This document shows, in pieces, positions 1 through 64,000 of a stretch of DNA of 64,000 nt. The stretch spans positions 434,001 to 498,000 of the forward strand of contig JAQUIJ010000001.1 in NCBI GenBank assembly GCA_028683385.1, in the 5' to 3' direction. Numbering within the stretch: the first letter of the stretch is position 1; each line of letters starts with the position of its first letter. This DNA comes from Prolixibacteraceae bacterium (GTDB taxonomy: Bacteria; Bacteroidota; Bacteroidia; Bacteroidales; Prolixibacteraceae). A program made the translations under genes and the position numbers. The notes under the pieces are model-generated. The model made no database searches. It was not told where the DNA came from and was given only the letters and a program-made list of their open reading frames with translations.

Positions 1-1863
1 AATAAGAGTTTGGTCTTTGGATTCTTAACATTTACAATCCCTCTGGTTATTGGATTCCCAGTTTGCTATTACTTCCTCAATTACAGTTTTACGGCCAGCC
101 TGCTTATTTCCAGCATGTTCTCAACCCATACCATGGTTTCGTACCCTATTGTGAGTAAATTCGGAATTTCAAAAAATGAAGCAGTAGCAATTACTGTTGG
201 GGGAACAATTCTAACTGACACTGCCGTTCTGATACTTTTGGCCATCATTTTGAGTTCAAATAAGGGTGGATTAAGTTTATCCTTTTGGATACAATTAGTT
301 GGGGCCCTTGCTGTATTTTCAGGAATCATGTTCTGGATAATTCCGAAGGTTACTGCATGGTTCTTCCAAAAGTTAGAAAGTGAAAAAACTTCACATTTTA
401 TTTTTGTACTTTCAGTAGTCTTCTTTGCTGCATTCCTTGCCGAAGTCGCAGGAATTGAGCCCATTATTGGAGCTTTTGTTGCCGGGCTGGCATTAAATAA
501 ACTCATACCCTATTCTTCTGTTTTAATGAATCGGATCGAATTTGTTGGTCAATCCATCTTTATTCCATTCTTTCTGATTAGTGTGGGAATGTTGGTTGAC
601 GTAAAGGTACTTATGAACGGACCAACTGCTGTAATCATAGCTGTTACTTTATCGATAGTAGCATTGATAGGGAAATGGCTGGCGGCAGCCTCAACCAGTA
701 AAATATTCAGGTATTCGTCTGATCAGCGAAATCTTATTTTTGGATTGAGTAGCTCGCATGCAGCAGCTACTCTGGCCGTTATTATGGTTGGATTCAAAAC
801 TGGTATTATTGGCGAAAATGCATTAAATGGAACGATCTTGCTCATTCTTGTAACCTGCCTGATCGCAACCTTAATTACCGAAAATGCCTCACGTCGGATA
901 TTGACTTCAGAAAAAGATGAACCAGTCATTGAATATCCGGTTCAAAACAGCGAACATATTATGATTCCTATTGCAAATTTAAACAATATGGAAACATTGC
1001 TTGAGTTTGCTGTTTTCATGAAAAATAAAAAATCGATAAACCCCATTACGATATTGTCGGTCGTTCCAAACGACGAGGAAGCCGAAAAAAATCTGGTGAG
1101 GGCAAAAAAGAACTTGCAACCGCTAGTGAAAATGGCTTTGGCCAACGAAACCAAAGTAAAAATCACGGCAACTATCGATCACAACATTGCTGGTGGAATC
1201 ATTAGAGCTTCGCGCGAAGAAATGACCGATACAATAATGATTGGTTGGCCTCGTAAAACCGGATTAATTGAGCGTTTTATCGAAACAAAAACAGCCTTGA
1301 TTATTTCGAGAACAAGCAAAGCCATTTATATCTGTAATTTTGAGCATCCATTGGTTGGACACAACAAAATTGTTTTGGTATGCCCACCTCTTGGTGAGCT
1401 TGAGCCGGGATTTGAAATCTGGATACCTAAAGTCAATAATCTATCAAAAGAATTAAGTCTGAATGTACACTGCTACTGTAATTCAACGTCAAAAGAAGCA
1501 ATTATTGAATTTTTTCACCGTCATAAGCAAAAAAGTGGATTTACTTTCTCCAATGAATTTGAATTAACTGATCTCAAAATGTTGAAGAACCGCATGAGTT
1601 CGGATGATTTGCTGATTTATGTGGCAGCGCGTAGAACATCTGTTTCGTACGATAATTGTATGGAAAATATCCAGGAAAAGCTGGAAAAGAATTTTCCAGA
1701 CAATAGCAAAATTATTATTTACCCGCGAACACATCACATCGATAGCAAATTCAGCGAGTATGGCGATATTAATCCGGAATCGCTGAATCAAGGGCTCGAA
1801 CGAGTTCAGAAAATTGGCAAAGACTTGGGAAACCTGCTAAAGAGAGATCACGGCAAGTCATAG
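1..1863 (+). CDS. Cation/proton antiporter (CPA2 family) with C-terminal cytoplasmic domain, 5'-truncated
   Basis: The reading frame is open from base 1, so the gene begins before the window; an in-frame TTG at 10 is not a credible start because it lies inside a membrane segment. About 290 residues of hydrophobic helices typical of the Na+/H+ exchanger fold are followed by a soluble region of about 300 residues. The membrane part shows the family's glycine-rich helices, such as GIEPIIGAFVAGLALNK, and a conserved LIFGLSSSHAAATLAV segment. The soluble part has UspA-like alternating strands and helices (HIMIPIANLNNMETLLEFAV) and probably regulates transport. Predicted role: monovalent cation/proton exchange at the inner membrane. 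It converges on the LytTR gene with a 13-base gap. The ion specificity cannot be read from the sequence. Confidence 0.85.
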   Translation, partial: NKSLVFGFLTFTIPLVIGFPVCYYFLNYSFTASLLISSMFSTHTMVSYPIVSKFGISKNEAVAITVGGTILTDTAVLILLAIILSSNKGGLSLSFWIQLVGALAVFSGIMFWIIPKVTAWFFQKLESEKTSHFIFVLSVVFFAAFLAEVAGIEPIIGAFVAGLALNKLIPYSSVLMNRIEFVGQSIFIPFFLISVGMLVDVKVLMNGPTAVIIAVTLSIVALIGKWLAAASTSKIFRYSSDQRNLIFGLSSSHAAATLAVIMVGFKTGIIGENALNGTILLILVTCLIATLITENASRRILTSEKDEPVIEYPVQNSEHIMIPIANLNNMETLLEFAVFMKNKKSINPITILSVVPNDEEAEKNLVRAKKNLQPLVKMALANETKVKITATIDHNIAGGIIRASREEMTDTIMIGWPRKTGLIERFIETKTALIISRTSKAIYICNFEHPLVGHNKIVLVCPPLGELEPGFEIWIPKVNNLSKELSLNVHCYCNSTSKEAIIEFFHRHKQKSGFTFSNEFELTDLKMLKNRMSSDDLLIYVAARRTSVSYDNCMENIQEKLEKNFPDNSKIIIYPRTHHIDSKFSEYGDINPESLNQGLERVQKIGKDLGNLLKRDHGKS

Positions 1864-1876
1864 CCTTTATTCATGC

Positions 1877-2611
1877 CTAAACTCCGCTAACAGAACCACT
1901 AAAATTTAGCATATTTAGTACTGCATTTTTGAAACTACGGCCAATGGGCAACTCTTTCCCTTGAACTTCTATAGTGTTGGCAGTAAACGCTTCAATTTTA
2001 TTTACCGATATGATAAACGATTTATGAATACGGAGAAAGTTTTCGGAAGGTAGCTTCTCTTCCATTTGCGACATACTGGTTTTGGTAATGATCTTGCGTT
2101 TGTCGGTGTAAACCTGCACATATTCGCTCAACCCTTCAATGTACTTGATTTCAGAAAGATATACTTTGACAACCTTCTTATTTTCCTTGACATAAATAAA
2201 CGCTTCGTCTACCGATTTATCGGCTGAGTTACCGGGAACAACCTGAATATCTTCCTGGTTCATCTGGTAATATTTATTCACCGATTTTAGAAAGCGTTCA
2301 AACGTAATTGGTTTGAGCAAATAATCGACCACGTCAAGTTCAAAACCTTCGAGTGCATATTCGCGATAGGCAGTTGTTATAATTACCTTGGGAGCATGTT
2401 TTAATGTCTTCAAAAATTCAATACCTGTAATCTGAGGCAACTGAATATCCATAAATATCAAGTCAACCTGTTTTTCGCGTAAAACATTTAAGGCTTTCAT
2501 GGCATCGCTGCATTCTGCTACAACTTCAAAATTTTCCAGTTTTTGTGCATGTCCGCGAATGAGTTCCCTGGCCAGGGGTTCATCATCAACAATTAAGCAT
2601 TTGGTTTTCAT
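1877..2611 (-). CDS. LytTR-family response regulator
   Basis: A 244-residue response regulator. The receiver domain (about residues 3-120) has the acidic pair DDE at 9-11 and the probable phosphoacceptor D55 in FMDIQLP. The C-terminal LytTR DNA-binding domain (about 145-238) carries the family pattern IKYIEGLSEYVQVYT and FLRIHKSFIISVNKI. It is the last gene of a minus-strand cluster after a LytS-type histidine kinase and a lipoprotein metallopeptidase, 116 bases downstream of the peptidase, so it is very probably the partner of that kinase. Its target genes cannot be inferred from the window. Confidence 0.93.
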   Translation of the reverse strand: MKTKCLIVDDEPLARELIRGHAQKLENFEVVAECSDAMKALNVLREKQVDLIFMDIQLPQITGIEFLKTLKHAPKVIITTAYREYALEGFELDVVDYLLKPITFERFLKSVNKYYQMNQEDIQVVPGNSADKSVDEAFIYVKENKKVVKVYLSEIKYIEGLSEYVQVYTDKRKIITKTSMSQMEEKLPSENFLRIHKSFIISVNKIEAFTANTIEVQGKELPIGRSFKNAVLNMLNFSGSVSGV

Positions 2612-2727
2612 GTTTAGAAGTTTTCAGTGTTTCGGTTCTGTTTTCGATATATATAAAGACTTACTTATTCAGAAAATGTTACGTCGTTTCGCAAAATTTA
2701 TCAGAAAAACTGAAAATCTATTTTGAA

Positions 2728-4461
2728 TCACTTCCCGTTTTTCACATCGTTACCAACCAGCTCCTCCACAAAATAGGATGAATTCAATGGTTCGCCAGTA
2801 GCCTTTTCGACCAGTTTTTCCCAAGGCAGCAAATCACCATATCGGAACAAATTATCAATAAGGTATTTGCCAACAGCTTTGTTCTCCTGAATACTCAAGG
2901 TGTTTTTATTCAGAATTTTATCACCAACGGCATGTTTCAATTGAGCCGCAAAAACGTCGGCTACAACATAGTTTTGAACGTTGCACGACAAACTTGTGAA
3001 ATACTTATTTGCGGCCCAAAAACAAGTTCCGCTTTCTGTGGGAAAATTAATCCCCAGAAATTTCAGGTTCAGGTCGTGCCAAAGTAAATCCAGGTCCTGA
3101 TCGGGCGAGGCGTAAATTTCGCGCTCAAACTCGGCAAATACCATTTGTTTCCTAATTCTGAACAGTTGATCAACCTGCCGAAAATGCCGACAGATCAAAG
3201 CTATTTGATTCTTCGTTTTATCGTCGCAAGTAACTTCCTTGCTCAGCCACGAACTATCCAAAGCCATATTCGAGAAATAACTGGCAATTCCTTCAGCTAT
3301 AAATGAACTGGGGCCTTTTAATAAATATGGAACATCATCATCAATATTTTTATAGTGCGTGGCATGCCCTCCCTCATGCAGAATTTTGGTTAATCCCTCG
3401 AAAGTATTAGTTATTCCACCAATAATCCGGATATCGGTTCTAAAATCGATGACGACAGTTACATCCATCTTGCCTTTCCGAAGTTCGCTTTTATCAATCA
3501 CATCCTGAATTGGAAGTCCAATTCCTGAAAAGAAATCCGAAGCCCGCTTTACTGGATCTATTGGGGCAAGTAATGAATCGAGTTTTGAGATAAAGTTTTT
3601 GGGCAAGTAGCTTGTTCGACTGTCATTGTAATGCCATGGACGAAGTTGCCCGATTGATATACCAAAACGTTTGGCTAGTTTTTTATCTATTATCTTTTTA
3701 ACTTCAAAGAACTGATCTCTGGTCCTCTGTTCGATTTCTGCAATCAGAGATTGAATCCTTTGAGGTGACTGATCTTTTCCCTCAAGAACCAGGTGGTAAT
3801 AATCAGGAAAACCAAAAGAAGCCGCTACCTCGTTTCGGTCTTTTACCAATTTTATGATATCAGGAGCCATTGCCTTGCCAGTCTTTTGAAAAGACCTTGC
3901 GATGTCTTCCATTAATTGATTGCTGGTCGTACTTTTCTTAATCGAATCAATTTTTGCGGAACTATAAACTTTGCCATTGAGTTCCAGTTTTACGGTTGAT
4001 GCCGCATGCGATAACTTTGTTTCACTTTCAAGTAGCTTTTGGTATTTGTCCGACTCGATTTGCGAGCTGGTGAAAGTATGATACAGATAAATTAGCTGTC
4101 TGGATAGCAATGTATCTGTTATTAAACCTGAGTTCTTCAATTTCTGCAGAAGATCAAAATCTTGCTCGTTAGTGAAAACATTTTTTGTGATGGTTGAAAA
4201 GTGATCCGGGCTAAATTTTTCCGGCAGACTTCTGTTCGATTTGCTGAAATCCAGTTCAAGATCAATCAGCTTCTTATAATCTGACTCATCACCCGAAACT
4301 GAAGCCTTCCAGTAAGCAAGTGAGCTTTCCTTGTAATAATTTCTTATTAAGCCAGTTTTACGGTCGAGATAATGGCGTAATATGGATTCAGCCTGCTTTT
4401 TCTGATTAAGGCAGCCCCCAACAACAACAATGACAACTAAAAGAAGAAGAATTTTACGCAT
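2728..4461 (-). CDS. M2/M3-like zinc metallopeptidase lipoprotein (ACE-like)
   Basis: A 577-residue protein with an N-terminal hydrophobic segment ending in a lipobox (VVGGC, Cys17), so it is predicted to be an exported lipoprotein. The zinc-binding HEGGH motif is at 362-366 and the likely third ligand, Glu390, lies in SFIAEGIASYF; this is a gluzincin arrangement. LRPWHYND and the run VPYLLKGPSSFIAEGIA resemble bacterial relatives of peptidyl-dipeptidase A (family M2) and oligopeptidase F (M3). Predicted role: peptide or dipeptide cleavage at the cell envelope. Its start overlaps the end of the upstream histidine kinase gene by 8 bases, and the LytTR regulator follows, so the peptidase sits inside a two-component system operon. 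Confidence 0.85.
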   Translation of the reverse strand: MRKILLLLVVIVVVGGCLNQKKQAESILRHYLDRKTGLIRNYYKESSLAYWKASVSGDESDYKKLIDLELDFSKSNRSLPEKFSPDHFSTITKNVFTNEQDFDLLQKLKNSGLITDTLLSRQLIYLYHTFTSSQIESDKYQKLLESETKLSHAASTVKLELNGKVYSSAKIDSIKKSTTSNQLMEDIARSFQKTGKAMAPDIIKLVKDRNEVAASFGFPDYYHLVLEGKDQSPQRIQSLIAEIEQRTRDQFFEVKKIIDKKLAKRFGISIGQLRPWHYNDSRTSYLPKNFISKLDSLLAPIDPVKRASDFFSGIGLPIQDVIDKSELRKGKMDVTVVIDFRTDIRIIGGITNTFEGLTKILHEGGHATHYKNIDDDVPYLLKGPSSFIAEGIASYFSNMALDSSWLSKEVTCDDKTKNQIALICRHFRQVDQLFRIRKQMVFAEFEREIYASPDQDLDLLWHDLNLKFLGINFPTESGTCFWAANKYFTSLSCNVQNYVVADVFAAQLKHAVGDKILNKNTLSIQENKAVGKYLIDNLFRYGDLLPWEKLVEKATGEPLNSSYFVEELVGNDVKNGK

Positions 4462-5566
4462 TTGCTGCTAATCTTTGATTACAGTCTTTACTGATTTCCA
4501 AACGGATATGGAATTCATTCGCTTTTCGGTTGATTTCCAATACATGATCTTTTGGATAAATAAGTTTCAGACGCCTTTTAATATTTGACAAACCAACTCC
4601 TTCTACGATCTCGTCGCTTGTACTGGTTGCATTTGGAATGCTGTTTGAAGCCTCAAATTCAAACCGGCTGCCTTTTACCCTGATCAAAAGTTTAATCCAT
4701 GGTGAACCCAGGTCATTACTGCATCCATGTTTGAAACAGTTTTCAACAAATGTATAAAGCATCATGGGCGGTATGAGGCATTCGGGATTGTCGATTTCCT
4801 TTTTAAACGAGATCGAAAGCCGATCTGAATAACGAAGTTGTTCAAGTTGAATATAATCGCTTATAAGTTTTATCTCCTTCTCCACCGAAATCTCTTCCGA
4901 ATTGCATTCGTAAAGAACATAGTGGAACAAGTCTGATATTTTTGAAATAACCTCAGGAGTTTTATCGCTTTTCTGCAAGGCTAAAACATAAAGGTTGTTG
5001 AAAGTATTGAACAAGAAGTGAGGATTCAACTGAGCTTTCAATACCTGTAATTCAGAAACTAACTGTTTACGCTCCGATTCATTTGCCAATGCCTGACTAT
5101 TTAACCAGTCTCTGTAATATTTGAACATCGCAAAAACAATGGTTGGTCCAATCATCCAAAACACATTTATGAAGAAAATGTCGACATTTATCCACTCATT
5201 TGGATAAAGGATTTCGGGAATAAACAGTGCGAAATAAACATATCGACTTACTATTGCACGTAACAAAGCTGCAATGCTCGTTGATAAAATCAATATAACA
5301 AAGAAATGCCAATACTTTTGCTTCAAAAGAAACCTTGGTACCACGAAGTAAATAACCCCATAAGTGAACAGCATGAAAAGAGGAAGGTGAACCAAAAAGT
5401 TGAGCAGGAAAAACTGATAAGGAAAATTTTGCTGGTAGCTGAAGATAAACGACCCCATCAGAACAAACAGAATCCAGAATAAAAAATGAATGACCGGACG
5501 ACTGTTGAAAAATTGATATATCGATTTCATTAACATGTATAATAATTGAATTCTAAGGTTTCTCAA
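4454..5566 (-). CDS. LytS/YehU-type sensor histidine kinase
   Basis: A 370-residue membrane kinase. Four hydrophobic helices (about 24-43, 54-76, 86-108, 128-148) with almost no extracytoplasmic domain are followed by the His_kinase domain signature LKAQLNPHFLFNTFNNLY with phosphoacceptor His183. An ATPase domain follows, with an N-box-like segment LYTFVENCFKHG and the glycine motif GVGLSNIKRRL. Alternative starts at Met12 or Met14 would remove only the first few residues. It is translationally coupled to the metallopeptidase gene (8-base overlap) and is the probable partner of the LytTR regulator further downstream. The signal sensed is unknown; the position of the peptidase suggests a peptide or envelope cue, which is inference. 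Confidence 0.93.
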   Translation of the reverse strand: MRNLRIQLLYMLMKSIYQFFNSRPVIHFLFWILFVLMGSFIFSYQQNFPYQFFLLNFLVHLPLFMLFTYGVIYFVVPRFLLKQKYWHFFVILILSTSIAALLRAIVSRYVYFALFIPEILYPNEWINVDIFFINVFWMIGPTIVFAMFKYYRDWLNSQALANESERKQLVSELQVLKAQLNPHFLFNTFNNLYVLALQKSDKTPEVISKISDLFHYVLYECNSEEISVEKEIKLISDYIQLEQLRYSDRLSISFKKEIDNPECLIPPMMLYTFVENCFKHGCSNDLGSPWIKLLIRVKGSRFEFEASNSIPNATSTSDEIVEGVGLSNIKRRLKLIYPKDHVLEINRKANEFHIRLEISKDCNQRLAANA

Positions 5567-5914
5567 ACAAGTTTAAAATTAAACTATCGAATTTCTGCGA
5601 TATACATATAAGGGGAAAAGTCATCATGCATTTTGTTCCTATATCGACAATCAATTACTGAAATTCAGACTAAATTAATAAAAGGATAACGGAAAAAAGA
5701 AAACAGCTATTTATACCACAAAAGAACATACAAATGCAGCACAATAGGACACCAATGCAGTTTGGCCAGCGATTTGAGTTATTCGGCCAGAGTTATATTC
5801 ATTTGGATATAATTCTACTTTAACAGATTCAATTCGGAGAATGATTTTTCAGCTTTTTAATGTGTTAAAGTAGAAATAAGTTGTCCCGCGGATGACCTGC
5901 CCTTTTTGTATATG
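5567..5914. other. Non-coding interval upstream of the histidine kinase gene
   Basis: An AT-rich stretch with no credible gene. It should hold the minus-strand promoter of the kinase-peptidase-regulator cluster, but no clear TAnnTTTG element was found. It contains the short terminal-inverted-repeat element at 5815-5873, listed separately. Confidence 0.5.
5815..5873. repeat. 59-bp element with perfect 10-bp terminal inverted repeats
   Basis: The element starts with CTACTTTAAC (5815-5824) and ends with its exact complement GTTAAAGTAG (5864-5873). The first 44 bases recur at 36971-37014 with only two differences. It is non-coding and resembles a miniature mobile or palindromic repeat element. 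Confidence 0.6.
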
Positions 5915-5950
5915 AAAAAATTCCTCGAAAGTGAAATTCGAGGAATTTTA
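5915..5950 (-). terminator. Intrinsic terminator of the 163-residue exported protein gene
   Basis: A perfect 12-bp inverted repeat (5918-5929 with 5937-5948, AAATTCCTCGAA arm) with a 7-base loop is followed on the minus strand by a run of T residues. It lies 67 bases past the stop codon of the minus-strand gene ending at 6017. Confidence 0.75.
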
Positions 5951-6016
5951 AAAATGACTACCCAACTATTTAATGAAAGTCAAAACAGCGATTCAATTTC
6001 CTGTCCAAATTGGCAA

Positions 6017-6508
6017 TTACAATTCAGCAAGATGATCATTTTTAATCAGGGACGGGAAATAGCAGGCAATCAAACCGAGCAATTCATCTTCCGTTTTAGG
6101 ATACTGCGAAATAATTCTTTGAGAATAAAAGTCGGCATTATCCATCATTTGATTTATCACAAACGAAGAAACCGTTTGATATTCTTTATTGATCCGTTTT
6201 ACCCCAAAAACATGCCTATTGCAAACGTATTCTACTTCAAAGTTCTTGGAACGGACAATGAAATTCATACATTTTTTAGTTTTCTTAACGCCAATTAAGA
6301 CAGGAGAATCGCTGTTTGCATAGCTCAACTCGTAAGTCTTAAGCGTTTCATCCCCAATTTTTAACATTTCATTCGAAGTACGAATACTATATTGACCAAG
6401 TTCTGTCAATGATTGACCGCTAATAAGCGTGGTTCCACTTTCCCTTGCCGTGGCAAACATATTGACCAGCAGCAAACACAATGCGAAAAATCCAATTCGT
6501 GTTTTCAT
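6017..6508 (-). CDS. Small exported protein of unknown function
   Basis: A 163-residue protein. The start chosen is the ATG at 6508, because it gives a clean signal peptide (MKTRIGFFALCLLLVNMFATA) and a mature protein of about 140 residues; the frame extends further upstream but that stretch looks like untranslated leader. The mature part has a short motif CMNFIVRSKNFEVEYVCN with two cysteines that could form a disulfide, and a helical C-terminus. I do not recognise the family. A strong terminator follows at 5915-5950, which supports the strand choice over the overlapping plus-strand frame. Confidence 0.65.
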   Translation of the reverse strand: MKTRIGFFALCLLLVNMFATARESGTTLISGQSLTELGQYSIRTSNEMLKIGDETLKTYELSYANSDSPVLIGVKKTKKCMNFIVRSKNFEVEYVCNRHVFGVKRINKEYQTVSSFVINQMMDNADFYSQRIISQYPKTEDELLGLIACYFPSLIKNDHLAEL

Positions 6509-6700
6509 GTTTTTTAGTTTTATTGTTCTTGTTTCTTTTAGCTGAAGTAAATTTATTTCAAAACATGAAGCCAAAAAGGATAAGTCAACAAACACAGGCT
6601 TTGCGATTAGGAAAGCAAAAAAACAGTATACCAACGCCATTCATGTCTCCAAATACTGTTTTCGTAAAAGTCCTATTTTAAACCGATTACCTGAAATAGT

Positions 6701-6727
6701 AAAGGCCTCCGTTTCCGAAGGCCTTAT
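6701..6727 (-). terminator. GC-rich hairpin, possible terminator of the 63-residue protein gene
   Basis: AAGGCCT and AGGCCTT arms enclose a TCGGAAACGG core with a further CCG/CGG pairing. It lies about 60 bases past the stop of the minus-strand gene ending at 6787. The T-tract after it is weak, so termination is uncertain. Confidence 0.45.
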
Positions 6728-6786
6728 GGGTTTAAACTGATCCCCACCGAATGGGGAAAACTACTTTGAAAAACTAAACCGGGCAA

Positions 6787-6978
6787 CTAGGCAACTCTCA
6801 TTGCAAAGGCATTGGTCAGGATGTCAGGATACATTTCCCTGAAATTATCGAAACACCATTCTTTTAAATGACCAATTTCTGATTCACTCACCCAGTTAAT
6901 ACACTTTGCCAGTTCTTTCCGGAATAATTCGCGGCTAAAACTAACCTTTGGTAAAATAACTTTAGCGTACTCTAACAT
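6787..6978 (-). CDS. Small conserved-type cytosolic protein (63 aa), unknown function
   Basis: A 63-residue protein beginning MLEYAKVILPKVSFSREL with a mixed-charge helical character (LFRKELAKCINWV, LKEWCFDNFREMYPD) and no signal peptide or membrane segment. It resembles short single-domain proteins that I recall being common in Bacteroidota genomes, typically starting MLEYAK, but no function is known to me. It stands alone, with a hairpin on its 3' side at 6701-6727. Confidence 0.65.
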   Translation of the reverse strand: MLEYAKVILPKVSFSRELFRKELAKCINWVSESEIGHLKEWCFDNFREMYPDILTNAFAMRVA

Positions 6979-7198
6979 TGTTGTTGTTTTTTGTGTTTCT
7001 GTAATTGTTTCCTAAAAATAACGAATTTTCACCAGTCCTAAGTATGTCCAAAATCAGCATTAACAGAGTTTAACATCGTTTACATATATTTTTGTAAATA
7101 AGATCCTGAGATACAAGTCAATATCATTTAAAACTCACATTCTGTTTCAAAACATCTTTGATGACATAATTTTACAGCACAAAACAACAGCTTTCAGA

Positions 7199-7981
7199 TT
7201 ACGATTTCGTTGCAATGGTATTAATAAAACCTGAAACTTTTTGCTCGATTGTACTGTGTCCTTCGAGTGCTTTCACAAATGCTGAACCAATGATTGCACC
7301 ACTGGCATATTGGCAGGCATTCCTGAATGTTTCGGCATTTGAAATCCCAAATCCAATCAACCTTGGATTTTTTAATGACATTGAATTTACACGTTCAAAA
7401 TATTGTTTCTGAAAGTCGGACACACTGGTTTTGGCGCCGGTGGTTGAATTGCTCGAAACCATGTAAATAAACCCGGTTGATACCTCATCAATTTTGCGAA
7501 GTCGTTCGTCCGAAGTTTGAGGCGTGATCAGGAATATATTGTGCAGGTTATTGGCTTCAAAAACAGCTTTGAATTCTGTTTCATAAACATCCAATGGTAA
7601 ATCGGGAATAATCAATCCATCGATTCCAATTTCATTGCATTTTTTGCAAAAGGCTTCCACTCCATATTGAAGCACTGGGTTAATGTACCCCATCAGGATA
7701 AGCGGAATTTCAACTGATTGGCGGATGTCTTTCAATTGGTCGAACAGTTTTCGAATGCTCATGCCATTTTGTAATGCAATCAGGCTGCTGTGCTGAATCA
7801 CTGGGCCATCAGCCACCGGATCAGAAAAAGGCATCCCGATTTCAATCAGATCAACTCCATTCTTAACCAACTCCTGAATAACAGGAACTGTATCTTCCAG
7901 ACTTGGATATCCGGCTGTAAAATATACCGAAAGCACCTGTTCCTTTTTCTCCTGAAATAGCTTATTTATTCTATTGTTCAT
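7199..7981 (-). CDS. trpA: Tryptophan synthase alpha chain
   Basis: A 260-residue TIM barrel that cleaves indole-3-glycerol phosphate to indole and glyceraldehyde 3-phosphate. The catalytic Glu47 and Asp58 are visible in DLIEIGMPFSDPVADGP, and the phosphate-binding end has GFGISNAE and GAIIGSAFVKAL. Length is normal for the family. It is the last gene of the trpEGDCFBA operon and is separated from trpB by 362 bases filled with repeat elements, an unusually wide gap for two subunits of one complex whose genes often overlap. Confidence 0.97.
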   Translation of the reverse strand: MNNRINKLFQEKKEQVLSVYFTAGYPSLEDTVPVIQELVKNGVDLIEIGMPFSDPVADGPVIQHSSLIALQNGMSIRKLFDQLKDIRQSVEIPLILMGYINPVLQYGVEAFCKKCNEIGIDGLIIPDLPLDVYETEFKAVFEANNLHNIFLITPQTSDERLRKIDEVSTGFIYMVSSNSTTGAKTSVSDFQKQYFERVNSMSLKNPRLIGFGISNAETFRNACQYASGAIIGSAFVKALEGHSTIEQKVSGFINTIATKS

Positions 7982-8086
7982 TGTTAAATTTATTAGCTGC
8001 GTTTAAATCATGTGGACTAACTCAAAAAACCAAACATTCAATGTGCTGGTCGATGTTGTATCAAAAGTCAAAATTTCAAAAATTCA

Positions 8087-8208
8087 ACTTTCAAATTGTA
8101 AGTTCTCCTTCATTTCACCCCTCCAAACCTCCCCTTAAGGGGCGGCTTTGAAGTCCCCTTCAGGGGACTTAGGGGATTTAACAGTGTCTGACTTTCAAAT
8201 TGTAAGTT
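8087..8208. repeat. CCCC/GGGG palindromic element flanked by 18-bp direct repeats (trpB-trpA gap)
   Basis: Two identical 18-base copies of ACTTTCAAATTGTAAGTT (8087-8104 and 8191-8208) flank an 86-base segment. That segment contains CCCCTTAAGGGG and CCCCTTCAGGGG inverted repeats, of a type that recurs in many Bacteroidota genomes. The layout resembles an element inserted with target duplication or deletion between direct repeats. Confidence 0.65.
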
Positions 8209-8257
8209 TTTGGAAAAACATAATCACGTTTGATACAGCCTCCTGCCATCTGAATGT

Positions 8258-8285
8258 TGAGATCCTGAAACAAGTTCAGGATGAC
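8258..8285. repeat. ATCCTGAA palindrome (repeat family shared with the trpF-trpC gap)
   Basis: Arms ATCCTGAA (8262-8269) and TTCAGGAT (8275-8282) enclose ACAAG. The same consensus (CCTGAACTTGTTTCAG) occurs inverted at 10231-10259 and as a CCCCGAA variant at 10274-10300. Confidence 0.65.
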
Positions 8286-8299
8286 GTCAGTTCCTGATT

Positions 8300-8332
8300 A
8301 TTCATCGGGTGACTTAGAGTCGCCCGATGAAT
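8300..8332. repeat. 14-bp hairpin in the trpB-trpA gap
   Basis: Arms 8300-8313 and 8319-8332 (ATTCATCGGG core) pair with a single G-T wobble around a 5-base loop. No T-tract follows on the minus strand, so it is more likely an mRNA-stabilising or repeat-borne hairpin than a terminator. Confidence 0.6.
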
Positions 8333-8343
8333 CTCCAATTCTT

Positions 8344-9525
8344 TTAATATCCAAAATGTTTCAAATAAGTTTCCATGTCTTTGTCGCCCCTTCCGGAGAT
8401 ATTAACCACGGTAACTTCTTCAGGTTTCATCTGAATCTTCTTTAATGCGGCCAATGCGTGTGCCGATTCCAGTGCCGGAATAATTCCTTCGAGTTGAGTC
8501 AGTTCAAGCGCAGCATCCAATACTTCGGCATCGGTTGCCCATAAGTATTCGGCACGTTTGGTCTTGAACAAATTAGCGTGCATCGGACCAATCCCGGGGT
8601 AATCCAACCCAGCCGAAATCGAGTATGGCTCAGTAATCTGGCCATCGCGGGTCTGCATCAGAATCGAACGTGAACTATGCAAAACTCCTGGCGAACCCAA
8701 AGTCAAAGTAGCAGCCGTTTCCGGAGTATCAACACCCAATCCGGCCGCTTCTACGCCAATTAGTTTCACGTTTTCCTGATCGAGAAAATGGTAAAAAGCC
8801 CCGGCAGCATTGCTTCCTCCACCCACACAAGCAATTATCCGATCAGGATTTTCTTTACCGGTTTGCTCTTCCAACTGCCAGCGAATTTCTTCTGAAATCA
8901 CTGCCTGAAACCGCGCCACCATGTCGGGATATGGATGCGGCCCGACGACCGAACCAATGATGTAATGCGTATCAACCGGATTGTTGATCCAGTCGCGCAT
9001 TGCTTCGTTGGTAGCATCTTTCAGGGTTTGGTTACCGCTGATAGCCGGAATAACTTCAGCACCCAGCATCTTCATTTTTTTTACATTCGGCGCCTGACGT
9101 TCCACATCAACAGCACCCATATAAACAATACATTTCAGACCCATCAAGGCACAAACCGTAGCAGTTGCCAGCCCATGCTGACCAGCGCCGGTTTCAGCAA
9201 TGATGCGGTGTTTACCCAATTTTTTGGCCACCAGAATCTGCCCAATGGTATTGTTTATTTTATGCGAGCCGGTATGATTCAAATCTTCGCGCTTCAGATA
9301 AATGTTTGTTTGGTATTTTTCTGAAAGCCGTTTGGCGTAATACAAAGGTGATGGCCGCCCCACGTAGTTTTTGAGCAAGCCAATAAATTCCTGCCTGAAG
9401 TCGTACGAATTGATGATTTCGAGATAATTCAAACGTAATTCTTCGATATTAGGCACCATCATTTCGGGGATGTATGCCCCGCCAAATTCGCCGTAATAAC
9501 CTTTTTGATTCACTTGATAATTCAT
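8344..9525 (-). CDS. trpB: Tryptophan synthase beta chain
   Basis: A 393-residue PLP enzyme that condenses indole with L-serine. The PLP-binding lysine is Lys89 in [10 protein letters not shown], and the phosphate-binding loop GGGSNAAG is present. The N-terminal [17 protein letters not shown] segment is the typical TrpB1 start, so this is the ordinary TrpA-dependent form and not TrpB2. It lies 26 bases downstream of trpF, the only trp junction without a repeat element. Confidence 0.98.
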
Positions 9526-9551
9526 TTGATCGATTTATGATTGATGAATGC

Positions 9552-10199
9552 TTATTTATTATTGAATTTCCGGATTCCGGAAATAAAGTTCTTTACTTTT
9601 TCAACATCTTTCAGAGCCGGGCCGATTTCAAAACCGCTGTTGATGTCAATTCCACGCCATCGGGGATGACCGAAATGCCGAATCGCTTCCAGATCATCCG
9701 GACCAATACCACCGCTCAAAAAGAAAGGAACATCGCCTTTGTAATTCTCCAGCAATTGCCAGTTAAATTTTTGCCCTGTTCCGCCAGGCAGTTGGCCTTT
9801 GGTGTCGAACAAAAAGTAATCGCACACTCCGGAATAAGTGCTCAACGTTGCAAAGTCAAACGATTCATCTACAGAAAAAGCTTTAAAAACTGATATTCCT
9901 GAATCCTGAATTTGCTGGCAATATTCAGGAGTTTCACTTCCATGAAGCTGAACCACATCCAATTTCCAGTTTTGAAGAGTTTTCAGCACTTTCTCAGGAG
10001 TTTCGTTGACAAATACGCCTACCTTTTTAACCGAATCCGGAACAACAGCCATTACTTCGGTTGATGGTTCAAAGCCTACAAACCGTTTGCTTTTAGTGTA
10101 AAAGATAAATCCCAGATAATCGGGCATTGCAGCAATTACTCCTGAAATATTTTCAGGATCGCGCATTCCGCAGACTTTGATTTTTAACTCGTTCATCAT
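9552..10199 (-). CDS. trpF: Phosphoribosylanthranilate isomerase
   Basis: A 215-residue TIM barrel with the N-terminal catalytic cysteine motif KVCGMR and a C-terminal aspartate in RGIDINSGFE, both expected for PRAI. Other family motifs are VQLHGSETPEYC, FLFDTKGQLPGGTGQKFNW and FFLSGGIGPDD. It converts N-(5-phosphoribosyl)anthranilate to CdRP. It is a separate gene here and not fused to trpC. Two adjacent Met codons could serve as the start. Confidence 0.96.
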   Translation of the reverse strand: MMNELKIKVCGMRDPENISGVIAAMPDYLGFIFYTKSKRFVGFEPSTEVMAVVPDSVKKVGVFVNETPEKVLKTLQNWKLDVVQLHGSETPEYCQQIQDSGISVFKAFSVDESFDFATLSTYSGVCDYFLFDTKGQLPGGTGQKFNWQLLENYKGDVPFFLSGGIGPDDLEAIRHFGHPRWRGIDINSGFEIGPALKDVEKVKNFISGIRKFNNK

Positions 10200-10230
10200 T
10201 TATTTTTGCTTTGACTCTCACTGATTACTT

Positions 10231-10300
10231 TGTCATCCTGAACTTGTTTCAGTATCTCATCTTATTAATGACAGACCCCGAAACAAGTTCGGGGTGACGA
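10231..10300. repeat. Two CCTGAAC-type palindromes in the trpF-trpC gap
   Basis: A CCTGAACTTGTTTCAG copy (10231-10259) is followed by an inverted-orientation variant with arms CCCCGAA (10276-10282) and TTCGGGG (10288-10294). Both match the element at 8258-8285. Confidence 0.65.
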
Positions 10301-10313
10301 GTACGCCAAATTT

Positions 10314-11099
10314 CTATTTCAATTTTTCAATAAACTTTTTACAAGCCATCCCCGGATTGTCGGTTTTCATAAAGGTCTCGCCAATCAGGAAACCTTTAAA
10401 GCCGGCAGCACGAAGCTGGGCAATGCTTTCAGGATCAGAAATTCCGCTTTCCGATATTTTCACAAACTGATCCGGAATGAGTTTGCTTAGGCGAACCGAA
10501 GTCTGTACATCGACCTCAAATGTCTTCAGGTTTCTGTTATTTACACCCACCAAATCTACCTTCGGATTTAGTTTTTCCAACTCTTCGGCGCTATGCACTT
10601 CAACCAACACTTCCAGTTTCAGTTCTTTGGCTTTCAAGGTCAGAGAGAGCAACAATTCTTTGGTCAAACTTTCGGCAATCAGCAAAATTACGTCAGCGCC
10701 GTGTGCCCGTGCTTCGTAAATCTGGTACGGATCGAGCATAAAATCTTTTCGCAAAATCGGAGTTTCAGGATTTGCAAAACGAGCTTTGGCCAGATTCTCG
10801 AATGATCCCCCAAAAAAGTGATCATCAGTCAAAACCGACAATCCACTTGCACCAGCAGCCACATAAGCAGCAGTGATTTCAGAAGCTTCGGCTGTCTCGT
10901 TAATCACACCTTTCGATGGTGATTTGGTTTTAAATTCGGCAATTACGCCACTTGCACCTTCAGCCAATAATGCAGCCTTAAGTGAATTGGGCTTCCGCTT
11001 ATAATACGGCGATGCCATTAATTCTTCGACCGAAACCCTGCTTTTTGCCTCCGCAATTTCGGTAAGTTTGTTTTCGTTAATTTGATCGAGTATGGTCAT
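10314..11099 (-). CDS. trpC: Indole-3-glycerol phosphate synthase
   Basis: A 261-residue TIM barrel. Catalytic motifs visible are VIAEFKTKSPSKG, LRKDFMLDPYQIYEARAHGADVILLI and VGVNNRNLKTF, then ISESGI near the end, all typical of IGPS. It converts CdRP to indole-3-glycerol phosphate with loss of CO2 and water. It lies fourth in the trp operon between trpD and trpF; both flanking gaps contain palindromic repeats. Confidence 0.97.
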   Translation of the reverse strand: MTILDQINENKLTEIAEAKSRVSVEELMASPYYKRKPNSLKAALLAEGASGVIAEFKTKSPSKGVINETAEASEITAAYVAAGASGLSVLTDDHFFGGSFENLAKARFANPETPILRKDFMLDPYQIYEARAHGADVILLIAESLTKELLLSLTLKAKELKLEVLVEVHSAEELEKLNPKVDLVGVNNRNLKTFEVDVQTSVRLSKLIPDQFVKISESGISDPESIAQLRAAGFKGFLIGETFMKTDNPGMACKKFIEKLK

Positions 11100-11108
11100 A
11101 TTCCTGTT

Positions 11109-11166
11109 TCGGGTTGCGAGATTCGGGTTGCGAGTTAAACCATAACTCGTAACCCGAACCCCGCAA
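11109..11166. repeat. Imperfect palindrome with TTCGGGTT/AACCCGAA core (trpD-trpC gap)
   Basis: Two halves of about 24 bases, containing TTCGGGTTGCGAGTTA and TAACTCGTAACCCGAA, form a long imperfect hairpin that fills the trpD-trpC junction. Related TAACCCG-rich palindromes occur at 12176-12240 and 30843-30922. Confidence 0.65.
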
Positions 11167-11171
11167 CAATT

Positions 11172-12167
11172 TTATACGTTTAATTCCATTAATTTCCTGA
11201 ATGCCCCCAAAGCCCGTTTGCTTTTCAGCGATTCGGAAGCTTCAGCAACACAATCAGCAAGCGATTTCTCCGGATGGATACACTGAATTCCCAAAGCAGT
11301 ATTGGCAATTACTACATTTTGCTGAGCCTCAGTTCCGGTTCCTTCCAAAACATTTTTGAAAATTTTTGCAGCAGCTTCAACGGTTTCACCACCATAAAGT
11401 TCTTTCTGGGAAACCGGGGCAAAACCAAAATCGGCTGGAGAAAGGTTGTCTTCAGTCAGATTCGACACAAAACGGGCATCACCGGTTAGCGAAATTTCGT
11501 CGTAGCCATCCAGGCTGTTTACAATAATGTAATTCTGTCCGCTTTCCCTGAAAACCTGATGATAGAGATCCATCACATCCAAATCGTACACGCCAACCAA
11601 TTGGTTCCTGGGAAACGATGGATTGATGATTGGTCCCATCATATTGAAAAGCGTTTTTACTTTTAAAGCTTTCCGCACCGAACCCACACTTTTCATGGCC
11701 GGATGAAACAATGGCGCATGCAGGAAACAAATTCCGGCTTCTTCGACTTCCCGCTTCAATTTGTCCTGTTTGTTGCTGAACTGGTAGCCGAAATACTCGA
11801 ACATGTTTGACGATCCACTTACTGAAGACGATCCATAATTTCCATGTTTGGCAACCTTATAACCAGCGCCGGCAAGTACAAATGTGCTGAGTGTCGATAT
11901 GTTAAAAGTGTCTTTCCCATCGCCTCCGGTACCAACCACATCAATTGTATTGTATTCCGAAAGATCGATAGCCACACACAATTCGAGCAATGCCTGACGA
12001 AAACCTGCCAGCTCTTCGCCGGTGATCCGCCGCATCCTGAAAACCGTCAGGAACGAAGCAATTTCGCTATCCGAAAACTGTCCTTCAGCAATGCGAACCA
12101 GCATCTGGTGTGCTTCAGCTTTGGTCAGGATATTTCCTGTAAATAAATGATTTAATGCATCTTTCAT
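11172..12167 (-). CDS. trpD: Anthranilate phosphoribosyltransferase
   Basis: A 331-residue enzyme transferring phosphoribose from PRPP to anthranilate. The PRPP/Mg loop VGTGGDGKDTFNIST (about residues 80-94) and HGNYGSSSVSGSSNMFEYFG match the family, and the metal-binding GYDEISLTG segment is present. Length is normal. It is not fused to trpG. Flanking junctions on both sides hold TAACCCG-type palindromes. Confidence 0.97.
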   Translation of the reverse strand: MKDALNHLFTGNILTKAEAHQMLVRIAEGQFSDSEIASFLTVFRMRRITGEELAGFRQALLELCVAIDLSEYNTIDVVGTGGDGKDTFNISTLSTFVLAGAGYKVAKHGNYGSSSVSGSSNMFEYFGYQFSNKQDKLKREVEEAGICFLHAPLFHPAMKSVGSVRKALKVKTLFNMMGPIINPSFPRNQLVGVYDLDVMDLYHQVFRESGQNYIIVNSLDGYDEISLTGDARFVSNLTEDNLSPADFGFAPVSQKELYGGETVEAAAKIFKNVLEGTGTEAQQNVVIANTALGIQCIHPEKSLADCVAEASESLKSKRALGAFRKLMELNV

Positions 12168-12175
12168 TTTTATAA

Positions 12176-12240
12176 TGTTGCGGGTTTCGAGTTTCGCGTT
12201 GCGGGGTAAAAGAACTCGCTATTCGTAACTCGTAACAATT
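12176..12240. repeat. TAACTCG-type palindromic repeat (trpG-trpD gap)
   Basis: TTGCGGGTTTCGAGTTT on the left and AACTCGTAACAA on the right form an imperfect inverted repeat related to the element at 11109-11166. Confidence 0.55.
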
Positions 12241-12244
12241 TAAT

Positions 12245-12814
12245 TTACTTTTTCAGCCAGTTTGCAATCATCTGTTCGCCAAGCGGTGTCAACACCGATT
12301 CGGGGTGAAACTGAACGCCTTCGACGTCAAAAATAGTGTGTTTCATCGACATGATCATGCCTTTCCCGTCGTAACTGGTCACTTGCAAACACTCCGGAAG
12401 GTCATTTTGATTGACAATCCACGAATGATAGCGACCAACCGAAAACGTTTCAGGAAGACCATTGAAAAGGATTGTGGGTATTTTAGTGGTGGTAACCGGT
12501 GTGGCAATTCCGTGCAATACCCGGTTCATGTTGGTAAGCGATCCGCCAAAAGCCTCACCAATGGCCTGATGCCCCAAACAAACGCCCAACATGCTCTTGG
12601 TTGGTCCGAATCTCCGGATAATGTCGAGCAACAATCCGGCTTCTTCAGGAATTCCGGGACCGGGAGAAAGTACAATTTTATCGTATTGCTCCAGATCTTC
12701 CAAAGTAATTTCGTCGTTTCGGAACACATCAACCGGCAACCCCGATATTTTCTTGATGGCATGAACCAGGTTGTAGGTGAACGAATCGTAATTATCTATG
12801 ACTACTATTTTCAT
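12245..12814 (-). CDS. trpG: Anthranilate synthase component II (glutamine amidotransferase)
   Basis: A 189-residue class I glutamine amidotransferase that supplies ammonia to TrpE. The triad is Cys79 in GVCLGHQAIGE plus His170 and Glu172 in GVQFHPES. The oxyanion-strand motif LSPGPGIPEEAG is present. The enzyme could also serve p-aminobenzoate synthesis as in other bacteria, but its place between trpE and trpD makes anthranilate its main role. Confidence 0.97.
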   Translation of the reverse strand: MKIVVIDNYDSFTYNLVHAIKKISGLPVDVFRNDEITLEDLEQYDKIVLSPGPGIPEEAGLLLDIIRRFGPTKSMLGVCLGHQAIGEAFGGSLTNMNRVLHGIATPVTTTKIPTILFNGLPETFSVGRYHSWIVNQNDLPECLQVTSYDGKGMIMSMKHTIFDVEGVQFHPESVLTPLGEQMIANWLKK

Positions 12815-12817
12815 GAT

Positions 12818-12850
12818 TGAATGATTGATTTACTGAATGATTGATTTACT
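12818..12850. repeat. 16-base tandem duplication in the trpE-trpG gap
   Basis: TGAATGATTGATTTACT occurs twice with a period of 16 (12818-12834 and 12834-12850), followed by a CACTGAGACTG segment that recurs at 38357-38367 and 55636-55648 in other gaps. Confidence 0.6.
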
Positions 12851-12868
12851 GGTCACTGAGACTGCAAA

Positions 12869-14278
12869 CTAGTTGATATCTTTTGCTATTTCGAGCGCTT
12901 TTTTCAGAGCGCCCAATTTGTTATTCACTTCCTGAAGTTCGCTTTCTTCCTGCGAATCGGCTACAATTCCGGCACCCGCCTGATAATAGAGCGTATTACC
13001 TTTGCTCAGGAACGAGCGGATCATGATGGCATGATTCAAGGTATGATCGAAGCCAAGGTAACCAATGCAACCGCCATAAAAGCTGCGGCGCTGATTTTCA
13101 TACCGGTCGATCAATGTCATCGCCATGTGCTTTGGAGCTCCCGACAAAGTTCCGGCAGGAAATGAATCGCCCAAAACAGTAATCATGTTGGTATCTTCAG
13201 GTAATTTTCCTGAGACTTCGGATACTAAATGAATCACATGCGAGAAATATTGAACCTGACGATAACTGTCGACGGTTACATTGCTGGCATTGCGGCTCAA
13301 ATCATTTCGGGCAAGATCAACCAGCATTACATGCTCGGCATTTTCTTTTGGATCGGCGCACAAACGTTCGGCAGCGACACGATCATCTTCGTCGTTTCCG
13401 GTGCGCTTAAAAGTTCCGGCAATCGGATTGATAATGGCACGATCTTTCTTGATGCGTAATTCAGCTTCAGGACTAGAACCAAATATGCGGTAAGTTCCGT
13501 AGTCGAAGAAAAACAAATATGGCGATGGATTAACCGAACGTAAAGCGCGGTAAACATTGAACTCGTCGCCTTTAAACGGCTGCGAAAACTGACGCGAAAG
13601 TACAATTTGAAAAACATCGCCACGGAAACAATGTTCCTTGCCTTTGCTAACCATGTATTTATATTCTTCGTTGGTGATGTTTGAAACTTCGTCACCCACC
13701 GTATCGAACTGCGTTGGCGAAAAAGTCAGGTTTCGAAGCAGCGATTCAATTTGACCAATCTCTTTAGTCTCGCCTTCCATCAGGTTTTCGATCAGATAAA
13801 TCATGTCTTTATGATGATCGATAGCTACAATGTACTTGTAAAAACAATATTTCACTTCAGGAACCGAGTATGCTTCCTTCTTTTCTGCTGTGATTTCAAT
13901 CTTCTCGAAATACTTCACCGCATCGTAACCAATATAGCCGAACAGGCCATTTGCCGGTAGGTTTTCGGTTTCTCCAGATAATTTGAACGACTTGAAAAAG
14001 GCATCCAGTTGTTGATCGACCCGGCATTCCGGCGAAATGGTTTTAGTTTCCTTTTCGCGACCATTGTATTCGATGGTTATTTCACCCGAATCGGCTGTAA
14101 AGCACGCCATGGGTTTGATACAGATAAACGAATACGCATTTTCGTGACCGTGATAGTCGGAACTTTCGAGCAAAATCGAGTTGGGAAATAGATCCCTGAA
14201 TTTCAGGTAAACGCTCACCGGAGTCAAGGTGTCGGCAAGGATCTTTTTTACGCTGACTTCTACGTTAATTTCTTTCAT
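12869..14278 (-). CDS. trpE: Anthranilate synthase component I
   Basis: A 469-residue chorismate-binding enzyme that makes anthranilate with ammonia from TrpG. Family motifs are NPSPYLFFFDYG, FGSSPEAELRI, NPIAGTFKRTGNDEDD, HVMLVDLARNDLSRN and GCIGYLG. The N-terminal LLESSDYHGHENAYSFI contains the LLES motif that binds feedback-inhibiting tryptophan in studied homologues, so both enzyme activity and transcription of the operon appear tryptophan-controlled. It is the first structural gene; a 300-base leader with two Trp-rich peptides precedes it. Confidence 0.97.
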   Translation of the reverse strand: MKEINVEVSVKKILADTLTPVSVYLKFRDLFPNSILLESSDYHGHENAYSFICIKPMACFTADSGEITIEYNGREKETKTISPECRVDQQLDAFFKSFKLSGETENLPANGLFGYIGYDAVKYFEKIEITAEKKEAYSVPEVKYCFYKYIVAIDHHKDMIYLIENLMEGETKEIGQIESLLRNLTFSPTQFDTVGDEVSNITNEEYKYMVSKGKEHCFRGDVFQIVLSRQFSQPFKGDEFNVYRALRSVNPSPYLFFFDYGTYRIFGSSPEAELRIKKDRAIINPIAGTFKRTGNDEDDRVAAERLCADPKENAEHVMLVDLARNDLSRNASNVTVDSYRQVQYFSHVIHLVSEVSGKLPEDTNMITVLGDSFPAGTLSGAPKHMAMTLIDRYENQRRSFYGGCIGYLGFDHTLNHAIMIRSFLSKGNTLYYQAGAGIVADSQEESELQEVNNKLGALKKALEIAKDIN

Positions 14279-14308
14279 GTGTATGTTTTTGTTATAAAAT
14301 TTTCGAAT

Positions 14309-14342
14309 AAAAAAAGCGGCTTACCGTGTTCCGATAAGCCGC
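14309..14342 (-). terminator. Second trp attenuator terminator (trpE-proximal)
   Basis: Arms GCGGCTTA (14342-14335) and TAAGCCGC (14323-14316) form a perfect 8-bp stem followed by seven T residues (14315-14309) on the minus strand, 31 bases before the trpE start. It follows leader peptide 2. The segment TACCGTG inside leader 2 (14388-14382) can pair with CACGGTA in the loop and right arm (14328-14322), which would block the terminator. The A-run on the other side would also make it work on the plus strand, but no plus gene is present. Confidence 0.85.
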
Positions 14343-14370
14343 TTTTTTGTTCATTTTTTGACAATGATAG

Positions 14371-14439
14371 CTACTTCCTTCCACGGTATTGCGAAAAGTT
14401 TCTGTGCCACCACCAAATATTTTTCATTGTAATCATCAT
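14371..14439 (-). CDS. trpL: Trp operon leader peptide 2 (three consecutive Trp codons)
   Basis: A short minus-strand frame with three in-frame ATG codons (14439, 14436 and 14427). From the last one it reads MKNIWWWHRNFSQYRGRK and stops at TAG 14373-14371. Three consecutive TGG codons (14415-14407) in an 18-residue peptide are extremely unlikely by chance and are the hallmark of ribosome-mediated trp attenuation. The IWWW core resembles known trp leader peptides of other phyla. The matching terminator is at 14309-14342. Not previously annotated by length-based gene finders because it is too short. Confidence 0.82.
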   Translation of the reverse strand: MMITMKNIWWWHRNFSQYRGRK

Positions 14440-14453
14440 TCTCTGCTTAAATT

Positions 14454-14485
14454 AAAAAACCTGCTATTCCGGAGAGAAGCAGGCC
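14454..14485 (-). terminator. First trp attenuator terminator (promoter-proximal)
   Basis: Arms CCTGCT (14483-14478) and AGCAGG (14465-14460) are followed by six T residues (14459-14454) on the minus strand. The left arm with two further G residues (14485-14475) can instead pair with AGAAGTAAGAGCC just after leader peptide 1 (14524-14512) with two single-base bulges, giving a plausible antiterminator. Confidence 0.8.
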
Positions 14486-14505
14486 TTAGTATAGTTTTAA
14501 AATAC

Positions 14506-14564
14506 CAATATGGCTCTTACTTCTTACTTTTTAGAAAGAAGACCCCACCACGGAAGCCATATTG
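14506..14564 (-). promoter_or_regulatory. Leader 1 protector hairpin (1:2 pairing) of the trp attenuator
   Basis: CAATATGGCT (14564-14555), which includes the first Trp codon of leader peptide 1, is perfectly complementary over 10 bases to AGCCATATTG (14515-14506), located just after the peptide stop codon. A ribosome stalled at the Trp codons would disrupt this pairing and free the downstream strand for the antiterminator. Confidence 0.7.
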
Positions 14565-14583
14565 TATTTGTATTTTGAATCAT
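14524..14583 (-). CDS. trpL: Trp operon leader peptide 1 (Trp codons at 9, 12, 13)
   Basis: A 19-residue minus-strand frame, ATG at 14583 to TAA at 14526-14524, reading MIQNTNTIWLPWWGLLSKK. Three of 19 codons are TGG. It lies 100 bases past the sprA stop codon and is followed by alternative RNA pairings and a terminator at 14454-14485. Together these form a textbook-like attenuator. A second independent leader peptide follows at 14439-14371, so the operon has two in tandem. Confidence 0.82.
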   Translation of the reverse strand: MIQNTNTIWLPWWGLLSKK

Positions 14584-14682
14584 GTTTTTAAAATCTGATG
14601 TAAAAAAATGAAATTAATAAGAGAATAACAAGTGTTCTGAACGAAAAGTTTGAAAAAAGTCAATTGTCATTAGAACGATGTT

Positions 14683-17600
14683 CTACTGTGCCAGTGTAAA
14701 CCTAAAGCTTACTCCAAAATTGGTTGTTGAAGTTTTGAAAGACCCGACAAGCGGATGATTCAGAACTTTATCGTAATACAGACGCAGTTGGAAACGATCA
14801 CTAAGCATATAATCTGCTGTAGTTTTTAGTGTAACATTATTCTGTCCTGCCGTCAGTTGTTGATCCTCTTCAACAATTTTACGGAGGATAGTCATATTTT
14901 TTCTAAACGACAGATCTGCTCTTACATTTAAATCATTGGAATAGGCTTTTTGCGATTTTTTTGTTTTTACAATCAAGTCCATCCGGGTAAATCGATATCC
15001 AACCCCGAAAACCATTTCTTTGCTTAACACCTCGGTAAGCTGGTTGTTTGAGAAACTTAAAGCAAGGTTACGTGAAGATTTAAGCTCAACTCTGGTTTCA
15101 AAGTCGTTAATCCACGTCATATCCAGTCCAATCAGCGGACTAAACTGCTCTGAAATACTTACCGAATTAATGTCGTTAGGGCCAACAAAATCGCCAAGCG
15201 TATTTCGCACGTAACTAAAGCCATCGCCATATAATTTTTCGTTGTAATCAAGATTAGAAATAAATGATCCCACATTATAACTCGACCGGTAAGCGTGGTT
15301 AAAACTTAAGGTTTTAAAGTATTTCTTCAGAAATTCTGACTTAGAAACAACTCCTTCATAAGTGATTCTCCAATTTGGACGCATGTATTTTATAGATGGG
15401 AACGGACTTAATGGAACCTTATCGGCCGACTGTCCGGTATAAGCCGCAATAAATGCAGGCACCAATACCTGAGGTGAAGTTGAACCGTAACCAACCGGAA
15501 ATCCAGTATTTGGATCGGGAACATTCGGATTGTAGCCTTGAGCTCCAGCCCTTTGATTGGCAAGTCTCTGGGCAATTATCACCCGGTTATTCTTTAGCTC
15601 ATCAAATGCTTTAGACGGATAGGTTACATTACCATCAGCATCCGTTTTTGACATCTTACTGAAAGCCGTATTCATGGTATTGATAGACATGGTAAAATTA
15701 CCACTTACCGATCGATTGGCCTGATCAAACTGATGAGTTGAACTGTCGTAATTATAAAACTCAGTACTACGTTCAGAATAGGTACGGTTCGCATTTAAAT
15801 CAATACGAAGATCAGGAAAAGGTTCAACATTGGCACGGAAACTAAACGTTTCGCTGTGCGACATAACATATGGTGCATTGAGTGTTGTGTCACGCGTAAT
15901 CCAACCTTTCGCTGCAGCCTTCATGGCAAAATCTTTGTCTTGCCATCCAAGAAGGAAGGGAATTCCAGGGGCGGTCGTCTGTCCGGGAAGATCGCTATAC
16001 ATGGTTTGGTCAGGTGTATAATTACCAACTCCAAAAATACGCGGTTCAGGCATAAATCCGGGCATCACAGTTCCGTCGGTTGTTGAATAACTTAATGAAA
16101 TGCTGCGAACACTCATTAACGCACGTGCTGTGTACTGAATCAGCTTCTGACCTAAATCATGGACGACCTCAATTTTCCCTTTAACCACAAACTTCACTCC
16201 CGATAAACTTTTATCAGTAGTAAAACTGACACGGTTTTCATTAACAACAACAACTTCCCCTTTAACTATTGAGCCATCTTTACCAATTGCAGTTACTTCA
16301 ACATCCTTCGTTTTAAGCTTGTGAAATATCGATTTGGGCGTATTGGCTTTTAACCGAACATTGTCAGTCGAATACTGAACAACTTTTATTTTTGGTGCAG
16401 CCTTTTCCTTAACAGGAGCCGCTTGTTTCGGCTGGCCCGACTTACCCTGTCCTTGTCCTTGGCGGGATCTGTCCATGCGCTGCTGTTGTCGTGAACTGGT
16501 TCCGTATTTCTGGTTTATATCCTTTAAAAATCCCACTTTATTATAAAGAGTAACCATATTGAGCTGGCCATTCATCTGAAGGTTCCGCGAGTTTTCGATC
16601 ACGTTTCCGAGAACCACCGATTTATCAGTAATTGCTCCGGCCTGCCAATCGTACATTCCCTGATAGCGAGCTGAAAGCGAAGTCCAGTCGAGCAATGGTA
16701 ATTTGTTGATTGGCACCATATAATTTGCATTGATCACGTGGTGATACAATGTTGGACGGCCCAAATTGAGTAAATTGGCTATAATTGAGTCTCTTTTTAA
16801 TGTGTAGTCATCGTCGTTACGGTTAATGCGACCGGCCGGTTCATCAATACGGGCAGTATTCTGTGACGAAAAATCCAACTCCAGACTGCGCGTTAAATTA
16901 TACCGTAAATCAACATAGCGGTTCCAAATAAACTCTTTATTAAAAGTGGGCGAAACAATCAGGTTTGGATTTGAAATATTTCGCAACTGTATTTCATTGT
17001 AATACCGGTACAAATCTGTCCGGAATGAAAATTGTGACGGCATAGGCGAAATATTGAAATCGCGGATCAACCTGAAAATATTGCTTTTCAGAAGTTTCGA
17101 GTTTTTAAATGGCTCGTAAATTGCCGGCCTATTGTTGAAATTGTAGGAAAATAATGCCCGATATGTTTTTTCGACATTGAATTCGGTATTGACATTCCGG
17201 CGATTAACCTTGCTATAAGCGTAGGTTACCGAAAAATTGGTCGGGTCATAAAACCGTGGCTTGCCCGACTTGCTGGTTTTATCGATTTTTACATTTGTGA
17301 AATTGAGACTCTTTCGAACAACCAAATCCTGGGCAATATTTTTGATCGAATCTTTTGCAGCCTTACTTCCGGCGTTGCTGAGCGCATCTTTCATCTTTAT
17401 ATCCTCGTCAACCGGATTGTATTTCGGATTGCTAACACTTCGAGAATAGCCATAATACATTGGTATTTTAACTTGTGCCTTTTCAGGGAAAAATTTACCA
17501 AGTTCAAGGTTGGCAGCCACATCGATTTGGCTCAAATCGGCCATCGCTCGCTCGTTCACCTTCTGGTTAATACTTCCAAACCCAACACTTCTGTAGCTAC

Positions 17601-20600
17601 CTGCCATTATTACTGTTCCCAAATCGGCCAAACGTGCGGTAACCCTTCCGTTTGCAGCCCAACCTCCACTTTCGTCAAGGCCGGTTAAAGCGAGCTCGTT
17701 TAGCCAGACTTCAATCGACTTTGGTCCATAATTGTTGAGGTCTTTATCTTTATAGCGAATACCAAGCATCATCACCTCCACGTTACCCAAATTTGGATTT
17801 CCCTTGATACTGATGGTTCGCGTTCCTTTCAGAATTGAATATACTTTCGATAAACTAACTCCTGAATTAGCTGTGCGAAGTTCTGCATTTCGTTTCAGTT
17901 TCAAATTAGTAAGAACATCCAGAGCAAGATCCACACGGTTTGTATCGGGCCAAACAGCATATCTGTCGGCTTCGTTATTGCTTTCATAATTAGGGCCCGG
18001 TTGCGTCAATGAAAGCGGAATCTCATACTCGTAGTAATTGTTATAATAATCAGAACCAACGCGAACAAACAAAGATAAATCGCCATCTTTAATCGATGGC
18101 AGCCCTTCAACGGCTTCGGCATGAACATCCATTTTAAGCCGTTTATAATTACGGAAATCCATACTCAGATTCTTGTAGGCAGCACGCGACTCACCTTCCT
18201 CCAAATCAATTGCACGCATAACCAATGACTGTTCGTTCAATTGAAGAAGCTGCGGACTGGATGGGTCGATAACCCGCTCGACTCCCGGAGGCAACACGTA
18301 ATGTATCGGAGATCGGCTGGCATTCTCTTCAATATTTACTGCTGAAAGGTCGAATTGAGAGTTTAAATTGGTATTTAAATTACCATCGACATTGCCGGTA
18401 TATTTACGCCAATCGGCACGAACCAAATCGAGCGTGGCAAAACGTAGGAATGTAGGCTGAGAGAAACCTTTCAGAAACATCCTCATAAAACGAATCGATT
18501 TGAAATCGGAAATGGATCCAAATGCTGCATCCGGATTTTTGACCGGTATTTTGAACTGATACCACCTCACAGAATCCGCTACTGTATTATTTTTTAATTT
18601 AACATTCCGGGCAACCCTGATATCGGCAATCGAATTTTTGCCAACTACCATATCTTCACGACGAACACTTATTTTATATTGGAAATAACGTTCGTATTCA
18701 TTTAAGGTATTGTCGCCGTTAATATCCTCCATGTCGGGTTGTGTGGAAGCTGAAGTTGTATACGACTCTTTCGACATTTCTGCTGTTGGCGAGTTTCCAT
18801 CCGGGCCATTAAAGTTTTTGTACCGCTCCAATATCCCAACTTGATCCTTATCATAGTCAGATCCCCGGAAATAATGAAAATCATCACTCGAAGGATCTGC
18901 CTCAACTTTGGCAAGTGCAACCGGATTCAGGATAGTTTTCAATGTTTCCAGATAGGGTTTTCTGAAATTTTGTTCATCGGTATCGTTCATACCATCTAAA
19001 CCGAGATCCTGATACGTGCGACTTTTAACATTATTATCGAACTCCCTTACAAGAGACTGTTGTTTGGGGACCCTTCCCCAGGCTGTTGAGTCCACATTGG
19101 CTAATTCGGCTGTGGTTGGCAATCCATTTTCGAATGACTTCCGCGAGTCTTTCAAAATATCTTCCGATACATCGCCCAGGTTAAAATACAAATCGCCCCC
19201 TTGGTTCTGTTTAAGCGAATCGTTGATAAAAGGGTCCATCACCCAGAATTCGATGTACTCAATGTTTGCTGCTTCAAAATCGGTAGTCTCAACTTTGCGC
19301 ATCATACCTCCCCAACGAGACTCCGGATCGCGAAGCGTTCCATCAGCATTCACCCCACGTGAATATGCAGAAGGCTGACTATCGAAATTATATGGTCCCC
19401 TTTCTTCCGGATAAAAAGCAAGATCCAGAATCGGAATATTTGTTGGTAATCCTATTTGTGTTTGTCGGTCTGGGAAAAGTTCAGATTCATAAACTTCACG
19501 AACAAAATGATTTGACTGAAGGTCTGCATTCTTCTTAATGTAATCGGGTGTTGTAGGGCTGTTTCGTAAAAACAGCGGATCAATAACATACCAGGCCAGC
19601 TTTGCCCGGTTGAAACCATATGCGAGATCATCAGTTAAAGATGCTTCAGGAAACATGTTCTGTTTTTGCGGGGTACTTGCCAACACCCAGGCAGAACGCG
19701 TTTTCATATCAATCGAAGTCTTTGTTGCCTCAAAGTCGTCGATATATACTGTACCAGTTCCTGTTATAACTTTGGAATGACCAGGAACCAACTTGGCAAA
19801 CTCGCCGTCAAATGCTATTGATGAATTTTCCTTGGTTGAATAAAACGGTAATTTATCGAGCATTTTAGTTAGTAACCGTGATTGATTGGAATAACTTGCA
19901 TCCAATCCAAACATTGTATTTGAAATCGGATCATCGCCATAATTAACTTTCTGCGTTAATGGCCGTTCTTCCATATGCAAAACGGTTGCACCCAAGCTAA
20001 ATCGGTCGTTGAAGGCATAATTAGCATGTGTCCCGATAAGTGTCTTGCGTTGCATACTGAAAAGGTCCTGACTTTCGGTGGAGACCTGGAGCGCTGACCC
20101 TGATTCAAGCAACCCTGCATTAATAATCTTCACTATTCCGGAGGCATAATCTACTGTATAGTCTACGTTTTCAGTCAGGGTGATCCCTCCTGAGGTGACT
20201 TTAACAGAACCTCGGGCCAAATTTTGCGCATTTACCGATATTTCATTACTCGATGAGCCTTTATACGACCCTTTCAACTTGAATTTATTGTGTTCGGCAT
20301 CCTGTATGGCAACCGTTTTTGTTGAATCGTAAAGAGTCGTATAAGCATATTGCTTTGCCAGAATTGGATCGCCAATCGAATCGGCAAGGAACTTCCCGAA
20401 TGGCTCCAAAACCGGAAAAATGATTTTTCCTGAATTCGAAATAACTGTAATACCTTCGATGTAATCGAACATTCCATCCCGACCTAAATCCAGTTGAGTA
20501 TTGACCTTATCGAGATTCAATACATTCAGTAAAATATGTCCTTTCAACCTTCCTTCAGGCAGATAATTGATTTTAGTTCCGGCTTTATCGTTCTGATACA

Positions 20601-22260
20601 AAACGTCGAGAATAAAGTTCTCATTGGTTAGCTGATAGGCATTCAAGTCATAAACGTTTTTCATCATCAGCTTCCATACCGGAATCCGTGGCGAAAGGTT
20701 AGTTCCTTTCAACAACTTCAGGATCAAAGTTTCCGGGGCATTAATACCATCAGTAGAAAACTCCCCAACCTGGTACGTTTTTCCGTTAGCGGTGTAGTTG
20801 AATGCTACTGCCAGTATTTCATCCGAATTTAAAGCCGACCGTAACGAAATATATCCGAGGTTTTTATTGATGGTGTATTCTGACTCGCTAAGTAAACGTG
20901 CCTGTTCAATTTTTTCAAAATCCTGTCCTCCTGTAAATTTAGATGCTTCAAGCGGTGAAAGGGTTTTATTAATGATTGGAAATTGACGAACCCCGGAATA
21001 GTTGGTACTAATTTGATTATACAACCCATTAGCTCCATTAAAAGGGAAAATAGATTCGGGATATGCTTGCCCCGAATTTTCCTGAAAAGCACCAACTTTA
21101 TTGTAAATATTCGGATCGTGCTCGCCCAAATCCATAAAAGCCAATATGTTACGCGACGATGTAAAATTGCTCGATTTGTTGGTGACCCATACCTCAATTT
21201 TGTTAATAGTTATGGATGAACTTACAATTGGCAGATTTTTAAGCGCTGCATCGTAATGATCGCGGAAATATTGCGCCAGGAAAAAGTGCCGGTTGGCATC
21301 GTAATCAGAAGCTGCAATCTCAAACGTTTTCTTCTGGGCTCCACCTTCCGACTCAATTACTTTAGTTTCGCCTTTACTCTGCGAAAAAATAGTTGTCAGG
21401 TTCAGTTTTCCAAACTGCAATTCAGTTTTAACTCCGAAAAGATTGGTTCCTCCGGTGATAAGCGAACCGTTCAATGGAAGTGAAACGTTACCGGCCTCAA
21501 TCTTTTTAACAATCTGATCCTCATCGCCAGTATAGCCCAGATTCATTTTGTTTTCGTAATCGAAAGTGGCTTCCGTATTGTAGTTGACCCGCATTTCCAT
21601 TTTATCGCCAATCTTTCCGGTCACATTCATCTGGATTTTCTGATTGAAATCGAAAGTTGGTACTTTGCGCAATCGCTCAGGTATTGATGGATTCTCGGTG
21701 GAATTCATCTGGTAACCGAAACTAACTTCGACATAACCCTGTGGGCGAATATCGATGGTATTGCTACCAAAAATCTTATTGAAGGTTTCGCCGCCAACAG
21801 TTAAACGGGGTATGAAACCACCTTTATCTTCGACGCTTTTAATGTGAGTCTGGTTGCGCCAGTAGTTCTGAACGGCCTGTTCAAAATCGTATTTTTGGAA
21901 TTCTTTTTTGGTCATGGTTTTTGGCAACCTGTAATTCAGATCGCCAACTTTTTCCAGAAAATTGTATTCGCCGGTTACCGGATCGTATTCAACTTCGGTT
22001 TTAATATTCGAAGGAGTTTTCAGGAAAAGCTTTGAACTGTCTTTTTTATCGGGATAGGCAAATGCGGGTTCGTCCTTAAACTTATAGGGTAATACTCCGG
22101 TAGTATCAATTCTGACGGTATCTTTTGGAGCCGACAAAACAGGGAGTAAATTATAATTCCTGAGAGTTGTTCTTGATAGGATAGGATTACCTACAAGAGC
22201 ATAAAAAAAAGATACAATAAATAGTATAAGTATGTTTCTGCCGTACTTTTTCAATTCCAA
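14683..22260 (-). CDS. sprA: Cell surface protein SprA, type IX secretion system outer-membrane translocon
   Basis: A 2,525-residue exported protein beginning with a hydrophobic segment (ILILFIVSFFYALVG). In studied Bacteroidota SprA is the giant outer-membrane beta-barrel that forms the T9SS conduit. The sequence shows long runs of alternating amphipathic strands throughout, SprA-typical segments such as GSNTIDIRPQGYVEVSFGYQ and TGTVYIDDFEATKTSIDMKTRSAWVLAS, and a C-terminal strand ending FGVSFRFTLAQ. A low-complexity Gln/Gly/Lys/Pro stretch (RQGQGQGKSGQPKQAAP) lies near residue 1,930. It follows ruvA by 13 bases, a ruvA-sprA order also known from Flavobacterium. Its presence implies T9SS cargo secretion, although no cargo with a C-terminal domain was recognised in this window. 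Confidence 0.96.
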   Translation of the reverse strand: MELKKYGRNILILFIVSFFYALVGNPILSRTTLRNYNLLPVLSAPKDTVRIDTTGVLPYKFKDEPAFAYPDKKDSSKLFLKTPSNIKTEVEYDPVTGEYNFLEKVGDLNYRLPKTMTKKEFQKYDFEQAVQNYWRNQTHIKSVEDKGGFIPRLTVGGETFNKIFGSNTIDIRPQGYVEVSFGYQMNSTENPSIPERLRKVPTFDFNQKIQMNVTGKIGDKMEMRVNYNTEATFDYENKMNLGYTGDEDQIVKKIEAGNVSLPLNGSLITGGTNLFGVKTELQFGKLNLTTIFSQSKGETKVIESEGGAQKKTFEIAASDYDANRHFFLAQYFRDHYDAALKNLPIVSSSITINKIEVWVTNKSSNFTSSRNILAFMDLGEHDPNIYNKVGAFQENSGQAYPESIFPFNGANGLYNQISTNYSGVRQFPIINKTLSPLEASKFTGGQDFEKIEQARLLSESEYTINKNLGYISLRSALNSDEILAVAFNYTANGKTYQVGEFSTDGINAPETLILKLLKGTNLSPRIPVWKLMMKNVYDLNAYQLTNENFILDVLYQNDKAGTKINYLPEGRLKGHILLNVLNLDKVNTQLDLGRDGMFDYIEGITVISNSGKIIFPVLEPFGKFLADSIGDPILAKQYAYTTLYDSTKTVAIQDAEHNKFKLKGSYKGSSSNEISVNAQNLARGSVKVTSGGITLTENVDYTVDYASGIVKIINAGLLESGSALQVSTESQDLFSMQRKTLIGTHANYAFNDRFSLGATVLHMEERPLTQKVNYGDDPISNTMFGLDASYSNQSRLLTKMLDKLPFYSTKENSSIAFDGEFAKLVPGHSKVITGTGTVYIDDFEATKTSIDMKTRSAWVLASTPQKQNMFPEASLTDDLAYGFNRAKLAWYVIDPLFLRNSPTTPDYIKKNADLQSNHFVREVYESELFPDRQTQIGLPTNIPILDLAFYPEERGPYNFDSQPSAYSRGVNADGTLRDPESRWGGMMRKVETTDFEAANIEYIEFWVMDPFINDSLKQNQGGDLYFNLGDVSEDILKDSRKSFENGLPTTAELANVDSTAWGRVPKQQSLVREFDNNVKSRTYQDLGLDGMNDTDEQNFRKPYLETLKTILNPVALAKVEADPSSDDFHYFRGSDYDKDQVGILERYKNFNGPDGNSPTAEMSKESYTTSASTQPDMEDINGDNTLNEYERYFQYKISVRREDMVVGKNSIADIRVARNVKLKNNTVADSVRWYQFKIPVKNPDAAFGSISDFKSIRFMRMFLKGFSQPTFLRFATLDLVRADWRKYTGNVDGNLNTNLNSQFDLSAVNIEENASRSPIHYVLPPGVERVIDPSSPQLLQLNEQSLVMRAIDLEEGESRAAYKNLSMDFRNYKRLKMDVHAEAVEGLPSIKDGDLSLFVRVGSDYYNNYYEYEIPLSLTQPGPNYESNNEADRYAVWPDTNRVDLALDVLTNLKLKRNAELRTANSGVSLSKVYSILKGTRTISIKGNPNLGNVEVMMLGIRYKDKDLNNYGPKSIEVWLNELALTGLDESGGWAANGRVTARLADLGTVIMAGSYRSVGFGSINQKVNERAMADLSQIDVAANLELGKFFPEKAQVKIPMYYGYSRSVSNPKYNPVDEDIKMKDALSNAGSKAAKDSIKNIAQDLVVRKSLNFTNVKIDKTSKSGKPRFYDPTNFSVTYAYSKVNRRNVNTEFNVEKTYRALFSYNFNNRPAIYEPFKNSKLLKSNIFRLIRDFNISPMPSQFSFRTDLYRYYNEIQLRNISNPNLIVSPTFNKEFIWNRYVDLRYNLTRSLELDFSSQNTARIDEPAGRINRNDDDYTLKRDSIIANLLNLGRPTLYHHVINANYMVPINKLPLLDWTSLSARYQGMYDWQAGAITDKSVVLGNVIENSRNLQMNGQLNMVTLYNKVGFLKDINQKYGTSSRQQQRMDRSRQGQGQGKSGQPKQAAPVKEKAAPKIKVVQYSTDNVRLKANTPKSIFHKLKTKDVEVTAIGKDGSIVKGEVVVVNENRVSFTTDKSLSGVKFVVKGKIEVVHDLGQKLIQYTARALMSVRSISLSYSTTDGTVMPGFMPEPRIFGVGNYTPDQTMYSDLPGQTTAPGIPFLLGWQDKDFAMKAAAKGWITRDTTLNAPYVMSHSETFSFRANVEPFPDLRIDLNANRTYSERSTEFYNYDSSTHQFDQANRSVSGNFTMSINTMNTAFSKMSKTDADGNVTYPSKAFDELKNNRVIIAQRLANQRAGAQGYNPNVPDPNTGFPVGYGSTSPQVLVPAFIAAYTGQSADKVPLSPFPSIKYMRPNWRITYEGVVSKSEFLKKYFKTLSFNHAYRSSYNVGSFISNLDYNEKLYGDGFSYVRNTLGDFVGPNDINSVSISEQFSPLIGLDMTWINDFETRVELKSSRNLALSFSNNQLTEVLSKEMVFGVGYRFTRMDLIVKTKKSQKAYSNDLNVRADLSFRKNMTILRKIVEEDQQLTAGQNNVTLKTTADYMLSDRFQLRLYYDKVLNHPLVGSFKTSTTNFGVSFRFTLAQ

Positions 22261-22273
22261 AAACTTTTTCTGT

Positions 22274-22855
22274 TTAAAGGCTTTTAAGTGCTAATTTAAT
22301 CACACTTTCAACTGATAGATTGGGTTGAGCGGCAAGAATTTTGTCCAATTCTTTCTCGACCGGCTTTTTCGCAAATCCCAGCATGACTAAAGCAGATAAC
22401 GCTTCATTTCGCAATGTATTGTCTGCCGATGCCACAAATTGTTCACTAACTGGTGACTTTCCTACCTTATCCTTTAAATCGATGATAACCCGCTGTGCTG
22501 TTTTCACCCCAATACCTTTTATGCTCTTCAGGAGATTGACGTTTTCATTCAGGATTGCATTGCTGATTTCGTCAGGAGAAAGGGACGAAAACATCATGAT
22601 GGCCGTATTTGACCCGATGCCGCTGACCGAAATAAGCATGCGGAATAGCTCCCGTTCAGCTTCAGAAGCGAAACCATAAAGCAAATGGGCATCTTCGCGT
22701 ACCACCTGATGAATGAATAGCTTTACCGATTCTCTTCCGTTCAATTGCGTATATGTATTCAACGAAATGGCTATAAAGTAGCCAACCGAATTAGCTTCCA
22801 ATATAATATGAGATGGTTTCAGGCTGGCAACAGAGCCCTTAATATATTCGTACAT
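22274..22855 (-). CDS. ruvA: Holliday junction DNA helicase subunit RuvA
   Basis: A 193-residue protein with the N-terminal OB-fold (MYEYIKGSVASLKPSHIILE), tandem helix-hairpin-helix motifs (LFRMLISVSGIGSNTAIMM and LLKSIKGIGVKTAQRVIIDLKDK) and a C-terminal three-helix domain (LSALVMLGFAKKPVEKELDKIL) that contacts RuvB. It binds four-way DNA junctions and directs RuvB-driven branch migration. It sits between pdxA (15-base gap) and sprA (13-base gap) on the same strand, suggesting co-transcription. Confidence 0.96.
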   Translation of the reverse strand: MYEYIKGSVASLKPSHIILEANSVGYFIAISLNTYTQLNGRESVKLFIHQVVREDAHLLYGFASEAERELFRMLISVSGIGSNTAIMMFSSLSPDEISNAILNENVNLLKSIKGIGVKTAQRVIIDLKDKVGKSPVSEQFVASADNTLRNEALSALVMLGFAKKPVEKELDKILAAQPNLSVESVIKLALKSL

Positions 22856-22870
22856 ACACAGAATGTTGAA

Positions 22871-23968
22871 TTAAATTCCTTCCTCGATCGCTTCAAAATC
22901 AATCGACTCATCAACTTGTCCCTGATTAATTTCGTATTTCTTCAGCGGATTTTTGGTGATCTCTTTGTATAAAGTACGATTTTTATGAATATCGATGGCC
23001 AAATACAATGCTTCGCGGAATGAATCGGGTGAGGCTTTATCTTCTCCGGCAATATCAAATGCTGTTCCATGAGCTGGTGAAGTACGGATGATTGGCAGTC
23101 CGGCTGTAAAATTTACGCCGCGATCGAATGACGCCATCTTGAATGGAATCAAACCCTGATCGTGGTACATGGCCAGAATGGCATCGAATTTCACAAAATC
23201 GCCTGAGCCAAAAAACCCATCGGCAGGATATGGACCAACTGCAATAATACCTTCGTCTTTAGCACGTTGAATGGCTGGAATAATAATATCAAGTTCTTCT
23301 TTCCCAAGCAAACCGTTATCACCTGCATGAGGATTCAGTCCAAGCACTGCAATTCGCGGACGTTTCACAAAAAAGTCTTTTTCGAGCGACTGATTGATGA
23401 TCCGTAATTTATTCAGGATAGCGCCTTTGGTTATTTTTGAAGAAACCTCGGATAATGGCACATGACCAACAACAACGCCAACTTTCATCGATTCGCTCAC
23501 CATAAGCATCACAAAATCGCGGGCATTAAACTGTTCGGCCAGGTATTCGGTGTGTCCGGGGAAGTTAAATTTATCAGACTGAATGTTATCCTTATTAATT
23601 GGGGCAGTAATCAGTGCATCAATTTCGCCGTTTTTCAAATCTTCAACAGCTTTTTCCAAAGCCATATACGAAGCTTCGCCAGCCATTTCACTTGATTTAC
23701 CCAATTCAACCCGAATGTTGTCGTCGATACAATTGATGATGTTTGCTTTGCGGGAATCAGCTTCGCTGGCTGTGCGAATGTGATTGAAATTGAATGTTTC
23801 AATATTCAATGCTTTTTTGTGATACGCCGCAACTTTGGGCGAACCATAAACAATTGGGGTACACATTTCAAGAATGCGCGGTTCCATCAATGTTTTAATA
23901 ATTACTTCGTATCCAATTCCGTTGATGTCGCCCTGCGAAATCCCTATAATAATTTTATCCCGTTTCAT
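22871..23968 (-). CDS. pdxA: 4-hydroxythreonine-4-phosphate dehydrogenase
   Basis: A 365-residue enzyme of the DXP-dependent pyridoxal phosphate pathway, oxidising 4-phosphohydroxy-L-threonine. Metal and substrate motifs are GHTEYLAEQF, MYHDQGLIPFK and RTSPAHGTAFDIAG; the start GISQGDINGIGYEV is also typical. Length is slightly above the usual 330 because of a C-terminal extension of about 20 acidic residues. A minus-strand TAAATTTG (24038-24031) fits the Bacteroidota -7 box and is a candidate promoter for the pdxA-ruvA-sprA unit, although no good -33 box was found. Confidence 0.95.
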   Translation of the reverse strand: MKRDKIIIGISQGDINGIGYEVIIKTLMEPRILEMCTPIVYGSPKVAAYHKKALNIETFNFNHIRTASEADSRKANIINCIDDNIRVELGKSSEMAGEASYMALEKAVEDLKNGEIDALITAPINKDNIQSDKFNFPGHTEYLAEQFNARDFVMLMVSESMKVGVVVGHVPLSEVSSKITKGAILNKLRIINQSLEKDFFVKRPRIAVLGLNPHAGDNGLLGKEELDIIIPAIQRAKDEGIIAVGPYPADGFFGSGDFVKFDAILAMYHDQGLIPFKMASFDRGVNFTAGLPIIRTSPAHGTAFDIAGEDKASPDSFREALYLAIDIHKNRTLYKEITKNPLKKYEINQGQVDESIDFEAIEEGI

Positions 23969-24110
23969 TTGCTGATTCTCCTTATGAGGTATTTATAAAT
24001 ATATAATCTGACAACCGATTTTTTGTTGCGCAAATTTAATCTATTATTTTAGACTATTTAAAGTTGCACAAACATACTGACTTAAAGAATTTGTGTTTAA
24101 AGCTGGAAAT

Positions 24111-24635
24111 CTAAAAAATGACGATCATTAACAGGATTAGAATCATCAGCATGAACAGAATAAACTGATTTCGGACAAACAGACCCAGTAATAAAAGTAT
24201 TTCAATCTCCTCGGTTGAAGCTGTGAAAACTTCGATAGAACCTTTATCTTTCGTTAAAAACTCATGGCTTTGGTAAGTTATTAGTTCATCGCCGTTGAAT
24301 TTCCACGACCATCGCGACTGCCAGAAGTTTTTAACTTCAAGCTCGAAACGTTTCCCGTTAATAATAATATCACTTTTAGGATTGAAAAGGTTTATCATGA
24401 TGGTTCCTAAAAGAGCCTGATTATTGGCATCGAATATTTCAAGTTTAGAAAGGAAGAATTCGCGGCTAAGGATAAAACGACGACCGTTTATCATTCCATG
24501 AGCTTTTGAACCAATAAGGCTTTCCCATACGATAGAGCCGATCCTTTCTGATCCATGAAATATTTCAAGTTTATTCTTTAAAATTCCTTTCGACCAAAAA
24601 TATCGTTCCATAGTTTCTGTGCTTAAAAAGTACAT
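24111..24635 (-). CDS. Hypothetical protein with beta-rich domain and C-terminal membrane helix
   Basis: A 174-residue protein. Residues 10-140 are made of short alternating strands, with a repeated pattern LEIFHGSERIGSIVWE and LEIFDANNQALLGTIMIN, each followed by an INGRRF/INGKRF turn. This could be a Tubby/LURP-like barrel, but the match is only by general impression. The last 35 residues are very hydrophobic (two short helices, LLLLGLFVRN and FILFMLMILILLMIVIF), indicating a C-terminal membrane anchor. Met9 is an alternative start. It is monocistronic in appearance; no function can be given. Confidence 0.6.
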   Translation of the reverse strand: MYFLSTETMERYFWSKGILKNKLEIFHGSERIGSIVWESLIGSKAHGMINGRRFILSREFFLSKLEIFDANNQALLGTIMINLFNPKSDIIINGKRFELEVKNFWQSRWSWKFNGDELITYQSHEFLTKDKGSIEVFTASTEEIEILLLLGLFVRNQFILFMLMILILLMIVIF

Positions 24636-24761
24636 GCAAGTTACGAAAAAAATGCACAGATATAAATTTCAAAACCAGAGTCGCATCATGTAACAGATCC
24701 GACCCTGATTTGGAAACCACCTATTCAACGATTTAAGATTGATTCTGTTATGCTCTAATTT

Positions 24762-25580
24762 CTACTTCTGATTCGCAGTTTCATCACAATCATCGCCCAA
24801 ATTCAGCAATTCAACTTTCCGAAAATCAATTGGATTGCTTTCTGATTGTAATGATATAGTACCTTTCTTAAGCAGCTTATTTCCATCAGGAGGAAGCAAT
24901 TTCTGATAACTTGGATCACGATCGTCGAGTTGTGGCTGAGTGTATTGCATTACAACCTTCCCGTCAATGATATGTTTGATAATCGAATCGCCCTGAACTT
25001 CAACTTCGGCAGTAACCCATTGGTCGCCATGATACGTTTTTGAGGTAGAAAGCGTACAATGATCTGTCCAAAGTTTGCCATTAAGCACAATGTTTGTCCC
25101 TGGTGTACAAACGTTAAGGTTAGGACGCTCATCTTTGCCGTTTCCTCCTAATAATTGAACTTCGATCGATACAGGAAAATCCTGATCCAGATTCATGCTA
25201 CCAGCACTTTGTCCATGTATCATGATGCCACTATTCCGATATGCCCAACTAGCTCCTCCCGGGCATTGATCGCCCACAAACCGGTATTCAACCCTGATTT
25301 TATAATGGGAATACGGACATTTGTAAAAAATATGGCCGTAATGATCGTCAAACGTCTGATACTGATCGTACCTGACTTTCAGCAAACTATCCTCAACCCG
25401 GAAAGTATTTCCATAGTTTTCATTCAACGGGAACCCCTTAATTTTTATATCCCAGTCGTTCAGGTCCTTTCCGTTAAAAAGTTGAATCCAACCTTCATCT
25501 TTAGGTTTTGGTGTTGAACATGCCGAAGCGATGCCAAGGACAAAAACAAAAAGAAAAACTTGTGTATAAATTTTATTCAT
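24762..25580 (-). CDS. DUF1080 (3-keto-disaccharide hydrolase-like) lipoprotein
   Basis: A 272-residue predicted lipoprotein with lipobox ending at Cys21 (GIASAC). The concanavalin-like DUF1080 domain begins GWIQLFNGKDLNDWDIKIKG and contains RNSGIMIHGQSAG and SIEVQLLGG, typical of PF06439. Some members of this family hydrolyse 3-keto-glycosides; others are only known as sugar-binding or carbohydrate-active proteins, so the activity is inferred from the family. It probably acts at the outer membrane or periplasm. No carbohydrate-utilisation partner genes are adjacent. Confidence 0.85.
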   Translation of the reverse strand: MNKIYTQVFLFVFVLGIASACSTPKPKDEGWIQLFNGKDLNDWDIKIKGFPLNENYGNTFRVEDSLLKVRYDQYQTFDDHYGHIFYKCPYSHYKIRVEYRFVGDQCPGGASWAYRNSGIMIHGQSAGSMNLDQDFPVSIEVQLLGGNGKDERPNLNVCTPGTNIVLNGKLWTDHCTLSTSKTYHGDQWVTAEVEVQGDSIIKHIIDGKVVMQYTQPQLDDRDPSYQKLLPPDGNKLLKKGTISLQSESNPIDFRKVELLNLGDDCDETANQK

Positions 25581-25651
25581 GATAGTAATAATTTAGGTTC
25601 TGAAAGATAAGTAAATGTTTTAACTATGTAAATCAAAAAAAACAACTTAGT

Positions 25652-25693
25652 ACAAAAAAACAAGGAGCTGGACTATCTGATAGTTCCGGCTCC
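25652..25693 (-). terminator. Terminator downstream of the 33-residue Lys-rich protein gene
   Basis: A strong hairpin (GGAGC and GGCTCC outer arms, GACTATC/GATAGTT inner arms, 25664-25693) is followed on the minus strand by TTGTTTTTTTG. It lies 35 bases past the stop codon at 25728. Confidence 0.8.
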
Positions 25694-25727
25694 CTGCTGA
25701 ACGAAAATTATAAAGTCAGGAAAGACT

Positions 25728-25829
25728 CTACTTTTTATCTTTTTTAGCCTTTTTTTCCAGCCTTTTTTCTTTTAATGTTTTTGTAGGTTCCTTTTTTTCG
25801 TTCTTGCGAGTATCTACTCCTTTTGCCAT
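25728..25829 (-). CDS. Very small Lys-rich protein (33 aa)
   Basis: A minus-strand frame from ATG 25829 to TAG 25730-25728, too short for common length cut-offs. It starts MAKGVDTRKNEKKEPTK and ends KKAKKDKK; 15 of 33 residues are lysine. Support for a real gene is the strong terminator directly downstream and the similarity to tiny MAKGVDT-starting proteins that I recall from other Bacteroidota. The high charge suggests RNA, ribosome or nucleic-acid binding, which is inference only. Confidence 0.65.
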   Translation of the reverse strand: MAKGVDTRKNEKKEPTKTLKEKRLEKKAKKDKK

Positions 25830-26097
25830 AACTTTTATTTTTAAGGTTACTATTCTAATTCTGAACACATAACGTTTGTTGGAAACATTTTGATTTACTC
25901 CAGATCAAATTTATCATTTTTTGTAGAAAAATATACCGCGCTGATGTGTTTAAATTGGTTAAATATATCTGCAATGCTTAAAATATTTATTTCAAAATCA
26001 TTCTATCCTGAATACCGAACTATCATCCGCATAAAACATCCAATTTCCAGATAACTAATTCACAAAAAACAGCTGTATTATTGATACTTATGCTATT

Positions 26098-26113
26098 TTA
26101 ACCAGATAGTTAA
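26098..26113. promoter_or_regulatory. TetR-type operator, upstream copy
   Basis: TTAAC-N6-GTTAA palindrome about 19 bases upstream of the promoter -33 box. An identical half-site arrangement occurs at 26173-26188. Probable binding site of the TetR-family regulator encoded at 26202. Confidence 0.7.
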
Positions 26114-26130
26114 ATTTTTTGGTTAAAACA

Positions 26131-26162
26131 TTTGGTAAATTCATTTTCAGATTTTACTTTTG
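26131..26162 (+). promoter_or_regulatory. Bacteroidota-type promoter of the efflux operon
   Basis: TTTG (26131-26134) and TACTTTTG (26155-26162) are separated by 20 bases, matching the TTTG / TAnnTTTG -33/-7 consensus. Transcription would start near 26169, at the edge of the downstream operator and about 33 bases before the TetR gene. Confidence 0.7.
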
Positions 26163-26172
26163 ACCACATGAT

Positions 26173-26188
26173 TTAACCATCTAGTTAA
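26173..26188. promoter_or_regulatory. TetR-type operator, downstream copy
   Basis: TTAAC-N6-GTTAA palindrome immediately after the predicted transcription start and 14 bases before the TetR start codon. It would block transcription when bound. Centre-to-centre spacing from the upstream copy is 75 bases. Confidence 0.75.
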
Positions 26189-26201
26189 ACTTTAAAATAA
26201 A

Positions 26202-26816
26202 ATGGAAACAAAAAAAGATAGCACTGAAGATAAAATTCTGGAAGCAGCCAAAAATGTTTTTGTTGCCAAAGGAATGGAAGGCGCCCGGATGCAGGAAATT
26301 GCCGATGAAGCAGGAATTAATAAAGCACTGCTCCACTATTATTTCAGGAGTAAAGAAAAGCTTTTCGAAGCTATTTTCTCAAAAATCATCCAATTTGCCT
26401 TTCCGGAAATAACTCGAATTGCGCAATCGAATGAACCTTTTATCAGCAAAATAGAACAGGTTGTTGATGCTTATATTGATTTACTGATTAAACATCCGTT
26501 TATTCCAGGCTTTATCATGAAAGAACTCAATCGTGATCCTTCAGGCCTATTTAAATTAGTTGTCAAATTCGGATTAAACCCTCAGGTTATTTTCGATCAG
26601 ATCCAACTCGCTATGGATCGCGATGAAATTATACAAATGCAACCACGGCATTTGGCGGCAAACATCATTTCGATGTGTATATTTCCATTCGCAGCCCGTC
26701 CATTGGTCAGCTTTGTACTCTTTAAAGACGATCAGGTTGCACTCGATGCCTTTTATGCCGAACGGGCTGAAGTGATCAAGAAATTTGTAATCGACGCGAT
26801 AGTAATAAAAAAATAA
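26202..26816 (+). CDS. TetR-family transcriptional regulator of the efflux operon
   Basis: A 204-residue regulator. The N-terminal helix-turn-helix region has the TetR signature (FVAKGMEGARMQEIADEAG followed by INKALLHYYFRSKEKLFEAIF), and the C-terminal helical ligand domain is of normal size. It resembles the CecR/YbiH regulators that precede ybhGFSR in Enterobacteria. As first gene of the efflux operon it is predicted to repress its own promoter through the two TTAAC-N6-GTTAA palindromes. The inducer is unknown. The tolC-like gene begins 6 bases after its stop codon. Confidence 0.92.
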   Translation: METKKDSTEDKILEAAKNVFVAKGMEGARMQEIADEAGINKALLHYYFRSKEKLFEAIFSKIIQFAFPEITRIAQSNEPFISKIEQVVDAYIDLLIKHPFIPGFIMKELNRDPSGLFKLVVKFGLNPQVIFDQIQLAMDRDEIIQMQPRHLAANIISMCIFPFAARPLVSFVLFKDDQVALDAFYAERAEVIKKFVIDAIVIKK

Positions 26817-26822
26817 GTATCC

Positions 26823-28088
26823 ATGAAAACAATTAAACTACTGTTCGTTGCCTTGCTACTTCCAGTTCATCTATTGATGGCACAGGACGCAGTAACCTTG
26901 GAACAATGCCAAAAGTGGGCTCACGAAAATCACCCGGTTCTGAAACAACTGGATTTGTACCAACAAATTCTCGATCTAAAAAACGAAAACAATTCGACCA
27001 GCTTTTTACCTCAGATCAGCATGAATGGACAAGCAACTTACCAATCGGCAGTGACCAAAATTGGCATTTCGCTGCCAAACATTAAAATTCCATCGGTTGA
27101 CAAAGACCAGTACAAAGTTTATCTCGATTTTAAGCAAACGATATGGGATGGTGGTTTGAGCAAAGCCAAAGAACTGATTAACAATGCCGAAAATGCCGGT
27201 AACCTCCAACAAACCGAAGTGGAATTATATCAGGTAAAAGAAAAAGTAAACCAGTTTTTCTTTACTTCTTTCCTGATTCAGGAAAACCTGAAAATTCTGG
27301 AAAAGAAAACAGAAACTCTTTCTGAACGGCGAAAAAGTCTGGAATCGGCTGTCAATAATGGAATGGTTTTGTCGTCGAAATTAGACCAATTACTCGCCGA
27401 ACTCATTAAAACAGAGCAGATGGTCATCGAACTCAAAAGCAACAACGAAACGGTTTTGTATGCTTTGTCGATCTTGACAGGAAAAACGTCCGAACAACTG
27501 AATAATCTGAAATTACCCGAAGAACTGTCCGTTCCCGATCTGCCGATAAAAAGGCCGGAACTGGATTTATTCAGCAAGCAAAACGAGCTTTTAAATGCCA
27601 ATTCCGAAATACTTCAAAAACAACGCAATCCAAAATTATTTGGTTTTGGGCAGGCTGGCTATGGACGACCCGGAATGAATATGCTCAGCACCAAATTCGA
27701 CACCTATTACCTTGTTGGACTAGGATTCAGCTGGAATGTATTGGATTGGAAAACCACCAGCAGGCAAAAACAAATGATTAAACTTCAGCAGGATATCGTT
27801 CAAACCAAACAAGAATCGTTTGTCCGGAATATAGACTTGGCTACCGACCAGCAAACTAAGCAGATTAATCAGATTGCTGAATTGCTGAAAACTGATCAGG
27901 AATTAATTGCAATTCGGGAACGAATCACGAAAACATCAGCCTCAAAACTTGAAAATGGATCCATTACGATGGCCGATTACATTCAGGATTTAAATGCCGA
28001 AACGACTGCCCGGCTGATGCTCGAAACCCGCAAAATTCAGTTGAAAGAAGCCCGGATTAAACTTGAGAATATCAGGGGAGTTCAGTAG
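26823..28088 (+). CDS. TolC-family outer membrane efflux protein
   Basis: A 421-residue exported protein with a signal peptide (MKTIKLLFVALLLPVHLLMAQ) and two long helical repeats with coiled-coil character, as in the OEP family. Typical segments are VTLEQCQKWAHENHPVLKQ near the N-terminus, LDQLLAELIKTEQ, and ISMNGQATYQSA. It provides the outer-membrane channel for the ABC exporter encoded downstream. The Enterobacterial ybh operon lacks its own TolC gene, so this operon is more self-contained. Confidence 0.92.
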   Translation: MKTIKLLFVALLLPVHLLMAQDAVTLEQCQKWAHENHPVLKQLDLYQQILDLKNENNSTSFLPQISMNGQATYQSAVTKIGISLPNIKIPSVDKDQYKVYLDFKQTIWDGGLSKAKELINNAENAGNLQQTEVELYQVKEKVNQFFFTSFLIQENLKILEKKTETLSERRKSLESAVNNGMVLSSKLDQLLAELIKTEQMVIELKSNNETVLYALSILTGKTSEQLNNLKLPEELSVPDLPIKRPELDLFSKQNELLNANSEILQKQRNPKLFGFGQAGYGRPGMNMLSTKFDTYYLVGLGFSWNVLDWKTTSRQKQMIKLQQDIVQTKQESFVRNIDLATDQQTKQINQIAELLKTDQELIAIRERITKTSASKLENGSITMADYIQDLNAETTARLMLETRKIQLKEARIKLENIRGVQ

Positions 28089-28135
28089 AGTTATAAGTGA
28101 TGAATTATAAGTTATAAAAAACAGATATAAACACA
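28089..28135. repeat. TTATAAGT-type repeat between tolC-like and hlyD-like genes
   Basis: GTTATAAGTGATGAATTATAAGTTATAA contains three GTTATAAGT/TTATAAGT units. It fills the junction between two genes of the same operon. Confidence 0.45.
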
Positions 28136-29023
28136 ATGAATATGAAAAAACTACAAATCATAGCATTGGCTTTTCTGGTGTTGGGAGCCTGCAAAAACGG
28201 AGAAAAGCAATCGGACGCCTACGGAAATTTTGAGGCAGTAGAAACCATCGTCTCTTCGGAAATGCCGGGCAAACTGCTCAACATGAATGCCAAACAGGGC
28301 GACCTGCTCGAACCGGGCAAACTGATTGCCCTGATTGACACCACCGAATTGAATTTGAAAAAACTACAAACTCAGGCACAACTCGAAGCCAGCGAAACAA
28401 AGAAACAAAACGTTGCAGCACAGATCAATGTATTTAAAGAACAGAAAAAGAACGTGCAGACCACACAACAGCGCATTACCAAAATGTTTGCCGACAAAGC
28501 CGCAACGCAGCAACAGGTTGACGACATCAATGGTCAAATGAATGTTCTGGACAAACAGATTTCGGCTACAAATACCCAGTTTCAATTGATTGGCAGCGAA
28601 ATGGAAGTTGTTAAACGACAGCTAGATCTGATTAGCGAACAGTTGACCAAATGCCGTATCAACAGCCCGATCAAAGGAACTGTATTGGAAACTTACCTCG
28701 AAAACGGCGAATTGGCAACTCCGGGTAAACCAGTTCTGAAAATGGCCGATTTAAGCAATCTGGAATTGAAAGTTTATGTTTCGGGAGCGCAACTAGCTAA
28801 TGTAAAACTTGGGAATGCGGTTAAAGTGTTGATCGATTCGGATGCGAAAGAGATGCAACCCATGAGTGGCAAAATCACCTGGATTTCGTCGGAATCGGAA
28901 TTCACACCTAAAATTATCCAGACCAAAGAAGAACGAGTGAAACTGATGTATGCCGTTAAAATATCGGTTGCCAACGACGGTAGACTGAAAATCGGAATGC
29001 CGGGGGAAGTCGTTTTTCAGTAA
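28136..29023 (+). CDS. HlyD-family periplasmic adaptor lipoprotein
   Basis: A 295-residue membrane fusion protein. The lipobox VLGAC gives Cys18 or Cys19 depending on which of two close ATG codons (28136, 28142) is used. A split biotinyl-lipoyl domain (VSSEMPGKLLNMNAKQGDLL and INSPIKGTVLETYLENGEL) flanks a helical hairpin of about 80 residues rich in Lys and Gln. It resembles YbhG. It is predicted to link the inner-membrane ABC transporter to the TolC-type channel. A repeat-containing gap of 80 bases separates it from the first ATPase gene. Confidence 0.9.
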   Translation: MNMKKLQIIALAFLVLGACKNGEKQSDAYGNFEAVETIVSSEMPGKLLNMNAKQGDLLEPGKLIALIDTTELNLKKLQTQAQLEASETKKQNVAAQINVFKEQKKNVQTTQQRITKMFADKAATQQQVDDINGQMNVLDKQISATNTQFQLIGSEMEVVKRQLDLISEQLTKCRINSPIKGTVLETYLENGELATPGKPVLKMADLSNLELKVYVSGAQLANVKLGNAVKVLIDSDAKEMQPMSGKITWISSESEFTPKIIQTKEERVKLMYAVKISVANDGRLKIGMPGEVVFQ

Positions 29024-29103
29024 GCAGCCACAGTGCTCAGTAAACAGATGGCAAATAGCATGAAATCAGTAATTCAGTCCTTCAGTAATTCAACCTTTCG
29101 GTC

Positions 29104-30006
29104 ATGATCAGTATTCAACACATCAGCAAATCCTATAAAGATGCACAGGCGGTTCGAGACATTTCGCTCGAAGTGAAAAAAGGCGAATTGTTTGGACTGA
29201 TTGGCCCTGACGGAGCCGGGAAGACAACCCTGATGCGCATCCTGATGACCTTGCTCATTCAGGATGAAGGCAACGCCACAATGAACGGGTTCGATGTAAT
29301 AAAGGATTACAAAAAGATCAGGAACATTGTTGGCTATATGCCCGGACGTTTTTCGCTTTACCAGGACTTGACCGTTGAGGAAAACCTGAACTTTTTTGCC
29401 ACTGTTTTTAAAACTACAGTTGCCGAAAACTATGAACTGATCAAGGACATTTATATTCAAATTGAACCTTTCAAAAACCGTTTGGCCGGGAAGCTTTCCG
29501 GAGGAATGAAGCAAAAACTGGCATTGTCGTGCGCTCTGATTCATAAACCTGAAATTCTGGTTTTGGACGAACCAACCACTGGAGTCGATGCTGTTTCGCG
29601 CAAGGAATTCTGGGATATGCTGAAAAAACTTCAGCAAAAGGGAATTACCATCCTGGTTTCGACCCCATACATGGACGAAGCAATGCTTTGCAACCGCGTG
29701 GCGCTTATGCAAAAAGGGAAAGTATTGGATATTGATACTCCTCAGAAATTGGTAGAAAACTATGCGCGAAAATTATATGCCATAAAATCAAACGACATGC
29801 ACCGGCTGATTCAGGATTTACGGTCGTTCGAAAAAACGGATTCGGCATTTGCATTTGGTCAGTATCTGCATGTAACAGGCAAAGACGACGAAGTTGAAGC
29901 GACTGAATTCGAAGACTATCTCTTGAAAAAAGATCATGTTGAATTAGAGGTTTTCGACATACAACCGACCATTGAAGATGTGTTTATGAATATGATGAAT
30001 GAATAA
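29104..30006 (+). CDS. ABC transporter ATP-binding protein (first half of a YbhF-like pair)
   Basis: A 300-residue ATPase with Walker A GPDGAGKTTL, signature LSGGMKQKLAL, Walker B ILVLDEPTTGVD and the switch segment STPYMDEAMLCNRVALM. A C-terminal tail of about 70 residues follows the catalytic domain. In E. coli the YbhF protein contains two such domains in one chain; here they are encoded by separate neighbouring genes. It is predicted to form a heterodimer with the next ATPase and to power the two ABC-2 permeases. Confidence 0.94.
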   Translation: MISIQHISKSYKDAQAVRDISLEVKKGELFGLIGPDGAGKTTLMRILMTLLIQDEGNATMNGFDVIKDYKKIRNIVGYMPGRFSLYQDLTVEENLNFFATVFKTTVAENYELIKDIYIQIEPFKNRLAGKLSGGMKQKLALSCALIHKPEILVLDEPTTGVDAVSRKEFWDMLKKLQQKGITILVSTPYMDEAMLCNRVALMQKGKVLDIDTPQKLVENYARKLYAIKSNDMHRLIQDLRSFEKTDSAFAFGQYLHVTGKDDEVEATEFEDYLLKKDHVELEVFDIQPTIEDVFMNMMNE

Positions 30007-30110
30007 ATGATTTAACCACTAAGATCACGAAGAAAATCACAAAGAAACACCAAGTATAAATTGTTTTTTAATCTGTGAAAATCAGTGTCGTCTGTGGTAA
30101 AACAAAGAAA
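30007..30110. repeat. AACCACTAAGA-type repeat between the two ABC ATPase genes
   Basis: TTTAACCACTAAGATCACGA, AATCACAAAGAAACACCAAG and then TCTGTGGTAAAAC form an imperfect inverted repeat of a type seen widely in bacterial intergenic DNA. It occupies the whole junction; the second ATPase start at 30111 was chosen because the frame upstream of it lies in this repeat. Confidence 0.55.
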
Positions 30111-30839
30111 ATGGAAAAAGTAATTGAAGTTCACAACCTCGTAAAGAAATTTGGTTCGTTCGTTGCCAACGATCACCTGAATTTTGATGTGTTCCAAGGC
30201 GAAATATTTGGTTTCCTGGGAGCTAACGGCGCAGGAAAAACCACAGCCATGAAGATTCTTTGCGGCCTCTCCTCTCCGACTTCTGGTCAGGTGAAAGTGG
30301 CTGGTTTCGACATTTATAAAGAAACCGAAAAAATAAAGCGGAATATTGGTTACATGAGCCAGAAATTTTCGCTTTACGAGGACATGACCATTGCTGAAAA
30401 CATCCGTTTTTTTTCCGGAATTTATGGCATATCACCCAAGAACCGTAAAGAAAAACAGGATAAATTACTGAAAGATCTCGATCTCGAATCGGCCAAAGAT
30501 TCGCTGATTGGCTCGCTGCCATTGGGATGGAAACAAAAGCTAGCCTTTTCGGTAGCTATTTTTCACGATCCGAAAATCGTTTTTCTCGATGAACCAACCG
30601 GTGGAGTTGACCCGATTACCCGTCGCAAATTCTGGGATTTGATTTACGAAGCTTCTGACCGCGGAATTACCATTTTTGTGACCACGCACTACATGGACGA
30701 AGCCGAATATTGCAACCGTGTTTCGATTATGAATGAAGGCCGCATTGAAGCGCTCGATACGCCTGACAACCTAAAGAAGCAATTTGGTGCAAAAAACATG
30801 GACGAGGTTTTCCTGAAAATTGCCAGAAACGTAGAATAA
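30111..30839 (+). CDS. ABC transporter ATP-binding protein (second half of a YbhF-like pair)
   Basis: A 242-residue ATPase starting MEKVIEVHNLVKKFG; a longer frame exists from 30075 but runs into the repeat. Walker A is GANGAGKTTAM and Walker B VFLDEPTGGVD. The signature is LPLGWKQKLAF in place of LSGGQ, a variant also characteristic of the C-terminal domain of YbhF, which supports the split-YbhF reading. H-loop segment TTHYMDEAEYCNRVSIM is present. It pairs with the preceding ATPase. Confidence 0.94.
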   Translation: MEKVIEVHNLVKKFGSFVANDHLNFDVFQGEIFGFLGANGAGKTTAMKILCGLSSPTSGQVKVAGFDIYKETEKIKRNIGYMSQKFSLYEDMTIAENIRFFSGIYGISPKNRKEKQDKLLKDLDLESAKDSLIGSLPLGWKQKLAFSVAIFHDPKIVFLDEPTGGVDPITRRKFWDLIYEASDRGITIFVTTHYMDEAEYCNRVSIMNEGRIEALDTPDNLKKQFGAKNMDEVFLKIARNVE

Positions 30840-30842
30840 TTG

Positions 30843-30922
30843 TTGTGAGTTACGCGATCCGGGTTTCGAGTTTCTTAAAACTTCAACCCGTAACCCGTAA
30901 CCTGTAACCCGAAACCCGTAAT
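30843..30922. repeat. TAACCCG-rich palindromic repeat (ATPase-permease gap)
   Basis: Repeated GTAACCCGTAACC units and a GGGTTTCGAG/CCCGAAACCC inverted arrangement, related to the elements at 11109-11166 and 12176-12240 in the trp operon. Confidence 0.6.
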
Positions 30923-30930
30923 TTTTAAAT

Positions 30931-32040
30931 ATGAAACAATTTATAGGTTTTCTCCGGAAAGAATTTCTGCACATTTTTCGCGATCCGCGAACGATGCTGA
31001 TCATCTTTCTATTGCCAATCGTGCAACTGTTGCTGTTTGGAAAGGTTATCAATACTGATATTCAGAATTCAAAAATTGCCATTCTTGATCAATCGCACGA
31101 CAATACGACCCGCGAAATTACCTCGAAGCTAATGTCCTCGGGCTATTTTGTATTGGGCGAAGAATTGATGCCCAGCGACGATGTAGAAGATGTTTTCCGG
31201 AAAGGAAAAGTAAAAATGGTGGTCACTTTTGGAACCAATTTCGAGCAAACGCTGGAGCGCGACGGAAAAGTTGACGTCCAGCTATTGGCCGATGCTTCCG
31301 ATCCGAACACCGCGCGAATCCTGACTAATTACGCTTCAGGAATAATAAACGACTATGTGAAAAAAGAAAAGCTTAAAAACATCGAGCTACCAAACCAGAT
31401 AAATACTGAAGTGCGCATGCTTTACAACGAAGGCTTGAAAAGTGTGTACATGTTTGTACCCGGAATTATGGCCATGATCCTGATGCTGATTTCGGCCATG
31501 ATGACTTCTATTTCCATCAGTAAAGAGAAAGAACTTGGAACCATGGAAGTGTTGCTGGCTTCGCCGCTAAAACCGATTCAAATTGTGCTGGGAAAGGTTA
31601 CGCCTTATTTATTGTTGTCGTTTGTGAATGCACTTACAATCATCATTATCGGAGTGTTTATTTTTGGCGTACCTATCAAAGGGAGCTTCTTTCTCCTGAT
31701 GGCCGAAAGCTTCTTGTTTATCCTGATGGCGCTCAGTTTAGGAATCCTGATTTCGACCGTTGCACCCAACCAAATGGTTGCAATGTTCATTTCGGTATTG
31801 GCACTCATGCTTCCAACCATCTTGCTTTCAGGATTCATGTTTCCGATTGAAAATATGCCATTGCCATTGCGCATCATCAGTCACGCCATGCCGCCAAGGT
31901 GGTTTATTGTGATCATTAAAAACATCATGCTGAAAGGAACCGGAATTATGTATGTGTGGAAAGAAACACTGATTTTGATGTTTATGGCATTCGTATTTAT
32001 TGCATTGAGTATTAAGAATTTCAAGATAAGATTGGAGTAA
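30931..32040 (+). CDS. ABC-2 type permease (YbhS/YbhR-like), first copy
   Basis: A 369-residue inner-membrane protein with one N-terminal helix (MLIIFLLPIVQLLLFGKVI), an extracytoplasmic domain of about 150 residues, and five C-terminal helices. The conserved KEKELGTMEVLLASPLKPIQIVLGK segment is the cytoplasmic coupling region of ABC2_membrane_3 permeases. It is followed by a paralogue; the pair would form the heterodimeric pore of the exporter driven by the two ATPases. Confidence 0.93.
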   Translation: MKQFIGFLRKEFLHIFRDPRTMLIIFLLPIVQLLLFGKVINTDIQNSKIAILDQSHDNTTREITSKLMSSGYFVLGEELMPSDDVEDVFRKGKVKMVVTFGTNFEQTLERDGKVDVQLLADASDPNTARILTNYASGIINDYVKKEKLKNIELPNQINTEVRMLYNEGLKSVYMFVPGIMAMILMLISAMMTSISISKEKELGTMEVLLASPLKPIQIVLGKVTPYLLLSFVNALTIIIIGVFIFGVPIKGSFFLLMAESFLFILMALSLGILISTVAPNQMVAMFISVLALMLPTILLSGFMFPIENMPLPLRIISHAMPPRWFIVIIKNIMLKGTGIMYVWKETLILMFMAFVFIALSIKNFKIRLE

Positions 32041-32044
32041 AAAA

Positions 32045-32096
32045 AGTTCGGAGTGCCTAAAGTACTTCCGACATTTAACTCCAGGCACTCCGAACT
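32045..32096. repeat. GAGTGCCT hairpin element (permease-permease gap)
   Basis: Perfect 14-bp arms AGTTCGGAGTGCCT (32045-32058) and AGGCACTCCGAACT (32083-32096) with a 24-base loop. The same core occurs in the elements at 53444-53479 and 58852-58893. Confidence 0.75.
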
Positions 32097-32117
32097 CCGA
32101 ACTTTAGACACATTATT

Positions 32118-33236
32118 ATGAAAACACTCTTTTACGTCATACAGAAAGAATTCATCCAGGTGAGGCGCAACAAAACGATGCTCCGGATGATCATTATGAT
32201 TCCATTGTTACAAATGCTGGTTTTGGTATTTGCAGCCACCTACGATTTGAAGAACGTCAATATTTACCTGGTCGATAAGGACATGTCGTCAACCTCGCGC
32301 GAACTGGCGTCTAAACTGGATGCGTCGCCTTTTTTCACCATTAACAATACTTCGTTTAATCCCGACGACGGCGAGAAAGCGATTTTGGACAACAAAGATC
32401 ACATGGTATTGGTCATTCCTCAGGGATTTGAACGCAACCTGATTCGCGACGACAAAGCCAGTTTGCAGTTGCTGGTAAATGCCATCGACGGGCAAGCCGC
32501 GCAGTTGGGCTATTCGTATGCCGCCTCGGTGATTCGCGATTTCAACAAAAACATTATTGCCGAATGGAAAGGATTGCCCGAATTCAATCCGCCATACCAA
32601 ATCAATGCGGTATCGAGGTTCTGGTATAATTCAGAACTCGAATACAAATGGTACATGGCGCCAGGCGTTCTTTGTATTTTGGTTACACTAATCGGTTTGT
32701 TTCTTTCTGGAATGAGCCTTGTAAAAGAAAAAGAACAGGGAACCATCGAACAGTTGAATGTGACTCCAATACGAAAAATCCAGTTTTTGGCCGGGAAGCT
32801 GATTCCATTCGTTGTAATTGCCCTGTTCGACCTTTCCTTCGGACTTTTGATTGCCAAGTTGGTTTTCCATCTTCCTGTTGTTGGAAGCTTGTGGCTGGTT
32901 TTTGGCTTTGGGATGCTTTACCTACTTGGTATTCTTGGGCTTGGATTATTCGTTTCGACGCTGGCCGATACGCAGCAACAAGTGATGTTTGTAACTTACT
33001 TTTTCATGATGATCTTTATCCTGATGGGCGGCGTATTCACTCCGGTTGACAGTATGCCACATTGGGCGCAAATCGTCGACGAGGGCAATCCGATTTATCA
33101 TTTCATCAGAGTTATGCGCATGGTGGTGTTAAAAGGATCGAACTTTGGAGACCTTATTCATGAATTTATTGCCATGAGCATTATCGGAATTACCTTTTTG
33201 AGTCTGGCAGTGTTGAGGTATCGAAAAACGGCTTAA
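32118..33236 (+). CDS. ABC-2 type permease (YbhS/YbhR-like), second copy
   Basis: A 372-residue paralogue of the preceding permease with the same topology: N-terminal helix (MIIMIPLLQMLVLVFAATY), large outer loop, then five helices. The coupling segment KEKEQGTIEQLNVTPIRKIQFLAGK is conserved. It is the last gene of the seven-gene exporter operon. A GTCATT/AATGAC repeat cluster follows, with no T-rich terminator evident. Confidence 0.93.
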   Translation: MKTLFYVIQKEFIQVRRNKTMLRMIIMIPLLQMLVLVFAATYDLKNVNIYLVDKDMSSTSRELASKLDASPFFTINNTSFNPDDGEKAILDNKDHMVLVIPQGFERNLIRDDKASLQLLVNAIDGQAAQLGYSYAASVIRDFNKNIIAEWKGLPEFNPPYQINAVSRFWYNSELEYKWYMAPGVLCILVTLIGLFLSGMSLVKEKEQGTIEQLNVTPIRKIQFLAGKLIPFVVIALFDLSFGLLIAKLVFHLPVVGSLWLVFGFGMLYLLGILGLGLFVSTLADTQQQVMFVTYFFMMIFILMGGVFTPVDSMPHWAQIVDEGNPIYHFIRVMRMVVLKGSNFGDLIHEFIAMSIIGITFLSLAVLRYRKTA

Positions 33237-33261
33237 AGGAAAGTGTTCAGTCGCAGTAACC

Positions 33262-33364
33262 AGAAAAGAAGTCATTGATGGTCATTAAGTCATTCGTAGT
33301 CATTGGTTGTAGTTCCAACAATGAATGACAATGAATGACGCGAAGCAATGACAATGAATGACCT
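33262..33364. repeat. GTCATT/AATGAC repeat cluster
   Basis: Three GTCATT units on the left and three AATGAC units on the right (AATGAATGAC twice exactly) form an imperfect palindrome between the exporter operon and the convergent FMN-binding protein gene. Related clusters are at 38251-38336 and 46170-46232. Confidence 0.65.
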
Positions 33365-33368
33365 GTTT

Positions 33369-33896
33369 TTACAGTTGCCCCGAATTCAGAATGGCATATA
33401 AAATAGCCAACCTAAAGCGGTAATCCGAATAACTTGCTCCACTAACTGCATCAATCCGATTGAAGTCTTGTTTTTCGAGCATTTGATTTTCGTAGCTCGG
33501 GTAGGCAATTGCCGGAGTAGTCCCGCTCTGAAGCATCTGTTTGCAATAAGCTTCATCGTGCTGTTTACCATGACCGTCCTTATGAATTTCATCGTAGTCA
33601 ATCGAGATCATTTTCCCGCGTTTCATTTCAAAAGTCACTTCATGCCTGTACCCAAAATCATCAGCCGGACTGGCTCCTTTGTAAGTTCCATCCTTCAGGT
33701 CCGAAACCAATCCGGGAAAATGGTTTTCATCGCAAATTTCATGAAATGCTGACCGGACTTTGTTCATGTCAGACCGTTCAATAATCCAATGAATTTTCTC
33801 AAGAATTGCAGATTTTTCCTGATCCGGATTTGATGGATGCGAAAATGAAGTACAAACAATAAAACACACAAACAGAGGGGCTAAATAATTTTTCAT
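33369..33896 (-). CDS. Exported FMN-binding domain protein
   Basis: A 175-residue protein. ATG 33896 was chosen because it gives a signal peptide (MKNYLAPLFVCFIVCTSFS); the longer frame runs into the divergent promoter. After a helical stretch of 45 residues comes an FMN_bind-like domain: DGTYKGASPADDFGYRHEVT, KISIDYDEI-like strands and the C-terminal DAVSGASYSDYRFRLA. The SGAS segment matches the SGAT-type motif at which FMN is covalently attached to Ser or Thr in flavinylated proteins. A role in extracytoplasmic electron transfer is inferred. It diverges from the phosphatase-fold gene at 33975. Confidence 0.75.
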   Translation of the reverse strand: MKNYLAPLFVCFIVCTSFSHPSNPDQEKSAILEKIHWIIERSDMNKVRSAFHEICDENHFPGLVSDLKDGTYKGASPADDFGYRHEVTFEMKRGKMISIDYDEIHKDGHGKQHDEAYCKQMLQSGTTPAIAYPSYENQMLEKQDFNRIDAVSGASYSDYRFRLAILYAILNSGQL

Positions 33897-33922
33897 GTAT
33901 CGGATACGTTTTCGGTTAGTAA

Positions 33923-33953
33923 TTGGGTATGATTCTTTGTTTTTATACTTTTG
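33923..33953 (+). promoter_or_regulatory. Bacteroidota-type promoter of the phosphatase-fold gene
   Basis: TTG (33923-33925) and TACTTTTG (33946-33953) with a 20-base spacer match the -33/-7 consensus. The predicted transcription start near 33960 leaves a 15-base leader before ATG 33975. Confidence 0.65.
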
Positions 33954-33974
33954 CCACACAAATTTAAGCCAACC

Positions 33975-35618
33975 ATGATAAAGCTAAACATACTGGGTAT
34001 TTCCATTTTACTGACATTCCTTTGCGGAAATTCCCTTACTGCACAAAACACTAAAAATACCAACGCCAATATTCCAAAAATTGTGGTCGTACTTTCGATC
34101 GACCAAATGCGCACCGATTATCTTTCAAGATACTGGAATAAATTTCAGGAAGGCGGGTTTAAACGACTGGTGAACGAAGGAGCAGTTTGCAGCAATGCGC
34201 AACTCGATTTGCATGTCCAGAAAATTTCGACCGGAACGGCAACCCTTTTTACGGGAGTTTATCCGGCGACTCACGGAATTGTTAGCGATAGCTGGTACGA
34301 CCGACTGAAGAAGAAAGAAATTAACTGCATTGCCGACGATTACTACATCACAGTTGGCAGCGACTCGAAGGATGGCGAACGTTCGGCAACAAAACTTCTG
34401 TCGCCCACTTTAGGCGACCTCATAAAAATAAACAACCGGAACAAGTCGAAAGTATTTAGTATAGCGATGAACGATGTCAGTGCGGTGCTTTCGGCGGGTC
34501 ATGCAGCCGATGGGGCTTACTGGTTCGATACTCAAAACGGCAACATGATTTCGAGTTCCTATTATGTCGATACGTTTCCGGAGTGGGTGCGCCAGTTCAA
34601 CGAAAAAGGTTATGCCAAAACCTTTACCCAGCGCGACTGGACAACCTTGCTGCCCATTACCAGCTACGACGAAAGCCTGCCCGACGACTATGTTCTTGAA
34701 AAAGGATATTACGACAAATGGAATACGTTTCCGTACAGCATGAAGAAACTCAAGGAAAAGGCTGTCAATTATAAATTTCTGAAGACCACGCCATTCGCGA
34801 ACAACCTGGTGAGAGACTTTGCAACCAGTTTAATCTTGTCCGAAAACCTTGGTAAAGACGAATATCCAGATCTGCTGACACTTACTTTCGCTTCGATGGA
34901 TTATGAAAATAATTCGTTTGGACCAGCCTCAGTTGAAATGGAAGATACCTATTTGAGATTAGATCAGGACATCGCCTTGCTTTTAGATTTCCTGGATAAA
35001 ACAATTGGCAAAGGCAACTCGCTGGTAGTTCTCACGTCCACATGCTCGTCAAGCTATCCGGTTGATTATATGAAAGAAGAATTTCACATGCCGGTTGGCA
35101 CATTTTCTCCTGAAAGCGCCATTGCCTTGCTGAAGTCTTTTCTGAATATTACCTACGGACAAGGCAACTGGATTGATGTGGTAGGTGACCAGCAACTCTA
35201 TTTTAACCGTGAATTGCTTGAAAACAAAAACGTTTCGTTGCAAGACATACAGACAAAAACAGCGAATTTCATTAACCAGTTCGAAGGGATTAAGATTGCG
35301 TTGCCATCCACTTCATTCGAGCAGGGCGACTACTCAAAAGGACAACTTGCTGTAATTGCCAATTCGTACAATTTCAAACGTTCAGGAGATGTACTGTATC
35401 AGCTCGAAGATGGCTGGCAACCAGTTTATAAATACGAGCGAACTATATACAACGACAACTCCAACATTCCGTTCATCATGTACGGCAATGCCGTAAAACA
35501 CCTGCAAATCCGGAAAAAGATTCAGGGAGAGGATATGGTTCCTACTGTTTTAGAGATTTTGCACATGCCCATTCCAGACCATTGTTCAGGAAATATTCTG
35601 GAAGATGTTTTATGGTAA
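33975..35618 (+). CDS. Alkaline phosphatase (PafA-like) fold protein, probable pseudoenzyme
   Basis: A 547-residue exported protein; ATG 33975 gives a signal peptide (MIKLNILGISILLTFLCG). The fold is clear: VVVLSIDQMRTDYLSRYW, TLFTGVYPATHGIVSDSWYD, AGHAADGAYWFD and SFGPASVEMEDTYLRLDQDI all match PafA-type phosphatases. However, comparison from memory with the PafA active site suggests most catalytic positions have changed. The nucleophile Thr region reads KISTGTATL (Ile at the Thr position), the Lys-Asp-Arg motif is N166-D167-V168, the DxxxH metal pair is D309/N313, the TADHG motif reads TSTCS, and the last His ligand (in THIP) is N497. D43 and D309 remain. Catalysis is therefore unlikely; a binding or scaffolding role is possible. 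Confidence 0.8.
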   Translation: MIKLNILGISILLTFLCGNSLTAQNTKNTNANIPKIVVVLSIDQMRTDYLSRYWNKFQEGGFKRLVNEGAVCSNAQLDLHVQKISTGTATLFTGVYPATHGIVSDSWYDRLKKKEINCIADDYYITVGSDSKDGERSATKLLSPTLGDLIKINNRNKSKVFSIAMNDVSAVLSAGHAADGAYWFDTQNGNMISSSYYVDTFPEWVRQFNEKGYAKTFTQRDWTTLLPITSYDESLPDDYVLEKGYYDKWNTFPYSMKKLKEKAVNYKFLKTTPFANNLVRDFATSLILSENLGKDEYPDLLTLTFASMDYENNSFGPASVEMEDTYLRLDQDIALLLDFLDKTIGKGNSLVVLTSTCSSSYPVDYMKEEFHMPVGTFSPESAIALLKSFLNITYGQGNWIDVVGDQQLYFNRELLENKNVSLQDIQTKTANFINQFEGIKIALPSTSFEQGDYSKGQLAVIANSYNFKRSGDVLYQLEDGWQPVYKYERTIYNDNSNIPFIMYGNAVKHLQIRKKIQGEDMVPTVLEILHMPIPDHCSGNILEDVLW

Positions 35619-35808
35619 ACTTATCTGGGAAAGCACTGTAGCATAAATGTAAAGTCAGGGTATATCTGTAATTTTCAAATTTCATCGGCAAAACATTAAG
35701 AACATGCTAATTACCTGATCTTTTTTATTGTCTTCAATACAAATTCGAAACAAATAAAAAATAATCAGTGTTAAAAACTGTTATCTTTGATCGCAAATTT
35801 CGGAACAG

Positions 35809-36153
35809 ATGGCCAACGACTGGAAAGATAGACTGGGAACAGTGTACTCAACAAACCCAAATTTTCAATACGAGAGCGGTGATGACGTGGAGCAGGAAAC
35901 GCTTCAGCCCAACAAACAGGATCTGCGGGTTCAGCTCGACAAGAAACAACGAAATGGGAAGAAAGCTACTCTGATTACCGGTTTTGTTGGGAAAGATGAG
36001 GATTTAAAAGAATTGGCAAAAATCCTGAAGACCAAATGTGGTGTGGGAGGTTCGGCTAAAGATGGCGAAATCCTGATACAAGGTGATTTTTGTAATAAAG
36101 TGATTGAAATTCTCAAAAGCGCAAATTACAAGGTGAAACGCACAGGAGGCTGA
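35809..36153 (+). CDS. SUI1/eIF1-like translation factor (YciH)
   Basis: A 114-residue protein with the SUI1 fold: an acidic variable N-terminus followed by DLRVQLDKKQRNGKKATLITGF, LAKILKTKCGVGGSAKDGEILIQG and a short C-terminal strand. It matches bacterial YciH proteins, which influence start-codon selection. A TATCTTTG -7-like box lies at 35782-35789, 20 bases upstream of the start codon, although without a good -33 box. Confidence 0.93.
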   Translation: MANDWKDRLGTVYSTNPNFQYESGDDVEQETLQPNKQDLRVQLDKKQRNGKKATLITGFVGKDEDLKELAKILKTKCGVGGSAKDGEILIQGDFCNKVIEILKSANYKVKRTGG

Positions 36154-36247
36154 TTTGCCTAAAAGGAAAAAGCAGACGGGAAGTGGCGAAGGATAATAGA
36201 ATATGATTTGATAAATTCATTGATGCTCTAAATAAACCGTTTCAGGT

Positions 36248-36955
36248 ATGCTCAAACATTATAAAACTATCGGAATGATTGGGGGAATTGCCCCAGCTTC
36301 AACAGTTGACTATTACAATCGTCTCATTTCCAGATTTCAGGAGCGCACCGGTCAGCGCGAATATCCGTCGATAATCATCAACAGTATCAACATGACGCAC
36401 ATGATGGAACTGATTACCAACGATCATTTAGATGAGTTGGTTGATTATTTGTCGGAAGAAATATTTACGTTGGAAAAAGCAGGAGCCAAAGTAATTTTCA
36501 TGGCTTCAAACACTCCGCACCTGGTTTTTGAGCCACTTGCTCAGCGAGTTAAAACAAAGATGGTAAGCATTGTCGATTCGACCATCGCATACGCGCAAGC
36601 CAAAGGGCACAACAGACTTGGGTTATTCGGAACACTTTCTACTATGGAAGGAGATTTTTTTCAGGATGGTTTTGAAGCCAGTGGCATGGAAATAATAACT
36701 CCGATGTCGGACGAGCGAAAATACATTCATAAAGTTTACATGGAAGAATTGGTTCGGGGTCGGTTTTTACCAGAAACAAAAAGTCGTTTATTGTCGATTG
36801 CCAAACGCATGTATAATGAAGGTCAGATAGACAGTTTGATTTTAGGAGGTACTGAATTGCCACTTATCCTGAAATCAAGTGATATGGAAGACATTGAAAT
36901 GCTCAACACGACTAAAATTCATGTCGAGCGAATTCTGGATGCCGTAATCGGATAA
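36248..36955 (+). CDS. Aspartate/glutamate racemase-family protein lacking both catalytic cysteines
   Basis: A 235-residue protein of the Asp/Glu/hydantoin racemase fold: TIGMIGGIAPASTVDYYNRL, then the first active-site strand FMASNTPHLVF and the second LILGGTELPLIL. In known racemases these motifs are (C/T)NT and LGCTEL. Here the first position is Ser87 and the second Gly201, so neither thiol is present. Several annotated family members show a GGTELPL variant, so this may be a real subfamily with another activity. No substrate can be assigned. It is followed by a palindromic repeat element and a serine hydrolase gene. Confidence 0.85.
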   Translation: MLKHYKTIGMIGGIAPASTVDYYNRLISRFQERTGQREYPSIIINSINMTHMMELITNDHLDELVDYLSEEIFTLEKAGAKVIFMASNTPHLVFEPLAQRVKTKMVSIVDSTIAYAQAKGHNRLGLFGTLSTMEGDFFQDGFEASGMEIITPMSDERKYIHKVYMEELVRGRFLPETKSRLLSIAKRMYNEGQIDSLILGGTELPLILKSSDMEDIEMLNTTKIHVERILDAVIG

Positions 36956-36970
36956 TCTAATTTGATAAAT

Positions 36971-37075
36971 CTACTTTAACCGATTCAATCCGGAGAATGA
37001 TTTTTCAGCTTTTTCACCCCATCCCTGAAGGGAGAAAGCTAAAAAATCAACCTTTCCAAATTAACAGAATGAATC
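36971..37075. repeat. Palindromic element related to the one at 5815
   Basis: The first 44 bases match 5815-5858 with two differences. The arms TGATTTTTCAGCTTTTTC (36998-37015) and GAAAGCTAAAAAATCA (37034-37049) pair around a CCATCCCTGAAGGGAG core, and outer GATTCA/TGAATC sites extend the palindrome. Confidence 0.65.
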
Positions 37076-37100
37076 TGACTAAATTGATTAGAGCCAGCAA

Positions 37101-38234
37101 ATGAAAAAAACTAATACTGCCAGTGCTCTTTTAGTTGTATTTTTATTGTTTATCTCGTGTGGAAAACTTTCGAAAATCAGCAAAATCGGCTTGCCAGAAT
37201 CCAACGATTATAAACTCTTTGCCAGCAGAACGATCGGATCCGGAGCCGAAACATTTCATTTTTACCCGTCGAACCCAAACCTGAATTTAGGTGAAACAAT
37301 CGAAGTTGACAGCCGAAGAATTGATGCCGGAGATGATAAACTCGATTCGTTTCTGAAAGATCACAAAACCCTGTCTTTCTTAATCATTCGGAACGATTCA
37401 CTTTTGTACCAGTATTACGATGAATCAAAAAGTGATACAAGTATTGTTACTTCGTTCTCAGTTGCCAAAGCATTTATTTCAGCGCTAATAGGCATCGCCA
37501 TCGCGGATGATAAAATTCCGGGGGTAAACACCAGTATCGTCAGTTATTTTCCTGAACTCACCAACCAAGGCTTCGAACCAGTCACAATAAATAACCTGCT
37601 CGACCATACTTCGGGCATTCATTACAAAGAAATCCAGAATCACGTTGGCGGAAACCTCGAATTTTATTGGGGCAAAGATCTTTCAAAAGACATTTTAAAT
37701 ATACATCCGGTTTATACTCCAGGCGAGCATTTCGAATACAGCAATATTAACACCCAGTTGCTTGCCATGATTCTGCAAAGAGCCACCGGAATGAGTGTTT
37801 CGGAATATCTTCAGGAGAAAATATGGAAACCCATTGGCATGGAATATCCAGCTTCGTGGAGTTTAAGTAACGATGGATCAGAGGGAGTCGAAAAAGCTTT
37901 TTGTTGCCTGAATGCCCGAACGATTGATTTTGCCAAATTTGGTCGGTTGTATTTAAATCGTGGAAACTGGAACGGAAAACAAATTATTCCTGAAAGTTGG
38001 ATTGATCAAAGCCTTCGTTCGTCGAAAGAAAATGGACAGCGGCTTACTTACCATTACAACTGGGGAATTGGCCCGAAAAAATATGGAAGTTTTTATGCCA
38101 TTGGGCTATACGGACAGTTGATTTACATGTATCCCGAAAAGAATGTGATTATTGTGCGCTTTGGCAAAGCCGATTTGGGTTACGACCCACCTTTTTTGTT
38201 CCACACTTTTCTTCAGATTTGCGATCAGCTCTGA
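37101..38234 (+). CDS. Serine hydrolase of the beta-lactamase/class C family, lipoprotein
   Basis: A 377-residue predicted lipoprotein (LLFISC, Cys20). The nucleophile motif SxxK is S120-V-A-K123, and the YxN motif is Y213-S-N215. A GRLYLNRGNWNGKQIIPESW segment is typical of esterase/EstB-like members of PF00144. It could be a beta-lactamase-like esterase, a D-aminopeptidase or a peptidase; nothing in the sequence or neighbours decides. It acts in the periplasm or at the outer membrane. Confidence 0.88.
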   Translation: MKKTNTASALLVVFLLFISCGKLSKISKIGLPESNDYKLFASRTIGSGAETFHFYPSNPNLNLGETIEVDSRRIDAGDDKLDSFLKDHKTLSFLIIRNDSLLYQYYDESKSDTSIVTSFSVAKAFISALIGIAIADDKIPGVNTSIVSYFPELTNQGFEPVTINNLLDHTSGIHYKEIQNHVGGNLEFYWGKDLSKDILNIHPVYTPGEHFEYSNINTQLLAMILQRATGMSVSEYLQEKIWKPIGMEYPASWSLSNDGSEGVEKAFCCLNARTIDFAKFGRLYLNRGNWNGKQIIPESWIDQSLRSSKENGQRLTYHYNWGIGPKKYGSFYAIGLYGQLIYMYPEKNVIIVRFGKADLGYDPPFLFHTFLQICDQL

Positions 38235-38250
38235 CCGATGCTCCAAGTTT

Positions 38251-38373
38251 GTCATTTATAGTCATGGTGTCATTTGTGATCAATGATTGTTATTCGACAC
38301 GAAGCTAATGACAACTAATGACTTACAACTAATGACCAATTTTTGAGCACTGGAAACTGAGACTGATCACTGA
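38251..38373. repeat. GTCATT/AATGAC cluster plus CTGAGACTGATCACT repeat
   Basis: Three GTCAT units and three AATGAC units flank a central TTCGACACGAAG palindrome. An AAACTGAGACTGATCACTGA segment follows (38353-38372). Same families as 33262-33364 and 55578-55690. Confidence 0.6.
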
Positions 38374-38859
38374 TCACTTTAATTCTTCCTGAAGCTTCCG
38401 GATAAGCCCCTCACAGGCATCTTCCAAAATATCCAGAACCAGTTCAAAACCGGCAGCGCCGCCATAATAGGGATCGGGAACCGAATCATATTTTTTGACA
38501 GAACAATAATCAGTCATAAGCGAGATTTTCTTCCGGTCATTTTCATTTCGGGCAACCGCTTTCAAATCGCGTACATTCTGAATGTCCATTCCAATGATGT
38601 AATCGAACCGGTCGAAATCCTTCTCCGGATCGACCGGACGTGATATGCTAGTCAGCCGATAACCTCTTTTTATTGCAAATTGCTTCATGCGGTAATCAGC
38701 CTGATCTCCTGCATGATAAGCCGCTGTTCCTGCCGAGTCACATTTTAATTCAGATTGGAGTTCCTGTTTTTCAATCATCGCGTTAAAAACCGCTTCAGCG
38801 CTGGGGCTGCGGCAAATATTACCAAGACATACAAAAAGTACCTGTTTCATCATTGACAT
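38374..38859 (-). CDS. Low molecular weight protein-tyrosine phosphatase
   Basis: A 161-residue enzyme with the P-loop CLGNICRS (Cys11 and Arg17) near the N-terminus and the general-acid loop VPDPYYGG toward the C-terminus. Met4 is an alternative start. In bacteria these enzymes often regulate exopolysaccharide export, but no tyrosine kinase gene is adjacent. A TATTTTTG -7-like box lies 17 bases upstream on the minus strand. Confidence 0.95.
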   Translation of the reverse strand: MSMMKQVLFVCLGNICRSPSAEAVFNAMIEKQELQSELKCDSAGTAAYHAGDQADYRMKQFAIKRGYRLTSISRPVDPEKDFDRFDYIIGMDIQNVRDLKAVARNENDRKKISLMTDYCSVKKYDSVPDPYYGGAAGFELVLDILEDACEGLIRKLQEELK

Positions 38860-38930
38860 GAAATTTTTCGAAAGTCAAAAATAGAGTAATTTCCAGAATA
38901 ATAAAGGAGAGAGAAAAAATTGAAAATAAG

Positions 38931-39710
38931 TTACAACCAGTGATTTTGAATACAAAGATGGATCAATTCTGTGATATTGTGAGTTAGCGTTTTTTCCATG
39001 CAATTGCGCTTGTGGTTTTTCACGGTATGAATACTTAATTTAAGCTTGTCTGCTATCATTTTGCTGCTTAGTCCTTCGTGGCAAAGCTTGATTATTTCTA
39101 ATTCACGTTGCGATAAAATTGAATTATATTTTTTCACATAAACCTTCGTAAAAACCTTTTGATATCCCTGATCTGAATTATACCGGAATAAAGTCAAAAT
39201 CATGGTTTCGTCCGATTTAATATCAGCTATCTCGAAAAAAACATTGAGATTTAGCACGGGTAACCGTTTCGCGTCGTCGAATGTTAATGATCCCTCGTGC
39301 ATAAATTGAGAAATACTACCATCTTTCCGGATATAACGGTGATTGAATATAAACCTGTAATCGGGAGTTTCTAAAAAAGGTTCTGAATCTATAAATCGCA
39401 GGATGTCCGGATAAGCTGATTCACACCAAATTTTACGATCTTCAGGATGACAATTAAGTTCATGAAAATCAAGCCGATCTTTTAACTGGTTACTTTTAAA
39501 ACAATTGCGCTGCTCTATACAATGATCATGAGTACAGGAAAATTGCTTACCTGAATAATCAATAAGACAAGAACTGAAAAAATCGGCAGGGAAAGATCCA
39601 TGCAATGCACTACCACTTGTGATAACATTACCCGGATTGTTTTCCCGATTTACAGGATGATTAAGATCTACAGTATCAACATTTGATTTGGGTTCATTCT
39701 TCATAGTCAA
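38931..39710 (-). CDS. LuxR-family regulator with PAS-like N-terminal domain
   Basis: A 259-residue protein. The C-terminal 60 residues form a LuxR-type helix-turn-helix (LSQRELEIIKLCHEGLSSKMIADKLKLSIHTVKNHKR). The preceding region of about 130 residues has PAS-fold features (HPEDRKIW and FNHRYIRKDGSISQF), as in many Bacteroidota sensors of this kind. The N-terminal 90 residues contain several Cys and His (CTHDHCIEQRNC) that could bind metal or sense redox state; this is speculative. It diverges from the exported peroxiredoxin gene across a 535-base gap. Confidence 0.85.
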   Translation of the reverse strand: MTMKNEPKSNVDTVDLNHPVNRENNPGNVITSGSALHGSFPADFFSSCLIDYSGKQFSCTHDHCIEQRNCFKSNQLKDRLDFHELNCHPEDRKIWCESAYPDILRFIDSEPFLETPDYRFIFNHRYIRKDGSISQFMHEGSLTFDDAKRLPVLNLNVFFEIADIKSDETMILTLFRYNSDQGYQKVFTKVYVKKYNSILSQRELEIIKLCHEGLSSKMIADKLKLSIHTVKNHKRNCMEKTLTHNITELIHLCIQNHWL

Positions 39711-40245
39711 AACTTCAATTTAAAATGGGCATACTTTAAAAATCTGAAAAGATATAACTGAATGTGAAAAATCAAATAAAACTGTTTCTGTACTTCTGAA
39801 AGCTTCCTTTTAACAGGTTGGGCTCCCAACTCAAATATTTGGTTTAACGGTTCATCGATACAATAGAAACTTCACAATCATTACAAATCGATTAAACACA
39901 AACTCGAGGATTAAGATTGAACAGCAAAATGCATAAAATGTTCGAGAAACATAATCACCTAAGGATGACTCGTTTGTGCCATTGACTGCTAACCCAATTT
40001 AGAGCTAAATTTGAATAATGATTATAACCTTAGGGCTAAAGTCTCAATCACTGAGATTAACGTTCGATTACAATATCATAGGACACCGCTTTTACTGATC
40101 AGTACTTTTAGCTTTCGCGTAACGAAACTGTGACGGTTTCTGTTTTTTGCACTTTCAAAGACCTACCACATTGTTGCTGGGGGTAAACTTTACTTCAGAT
40201 TTCGACTACCATTTAACAAAAAAAATCCTCAAAAAAATTACAATT
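39711..40245. other. Non-coding interval between LuxR-type regulator and peroxiredoxin genes
   Basis: No convincing gene. Contains a short palindrome GTTGGG/CCCAAC at 39817-39830 and otherwise AT-rich sequence that should hold two divergent promoters. A frame from 40147 reads into the peroxiredoxin gene but its first 33 codons look untranslated. Confidence 0.5.
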
Positions 40246-40998
40246 ATGAAAAGATTAGTATTAACAATCGTGTCGATAACATTTTTAGTGGGAACAATTT
40301 TCGCACAGAGTGTAAAAATTCCATTAATAGGCTCCAAAGCTCCATCATTTACTGCAGAAACAACCAACGGAACTCTAAACTTTCCAGATGATTACGGAAA
40401 AAAATGGAAAATTCTGTTTAGTCACCCTCAGGATTTTACGCCGGTTTGTTCTTCAGAACTTTCAGAACTAGCCTACATTCAGAAAGATTTTGAAAAATTA
40501 AACACTAAAATAGCCATTATTTCGGCCGACAATGTAATTGAACACCGGCGATGGAAAACATGGCTTGAAGGTTTGGATTATAAAGGTCGTGGATCTCAAA
40601 AAATTGAATTTCCGCTAATCGATGATCATTCACATTCAGTATCCATACAATATGGTATGATACATGAACTTGCAAGTACAAACAAAGATATCAGGGGCGT
40701 TTTTATCATCGATCCTAATAATATAGTTAGATCCATAAACTTCTATCCAATGCAGATTGGTCGCAATATGCAGGAAATAGAACGAATTTTAGTCGCATTA
40801 CAAACAGCAGATCGTGAAATGGTTTGCACTCCAGCAAACTGGAAAAGTGGTGATGATGTTATTGTTCCTCATTATCCATATACCGATGATGAATTGGCTG
40901 CGAATCCTGAACTTAAAGATAGCTATTATAACTTAGGTGGCTACATGTGGTTCAAAAAGGAAAACAAATCATTAGTAATGAATGACAATTCAAAATAA
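40246..40998 (+). CDS. Exported 1-Cys peroxiredoxin (Prx6-like)
   Basis: A 250-residue protein; ATG 40246 gives a clear signal peptide (MKRLVLTIVSITFLVGTIFA). The peroxidatic cysteine is Cys68 in PQDFTPVCSSELSEL, the Prx6-type motif, and Arg173 in MQIGRNMQEIERIL corresponds to the family's conserved arginine region. A second cysteine (Cys194 in VCTPANWK) lies where some Prx6 relatives carry a non-resolving Cys. Prx6-type enzymes are usually cytosolic, so a secreted member is less common. It reduces peroxides with external thiol partners; none is encoded nearby. Confidence 0.9.
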   Translation: MKRLVLTIVSITFLVGTIFAQSVKIPLIGSKAPSFTAETTNGTLNFPDDYGKKWKILFSHPQDFTPVCSSELSELAYIQKDFEKLNTKIAIISADNVIEHRRWKTWLEGLDYKGRGSQKIEFPLIDDHSHSVSIQYGMIHELASTNKDIRGVFIIDPNNIVRSINFYPMQIGRNMQEIERILVALQTADREMVCTPANWKSGDDVIVPHYPYTDDELAANPELKDSYYNLGGYMWFKKENKSLVMNDNSK

Positions 40999-41382
40999 AA
41001 GTAATTTGAAAAGGTAAATCCATTTAGATGTTCACTTCTACGTTTGAAGGGAAAGTGTACTCCTATAAAACTTAGAAGGAAAAAGAAGCTGTTCAAGATT
41101 GCTTACATCAATTGATTTTCATTTCGTAGGTTTTTGCACAAGTATAGTAACGTTGATTTTTTTTGGTTGAATCGAATAATGGCGGCTTGATTAGCTGATT
41201 ATTATTCGATTTGCCTTTGGTGGATATGCCAACTTTAAAGGAATCTTAGCTTGACTGATAAAATTAATTTACAAACGTCTTCTATGCAAAAATGGCACTT
41301 TCGTGCTATTGACTATCGTCAAATTTTGTAGGTAATTTTACTATATGTAAATAAGACAGAATTATCGCTAAACTTAAAAACT
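40999..41382. other. Non-coding interval upstream of the four-gene protease operon
   Basis: AT-rich sequence with no credible gene and no clear promoter. A short hairpin GCAC-TTTC-GTGC lies near 41297. Nothing else was recognised. Confidence 0.45.
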
Positions 41383-42294
41383 ATGTGCGCATTTAGAAGA
41401 AAATTATCAATGGGATGGCTTCCTGATTACCCCGATTTCAGGGATCTCACAGTAGAACATGATGATGTGTCAACCCGGCTTCAAGGGCTTGGACAGAAAG
41501 ATTCAATAAAGAAAATGCTTTCAAAAACTGTTTCTAAAAAAACAGCGCCACCTAAAAAGGTAAATCTGATCAATTGGTTTTCGCCCATTGAAGATCAGGG
41601 TAATCTTGGCTCCTGTACCGCAAATGCAGGAGTTGGGTTAGTCGAATATTTTGAACGGCGTGCCTTTGGAAAACATGTTGATGCTTCCAGATTATTTCTG
41701 TACAAAGCCACACGAAACCTAATGAAGGAAAAAGGTGATACCGGCGCATTTCTGAGGAGTGCAATGGGGGCACTGGTATTGTTTGGCATACCACCAGAAG
41801 AATACTGGCCCTACAATGTGGCAAGTTTCGACAAGGAACCATCGGCATTTTGCTACGCATTTGCACAAAATTACCGATCGATAAGTTATTACCGGCTCGA
41901 TCCGCCTGGAACACCTGCAGACCAGTTGTTATCGCGAATCAAAACAAACCTTGTCGCAGGGCTTCCATCCATGTTTGGATTTACTGTTTACAGCTCAATA
42001 AGTCAGGCAGGCAATAACGACGGTAAAATTCCATTCCCGACTAAAGGAGAAAAAATTGAAGGTGGTCATGCCATTGTAGTTGCCGGATATGACGATACAA
42101 TGAAAATAAAAAACGAGATCAATGGAAGTACCGAAACGACAGGAGCTTTCCTGATTCGCAACTCTTGGGGTACCGATTGGGGTCAGAATGGTTATGGCTG
42201 GCTTCCTTACGAATATGTTCTTCAAGGACTCGCCGACGATTGGTGGTCGCTCCTCAAAAACGAATGGGTTGATACAGGTAATTTCAAAGCTTAA
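41383..42294 (+). CDS. Papain-like (C1A) cysteine protease without signal peptide
   Basis: A 303-residue protease. All active-site residues are present: Gln72 and Cys78 in EDQGNLGSCTANA, His229 in EGGHAIVVAGYDD, Asn260 in LIRNSWGTDWGQNGYGW. The N-terminal MGWLPDYPDFRDLT is typical of bacterial C1A proteins with a very short pro-segment. No signal peptide is visible, so it should be cytoplasmic. Met10 (41410) is an alternative start. It begins an operon of four tightly spaced genes (gaps 10, 1 and 30 bases); none is an obvious inhibitor. Confidence 0.9.
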   Translation: MCAFRRKLSMGWLPDYPDFRDLTVEHDDVSTRLQGLGQKDSIKKMLSKTVSKKTAPPKKVNLINWFSPIEDQGNLGSCTANAGVGLVEYFERRAFGKHVDASRLFLYKATRNLMKEKGDTGAFLRSAMGALVLFGIPPEEYWPYNVASFDKEPSAFCYAFAQNYRSISYYRLDPPGTPADQLLSRIKTNLVAGLPSMFGFTVYSSISQAGNNDGKIPFPTKGEKIEGGHAIVVAGYDDTMKIKNEINGSTETTGAFLIRNSWGTDWGQNGYGWLPYEYVLQGLADDWWSLLKNEWVDTGNFKA

Positions 42295-42304
42295 AAAGTA
42301 AATT

Positions 42305-43732
42305 ATGAAATATTTTGCCGACATCCATTGTCATCCAACACTGAAACCCTACGGACACAGTTTCCCCAAAAAGGAAAACAGTAAAAACCTGAAGTCAAAA
42401 AGTTCTGTCTGGTACTACGATCCACCTAACCTGTTCGAAAAAATGATCGACCTTTTGGGCGGAATTGTGAAATACCGTCAAAGCAATTTCTCAGCTATGG
42501 GTTATGGAAATGCCGGAATCGTTTTTGCTTCGTTGTATCCAATGGAGCGCTGTTTCTTCGACAACAAACTCGGAACCGGTGAATTCAACGATTTGCTGCT
42601 CAACTTTGTCACTTCGGTTGGCCGCGAACGGATTGATTTCGTACAATCGGTAACCGATTATTTTCCTGATCTGGAAAACGAATATGCATTCCTGAAACAA
42701 ATGAGCGGGAATCAGGTGACTCTGGCTGATCGTGCGAGCTACCATTATTCATTGGCTCGAAACTCTTCGGATGTCGCAAGCATCCTCGACTCCGACGCTA
42801 TCGAGGATCGGAAATCGAATTCAATAGCGGTGATTGTTACCATTGAAGGTGCCCATTCGTTTGGAACCGGAATTCATCCGAAGCAAAAGCCTGCTAACCG
42901 AAATTACGTGCTCGGCAATGTGGATAAAGTGAAGAACTGGGAACACCGTCCGATTTTCATCACGCTTGCACATCATTTTTTCAACGAATTATGTGGCCAT
43001 GCCGAAAGCCTCACCGGCATTGTGAAATCAGCAGTAGACCAAAGTTATATGATGAACACCGGATTTACTCCGCTCGGACTGGAAGTGGTTGACAAAATGC
43101 TGGATAATTCCGAAAACAAGAGGATTTTAATCGACATCAAACACATGAGCCGGACTTCGCGATTGGAATATTTTAACCTGCTTGATACCAAATACGCAGG
43201 TCAGGACATTCCGGTAGTGGTTAGCCATGGTGCAGTTATCGGCAATGATCAGGACAAACATTTGTTTATGAATGCCGAAATCAATCTGTATGATGATGAA
43301 ATCATCAGGGTTGCACGGTCAAACGGATTGTTTGGATTGCAGCTCGACGAACGTCGCATTGCAGCACATGGCGATTTTGAATTGAAGAAAACACATGGTA
43401 TTGAACGCCGGAAAGTGTTATTTCATTCGAGCTTTCTGGTTTGGCGACAAATTCAGCACATCGCCGAATTGCTCGATTCGCAGGGGCTTTTTGCCTGGGG
43501 AATACAAACCATTGGCAGCGACTATGACGGCATGATTGATCCGATCAATGGTTTCTGGACTGCCGAAAACCTTCCTACACTCGAAGATTATTTGCTAATG
43601 CAGGCGCACACCTACATGAATACGAATTCAGGAAAATTGACCAATTCATTTAACCGAATTGATCCGGAAGAGATTGTGAACCGCGTAATGGGTGATAACG
43701 CGTTCAATTTTGTGATGAAATATTTTAAATAG
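42305..43732 (+). CDS. M19 renal-dipeptidase-like metallohydrolase
   Basis: A 475-residue protein. The N-terminal metal motif is FADIHCHPT (His8 and His10). Further family-type motifs are VTIEGAHSFG, FITLAHHFFNELCGH, LIDIKHMS, VVVSHGAVIG and GSDYDGM. These fit the amidohydrolase-fold M19 family, which includes membrane dipeptidases. No signal peptide is seen, unlike many periplasmic members. The HxH start in place of the usual HxD and its large size suggest a divergent subgroup. Only 10 bases separate it from the upstream cysteine protease gene. Confidence 0.82.
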   Translation: MKYFADIHCHPTLKPYGHSFPKKENSKNLKSKSSVWYYDPPNLFEKMIDLLGGIVKYRQSNFSAMGYGNAGIVFASLYPMERCFFDNKLGTGEFNDLLLNFVTSVGRERIDFVQSVTDYFPDLENEYAFLKQMSGNQVTLADRASYHYSLARNSSDVASILDSDAIEDRKSNSIAVIVTIEGAHSFGTGIHPKQKPANRNYVLGNVDKVKNWEHRPIFITLAHHFFNELCGHAESLTGIVKSAVDQSYMMNTGFTPLGLEVVDKMLDNSENKRILIDIKHMSRTSRLEYFNLLDTKYAGQDIPVVVSHGAVIGNDQDKHLFMNAEINLYDDEIIRVARSNGLFGLQLDERRIAAHGDFELKKTHGIERRKVLFHSSFLVWRQIQHIAELLDSQGLFAWGIQTIGSDYDGMIDPINGFWTAENLPTLEDYLLMQAHTYMNTNSGKLTNSFNRIDPEEIVNRVMGDNAFNFVMKYFK

Positions 43733-43733
43733 G

Positions 43734-44507
43734 ATGGAAGAAAATTCACCCAACGACCCAAGCCTTTCGTTTGAGAAATACAAATACAAGGTAGATCTGT
43801 TCAAGTGGTTGATTGGAAGCGTTGCTCTGGTTGTTATGACGACCATCATTGACTGGGGCTTCAAGGATCGCGCGGCTGGACTTCAGGAGATACAACAATA
43901 CGACAAATATGCTACAGAACTAATTATCCTGAACAATGACCCGGTGAAGAAGAGGATGCTGGCACAGTTTTTTTCAAAAGTCACTCCTTCGGAAAAACTT
44001 CGCGATGGCTGGGAAAAATATTATCGGGAAGTGAATGTAGAATATCGCGAATTTTTAAAGAAGGATTCTATTGCTCAGGCGAAATTGAAAGAATTGGCAA
44101 ATAAGGACTCCACGCAACTCAGCGAGTCGCAAAAAATAGAGAAACAACAGGCAGAACAAACCGTTAGAGAGACGCAAAGAATTAATAGTCAGCCAATCGT
44201 ATTACCAAATACTACGGTCATTCCAGTTGTTTATATCCAGATTGGAAGTGAAGATCAGCACAGTTTTGCCAAAAATCTAATCGGGAAAATTATTGGGTTA
44301 GGTTATAAAGCGCCGGGAATTGAGTTAGTAGCAGTAGCTCAAAAGATGAAAAACAACGAGATCAGGTATTTCAGGCAGTCTGATGAATCTTCGGCAGTAG
44401 TTATACAAAATATGCTAAAAGATGAAGGAGTCGATGCTAAACTTACTCCTGTATTCAGACTTAGTTCACAGACAAGGGAAGGTACTATTGAGTTATGGTT
44501 GAAATAG
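43734..44507 (+). CDS. Single-span membrane protein with LytR_C-like C-terminal domain
   Basis: A 257-residue protein. A cytoplasmic N-terminus of 20 residues is followed by one membrane helix (FKWLIGSVALVVMTTIIDWG), a charged helical region (about 60-155), a TQ/QS-rich linker and a C-terminal alpha/beta domain (IPVVYIQIGSEDQHSFAKNL and NNEIRYFRQSDESSAVVIQN). The C-terminal pattern RYFR-DE...A resembles LytR_C/SPOR-like small domains, without a firm assignment. It starts one base after the M19 stop codon, so the two are co-translated or coupled. Confidence 0.65.
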   Translation: MEENSPNDPSLSFEKYKYKVDLFKWLIGSVALVVMTTIIDWGFKDRAAGLQEIQQYDKYATELIILNNDPVKKRMLAQFFSKVTPSEKLRDGWEKYYREVNVEYREFLKKDSIAQAKLKELANKDSTQLSESQKIEKQQAEQTVRETQRINSQPIVLPNTTVIPVVYIQIGSEDQHSFAKNLIGKIIGLGYKAPGIELVAVAQKMKNNEIRYFRQSDESSAVVIQNMLKDEGVDAKLTPVFRLSSQTREGTIELWLK

Positions 44508-44537
44508 TAAATTTTAGAAACCGTTTTAAAAAAAAAT

Positions 44538-45122
44538 ATGCCGGCAATTGTAGAAGGATTTAAAGAAGTATTTGGGATTTTAAAGGACCTGTTCTCAGGA
44601 GTAAAATCAGCAATACAAATTCCTGAAAATCACAAAAAAGAAATGAGGGATGCCATTGCTGATACAGCAGCTCTCATTGATGAAACATTGACCATCTTGA
44701 AACTGCATCTTAACAGTGTGGTTTCTGAATTACGATTCGGTGATAAACAACGAGCAAAACAGTTGATCTATGAATTAGGCGATTTTCAGGGCTGGGAAGC
44801 CAAATACCGACAATTCCAGTTGTGCGATTCACTTCGTATAGCAACGGATAAACTTCAAAGCAAAGGTTTATATAAATTACTGAATAAAGCTTCATTTGAA
44901 AATCCTGAAACAATCCATCAACGAATGTTCGATTACATCGGTGGAGAAACTAATGCGGCAAGGTCAGTCGGGTCAATGCTTCAGGAATTGGCACAGTTGT
45001 CTGATACCGTTGATTCTGATCCGGAAATGGTAGCAAAAGAACTGGAAGCTGCCAGAAATGAGATTGGTAAATGGCGGCAAACATTCATCGATTTGGAAAT
45101 TGAAATCAGAAATTCTATATAA
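44538..45122 (+). CDS. All-helical protein of unknown function
   Basis: A 194-residue soluble protein made of long amphipathic helices (EVFGILKDLFSGVKSAIQ, DTAALIDETLTILKLHLNSV, EMVAKELEAARNEIGKWRQ). No signal peptide, membrane helix, cysteine cluster or known motif was seen. It is the last gene of the four-gene operon, 30 bases after the membrane protein. A coiled-coil partner or regulator for the upstream protease or membrane protein is possible but purely inferred. It converges with rlmN, with only 22 bases between stop codons. Confidence 0.6.
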   Translation: MPAIVEGFKEVFGILKDLFSGVKSAIQIPENHKKEMRDAIADTAALIDETLTILKLHLNSVVSELRFGDKQRAKQLIYELGDFQGWEAKYRQFQLCDSLRIATDKLQSKGLYKLLNKASFENPETIHQRMFDYIGGETNAARSVGSMLQELAQLSDTVDSDPEMVAKELEAARNEIGKWRQTFIDLEIEIRNSI

Positions 45123-45144
45123 AATTTCGAATTCACCAACAGTG

Positions 45145-46164
45145 TTATCCCACCATTTCCTTTGTCGACAATAATCCACAGGCTGCATAAATATCCTGAC
45201 CACGGCTGGCGCGGATGGTGGTGAGGATGCCTTTTTCGTTGAGCTTTTCTTTGAATTTCTGGAGCGTATTTTCGTCGGTTCCTTCGAGCGGAGTGCCTGG
45301 AATTGGGTGAAACCTGATCAGGTTGATGCGACATTTAATGCCATTCAGAATTTTGCACAGTTCCTGAACATGGCGTGGCGAGTCGTTTAATCCTTTAAAC
45401 ACAATGTATTCAAACGAAACACGGCGCTGACGGCCAAAGTCCCAACTTTTAATTTCGCGAATCACCTCAGCCAGCGGATAAGCCACCTGAACCGGCATCA
45501 GTTTTTGGCGTTCATCGTCGAACGGAGTGTGCATACTCACTGCTAAATGTGCTTCCGATTGATTCAGGAAAGTTACCATTCCTGGCACAATTCCAATGGT
45601 TGAAACTGTTATCCGGCGTGGGCTCATGGCAAGCCCCCATTCCGAAGTGAGGATTTCAAGACTTTTTAAAACCTCTTCCAGGTTGTCGAATGGCTCACCC
45701 ATTCCCATGTACACAATGTTGGTTACCTTGTGCCATTCCGGAATGTTACGAATCTGATTCACGATTTCGCCGGCAGTTAATTGTCCCTGGAAACCCTGCT
45801 TACCGGTCATGCAAAACAAACAACCCATTTTGCAACCCACTTGCGACGACACACAAACTGTTTTGCGGTCATCATCCGGAATCATAGCTGTTTCAATAAA
45901 TTTCCCCTGAACTGTTGGGAACAGGTATTTTTTAGTTCCGTCAACACTCTCCTGAACTTTAGTCGAGTTTACCAAGCCAAATTCATATTTGCTGTTCAGA
46001 ATTTCACGTGCTTTTTTCGAAAGATTCGTCATTTCGTCAATCGATGAAATGTCTTTCTGATAAAGCCATTCAGCCATTTGTTTGCCGGTAAACCTGGGCA
46101 AACCCAGTTCAACTGCAAGTGCAGTCAGTTCAACAAGTGTCTTTCCGAATAATGAATCTTTCAT
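45145..46164 (-). CDS. rlmN: 23S rRNA (A2503-C2)-methyltransferase, radical SAM
   Basis: A 339-residue radical SAM methyltransferase. The [4Fe-4S] cysteines are C111, C115 and C118 in GCKMGCLFC. Other family motifs are VYMGMGEPFDN, MHTPFDDERQKLMPV and the C-terminal ACGLL with the catalytic Cys. It methylates A2503 of 23S rRNA and probably A37 of some tRNAs. Cfr-type homologues differ in size and motif context; this is the ordinary RlmN. Confidence 0.96.
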   Translation of the reverse strand: MKDSLFGKTLVELTALAVELGLPRFTGKQMAEWLYQKDISSIDEMTNLSKKAREILNSKYEFGLVNSTKVQESVDGTKKYLFPTVQGKFIETAMIPDDDRKTVCVSSQVGCKMGCLFCMTGKQGFQGQLTAGEIVNQIRNIPEWHKVTNIVYMGMGEPFDNLEEVLKSLEILTSEWGLAMSPRRITVSTIGIVPGMVTFLNQSEAHLAVSMHTPFDDERQKLMPVQVAYPLAEVIREIKSWDFGRQRRVSFEYIVFKGLNDSPRHVQELCKILNGIKCRINLIRFHPIPGTPLEGTDENTLQKFKEKLNEKGILTTIRASRGQDIYAACGLLSTKEMVG

Positions 46165-46169
46165 TTTAA

Positions 46170-46232
46170 GCTACAAGTCATTAGGAAAAGGTCATTAGGA
46201 AATAGAAACCCCATTTTTCTAATGACTATTGA
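46170..46232. repeat. GTCATTAGG/CTAATGAC repeat pair
   Basis: AGTCATTAGG and GGTCATTAGG on the left and TCTAATGACTATTGAC on the right form an imperfect palindrome in the gap between the FNR-like and rlmN genes. Same family as 33262-33364. Confidence 0.55.
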
Positions 46233-46244
46233 CAATTTCCTGAT

Positions 46245-46922
46245 TTAAAAATAAATTTCAGCTAAAATGTTTTCGTACGGAACGCCACGTGAAATGAGCA
46301 AATCGCGAACTTCGACAACCATGATAGCCTTGCCACAAAGATAATAGTTAATGTCAGTCGGTAGTTCTTTTATTTCTTCCAGATATTTGTTTACACGACC
46401 TGGAAAAACGTTGCAAGATTGTTCCTGCGAACAGCAACGAACATACCGGTCGCCCATGGCCCATTCCAGTTCATCTTCAAAATAAAACTGATCTAGTTTT
46501 CGAACTCCGTGAATCAATGTTTTATTTTCAGACATTCCGGATCGAAACATGCTGTAAAATGGAGCAATGCCGGTTCCGGTGGCAATCCACCACGCCGGTT
46601 TTTTGCTGTCTTTAAAACTTCCATAAGGTTTCGATACCCAAATTTTCATGCCCGGAATTACGCCGGCCAACCATGGTGTCAGCAATCCATCTTCCTTTAC
46701 ATTAAAAAGAACCTTGATTTCGGATTCATCGTTTCCGCTGCAAATACTGTAAATTCGGGGTGCAATCATCGGATCTGCTGCAATTTTCACGACTTGTCCG
46801 GGACTGAAATTACAGGTTCGCAACCACGAAATGAGATGAACCCCCGGTGAAATTTCCTCGTTTCCCGAAATAGTAACTTCTTCAAGTTCAAACTGCTGAT
46901 TTTTATTTGCTGACTTTTGCAT
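46245..46922 (-). CDS. Ferredoxin-NADP reductase-like flavoprotein
   Basis: A 225-residue FAD/NAD-binding oxidoreductase. The flavin-binding motif RIYSICS and the nicotinamide-binding motif GTGIAPFYSMFRS are present, and the chain ends in the usual aromatic region (ENILAEIYF). The protein is compact, without an additional ferredoxin domain. It may reduce ferredoxin or flavodoxin, or act as a general reductase; its partner is not in the window. It is upstream of rlmN on the same strand, with a repeat between them. Confidence 0.88.
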   Translation of the reverse strand: MQKSANKNQQFELEEVTISGNEEISPGVHLISWLRTCNFSPGQVVKIAADPMIAPRIYSICSGNDESEIKVLFNVKEDGLLTPWLAGVIPGMKIWVSKPYGSFKDSKKPAWWIATGTGIAPFYSMFRSGMSENKTLIHGVRKLDQFYFEDELEWAMGDRYVRCCSQEQSCNVFPGRVNKYLEEIKELPTDINYYLCGKAIMVVEVRDLLISRGVPYENILAEIYF

Positions 46923-47149
46923 TAATTCTATTTTATTACACGAACAACAAGTTCACGATAAATTGGTTTAAGCCGATTATCGCGGGAAAATACAAAACTG
47001 TTTCTATGTTGAATATTTAAGACTAACTTCGAACTAAAAGTATTAAATGTAAACTTTTTGTTCAATTTTATGGTTTAAGGATAGGAGTTAAATCCTGATT
47101 TTCTTTTAAAGCTTATTTTTGTGACCTTAAAAAAAACACAACTGACACA

Positions 47150-47923
47150 TTGAAAATAAAGACGTTAAACGAAGATTCACAATCGGTTGGCAATATTTTA
47201 CTCGAGACCGGAGCAATGCTCATGAGCTCGGGAGCAAGCTCAAACCGAATCAGGGTTACCCTGGAACGAATAGCCAATGGGCTTGGCTATAAGACTGAAT
47301 TGCTGATTACGCATCGGGCTTTGATGCTGACAATCATTGAAAAAGATCAACAACATTTCTTCAGCCGACTGAAACGTACTTCTCCGCATGGAGTTAATTT
47401 CAGGATTGTTAGCGGAATCAGCCACATGAGCTGGAACGTGTTGGAGCAGAACTGGACAATTACCCAAATTGCAGACGAATTACGCCGGTTAAAATCACTT
47501 CCTCATTACCCCAGATTAGTGATTCTCGGGTTTGTCGGTTTGGCTGGAGCCGCATTCTGCCGCATATTTGGCGGTGGTTACGTTGAAATGATTGTTGCAT
47601 TTGTTGCAACGGTAACCGGACTTTTTGTAAGGCAGGAGGCCGTGCGTGTAAAATTCAACCCCTATTTATGCGTTTATTTTGCTGCATTTACAGCCTCGTT
47701 TATCGCCGGATTAGCCGAACATTTTCAAATTGGTACTCAGCCCGACAAGGCATTTGCCACCTCAGTATTATTCCTGGTTCCAGGGGTTCCGCTTATTAAC
47801 TCGGTGACTGACCTGTTGGACGGGAACATTCAAAACGGGCTGATACGTGCCATTAACGGACTAATGATTTCTTTCTCGATTGCCATGGGACTATTTTCTG
47901 TACGCATGATTTTAAACATTTAA
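47150..47923 (+). CDS. Threonine/serine exporter ThrE-family, N-terminal domain protein
   Basis: A 257-residue protein starting with TTG at 47150 (no nearby ATG gives the full conserved region). The N-terminal half (residues 10-110) is the conserved soluble ThrE/DUF1212 domain (LLETGAMLMSSGASSNRIRVTLERIANGLG), followed by about five membrane helices. ThrE exports threonine and serine in Corynebacterium; the split form with a separate small membrane partner is common in Bacteroidota. A TATTTTTG -7-like box is at 47114-47121. The partner gene starts one base later. Confidence 0.9.
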   Translation: MKIKTLNEDSQSVGNILLETGAMLMSSGASSNRIRVTLERIANGLGYKTELLITHRALMLTIIEKDQQHFFSRLKRTSPHGVNFRIVSGISHMSWNVLEQNWTITQIADELRRLKSLPHYPRLVILGFVGLAGAAFCRIFGGGYVEMIVAFVATVTGLFVRQEAVRVKFNPYLCVYFAAFTASFIAGLAEHFQIGTQPDKAFATSVLFLVPGVPLINSVTDLLDGNIQNGLIRAINGLMISFSIAMGLFSVRMILNI

Positions 47924-47924
47924 T

Positions 47925-48428
47925 ATGATCCTACTCGAAATACTTATAAAAAGCTTCTGGGCAGGCATCGCTGCAATTGGGTTTGCTATCCTGTTTAATG
48001 TTCCCCGACGGACGTTATTTCCAATCTGGTCTCTTGGAGCAATAGGCGGATTAATCAAATTTACGGCCATGAACTATCATGTTGGAATTGTATTCGCCTC
48101 ATTTATGGGAACGGTATGTATTGCCGTAATTGCTATCCAGATGGCTCACCTGAGAAACAGTCCGCCGCTGGTTTTTTCGATTCCTTCCGTAATTCCCATG
48201 GTTCCGGGTGCTTTTGCCTATAAATTTATGCTTGGAATGATCGCCCTTACCAGTATGGAAAATACTGACGCCTACGTACAGACGCTGATAGAAACAGTGA
48301 ATAACGGGGCAAAGATGATGTTTGTGCTGATTGCTCTCGGAACAGGGGTAGCCATCCCGATGTTGCTAACCCGAAAAGAATCGATAAAAAAGTCAGACTT
48401 CAACAAAAAGAAAAAAGCGATTGGCTAA
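47925..48428 (+). CDS. Threonine/serine exporter ThrE-family, membrane subunit
   Basis: A 167-residue all-membrane protein with four to five helices, including SFWAGIAAIGFAILFNVPRR and SIPSVIPMVPGAFAYKFM, matching the small ThrE_2/DUF3815 subunit. The conserved PxVPG motif is present. It begins one base after the previous stop codon, so the two form one exporter. A strong terminator follows at 48464-48498. Confidence 0.9.
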   Translation: MILLEILIKSFWAGIAAIGFAILFNVPRRTLFPIWSLGAIGGLIKFTAMNYHVGIVFASFMGTVCIAVIAIQMAHLRNSPPLVFSIPSVIPMVPGAFAYKFMLGMIALTSMENTDAYVQTLIETVNNGAKMMFVLIALGTGVAIPMLLTRKESIKKSDFNKKKKAIG

Positions 48429-48463
48429 ATACGGATCATTTTCCTATTCAAAATAATATACAA

Positions 48464-48498
48464 AAAGAGAGCTGTTCCAAATCGAAACAGCTCTCTTT
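48464..48498 (+). terminator. Intrinsic terminator of the ThrE-type operon
   Basis: Perfect 13-bp arms AAAGAGAGCTGTT (48464-48476) and AACAGCTCTCTTT (48486-48498) with a 9-base loop, 36 bases past the stop codon. The following T-run is short. Confidence 0.75.
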
Positions 48499-48578
48499 AT
48501 ATGCCAAGGGTATCACCCCGTTTAGAAATAAAACACTCATAATCAACACTGAAACAAATCAGTGAGGAAGATGCCGGA

Positions 48579-49052
48579 TTAATTGATAACACCCAATTTT
48601 CCTTCATCAATTAACTTTTGCATCAACTTTGCTTCTTCCTGATCAGCGATCAATTTGGTAACTTCCAGTGCTTCACTTTGAAATGCATCTTTCACATTCA
48701 ATTTACCAAATCTTCCTTCAGCGATTAACTTTTGATTCAACTTTGCTTCTTCCTGATCGGCGATTAACTTAGTAACCAATTGTGCTTCCTTTTGAAGATC
48801 TACTGCTGCATCCAAGTCATCGCTTAGCAATAGTTGAACTGATTCAAAGTTTGCATCTCTTTCAGAAAAGTTTGATTTGTCGCTCAATGAAGGAAAGACT
48901 TCATCTGTCATGTTCGACCCATTTCTCAAATTTTTAACTTCTTCCACAACTAAATTGTTGTTGGCATTTTTGTAATTTGCGGCATTGACATTTATTGTTG
49001 CAATAAATCCAAATAGACAAATAGCTAAAAGTGTTCTAGTTTTCGTTTTCAT
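48579..49052 (-). CDS. Exported protein with a duplicated TKLIADQEEAKL motif, unknown function
   Basis: A 157-residue protein; ATG 49052 gives a signal peptide (MKTKTRTLLAICLFGFIATI, then NVNA). After a variable acidic middle region, two copies of a 25-residue unit occur near the C-terminus, TKLIADQEEAKLNQKLIAEG and TKLIADQEEAKLMQKLIDEG. The DNA of the two copies is also highly similar, pointing to recent duplication. The units look like amphipathic helices and may self-associate. The family is not recognised. Confidence 0.6.
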   Translation of the reverse strand: MKTKTRTLLAICLFGFIATINVNAANYKNANNNLVVEEVKNLRNGSNMTDEVFPSLSDKSNFSERDANFESVQLLLSDDLDAAVDLQKEAQLVTKLIADQEEAKLNQKLIAEGRFGKLNVKDAFQSEALEVTKLIADQEEAKLMQKLIDEGKLGVIN

Positions 49053-49186
49053 AATTTTTCTTTTAATTGTTTTCAAATGTTTTCTTCTTAAATTGTTTTC
49101 ACTATTAAGACTGAGAAACACGCCGGAAGTTACATCCGGATGAGTTAAATAAAAGATAAACTTATCTTAATTAAAACTTAAAGGAT

Positions 49187-49999
49187 TTAGATTTGCTGGC
49201 TGAATGTTAAGAATGGTGCGGGAAATAGCTTTTCAATACCTGCCGGAAGCTCCGAAAACAGACCAAAAACGCATGAGCCACTGCCCGACATTGAGGCGTA
49301 AACAGCACCCATATTATAAAGTTGAGCTTTGATGCTTGCAATCTCGGGATACTGCGGAAACACTGATGATTCAAACTGATTGATTATGTTGTTTTTCCAA
49401 TCAGGAACCGGAAGATTAATTAATTTGGAAAGCGAAACTGCTGGCTTTCGTGGAATCACATTCTGAAAGGCTTTGACGGTAGAAACTTCAAGCGGAGGTT
49501 TAATTAACAAAAGATACAATCCCTTAACATTCAGGTTTATTTCGTTCATTATTTCACCTCTTCCAGCAGCAAAAACAGGTTTATTCAGTATAAAAAACGG
49601 ACAATCGCTCCCCAAAGCCGCGGCATAATCAAGTAATTTATCGGTCGAAAGATTCAAATCGAACAACTTATTCAACATCTGGAGCATAAAAGCACCGTCG
49701 GCAGAACCACCACCGAGCCCGGCTCCAAATGGAATTTGCTTGTGTAAATGTATTTTCAGGACAGGCAAATCAAAATCTTTTTGAAGAAGTGAATACGCCT
49801 TCATCACCAAATTCGATTCCGGAGACCCAGAAATGACGATTCCACTTGTGGTTAACCGCAATTCATCGGATTCGGCTACCTCAAGCGCATCGCTCCAGCC
49901 GACAGGAAAAAATACGGTCTCCAGATTATGAAACCCATCTGATCGTTTTTCGGTAATGTATAACCCGATGTTTATTTTGGCGTTGGGGAATGAAATCAT
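49187..49999 (-). CDS. ispE: 4-diphosphocytidyl-2-C-methyl-D-erythritol kinase
   Basis: A 270-residue GHMP kinase of the MEP isoprenoid pathway. The ATP-binding loop PFGAGLGGGSADGAFML and the N-terminal PNAKINIGLYITEKRSDGFH are diagnostic, and the C-terminal SMSGSGSCVFGLF is the third GHMP motif. It phosphorylates CDP-methylerythritol. A minus-strand TATTTTTG box at 50011-50004 with TTTG 22 bases further upstream would start transcription almost at the ATG, so the mRNA may be nearly leaderless. Confidence 0.95.
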   Translation of the reverse strand: MISFPNAKINIGLYITEKRSDGFHNLETVFFPVGWSDALEVAESDELRLTTSGIVISGSPESNLVMKAYSLLQKDFDLPVLKIHLHKQIPFGAGLGGGSADGAFMLQMLNKLFDLNLSTDKLLDYAAALGSDCPFFILNKPVFAAGRGEIMNEINLNVKGLYLLLIKPPLEVSTVKAFQNVIPRKPAVSLSKLINLPVPDWKNNIINQFESSVFPQYPEIASIKAQLYNMGAVYASMSGSGSCVFGLFSELPAGIEKLFPAPFLTFSQQI

Positions 50000-50003
50000 A
50001 AAG

Positions 50004-50037
50004 CAAAAATAGAAAAATCGATGATTGGATTTGCAAA
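50004..50037 (-). promoter_or_regulatory. Candidate ispE promoter
   Basis: On the minus strand TTTG (50037-50034) and TATTTTTG (50011-50004) are separated by 22 bases. The -7 box is only 4 bases from the ispE start codon. Confidence 0.4.
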
Positions 50038-50115
50038 ATAAAAAGAGTTCTGTTTTTCAAAATTCGATTGCACAAAAGCGAAATCGAAGAAACCCTTTTT
50101 GTAGTCAAATAAAAA

Positions 50116-50163
50116 GCACCCCCCAAGCGGAGTTCCCTAGGTGCAATTAAAAATTGTTTTTTT
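50116..50163. terminator. Orphan hairpin with T-tracts on both sides
   Basis: GCACC (50116-50120) and GGTGC (50140-50144) are followed on the minus strand by TTTTTATT, and on the plus strand by a short CAATT/AATTG stem and seven T residues (50157-50163). It lies between the divergent ispE and YitT genes, where neither gene should need a terminator. The rest of the 50000-50370 gap shows nothing else recognisable. Confidence 0.4.
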
Positions 50164-50370
50164 GTGAATGGGTATCTAAAAAATATGCCTTGCCATCTTA
50201 TAGTATGATCTATTCAGGCAAAATCGCTTTATAACTACAAAATTAAAATTCGGAACTATCTGATTTTCAATATCAATTTTTCATTAAGTCTATTAACTCC
50301 TGATTTTTCACATAAAATGCGAGTCTAAAAGAAAGTTGTTTTGCGACTCAATTTAAAATCTGTATTTTGT

Positions 50371-51261
50371 ATGGCATTAAATCTGCAAAAAATGGTCCAG
50401 ACCAAAAAGCCAAAGTTACAATCTGTAATCAAAGATTATAGCATTATGCTAGTGGGACTAATCCTCTACGTGTTGTCGTGGAATCTCTTCCTAATACCAT
50501 CACAAATTACAGGTGGGGGAATAAGCGGATTAGCAGCAGTTATTTTTTACAGCACAAAAATCCCTATGGGGATAACATACTTTGCCATTAATGTTGTATT
50601 AATCGCGATAGCCTTAAAAGTACTGGGTTCAAACTTTGGTGTGAAAACCGTTTTTAATATGGTTGCGCTTACCTTGTTGTTTGCCATTCCTCAGGATCTT
50701 TTCCCTGGAGCCCTGATCAAAGATAATTTTCTTGCAGCAGTTCTCGGTGGTATGATGGGTGGAGTCGGAATCGGCATCGTATTTTCGCGCGGCGGCAGTA
50801 CCGGTGGTACCGACATTATTGCTATGATGATTAACAAATATCGCAATATCAGTCCGGGACGAATCATCTTGTATTGCGACGTAATTATTATTGGGTCGTC
50901 TTATTTTCTTGTCCATTCGATTGATAAAATGGTGTACGGCTTTGTTTCAATGGCCGTTGTTTCGTATACGCTCGACTCCATCCTTAGTGGTTCAAACGCT
51001 TCGGCTCAAATTTTTATATTCTCGCCCAAATACGAAGAAATTGCCGACTTTATCAATACTGAATCATTTCGCGGAGTAACTGTAATCGACGGAACGGGAT
51101 GGTACACACAGCAGAATGTTAAGATACTGATGACTATTGTCCGTAAGAAAGAAACAAGTATCATTTTCCGCATGGTAAAAGAAATCGATCCAAATGCTTT
51201 CATCTCGATGGGCAGTGTCATGGGTGTTTATGGTCAGGGATTCGACAAATTGAAAGTTTAA
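50371..51261 (+). CDS. YitT-family membrane protein (DUF161/DUF2179)
   Basis: A 296-residue protein from ATG 50371 (alternatives TTG 50341 and ATG 50392). Five or six membrane helices (IMLVGLILYVLSWNLFLIPS and GGGISGLAAVIFYSTKIPMG are characteristic) are followed by the cytosolic DUF2179 domain (IFSPKYEEIADFINTE and MGSVMGVYGQGFD). The RGGSTGGTDIIAMMINKY segment is typical. Substrate is unknown in general for the family. The gene stands alone; no operon partner is evident. Confidence 0.9.
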   Translation: MALNLQKMVQTKKPKLQSVIKDYSIMLVGLILYVLSWNLFLIPSQITGGGISGLAAVIFYSTKIPMGITYFAINVVLIAIALKVLGSNFGVKTVFNMVALTLLFAIPQDLFPGALIKDNFLAAVLGGMMGGVGIGIVFSRGGSTGGTDIIAMMINKYRNISPGRIILYCDVIIIGSSYFLVHSIDKMVYGFVSMAVVSYTLDSILSGSNASAQIFIFSPKYEEIADFINTESFRGVTVIDGTGWYTQQNVKILMTIVRKKETSIIFRMVKEIDPNAFISMGSVMGVYGQGFDKLKV

Positions 51262-51513
51262 TTTCGCTATTTAGCTTCATTAACAGTTTTTTATTGATTT
51301 TTATTCTCCGCCTTAAAAACTGAATAACTAAGCATTTATACGCATTCACATCGGTGATTTCGTTCGCCTTGTCAATCGTCAACCAGAATTCAGCTTTCGA
51401 TTCCCTATTAATTTTATTAGTTTTGAAAAGACAGAAATATACAGCCGGGAAAGTACTTTCGTCCTAATGAAAAAGATTTTCCCGGTTGATTATGAAACAG
51501 AAACCACAAAACC

Positions 51514-52794
51514 ATGAAGTTTAAAATTCCCGAAAAGTTTCAACGCCTAAAAAAAATCCTGATCTGGGCCGTTTCTTTTATCCTGCTGCTCCAAGTTGCT
51601 TATTTTATTTTTGATTATTACGAGACCAGGCAAATAATGAAAGAACTGGCCAAAGAGCCTGAAGTAGTAAAACCTGAGCCTGTCATGCTTTTTAATATCC
51701 CGATTGATTCATTCACCGTAGTCCCGGGGCAGGTACGTTCAGGACAAAACTTGTCAGATATTTTAGTATCAAAGGGTATTTCAATGTCCAAAATCGATGA
51801 AATATCAAAGAAATCAATCCTGACTTTTGATGTCCGGAAAATGAAAATTAGTAATCCTTACTACTTCTTCATGAATAAAAAAGATGCTTCGAAAGTTGAA
51901 TATTTTATTTATGAAATTAATCCGGTTGATTACGTTGTTTACCAACTGAGAGATAGTTTGCGGATTTACAAAGAGAAAAAACCCATCGAAACACTGGTAA
52001 AATCGGCAAGTGGCGTAATTACATCATCGTTGTGGAATGCGTTAGCGTCTCAGGCTCTCGATTACAACCTCGCATTGTCATTATCTGAAATCTATGCATG
52101 GAGCATCGACTTTTATGGATTACAAAAAGGCGACAAATTCAGAGTGATCTATGAAGAGAACTTTGTGTATGGAAAATCGATTGGTATTGGGCAAATCTTT
52201 GCCGCACAATTTGTACACGCTAAAGAAGATTTTTATGCTTTCAGGTTTACACAAAATAACGAGGACAGCTATTTCGATGATAAAGGAAAAAGCCTAAAGA
52301 AAGCATTCCTGAAAGCTCCATTGAAATTTAGCCGAATTAGTTCGTCATTTTCTGCAAATAGATTTCATCCGGTATTGAAAATTTACCGACCTCATTTTGG
52401 TGTTGATTATGCCGCAGCAACCGGAACACCAGTTATGTCGATTGGCGACGGAACAGTAATCGCAAAAGCCTATCAGGCTGCCGGAGGAGGAAATTACCTG
52501 AAGATTAAGCACAATGCCGTGTACACTACTAGTTACATGCATTTAAGCGGATACGCTCCCGGAATCACAACCGGAGCAAGAGTGCATCAGGGACAGGTAA
52601 TTGGTTACGTTGGAATGACTGGACTAGCATCAGGGCCACATCTCGATTTCAGGGTTTTCTTTAATGGATCGCCAATTGATCCGTTAAAAGTTAAATCGCC
52701 ACCAACAGAACCTATTGCTGAAAAATATATGGCATCGTATACGGCACACCGCGACTCGATGATGACCAAGCTTTCGGCAATAAAAGAATTCTAA
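51514..52794 (+). CDS. M23-family peptidoglycan endopeptidase, membrane-anchored
   Basis: A 426-residue protein with one N-terminal membrane helix (LKKILIWAVSFILLLQVAYF), a beta-rich middle (LysM/OapA-like region after SGQNLSDILVSKG) and a C-terminal peptidase M23 domain. Zinc motifs are FHPVLKIYRPHFGVDYAA and the final GPHLDFRVF, where the usual second His of HxH is Asp, a variant I recall from other Bacteroidota members. It is predicted to cut peptidoglycan cross-links in the periplasm during growth. A TAGTTTTG box at 51418-51425 fits the -7 consensus. Confidence 0.92.
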   Translation: MKFKIPEKFQRLKKILIWAVSFILLLQVAYFIFDYYETRQIMKELAKEPEVVKPEPVMLFNIPIDSFTVVPGQVRSGQNLSDILVSKGISMSKIDEISKKSILTFDVRKMKISNPYYFFMNKKDASKVEYFIYEINPVDYVVYQLRDSLRIYKEKKPIETLVKSASGVITSSLWNALASQALDYNLALSLSEIYAWSIDFYGLQKGDKFRVIYEENFVYGKSIGIGQIFAAQFVHAKEDFYAFRFTQNNEDSYFDDKGKSLKKAFLKAPLKFSRISSSFSANRFHPVLKIYRPHFGVDYAAATGTPVMSIGDGTVIAKAYQAAGGGNYLKIKHNAVYTTSYMHLSGYAPGITTGARVHQGQVIGYVGMTGLASGPHLDFRVFFNGSPIDPLKVKSPPTEPIAEKYMASYTAHRDSMMTKLSAIKEF

Positions 52795-52804
52795 AAATAA
52801 AATT

Positions 52805-52877
52805 TAGTCCGCATACGGGAGACCGAAGTCCGGAGACAGTAGAAAAAACAAACTTCGGTCTTCTGACTTTGGGCGTC
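52805..52877. repeat. AGACCGAAG palindromic repeat
   Basis: AGACCGAAG and CTTCGGTCT arms with an outer CCGGAGACAG/CTTCTGACTT similarity form an imperfect palindrome between the convergent M23 peptidase and TrmH-type genes. A separate family from the other repeats. Confidence 0.5.
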
Positions 52878-52880
52878 CAT

Positions 52881-53411
52881 TTATTTTCGAAGTTTGTACA
52901 CCAAATCCCACAATACAATACCGGCGCTTACCGAAATATTGAACGAATGTTTGGTCCCATATTGTGGTATCTCAATGGCTCCATCGCAAATATCAACCAC
53001 CGACTGCTGCACGCCTTTCACTTCATTCCCAAAAACAAGCGCCAGTTTCTGATCTTTTCCCGGAATAAAATCGGGCAACGAAATACTGTTTTCAACTTGC
53101 TCAACAGCAAATACACGGTACCCATTTTCTTTCAGCCGTTGCACGGCGCTTTCGGTTTCTTCAGAATACTCCCATGGAACCGATTTCTCGGCATCCAAAG
53201 CAGTTTTATGAATGTCTTTGTTGGGAGGTGTTGCGGTAATTCCACAAAGAATCACTTTCTCTATCAGCAAAGCATCGGAAGTACGGAATACCGAACCGAT
53301 GTTGTTACAACTCCTGATGTTATCCAAAACCACGGTTATCGGAGTTTTTACAATCTCTTTATATTCATCAACCGAAAGACGGTCAAGTTCTGAGTTTTTT
53401 AATTTACGCAT
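52881..53411 (-). CDS. TrmH/SpoU-family RNA methyltransferase
   Basis: A 176-residue SPOUT methyltransferase. ATG 53411 was chosen because the longer frame extends into a palindromic repeat. The three SpoU motifs are LDNIRSCNNIGSVFRTSDA, LALVFGNEVKGV and IEIPQYGTKHSFNISVSAGI. It is predicted to 2'-O-methylate a ribose in tRNA or rRNA; the exact target cannot be read from the sequence. It lacks the N-terminal substrate-binding domain of larger TrmH/RlmB proteins. Confidence 0.9.
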   Translation of the reverse strand: MRKLKNSELDRLSVDEYKEIVKTPITVVLDNIRSCNNIGSVFRTSDALLIEKVILCGITATPPNKDIHKTALDAEKSVPWEYSEETESAVQRLKENGYRVFAVEQVENSISLPDFIPGKDQKLALVFGNEVKGVQQSVVDICDGAIEIPQYGTKHSFNISVSAGIVLWDLVYKLRK

Positions 53412-53443
53412 AAATAAGTGCCTAAAGTATTTAGAGTGTCTAA

Positions 53444-53479
53444 AGTGCCTAGAGTTATGCGCCTCTAACTTTAGGCACT
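53444..53479. repeat. AGTGCCTA hairpin element
   Basis: Arms AGTGCCTAGAGTTA (53444-53457) and TAACTTTAGGCACT (53466-53479) differ at one pairing position. A second partial GTTAGGCACTTCGAAC copy follows. Related to 32045-32096 and 58852-58893. Confidence 0.65.
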
Positions 53480-53505
53480 CCAAACGTTAGGCACTTCGAA
53501 CTTTT

Positions 53506-54774
53506 TTAAACTTGTTTTCTCCGGATTGGCATCGACATACACCTGGCGCCACCACCTCCGCGGGCAAGTTCTGACCCGGGAATGGTAAGTACACATTTCC
53601 CTTCAGGAATTTCGCAAGTACCGCTTAAAACTTCCTTCGCCGGAATAACCTGGAATCCATTATGATTGAGTTGTTCCAATGTGTGAACATTGCGTTCGTA
53701 GCCAATTACTTTCCCTGGTGCGAAAGCGAAAAAATTAGCTCCGCTGTGCCATTGTTCACGCTCTTGTGTCCAATCGCCTGTTATTCCGCCGCACTGTATC
53801 GGGCGCATGTCAATTCCCAGTTTTTTCAACGCCTTTACCAGATTTTTCTGCTCACTAATATCGGTAACCTTGCCGTTTTCAACCTGAATGTGAATGGTAT
53901 GAAACCGATTGGTTCCCATAATCAGCGGTTCATAAACCATGCAGGCATCAACGTCAAGAAAAGTAAAAACCATATCGAGATGAATAAACGATTCAGGAGT
54001 ATCGGGTAATTCCTGAATCAGAATATGCTGTAACCCTTGTTTCTTTAATTTGATGTTTTCGAGAATAAAATCAATGCCCTGAGTACTAGTGCGAATTCCG
54101 GTTCCGATAACCAAAACATCTTCGCGTCCAACTTGAAAATCACCACCTTCGATCGAAATTCCGGGGAAATTATGAAGATTCTCAGGAGAATTAGGATTGA
54201 TTGTTTTGGTTACGAGCAACGGATGGTTATTAAAAATGGCATCCATAATCACGGCCTCACGGTCGCGAACTTTGCTTGCCATTTTGCCAATCAGCACCTC
54301 TTTTCCGAACGACATGGAGGCATCGCGTGTGAATAGAAAATTATGCAACGGACGAAGGCTAAATCGCTCCTGACTAAGGAATCGCGTCAGATTATCGCGC
54401 TCGATAGGAACACCTTGAATGAGCTGTTTGGCTAATTCAGAAGCACTTTTGCCTAATAGTTTCGGGTAAATATCCATTGCCCCTTCGCTTAAGCAAATCT
54501 CCTTCAACAAAGATGACTTAACCTGATCGATACTTAAAATATCCGAGAGTAAGTCCTTCACCTCGAAAGTGGTAGTAACTTTATTCAGAATACCTTTAAA
54601 TACCGAATACTCATTACTGGCAACCGATAAATTAAGGATATCGCTGTAAAGTGCCCGCTCGGCATTTTCGGGTGTCATTTCTTCTACTTCAAGTCCGGGA
54701 GTATGAATGATCACACCTTCCAACTGACCAAACTCAGAATTAACATCAATTTCAATTTTATGATTCGCCTGCAT
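53506..54774 (-). CDS. arcA: Arginine deiminase
   Basis: A 422-residue guanidino-group hydrolase. Family motifs are FTRDASMSFG, ISIEGGDFQVGREDVLVIG, IHLDMVFTFLD and the C-terminal ELARGGGGARCMSMPI with the catalytic Cys412. It hydrolyses arginine to citrulline and ammonia. The other arginine-deiminase pathway genes (ornithine transcarbamylase, carbamate kinase, antiporter) are absent here, so its role in the organism is open. A minus-strand TATCTTTG at 54801-54794 is a possible -7 box. Confidence 0.95.
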   Translation of the reverse strand: MQANHKIEIDVNSEFGQLEGVIIHTPGLEVEEMTPENAERALYSDILNLSVASNEYSVFKGILNKVTTTFEVKDLLSDILSIDQVKSSLLKEICLSEGAMDIYPKLLGKSASELAKQLIQGVPIERDNLTRFLSQERFSLRPLHNFLFTRDASMSFGKEVLIGKMASKVRDREAVIMDAIFNNHPLLVTKTINPNSPENLHNFPGISIEGGDFQVGREDVLVIGTGIRTSTQGIDFILENIKLKKQGLQHILIQELPDTPESFIHLDMVFTFLDVDACMVYEPLIMGTNRFHTIHIQVENGKVTDISEQKNLVKALKKLGIDMRPIQCGGITGDWTQEREQWHSGANFFAFAPGKVIGYERNVHTLEQLNHNGFQVIPAKEVLSGTCEIPEGKCVLTIPGSELARGGGGARCMSMPIRRKQV

Positions 54775-54982
54775 AATTGTTTATTTAACGCCTCAAAGAT
54801 ACAAACATTGAACATCTGGAAGCCGTAAAGTATTTGTTATTGACTCATTTTTATAACATATCATTTTTAATGTCGCGAACGTTTAGAATCAATGACAGCG
54901 ACAATTGTTTCATTTCAATAAGTTCCCGTGCAGGAATATCTAAGCCAACAATAAATTATCTTCGCAGAAGAAAACAAAACGA

Positions 54983-55573
54983 ATGAAACGGCTCTTCGTG
55001 ATATTGATATGCGTAAGTTTTACAGCTATTGCATCCGCGCAATGGCCTAAAAATCTTCAGATAATTCAGGGTGAATTAGCTGGCAAAGACACTATTGCTC
55101 ACGTTGACTTGCCCGAAGTAGGAATATACCCACCACGTGTTTTTAAAAACAAATCGGAGGAACAGCAATACTGGCGGTTGGTTATGCGCGTAAAAAAAGT
55201 GTTGCCTTATGCCAAAGAAGCCGGTGTTTTGGTCCGGAAATATGAGATGGAAGTTCCGGCTAATGCTCGTGGCCGCGACCGTCGGATTTATGTAAGGCGG
55301 GCAGAAGATGAACTGATGCGTAAATACGGGCCAACCATGAAAAAGATGTCGATCAACGATGGAAGAATCTTAATCAAACTGATCGACCGCGAAACACATA
55401 AAGCCTCGTACGATTTGATTCACGAACTAAAAGGAGGTGTTCCGGCTGCATTTTGGCAAGGAGTGGCGCGTATTTTTGGCAATAACCTGAAAGCCAAATA
55501 CGATCCGTACAGAGATGGAGAAGATCGCCAGATTGAACAAATTATTCAGTTTATTGAGATGGGAGTGATCTAA
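54983..55573 (+). CDS. DUF4294 exported protein
   Basis: A 196-residue exported protein with signal peptide MKRLFVILICVSFTAIASAQ. The mature protein has the DUF4294 pattern: DLPEVGIYPPRVFKNKSEEQ, LVMRVKKVLPYAKEAG, LIKLIDRETHKASYDLIHEL and NLKAKYDPYRDGEDRQIEQI. This family is, as far as I recall, confined to Bacteroidota and of unknown function, which also supports the lineage assignment. The C-terminal part is highly charged and helical. Confidence 0.92.
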   Translation: MKRLFVILICVSFTAIASAQWPKNLQIIQGELAGKDTIAHVDLPEVGIYPPRVFKNKSEEQQYWRLVMRVKKVLPYAKEAGVLVRKYEMEVPANARGRDRRIYVRRAEDELMRKYGPTMKKMSINDGRILIKLIDRETHKASYDLIHELKGGVPAAFWQGVARIFGNNLKAKYDPYRDGEDRQIEQIIQFIEMGVI

Positions 55574-55577
55574 AATA

Positions 55578-55690
55578 GTGATCAGTAGTCAGTCTCAGTT
55601 AACAGAATTAGCCATGGATTTAAACATCATGAATACTGAACACTGAGACTGAACACTTCCTTTTCCTTTTTCCAAATGACTAATGACCCT
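55578..55690. repeat. CTGAGACTG and AATGAC repeats
   Basis: AGTGATCAGTAGTCAGTCTC on the left and ACACTGAGACTGAACACTT on the right are imperfectly complementary; AAATGACTAATGACC follows. Located between the convergent DUF4294 and glycosylphosphotransferase genes. Confidence 0.55.
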
Positions 55691-55700
55691 TTTATATTGA

Positions 55701-57116
55701 CTATTTCCCTTTCCCCCTTACACACTCCATAATGGTGTAAATCAATATTTTAAAGTCGACATATAACGATATATTCTTCAGGTAAACCATATCGTACTGC
55801 AATCGTTCTACCATTTGTTCAACATTTGAGGCATATCCATATTTAACCTGTCCCCACGAGGTAATACCAGGTCTTAGTTTCTGAAGATGAGTTACATATG
55901 GAGCCACTTCGGCAATCTGGTCAATGTAGAATTTGCGCTCGGGACGTGGTCCAACCAGAGACATTTCGCCTTTTATCACATTAAAAAACTGAGGAATTTC
56001 ATCCAGATGCGTTCTCCGCATAAATTGCCCGATACTGGTAATCCGCCCGTCGTCCGAACTTGAAAGAAGAGGCTCATCGGTCTCGGCATTACTAACCATC
56101 GTACGTAACTTATGGATCATAAACGGCTTACCAAATTTACCAATACGTTCCTGTTTATACATCACAGGCCCTTTCGAACTCATTTTTATGCCAATAGCCA
56201 ATGCTATAAAAACAGGAAAGAAGATGATAATTGATAAAACAGAAACAACCACATCCAGCAGGCGTTTGACGTTTTCCTGCCAAACAGGCATCAACCCATT
56301 CGATATCTTAAGTAGCGGACTTCCAAAAATTGTATTTGTTTTGGCGGTGTTCGAAAGAATATCAAATAAATCAGGAATACCCCAAACCGTATGTGTTCGG
56401 TTTTCGAGTAAAGTTAAAATTCTGCTAAGCAACTGGTGCTCTGACGATTCAAGTGCAATAATAATTTCCTCCACATCATTATCGTTAATGACTTTCTGAA
56501 GGTTTTGGTATGAGCCCAGATTGGGAACAAATTTTTCAAGCGGGTAAGAATCGTGCTCATCAACCGTTAAAAATCCGATGATCTTATTTCCGGCAGGACG
56601 GGTTTGGCTACTCAAATCTTCAAGCAAACGAACTGCCTTTTCATTCGCACCAATAACAAGCGTATTAAATCCAATAACCCGCTTGTGAATCCGGTGAATG
56701 GTTCTTGTAGTCAGTATAAGTCGGAACAAATAGGTAAACCCGAAATGCAAAGCAAGCAAAGTAAAGTAAAGGTTGTAATATTTCCGGTAATCCGGAATCC
56801 AGTCATTCAGAAGTAAAAGGAAAAAGATGACCGTAACACCGGCAATGGAAGTCATGATTGTTCTGCCTAATTCGAGCAAACGCGACTTGCGGTAAATGTT
56901 GGTGTATTGTCCTGAAATGTAATAAATGGTAATCCAAAATGCGGGTATGAAGATCAATGCGAGGTAAAACTTACTGTCGAATTCTATCGGAATATCGTAG
57001 CCAAATTTAATCGGTTCGATGTAAAGCTTTCGGTAAATATAGAATAAAGTCCAGCTAACAACGGCTGCAATAATATCGAAAATCAAATACCTTAAAACTT
57101 GTAGATTTTTATGCAT
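55701..57116 (-). CDS. Undecaprenyl-phosphate glycosylphosphotransferase (exopolysaccharide initiation)
   Basis: A 471-residue protein with four N-terminal membrane helices, a CoA_binding_3-type Rossmann segment (FNTLVIGANEKAVRLLEDL) and one further helix leading into the bacterial sugar transferase domain (RLLDVVVSVLSIIIFFPVF, KQERIGKFGKPFMIHKLRTM, HLDEIPQFFNVIKGEMSLVGPRP and LRPGITSWGQVKYG). It transfers a sugar phosphate onto undecaprenyl phosphate to start a polysaccharide repeat unit. No other exopolysaccharide genes follow. The oxidoreductase-like gene ends 85 bases upstream of its start. Confidence 0.93.
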   Translation of the reverse strand: MHKNLQVLRYLIFDIIAAVVSWTLFYIYRKLYIEPIKFGYDIPIEFDSKFYLALIFIPAFWITIYYISGQYTNIYRKSRLLELGRTIMTSIAGVTVIFFLLLLNDWIPDYRKYYNLYFTLLALHFGFTYLFRLILTTRTIHRIHKRVIGFNTLVIGANEKAVRLLEDLSSQTRPAGNKIIGFLTVDEHDSYPLEKFVPNLGSYQNLQKVINDNDVEEIIIALESSEHQLLSRILTLLENRTHTVWGIPDLFDILSNTAKTNTIFGSPLLKISNGLMPVWQENVKRLLDVVVSVLSIIIFFPVFIALAIGIKMSSKGPVMYKQERIGKFGKPFMIHKLRTMVSNAETDEPLLSSSDDGRITSIGQFMRRTHLDEIPQFFNVIKGEMSLVGPRPERKFYIDQIAEVAPYVTHLQKLRPGITSWGQVKYGYASNVEQMVERLQYDMVYLKNISLYVDFKILIYTIMECVRGKGK

Positions 57117-57200
57117 AGAAACATCGTTTGGTCGGAATTACTTTCGTAATACCGAACGCTTCAGTTGTTAAAATATTGCGGCAAAAGTAGACTATTCATG

Positions 57201-58043
57201 CTAAAAATCTATTCCGTTAAAGCGTAAATGTTCTTTAATTTCATGTACAATTTGAACTCCATTCAGGAGACTATCAAACGAATTGGATTTTTTATCCCGA
57301 TTTTGAATCAACCGGATAAAATTGCTAATCGCTGCATATTCCTGATTCAAATGAGGATACTGTATATATAGCGATGTTTGAATATCAAACTGAATCCGTT
57401 CCGATTTCTGAAAAATTTCGCAAAATCCAGGTATTTTTTCTTGAGAAACAGTCAGATTAATTACACATCCATTGTTGTATTCGATCCTGAGATTTATGAC
57501 CAATTGATTGTTTGCTTCCAGCAACCCGAAAACTTCAAGCTTTTTATAGTTACTCTGAACCAGCCTGTTTAACGCAGTGACCAAAAGCAGCATTTCGTGC
57601 GATGATTTGATAACCGCTCCTTCGAAGCATGTCCGCAAATTAATCAGGAAAGGTTTTTCGTATTTTTTGCTGAAAGGATCAAAATAGGGATTGTAGTTGA
57701 ACGGGTTGTAAATAAAAGTGACAATTCCTGCCTCTTTTTCCAGATCAATCAGTTCTTTTATTTCCCTGATGTGCACACTCGGAACCGATTTCAGATAAAC
57801 ATGTTTACTTTTCCGGAGTATAAGCTTCACCAAATCGTTGCTGATACTTTTATCGCTCAAAATCAGGATAGCATCCGAAACATCCATTAATCCAATCGGA
57901 CTCGAAAACATGATAAACCCATCCGGATCGGTTGCATTTCCAGAGAAATACAAGCCTATAATCTCAACTTCGGGCATCATTTTTAGCTGGTCCAGAAGTT
58001 CAGGATTAGTAGTATGATCTCCAAAAATTCCGAGTTTAATCAT
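57201..58043 (-). CDS. Gfo/Idh/MocA-like oxidoreductase, divergent
   Basis: A 280-residue protein resembling the Gfo/Idh/MocA fold: an N-terminal Rossmann-like segment (KLGIFGDHTTNPELLDQLKM), a conserved-type helix after the usual EKP position (LKSVPSVHIREIKELIDLEKEAGI) and an alpha/beta C-terminal part. The standard GxGxxG and the catalytic EKP lysine are missing (here FGDHTTNP and LKSVP), so redox activity is doubtful. Upstream of the glycosylphosphotransferase gene on the same strand; a role in polysaccharide or sugar metabolism is only suggested by that position. Confidence 0.6.
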   Translation of the reverse strand: MIKLGIFGDHTTNPELLDQLKMMPEVEIIGLYFSGNATDPDGFIMFSSPIGLMDVSDAILILSDKSISNDLVKLILRKSKHVYLKSVPSVHIREIKELIDLEKEAGIVTFIYNPFNYNPYFDPFSKKYEKPFLINLRTCFEGAVIKSSHEMLLLVTALNRLVQSNYKKLEVFGLLEANNQLVINLRIEYNNGCVINLTVSQEKIPGFCEIFQKSERIQFDIQTSLYIQYPHLNQEYAAISNFIRLIQNRDKKSNSFDSLLNGVQIVHEIKEHLRFNGIDF

Positions 58044-58179
58044 TCATGCAAAATAGGAATAAATTAAAAGTTGTAATATTGCTTGTTGAAATACTTTTCA
58101 ACTTCGATTGTTAATAATGTTTACAGCTACAAACCGTTTTGAGCCTATATTTGGCTAATTTTGAAAAAAAGGATTTTCT

Positions 58180-58830
58180 ATGGAGTTTCAGGATACATTA
58201 CGTCATCAGGGATTACGGAAAAGATTGGTGGAAGGTATACGTATCAAAGGTATTAAAGACGAAAAAGTACTGGATGCTATTGCAAAAGTACCCCGACATC
58301 TGTTTATGGACAGCAGCTTTCTTCAGTTTGCCTACAAAGATCAGGCATTCCCGATTGGCGCTGGACAAACCATCAGCCAGCCATTCACCGTGGCGATGCA
58401 AACTTTTCTCTTGCAGGTTGAACGGCATGATAAAATTCTGGAAGTCGGCACCGGATCGGGCTATCAGGCTGCGGTACTGCTCGAAATGGGAGCAACAGTT
58501 TACACCATCGAACGTCAGCGCGAATTGTACCTGAAAACACAATCCATCCTTCCTCAAATCGGCTACAATCCTAAGTTTTTTTATGGCGACGGCTACAAAG
58601 GATTGCCTACCTATGGCCCATTCGATAAAATTATTATTACCGCCGGAGCTCCCGTCATTCCTGAAGATTTGCTCACTCAACTTAAAGTAGGCGGGCGAAT
58701 GGTAATCCCAATGGGGCCACGCGAAAAACAAACCATGTATGTGGTGGTTAAAACCAGCGAAACCGAATATTATAAAGAATCGCACGGAACTTATGTCTTT
58801 GTTCCGATGTTAAAAGGAACAGATAAATAA
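58180..58830 (+). CDS. pcm: Protein-L-isoaspartate O-methyltransferase
   Basis: A 216-residue SAM-dependent methyltransferase. The repair-specific motif QTISQPFTVAMQT (Ser65) and the SAM-binding motif ILEVGTGSGYQAAVL are present. It methylates abnormal isoaspartyl residues so that they can revert to aspartate. A GAGTGCCTA hairpin repeat separates it from the MBL hydrolase gene. TATATTTG and TAATTTTG boxes lie shortly before the start codon. Confidence 0.96.
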   Translation: MEFQDTLRHQGLRKRLVEGIRIKGIKDEKVLDAIAKVPRHLFMDSSFLQFAYKDQAFPIGAGQTISQPFTVAMQTFLLQVERHDKILEVGTGSGYQAAVLLEMGATVYTIERQRELYLKTQSILPQIGYNPKFFYGDGYKGLPTYGPFDKIIITAGAPVIPEDLLTQLKVGGRMVIPMGPREKQTMYVVVKTSETEYYKESHGTYVFVPMLKGTDK

Positions 58831-58851
58831 GTTCGGAGTGAGCTTGAGTTT

Positions 58852-58893
58852 GGAGTGCCTAAAGTTAAGGACTCCATAAACTCTAGGCACTCC
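58852..58893. repeat. GGAGTGCCTA hairpin element
   Basis: Arms GGAGTGCCTAAAGTT (58852-58866) and AACTCTAGGCACTCC (58879-58893) differ at one position. Further AGGCACTC copies follow to 58918. Same family as 32045-32096 and 53444-53479. Confidence 0.7.
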
Positions 58894-58920
58894 AGGCACT
58901 CAAAACTTTAGACACTTTTT

Positions 58921-59556
58921 ATGCAAATCAAAAAATTTACCTTCAATCCGGTTCAGGAAAATACATTTGTGTTATTCGACGAAACAAACGAATGTGTGAT
59001 CATTGACGCAGGATGTTATTTTGAAAACGAACGTCAGGAACTGGATCAGTTCATTGCCGAAAAACAATTAAAACCGGTCAGGCTGATCAATACTCATTGC
59101 CATTTCGATCATATTATGGGAATTACCCATTGTCGAATTAAATATAAAGTACCGTTCGAAATTCATCCTGATGAAGAAATCCTGGTTGAACATGCAGTTG
59201 ATTCGGGCGACCGCTTTGGTATCCCCATGGAACCAATTGATGCGCCTGATGCATACTTCAGGGAAGGCGACCGAATCACTTTTGGTAACTCGTATCTCAT
59301 GGTCATTGCTGCACCTGGTCATTCTCCAGGCGGAGTAGTGTTTTACAATCCTGAACAGAAAATTCTGATTGCAGGCGATGTACTTTTCTACGGAAGTATT
59401 GGCCGAACCGACCTTCCGGGCGGAAGCTACGAACAACTGACAGGAAACATCAAGACGAAACTACTTACACTTCCGGAGGAAACTGTTGTGTATTGCGGCC
59501 ATGGCCCCGAAACCACCATTGGATTTGAGAAGAAGAATAATCCGTATTTGACATAG
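58921..59556 (+). CDS. Metallo-beta-lactamase-fold hydrolase (glyoxalase II-like)
   Basis: A 211-residue MBL-fold hydrolase. The HxHxDH motif is H59-C-H61-F-D63-H64 after LINT, and later ligands are APGHSPGG and AGDVLFYGSIGRTDLPGG, then CGHGPETTIG. These match the GloB-like/YcbL group acting on hydroxyacyl-thioesters. Its exact substrate is uncertain. The next gene (YCII-like) begins 35 bases later. Confidence 0.93.
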   Translation: MQIKKFTFNPVQENTFVLFDETNECVIIDAGCYFENERQELDQFIAEKQLKPVRLINTHCHFDHIMGITHCRIKYKVPFEIHPDEEILVEHAVDSGDRFGIPMEPIDAPDAYFREGDRITFGNSYLMVIAAPGHSPGGVVFYNPEQKILIAGDVLFYGSIGRTDLPGGSYEQLTGNIKTKLLTLPEETVVYCGHGPETTIGFEKKNNPYLT

Positions 59557-59591
59557 CCGATCTATAAAACAAACATTCAAATCATAAAATT

Positions 59592-59930
59592 ATGAAAACA
59601 ATCACCGACGAGTTCATGATGCAAATGATGCAGACGGCCAAACCCTACACTGCTGTATTATTAAAATCCGGACCTACCGTTGATCACCATGACGCACAAT
59701 CTTTACTTTGGGAACATGTACGACGGAACTTTGCTCTTCATGAAGAAGGATTATTATCAATTGTTTGTCCGGTTTCTGAAGAAAACAACTTAAAAGGGAT
59801 TGGAATCTTCAATGCAGATGTTGATCAAACCAGAATTATTATGGAAGAAGATCCTTGTGTCAAAGCCGGAATTTTTGTTTTTGAAGTATATCCAACACGA
59901 AGTTTCCCGGGAGATTATCTGCCCAAATAA
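59592..59930 (+). CDS. YCII-related domain protein
   Basis: A 112-residue protein. The pattern LLWEHVRRNFALHEEGLLSIVCPVSEENNLKGIGIFNAD, followed by DPCVKAGIFVFEVYP, is the YCII-related (dimeric alpha+beta barrel) fold, which in known proteins can have small-molecule or halide chemistry. The conserved His lies in the LLWEH segment. No biochemical role can be assigned. It lies in a run of three small genes, with the OmdA-like gene starting 26 bases later. Confidence 0.8.
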   Translation: MKTITDEFMMQMMQTAKPYTAVLLKSGPTVDHHDAQSLLWEHVRRNFALHEEGLLSIVCPVSEENNLKGIGIFNADVDQTRIIMEEDPCVKAGIFVFEVYPTRSFPGDYLPK

Positions 59931-59956
59931 ACATCCAAAAACCAAAATTCATCAAA

Positions 59957-60181
59957 ATGATGCAATCAGGATACACCATCGAAGGAGTTCCTCCAGAACT
60001 CCAGACTTTACTTGATAAAACACCGGAGGCAAGTATTTTTTTTGATACCTTATCAAAATCGTATAAAAAAGGTTATTGCGATTGGGTTGGTTCGGCCAAA
60101 CAAGCTGAAACCCGGCAATCGAGAGCCGAAAAAGCCATTTTAATGCTTCTGAATAAGCAAAAAACTTTAAAGACGGTCTAA
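59957..60181 (+). CDS. YdeI/OmpD-associated-like small protein
   Basis: A 74-residue protein with the pattern ASIFFDTLSKSYKKGYCDWVGSAKQAETRQSRAEKAI found in the C-terminal region of YdeI/OmpD-associated (OmdA) family proteins. Here only this helical domain is present, preceded by about 25 residues. Function of the isolated domain is not known. A non-coding gap of 116 bases then leads to gcvP. Confidence 0.8.
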   Translation: MMQSGYTIEGVPPELQTLLDKTPEASIFFDTLSKSYKKGYCDWVGSAKQAETRQSRAEKAILMLLNKQKTLKTV

Positions 60182-60297
60182 ATTATGCCTTTCCAGTGAT
60201 TATATCTATTTTGATTTATACTGCAAAAATCATTTTTTCTCTGAGGCGAAACACGTAAACTTGCACCCTCAAATCAGACACGAAATTTTTAATACAT

Positions 60298-63162
60298 ATG
60301 GCAAGCGATAAATTTGTAATGCGCCACATTGGTCCGCGCGATCATGAAATTCAGGAAATGCTCGAAACATTGGGCGTTTCAACATTAGATGAATTGATTA
60401 GCCAGACGGTTCCTGAAAATATCAGGTTAAAAAAACCGCTCAATCTGGAAGACGGTTTGACTGAACGTCAGTATTTCCGGAAAATTCTGGCACTGGCCTC
60501 AAAAAATAAAGTTTACAATACCTACATCGGAATGGGTTATTACGACACCATTACCCCCGCCGTAATTCTCCGGAATGTGTTGGAAAACCCGGTATGGTAC
60601 ACCAGTTATACGCCATATCAGGCTGAAATTTCGCAGGGAAGGCTCGAAGCATTGCTGAATTTCCAGACGATGGTTTGCGAATTGACCGGTATGGAACTGG
60701 CCAATGCCTCGCTGCTCGACGAAGCAACTGCGGCAGCCGAAGCCATGGTGATGATGCACAACTCTCGTTCGCGCGCTAAAGCAAAAGCCGATGCGAATGT
60801 GGTTTGGGTCGACGAGAAAGTATGGCCTCAAACACTGGATGTGCTTATCACACGGGCCAATCCACTTGGAATTGAGTTAAAAATAGCCGACTGGAAAAAC
60901 TTCGAACTCAATGAAAATACGTTTGGAGTCATTGTTCAGTATCCCAATTCAGATGGACAAATTGTTGATTATACGTCGCTGGTAAAATCCGCCCACGAAA
61001 ATGAAATATTTGTTTCGGTAGCTGCTGACTTGCTGAGCTTGTCGATCCTGACTCCTCCGGGAGAATGGGGCGCCGATATTGTTTTCGGAACATCTCAACG
61101 TTTTGGTATCCCGATGGGTTACGGTGGGCCACATGCTGCTTTCTTTGCTTCGAAAGATGCTTTCAAACGCACCATGCCGGGTCGTATTATCGGAGTTTCA
61201 AAAGATGCACTTGGCAACCGCGCTTTGCGCATGGCTTTGCAAACCCGCGAGCAGCATATCAAACGCGAAAAAGCGACCTCCAACATCTGTACTTCGCAGG
61301 CTTTGTTGTCGAATATGGCCGGATTCTATGCCGTTTATCATGGACCGGAAGGCATCAAACAAATTGCCACACGCATTCATTGTATAGCCGCTTTGCTCGA
61401 AAAAGAAATTTCAGCTTTGGGATATGCGCAAGTGAATTCCACTTATTTCGATACCATTCGGTTTGCACTACCACGCCACGTAAAACACGAAGATATTGAG
61501 TGGCTTTCGCTCGAACTGGAAATGAACTTCCGCTATTTCGAAAATGGCGAAGTGGGTTTGAGCATTGACGAAACCACGAACCTCGACGACATCAACTGGA
61601 TTATTGAAGTATTTGCCAAAGCCGCCAATAAACCTTTTGGAAAAGTAACAGCTTATCCGGCTATTTGCTCTATTCAGACTGAATTCCTGAGAACCTCGGC
61701 TTTCATGCAACAGGAAGTGTTCAACAAATACCGCTCTGAAACCGAAATGCTTCGTTACATCAAGAAGCTGGAGCACAAAGATATTTCGCTCACGCATTCC
61801 ATGATTCCTCTTGGATCGTGCACCATGAAACTGAATGCTGCCACTGAAATGCTGCCGCTAAGCTGGATTGAATTTAATGGCATTCACCCGTTTGTTCCGA
61901 AAAATCAAGCTCGTGGCTACCACGAAATGATGGAAGAACTGCGTCGCGATTTGGCCGAAATTACTGGGTTTGCTGATGTCAGCCTTCAGCCTAATTCGGG
62001 AGCAGCAGGCGAATACGCCGGGTTGATGGTCATTCGTCAATACCACATCAGCCGTGGCGACGAACACCGTAACGTGGTGTTGATTCCTTCATCGGCTCAC
62101 GGAACCAACCCTGCCAGCGCTGTTATGGCCGGCATGAAAGTGGTGGTTACGCCTTGCGACGAACGCGGAAACATCGATGTGGAAGCTTTGCGCCTGAAAG
62201 CCGAAGAATTTAAAGATACGCTGTCGTGTTTCATGGTAACTTATCCATCGACTCACGGAGTTTACGAATCGTCGATTACTGAATTGTGCGAGATTATTCA
62301 CTCTAACGGCGGTCAGGTTTACATGGACGGCGCCAACATGAATGCCCAGGTTGGATTGACCAATCCAAGTCGAATTGGAGCTGATGTTTGTCACCTGAAT
62401 TTGCACAAAACATTTGCTATTCCTCACGGAGGTGGTGGCCCTGGCGTTGGACCGATCTGTGTTGCCGCCCATTTGGTAGAATTCCTGCCTTCACATCCGG
62501 TCATGAACAACGGACATGTTGGAATTACAGCAGTTTCGGCTGCTCCCTGGGGAAGCGCTTCGGTATTGCCAATTACCTACGGATACATCAAAATGCTGGG
62601 TGCCGACGGTTTAAAACGGGCTTCAGAAATTGCTATCCTGAATGCCAATTACATTGCCAATGCGTTGAAAGACAACTACGGAGTTTTATATACCGGCGAA
62701 AATGGCCGCTGTGCCCACGAAATGATTCTGGAATGCCGTCACCTGAAAGCCGCTTCAGGAATTTCGGAAACCGATATTTCGAAACGATTAATGGATTATG
62801 GCTTCCACGCTCCTACCCTTTCGTTCCCGGTTCATGGAACGCTGATGGTTGAACCAACAGAAAGCGAATCGAAGCAAGAACTCGATCGTTTCATTGAAGC
62901 GCTGACCGGTATTTTCAACGAAATTCAGGCTGTGGCCTCTGGAGAACTCGATAAGGAAGACAATCCGCTTAAAAATGCGCCGCATACTTCAAGCGTGGTA
63001 ACAGCCGACGACTGGAACCATTCGTACAGCCGCCAGACAGCCGTTTTCCCATTGGAATGGCTAAAGGAAAACAAATACTGGCCACCAGTTGGCCGTGTTG
63101 ACGATGCCTTTGGCGACCGCAACCTGGTTTGCACCTGCGAGCCGATTGAGAACTACAAATAA
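60298..63162 (+). CDS. gcvP: Glycine dehydrogenase (decarboxylating), P protein
   Basis: A 954-residue single-chain P protein of the glycine cleavage system. The N-terminal half begins FVMRHIGPRDHEIQEMLETLG and contains YTPYQAEISQGRLEALLNFQ; the C-terminal half contains the PLP lysine in HLNLHKTFAIPHGGGGPG. It decarboxylates glycine and transfers the aminomethyl group to the lipoamide of the H protein. The Bacteroidota form is a single fused chain, as here. The T and H protein genes are not adjacent. No glycine riboswitch was seen upstream. Confidence 0.97.
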   Translation: MASDKFVMRHIGPRDHEIQEMLETLGVSTLDELISQTVPENIRLKKPLNLEDGLTERQYFRKILALASKNKVYNTYIGMGYYDTITPAVILRNVLENPVWYTSYTPYQAEISQGRLEALLNFQTMVCELTGMELANASLLDEATAAAEAMVMMHNSRSRAKAKADANVVWVDEKVWPQTLDVLITRANPLGIELKIADWKNFELNENTFGVIVQYPNSDGQIVDYTSLVKSAHENEIFVSVAADLLSLSILTPPGEWGADIVFGTSQRFGIPMGYGGPHAAFFASKDAFKRTMPGRIIGVSKDALGNRALRMALQTREQHIKREKATSNICTSQALLSNMAGFYAVYHGPEGIKQIATRIHCIAALLEKEISALGYAQVNSTYFDTIRFALPRHVKHEDIEWLSLELEMNFRYFENGEVGLSIDETTNLDDINWIIEVFAKAANKPFGKVTAYPAICSIQTEFLRTSAFMQQEVFNKYRSETEMLRYIKKLEHKDISLTHSMIPLGSCTMKLNAATEMLPLSWIEFNGIHPFVPKNQARGYHEMMEELRRDLAEITGFADVSLQPNSGAAGEYAGLMVIRQYHISRGDEHRNVVLIPSSAHGTNPASAVMAGMKVVVTPCDERGNIDVEALRLKAEEFKDTLSCFMVTYPSTHGVYESSITELCEIIHSNGGQVYMDGANMNAQVGLTNPSRIGADVCHLNLHKTFAIPHGGGGPGVGPICVAAHLVEFLPSHPVMNNGHVGITAVSAAPWGSASVLPITYGYIKMLGADGLKRASEIAILNANYIANALKDNYGVLYTGENGRCAHEMILECRHLKAASGISETDISKRLMDYGFHAPTLSFPVHGTLMVEPTESESKQELDRFIEALTGIFNEIQAVASGELDKEDNPLKNAPHTSSVVTADDWNHSYSRQTAVFPLEWLKENKYWPPVGRVDDAFGDRNLVCTCEPIENYK

Positions 63163-63190
63163 GAAGAGAATTAGTTTTCAAAATATTTTT

Positions 63191-63229
63191 AGTGAGGGTT
63201 TCACTTCGAGTGAAGCCCTCACTTTTTTT
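63191..63229 (+). terminator. Intrinsic terminator of gcvP
   Basis: AGTGAGGG and CCCTCACT outer arms with TTCACT/AGTGAA inner arms around a TCG loop, followed by seven T residues (63223-63229). It starts 29 bases after the gcvP stop codon. Confidence 0.9.
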
Positions 63230-63326
63230 CGCCTAGCAAACGATATCCTTGCTTAAAATTACTGCCTTACCCAACCGGGAAATGATTTGTTTTAATTTAT
63301 GTATTTTTAGAAATAAAAATCTAATC

Positions 63327-64000
63327 ATGAGTGTAGATGGTGTCCCTAGAATTTTGTATAAGTATAGGTCTTTTCAAGAGAAAGTAATTAAAAATGAAAG
63401 ATTTCAAAGAGATGCACTAATTAAGGGAGAGTTGTATTTTGCAGGTTATGAACAACTTAATGATCCATTTGATCTTCAAATCAGGAAGAAAATAGAGAAC
63501 TTACCTAAAGAGGATAAGATAATGAATATACTTTTTCATTTGGCAAAGGCAGATGGATCCAAAAGCTTTGCTTTACTTTGGCAAGAGGCTAAAAATATTC
63601 ACGAAGAAAATTTAAAAGAAGGTCCAGATACCTATAAAAAAAGATCAATTGAAGCAATAAAAATACAAAACACCAAAATAAAAAGGGGAATTTTTTGTTT
63701 GTGTGAAAAGAATAATGACATTTTAATGTGGTCTCACTACGGTAATTCAAATCAAGGATTTTGCGTTGGATACAATACACAAAAGCTAACTAATTTTATG
63801 CAAAATAATTATGATCTATTAGGAATCTTGAAAATCAAATATTTCAGTGAATACCCTGAATATAGAAGTTCTTTTGCCTCCAAAAGGATAGATGAAATGC
63901 TTAATAACCTCACTTCAAAATCAATTATTTGGTCATACGAAAAAGAATGGAGATTGGTCATTCATAACCAAACAAGTATAGCAATTGATATTCCTAATGA
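63327..64000 (+). CDS. DUF2971 protein, 3'-truncated by the window edge
   Basis: An open frame from ATG 63327 to the end of the window without a stop (224 codons visible). The N-terminus reads ILYKYRSFQEKVIKNERFQ and LYFAGYEQLNDPFD, followed by CLCEKNNDILMWSHYGNSNQ, GFCVGYNT and IIWSYEKEWRLVIHN. These are the typical KYRS, LNDPFD, WSHY and YEKEWRL motifs of DUF2971. The function is unknown; members often occur in variable genome regions. Base composition here is more AT-rich than the neighbouring gcvP, which is compatible with horizontal acquisition, although not measured. Confidence 0.85.
   Translation, partial: MSVDGVPRILYKYRSFQEKVIKNERFQRDALIKGELYFAGYEQLNDPFDLQIRKKIENLPKEDKIMNILFHLAKADGSKSFALLWQEAKNIHEENLKEGPDTYKKRSIEAIKIQNTKIKRGIFCLCEKNNDILMWSHYGNSNQGFCVGYNTQKLTNFMQNNYDLLGILKIKYFSEYPEYRSSFASKRIDEMLNNLTSKSIIWSYEKEWRLVIHNQTSIAIDIPN

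Follow-up and report, generated by a model that had tools for sequence, protein, structure and literature searches.

The window, the whole 64,000-nt stretch of DNA that was analysed, carries the trp operon trpEGDCFBA on its minus strand, with trpE as its first gene and its far end at position 7199. Two short Trp-rich open reading frames (ORFs) are located on the same strand between the stop of sprA (14683) and the start of trpE (14278). The features of the region are the following, in the order in which the minus strand is read.

14683-22260, minus strand: sprA, T9SS translocon (TIGR04189), with its stop at 14683
14601-14631, minus strand: candidate promoter ahead of leader 1, positioned by eye (a strict pattern is unmatched in the window)
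14524-14583, minus strand: leader ORF1, encoding MIQNTNTIWLPWWGLLSKK and a stop, with Trp codons at 14559-14557, 14550-14548 and 14547-14545
14500-14569, minus strand: core hairpin, made of P1, the near-invariant stretch UUCCGUGGUGGGGU and P3
14569-14555 with 14515-14500, minus strand: P1 of the core hairpin, with one bulge
14541-14536 with 14525-14520, minus strand: P3 of the core hairpin
14512-14524, minus strand: upstream strand of antiterminator 1 (the 3' strand of P3 and the GCC of P1), partner 14485-14475
14456-14487, minus strand: terminator 1, as given by the detector (-13.0 kcal/mol)
14371-14427, minus strand: leader ORF2, encoding MKNIWWWHRNFSQYRGRK and a stop; the ORF would be longer if it began at another in-frame ATG, at 14439
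14382-14388, minus strand: upstream strand of antiterminator 2 (UACCGUG), partner CACGGUA at 14328-14322
14310-14348, minus strand: terminator 2, as given by the detector (-25.0 kcal/mol)
12869-14278, minus strand: trpE

The end of sprA lies about 100 nt ahead of leader 1 on the same strand. Inspection of this gap by eye did not reveal a strong terminator, so that read-through from sprA into trp is possible.

A first-pass annotation of this DNA had proposed two tandem leader peptides, each with a terminator of its own, acting by ribosome-mediated attenuation. Its coordinates for both Trp-rich ORFs were borne out, and we recovered one terminator per leader, the protector pairing and antiterminator of leader 1 and the UACCGUG/CACGGUA pairing of leader 2. 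Both terminators were absent from the list of a simple consensus terminator scanner. The 342-nt leader was predicted to fold at -91.5 kcal/mol (z of -6.9), and none of 100 shuffled sequences reached an energy as low. Across both strands of the window we found five ATG-initiated ORFs of 7-40 amino acids with at least three clustered Trp codons, and only ORF1 and ORF2 had a terminator (-8 kcal/mol or better, at most 150 nt from the ORF). When the requirement was relaxed to at least two Trp codons, three of ten ORFs had a terminator, the third being located at 9017 (-9.7). When the leader itself was shuffled, at least one ORF with three Trp codons appeared in 7 of 5000 sequences and two such ORFs in none of 5000.

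We then compared the region across 140 genomes of the window's family, of which 127 presented TrpE (E 1e-100) and 121 offered upstream DNA of 300 nt or more. Automatic detection identified two leader-terminator units in 78 of these 121 genomes, one in 31 and none in 12. These counts include two genomes scored as none whose contigs end in the region (G016, G017), one scored as one that contains a run of Ns (G135), and two scored as one that present ORF1 and a leader 2 with one terminator undetected (G020, G063). Losses of leaders run both ways, since G041 and G132 show leader 2 only. By eye, G136 (L204) and G084 (L191) seemingly possess a leader-1-type attenuator alone, with leader 2 lost or decayed. 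In G133, G137 and G139, leader 1 consists of another RNA (with WSWW or WWW) that by eye has the same type of antiterminator and terminator. Among the best 80 TrpE loci of a search of genome contigs, leader 1 was found in only 14 (L003-L015 and L024), which constitute the window's group; three of them (L005-L007) lack terminator 1. Seventy-eight of the 80 loci were long enough to be scored with a detector that requires one terminator for each leader, and 11 presented two units, 59 one and eight none. All 11 two-unit loci belong to the window's group, against none of the 64 other loci. One family genome (G008, L116 1385-1429, minus strand) shows a match to the Rfam family Acido-Lenti-1 between leader and trpE, with 47.5 bits for a threshold of 37.

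The core hairpin of leader 1 was present in 95 genomes. Of these, 75 possess ORF1 and a detected terminator 1, three have a terminator 1 recognized by eye (G018, G019 and G020, the last apparently degraded) and 17 have neither; an in-frame ORF1 ATG was found within 75 nt in 78 of the 95. In all 75 genomes with a detected terminator 1, the closest ATG upstream shares the frame of the Trp codons. It precedes the first of these codons by 21, 24 or 30 nt (in G084, an additional ATG precedes it by 3 nt), and the stop is separated from the end of the core by 10-27 nt. The upstream strand of antiterminator 1 is predicted to pair better with the terminator of its own genome than with those of other genera (means of -13.1 and -9.8 kcal/mol). 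The cognate combination was the better one in 54 of 61 distinct pairs, and no permutation out of 5000 was as good; with one representative for each of nine genera, 2 of 20,000 were (relatedness was not modelled in either case). Folding with a masked ribosome gave, as means of the 75 genomes, 10.6 antiterminator-1 pairs with the ribosome at the last Trp codon, 1.7 in free RNA and 0.04 with the ribosome at the stop. Under a strict definition of the switch, at least five pairs when stalled and fewer than two when free, it was found in 54 of the 75 genomes.

These results suggest how attenuator 1 might operate. When the core hairpin P1/P3 stands, or when a ribosome has reached the ORF1 stop, terminator 1 would form. 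A ribosome short of Trp-tRNA on the UGG codons of ORF1 would instead cover the 5' strands of P1 and P3, and the freed 3' strand of the core could pair with the 5' arm of terminator 1, so that the polymerase reads on. The protector pairing that this scheme needs overlaps the Trp codons in leader 1.

For leader 2, UACCGUG immediately precedes the ORF2 stop, and its partner in terminator 2 is CACGGUA. A GGAAGUU-type strand with the partner AACUUCC occupies this site in g3, g4 and g19. The cognate preference is again visible (-9.6 kcal/mol with the own terminator versus -7.9 kcal/mol with those of other genera): the own terminator was preferred in 78 of 86 pairs and matched by none of 5000 permutations, and with one representative for each of 20 genera by 2 of 20,000, relatedness being likewise left out of these models. 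Averaged over 107 genomes, antiterminator 2 formed 6.7 pairs with a stalled ribosome, 1.4 in free RNA and 0.0 with the ribosome at the stop, and it reached four pairs in 85 of the 107 genomes when stalled versus 18 when free. A ribosome stalled on the WWW codons would keep UACCGUG available for pairing with the upper part of terminator 2's 3' arm, and a ribosome at the ORF2 stop would cover this strand and let terminator 2 form. In the window itself, free RNA forms antiterminator 2 as well as the stalled one does (8.4 vs 8.5 pairs), which indicates that leader 2 has no visible protector there, and no such pairing was visible in the folding.

The annotation had also proposed folding the leader for terminator versus antiterminator states. 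Both antiterminators form with a stalled ribosome, but when the full-length RNA is folded to equilibrium, terminator 1 prevails in most cases (9.3 pairs versus 2.6 for antiterminator 1 under a stalled ribosome) and terminator 2 is unaffected, with 15.1 pairs in every ribosome state. This implies that the attenuator-1 switch must be kinetic, i.e., co-transcriptional, and that the model for attenuator 2 needs co-transcriptional kinetics as well. In the comparison of relatives that it had called for, the Trp codons, their frame, the position of the stop, the antiterminators and the terminators are co-conserved, as expected for tandem ribosome-mediated attenuation. P1 showed no covariation, with both sides changed in none of 23 consensus pairs (15 sequences). 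Because P1 is almost invariant, covariation says nothing for or against it.

A Bacteroidota-like promoter pattern was matched ahead of the core in 54 of 95 loci (in shuffles, a mean of 16.0 and a maximum of 25) and in the stretch from the core to leader 2 in 2 of 94 (in shuffles, which covered stretches longer than 30 nt, a mean of 5.6 and a maximum of 11; median length 72). This distribution favours a single transcript carrying leader 1 and leader 2, the window itself being without a strict match. On such a transcript, the trp genes would be transcribed only if both attenuators were passed. Two units in series might multiply the dynamic range of repression, as the annotation had supposed.

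The description of leader 1 as a leader peptide is incomplete: its hairpin is also a conserved RNA, kept in the 17 genomes without terminator 1 or a nearby ORF1 ATG (G015, G072, G073-G076, G100, G103-G106, G125-G128, G130 and G131). In these core-only genomes there is no ATG in the W frame within 75 nt, and the core ends 19-36 nt before leader 2. In fifteen of the 17, the W frame can be followed back to a stop without meeting an ATG, GTG or TTG; the exceptions are G076 (a TTG in this frame 30 nt upstream) and G128 (an ATG in this frame 90 nt upstream). In a tree of TrpE with 62 rows, of which 15 are truncated and in which the placement of G100, G130 and g8 is unsure, the core-only state of 16 of the 17 genomes requires three changes, some on long branches.

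One could regard the core of these genomes as a decaying relic of attenuator 1, given that the frame is lost and the terminator absent. However, among the 12 core-only genomes compared (of 17), nucleotides 1-27 of the core's 5' strand are the same in every genome and the entire 34 nt in 11, and in a codon alignment of trpE from the same genomes the fourfold sites have a mean identity of about 0.39 (66 pairs, range 0.23-0.79). The one deviating genome is G015, at positions 28, 31, 33 and 34, which lie within the P3 strand and immediately before it. A relic is strongly disfavoured by this identity, and we give it hardly any credence. P3 is kept with differing sequences: the 95 genomes contain 52 distinct interiors, whose mean stability relative to shuffles corresponds to a z of -2.03, with 40 of the 52 below -1 and 12 not. 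The identity of the 5' strand despite the divergence of trpE, together with the retention of P3, indicates that selection seems to act on the RNA itself, apart from peptide and terminator. Simple attenuation does not account for the retention of the core in 17 genomes. As is looked for in a riboswitch, the core is a conserved structured RNA that is not explained by translation. We propose that the core hairpin would also have a second RNA-level role needing neither ORF1 nor terminator 1. Four explanations other than ours concern the role of the core, the relic being one of them, and none of the four excludes attenuation.

A second explanation places the signal in the DNA, the core being an operator with the inverted repeat CAATATGGCT...AGCCATATTG. 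The arms of the repeat are indeed nearly invariant, but the variable spacing and the P3 helix kept in different sequences point to RNA, and an operator appears very improbable. The core might also be a polymerase pause site or a weak terminator-like hairpin of the 1:2 type that times the loading of the ribosome. P1 is placed like the 1:2 pause hairpin of E. coli, a U-rich stretch follows the core, and core and U-run were flagged as terminator-like in 13 of the 17 core-only genomes. The other four (G075, G076, G103 and G131) were unflagged, the U-run is short in G131 and it could be explained by pairing with AAAUAC, and the invariant loop is not obviously needed for a pause. We view pausing as possible but rather doubtful.

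Finally, leader 1 could primarily be a ligand- or protein-binding RNA in which P1/P3 competes with antiterminator 1 and the Trp codons are secondary. The 27-nt identity, the 15 genomes without any W-frame start and the stability of P3 all agree with this possibility, and the logic of the switch resembles that of an OFF riboswitch. Several observations argue for translation instead: the in-frame ATG of all 75 genomes with a detected terminator 1, the absence of exactly one codon (CCG) in g9 and g17, and the fact that UGGUGGGG is what the codons W-W-G demand. Moreover, three of the 78 tandem genomes (g23) retain Trp-rich leaders with a leader-1 RNA of another type, and the W-frame starts of G076 and G128 also speak against this explanation. 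We searched for further copies with R1, a structure model of the core built from 15 sequences. Within the family, R1 matched 97 of the 140 genomes, from 15 of 23 genera; the match in G078, at least, is due to chance. Three of 393 genomes of the order were matched, two of them in the window's family and the third (G462) weakly and with no adjoining trp gene among the ORFs listed. Thus, with R1, the core was not found outside the window's family among the 393 order genomes, and no second copy at another gene was found in the window's own genome, the 140 family genomes or the 393 order genomes. The secondary matches (G000:C41, G015:C135, G078:C24 and G462) were rejected as chance, by their sequence or their neighbouring ORFs. 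This lack of a second core likewise counts against a binding RNA, an explanation that we consider unlikely overall.

We also examined how the core might act where attenuator 1 is absent. Pairing of the core with terminator 2 or with the start of leader 2 was considered and found no support in permutation tests. In the 17 core-only genomes, the 3' strand of the core did not prefer the 5' arm of its own terminator 2 (cognate -6.23 vs -6.38; 4165 of 5000 permutations as good) or the start region of leader 2 (4301 of 5000), and across all core genomes the core loop did not prefer the 3' arm of terminator 2 (3246 of 5000). Over all core genomes, the pairing of the 3' strand with the 5' arm of terminator 2 was slightly cognate (-7.27 vs -6.79; 0 of 5000). 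In the window, positions 14562-14539 of the core could form 11 pairs with 14328-14318 in the 3' arm of terminator 2 (z about -2), and 11 pairs between the 5' strand of the core and this arm are likewise possible in g7, g15 and g21, but not in g8; the energy is about -17 kcal/mol in the window and in these three. The predicted pairing of these two strands has a mean z of -1.5 in the 17 core-only genomes and -1.9 in the 76 others; it constitutes a weak lead only. A peptide initiated at the AUG inside P1 (MASVVGSS...) was rejected, the third codon positions being as fixed as the rest, with no peptide signal. In G073 (L190), indels bring WW codons in frame with this AUG (MAWWGALIKRVI), and in G100 (L123) they do the same (MANSWWDPSK...), the frame continuing into leader 2.

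Tandem leaders were also sought beyond the family, in 40 upstream regions taken from the 45 non-family Bacteroidales genomes with TrpE. Four regions were flagged with two units, 22 with one and 14 with none. By eye, G145 (L223), G195 (L230) and G218 (L252), which belong to three families, present convincing tandem leaders with terminators of their own and a different RNA. In G168, the upstream ORF (MPLRARAWW) appears to be a chance occurrence and we did not retain this genome.

Overall, a single trp mRNA very probably carries, one after the other, two transcription attenuators of the ribosome-mediated type, with an extra RNA-level role of the core hairpin. Tandem attenuation is well supported by sequence, predicted structure and the matched pairing across genera, from which we infer the response to tryptophan, the existence of one common transcript and the succession of steps. 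This suggests that two translated attenuators responding to one amino acid can be arranged in a stack, and the recurrence of this design in several families of one order renders the value of serial attenuation testable. The core hairpin would be the part likely to surprise a specialist: it is a compact conserved RNA that reached no Rfam threshold where tested, and its conservation where a close peptide start or terminator is missing has to be explained. A more speculative reading, which we think improbable, is that the core is an independent sensor RNA of a new class, with Trp, tRNA-Trp or a protein as its partner, and at the same time supplies the leader peptide with its Trp codons, the sensor alone being left in the 17 genomes. 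If so, one hairpin would be both an aptamer-like element and a ribosome-read attenuator.

The arrangement shares the Trp-codon leader with the trpL-type attenuator of E. coli, and leader 1 also shows its 1:2, 2:3 and 3:4 pairings. It differs in that there are two units in series, that the 1:2 hairpin is nearly invariant in sequence and that antiterminator 2 is directed at the 3' arm of terminator 2. Leader 2 resembles the Rfam family RF01692 (Bacteroid-trp), described as a Trp peptide leader RNA of Bacteroidota and listed in Weinberg 2010 (PMC2864571), to which leader 1 does not belong. Leader 2 of the window scores 29.7 bits against this family, below the gathering threshold of 49, which was reached by none of 13 loci of the window's family and by four of seven other Bacteroidota loci. 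Leader 2 would nevertheless work as a Bacteroid-trp leader does and might be of the same lineage. Clues for leader-peptide attenuation before amino-acid operons exist for Flavobacterium psychrophilum (PMC9723704), and the accessible portion of PMC4833913 contains nothing on tandem leaders. The arrangement had been thought to be undescribed in Bacteroidota. The matches listed from open-licence PubMed Central contained no report of a series of two translated leaders that serve the same amino acid, but serial sensors on a trp operon are not new as a principle. The mgtCBR leader of Salmonella also contains two short ORFs with attenuation; its two signals, ATP and proline, differ, and the abstract presents this tandem arrangement for different signals as singular (PMC3641672). 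No T-box appeared among the 13 Rfam matches up to E 1 at positions 13800-15200 of the window. Tandem T-boxes are reported for trp operons of Bacillota, where two and, as an exception, three RNAs in a row sense the same amino acid (PMC12452182). They precede trp genes as here, but they are T-box RNAs and not translated leaders.
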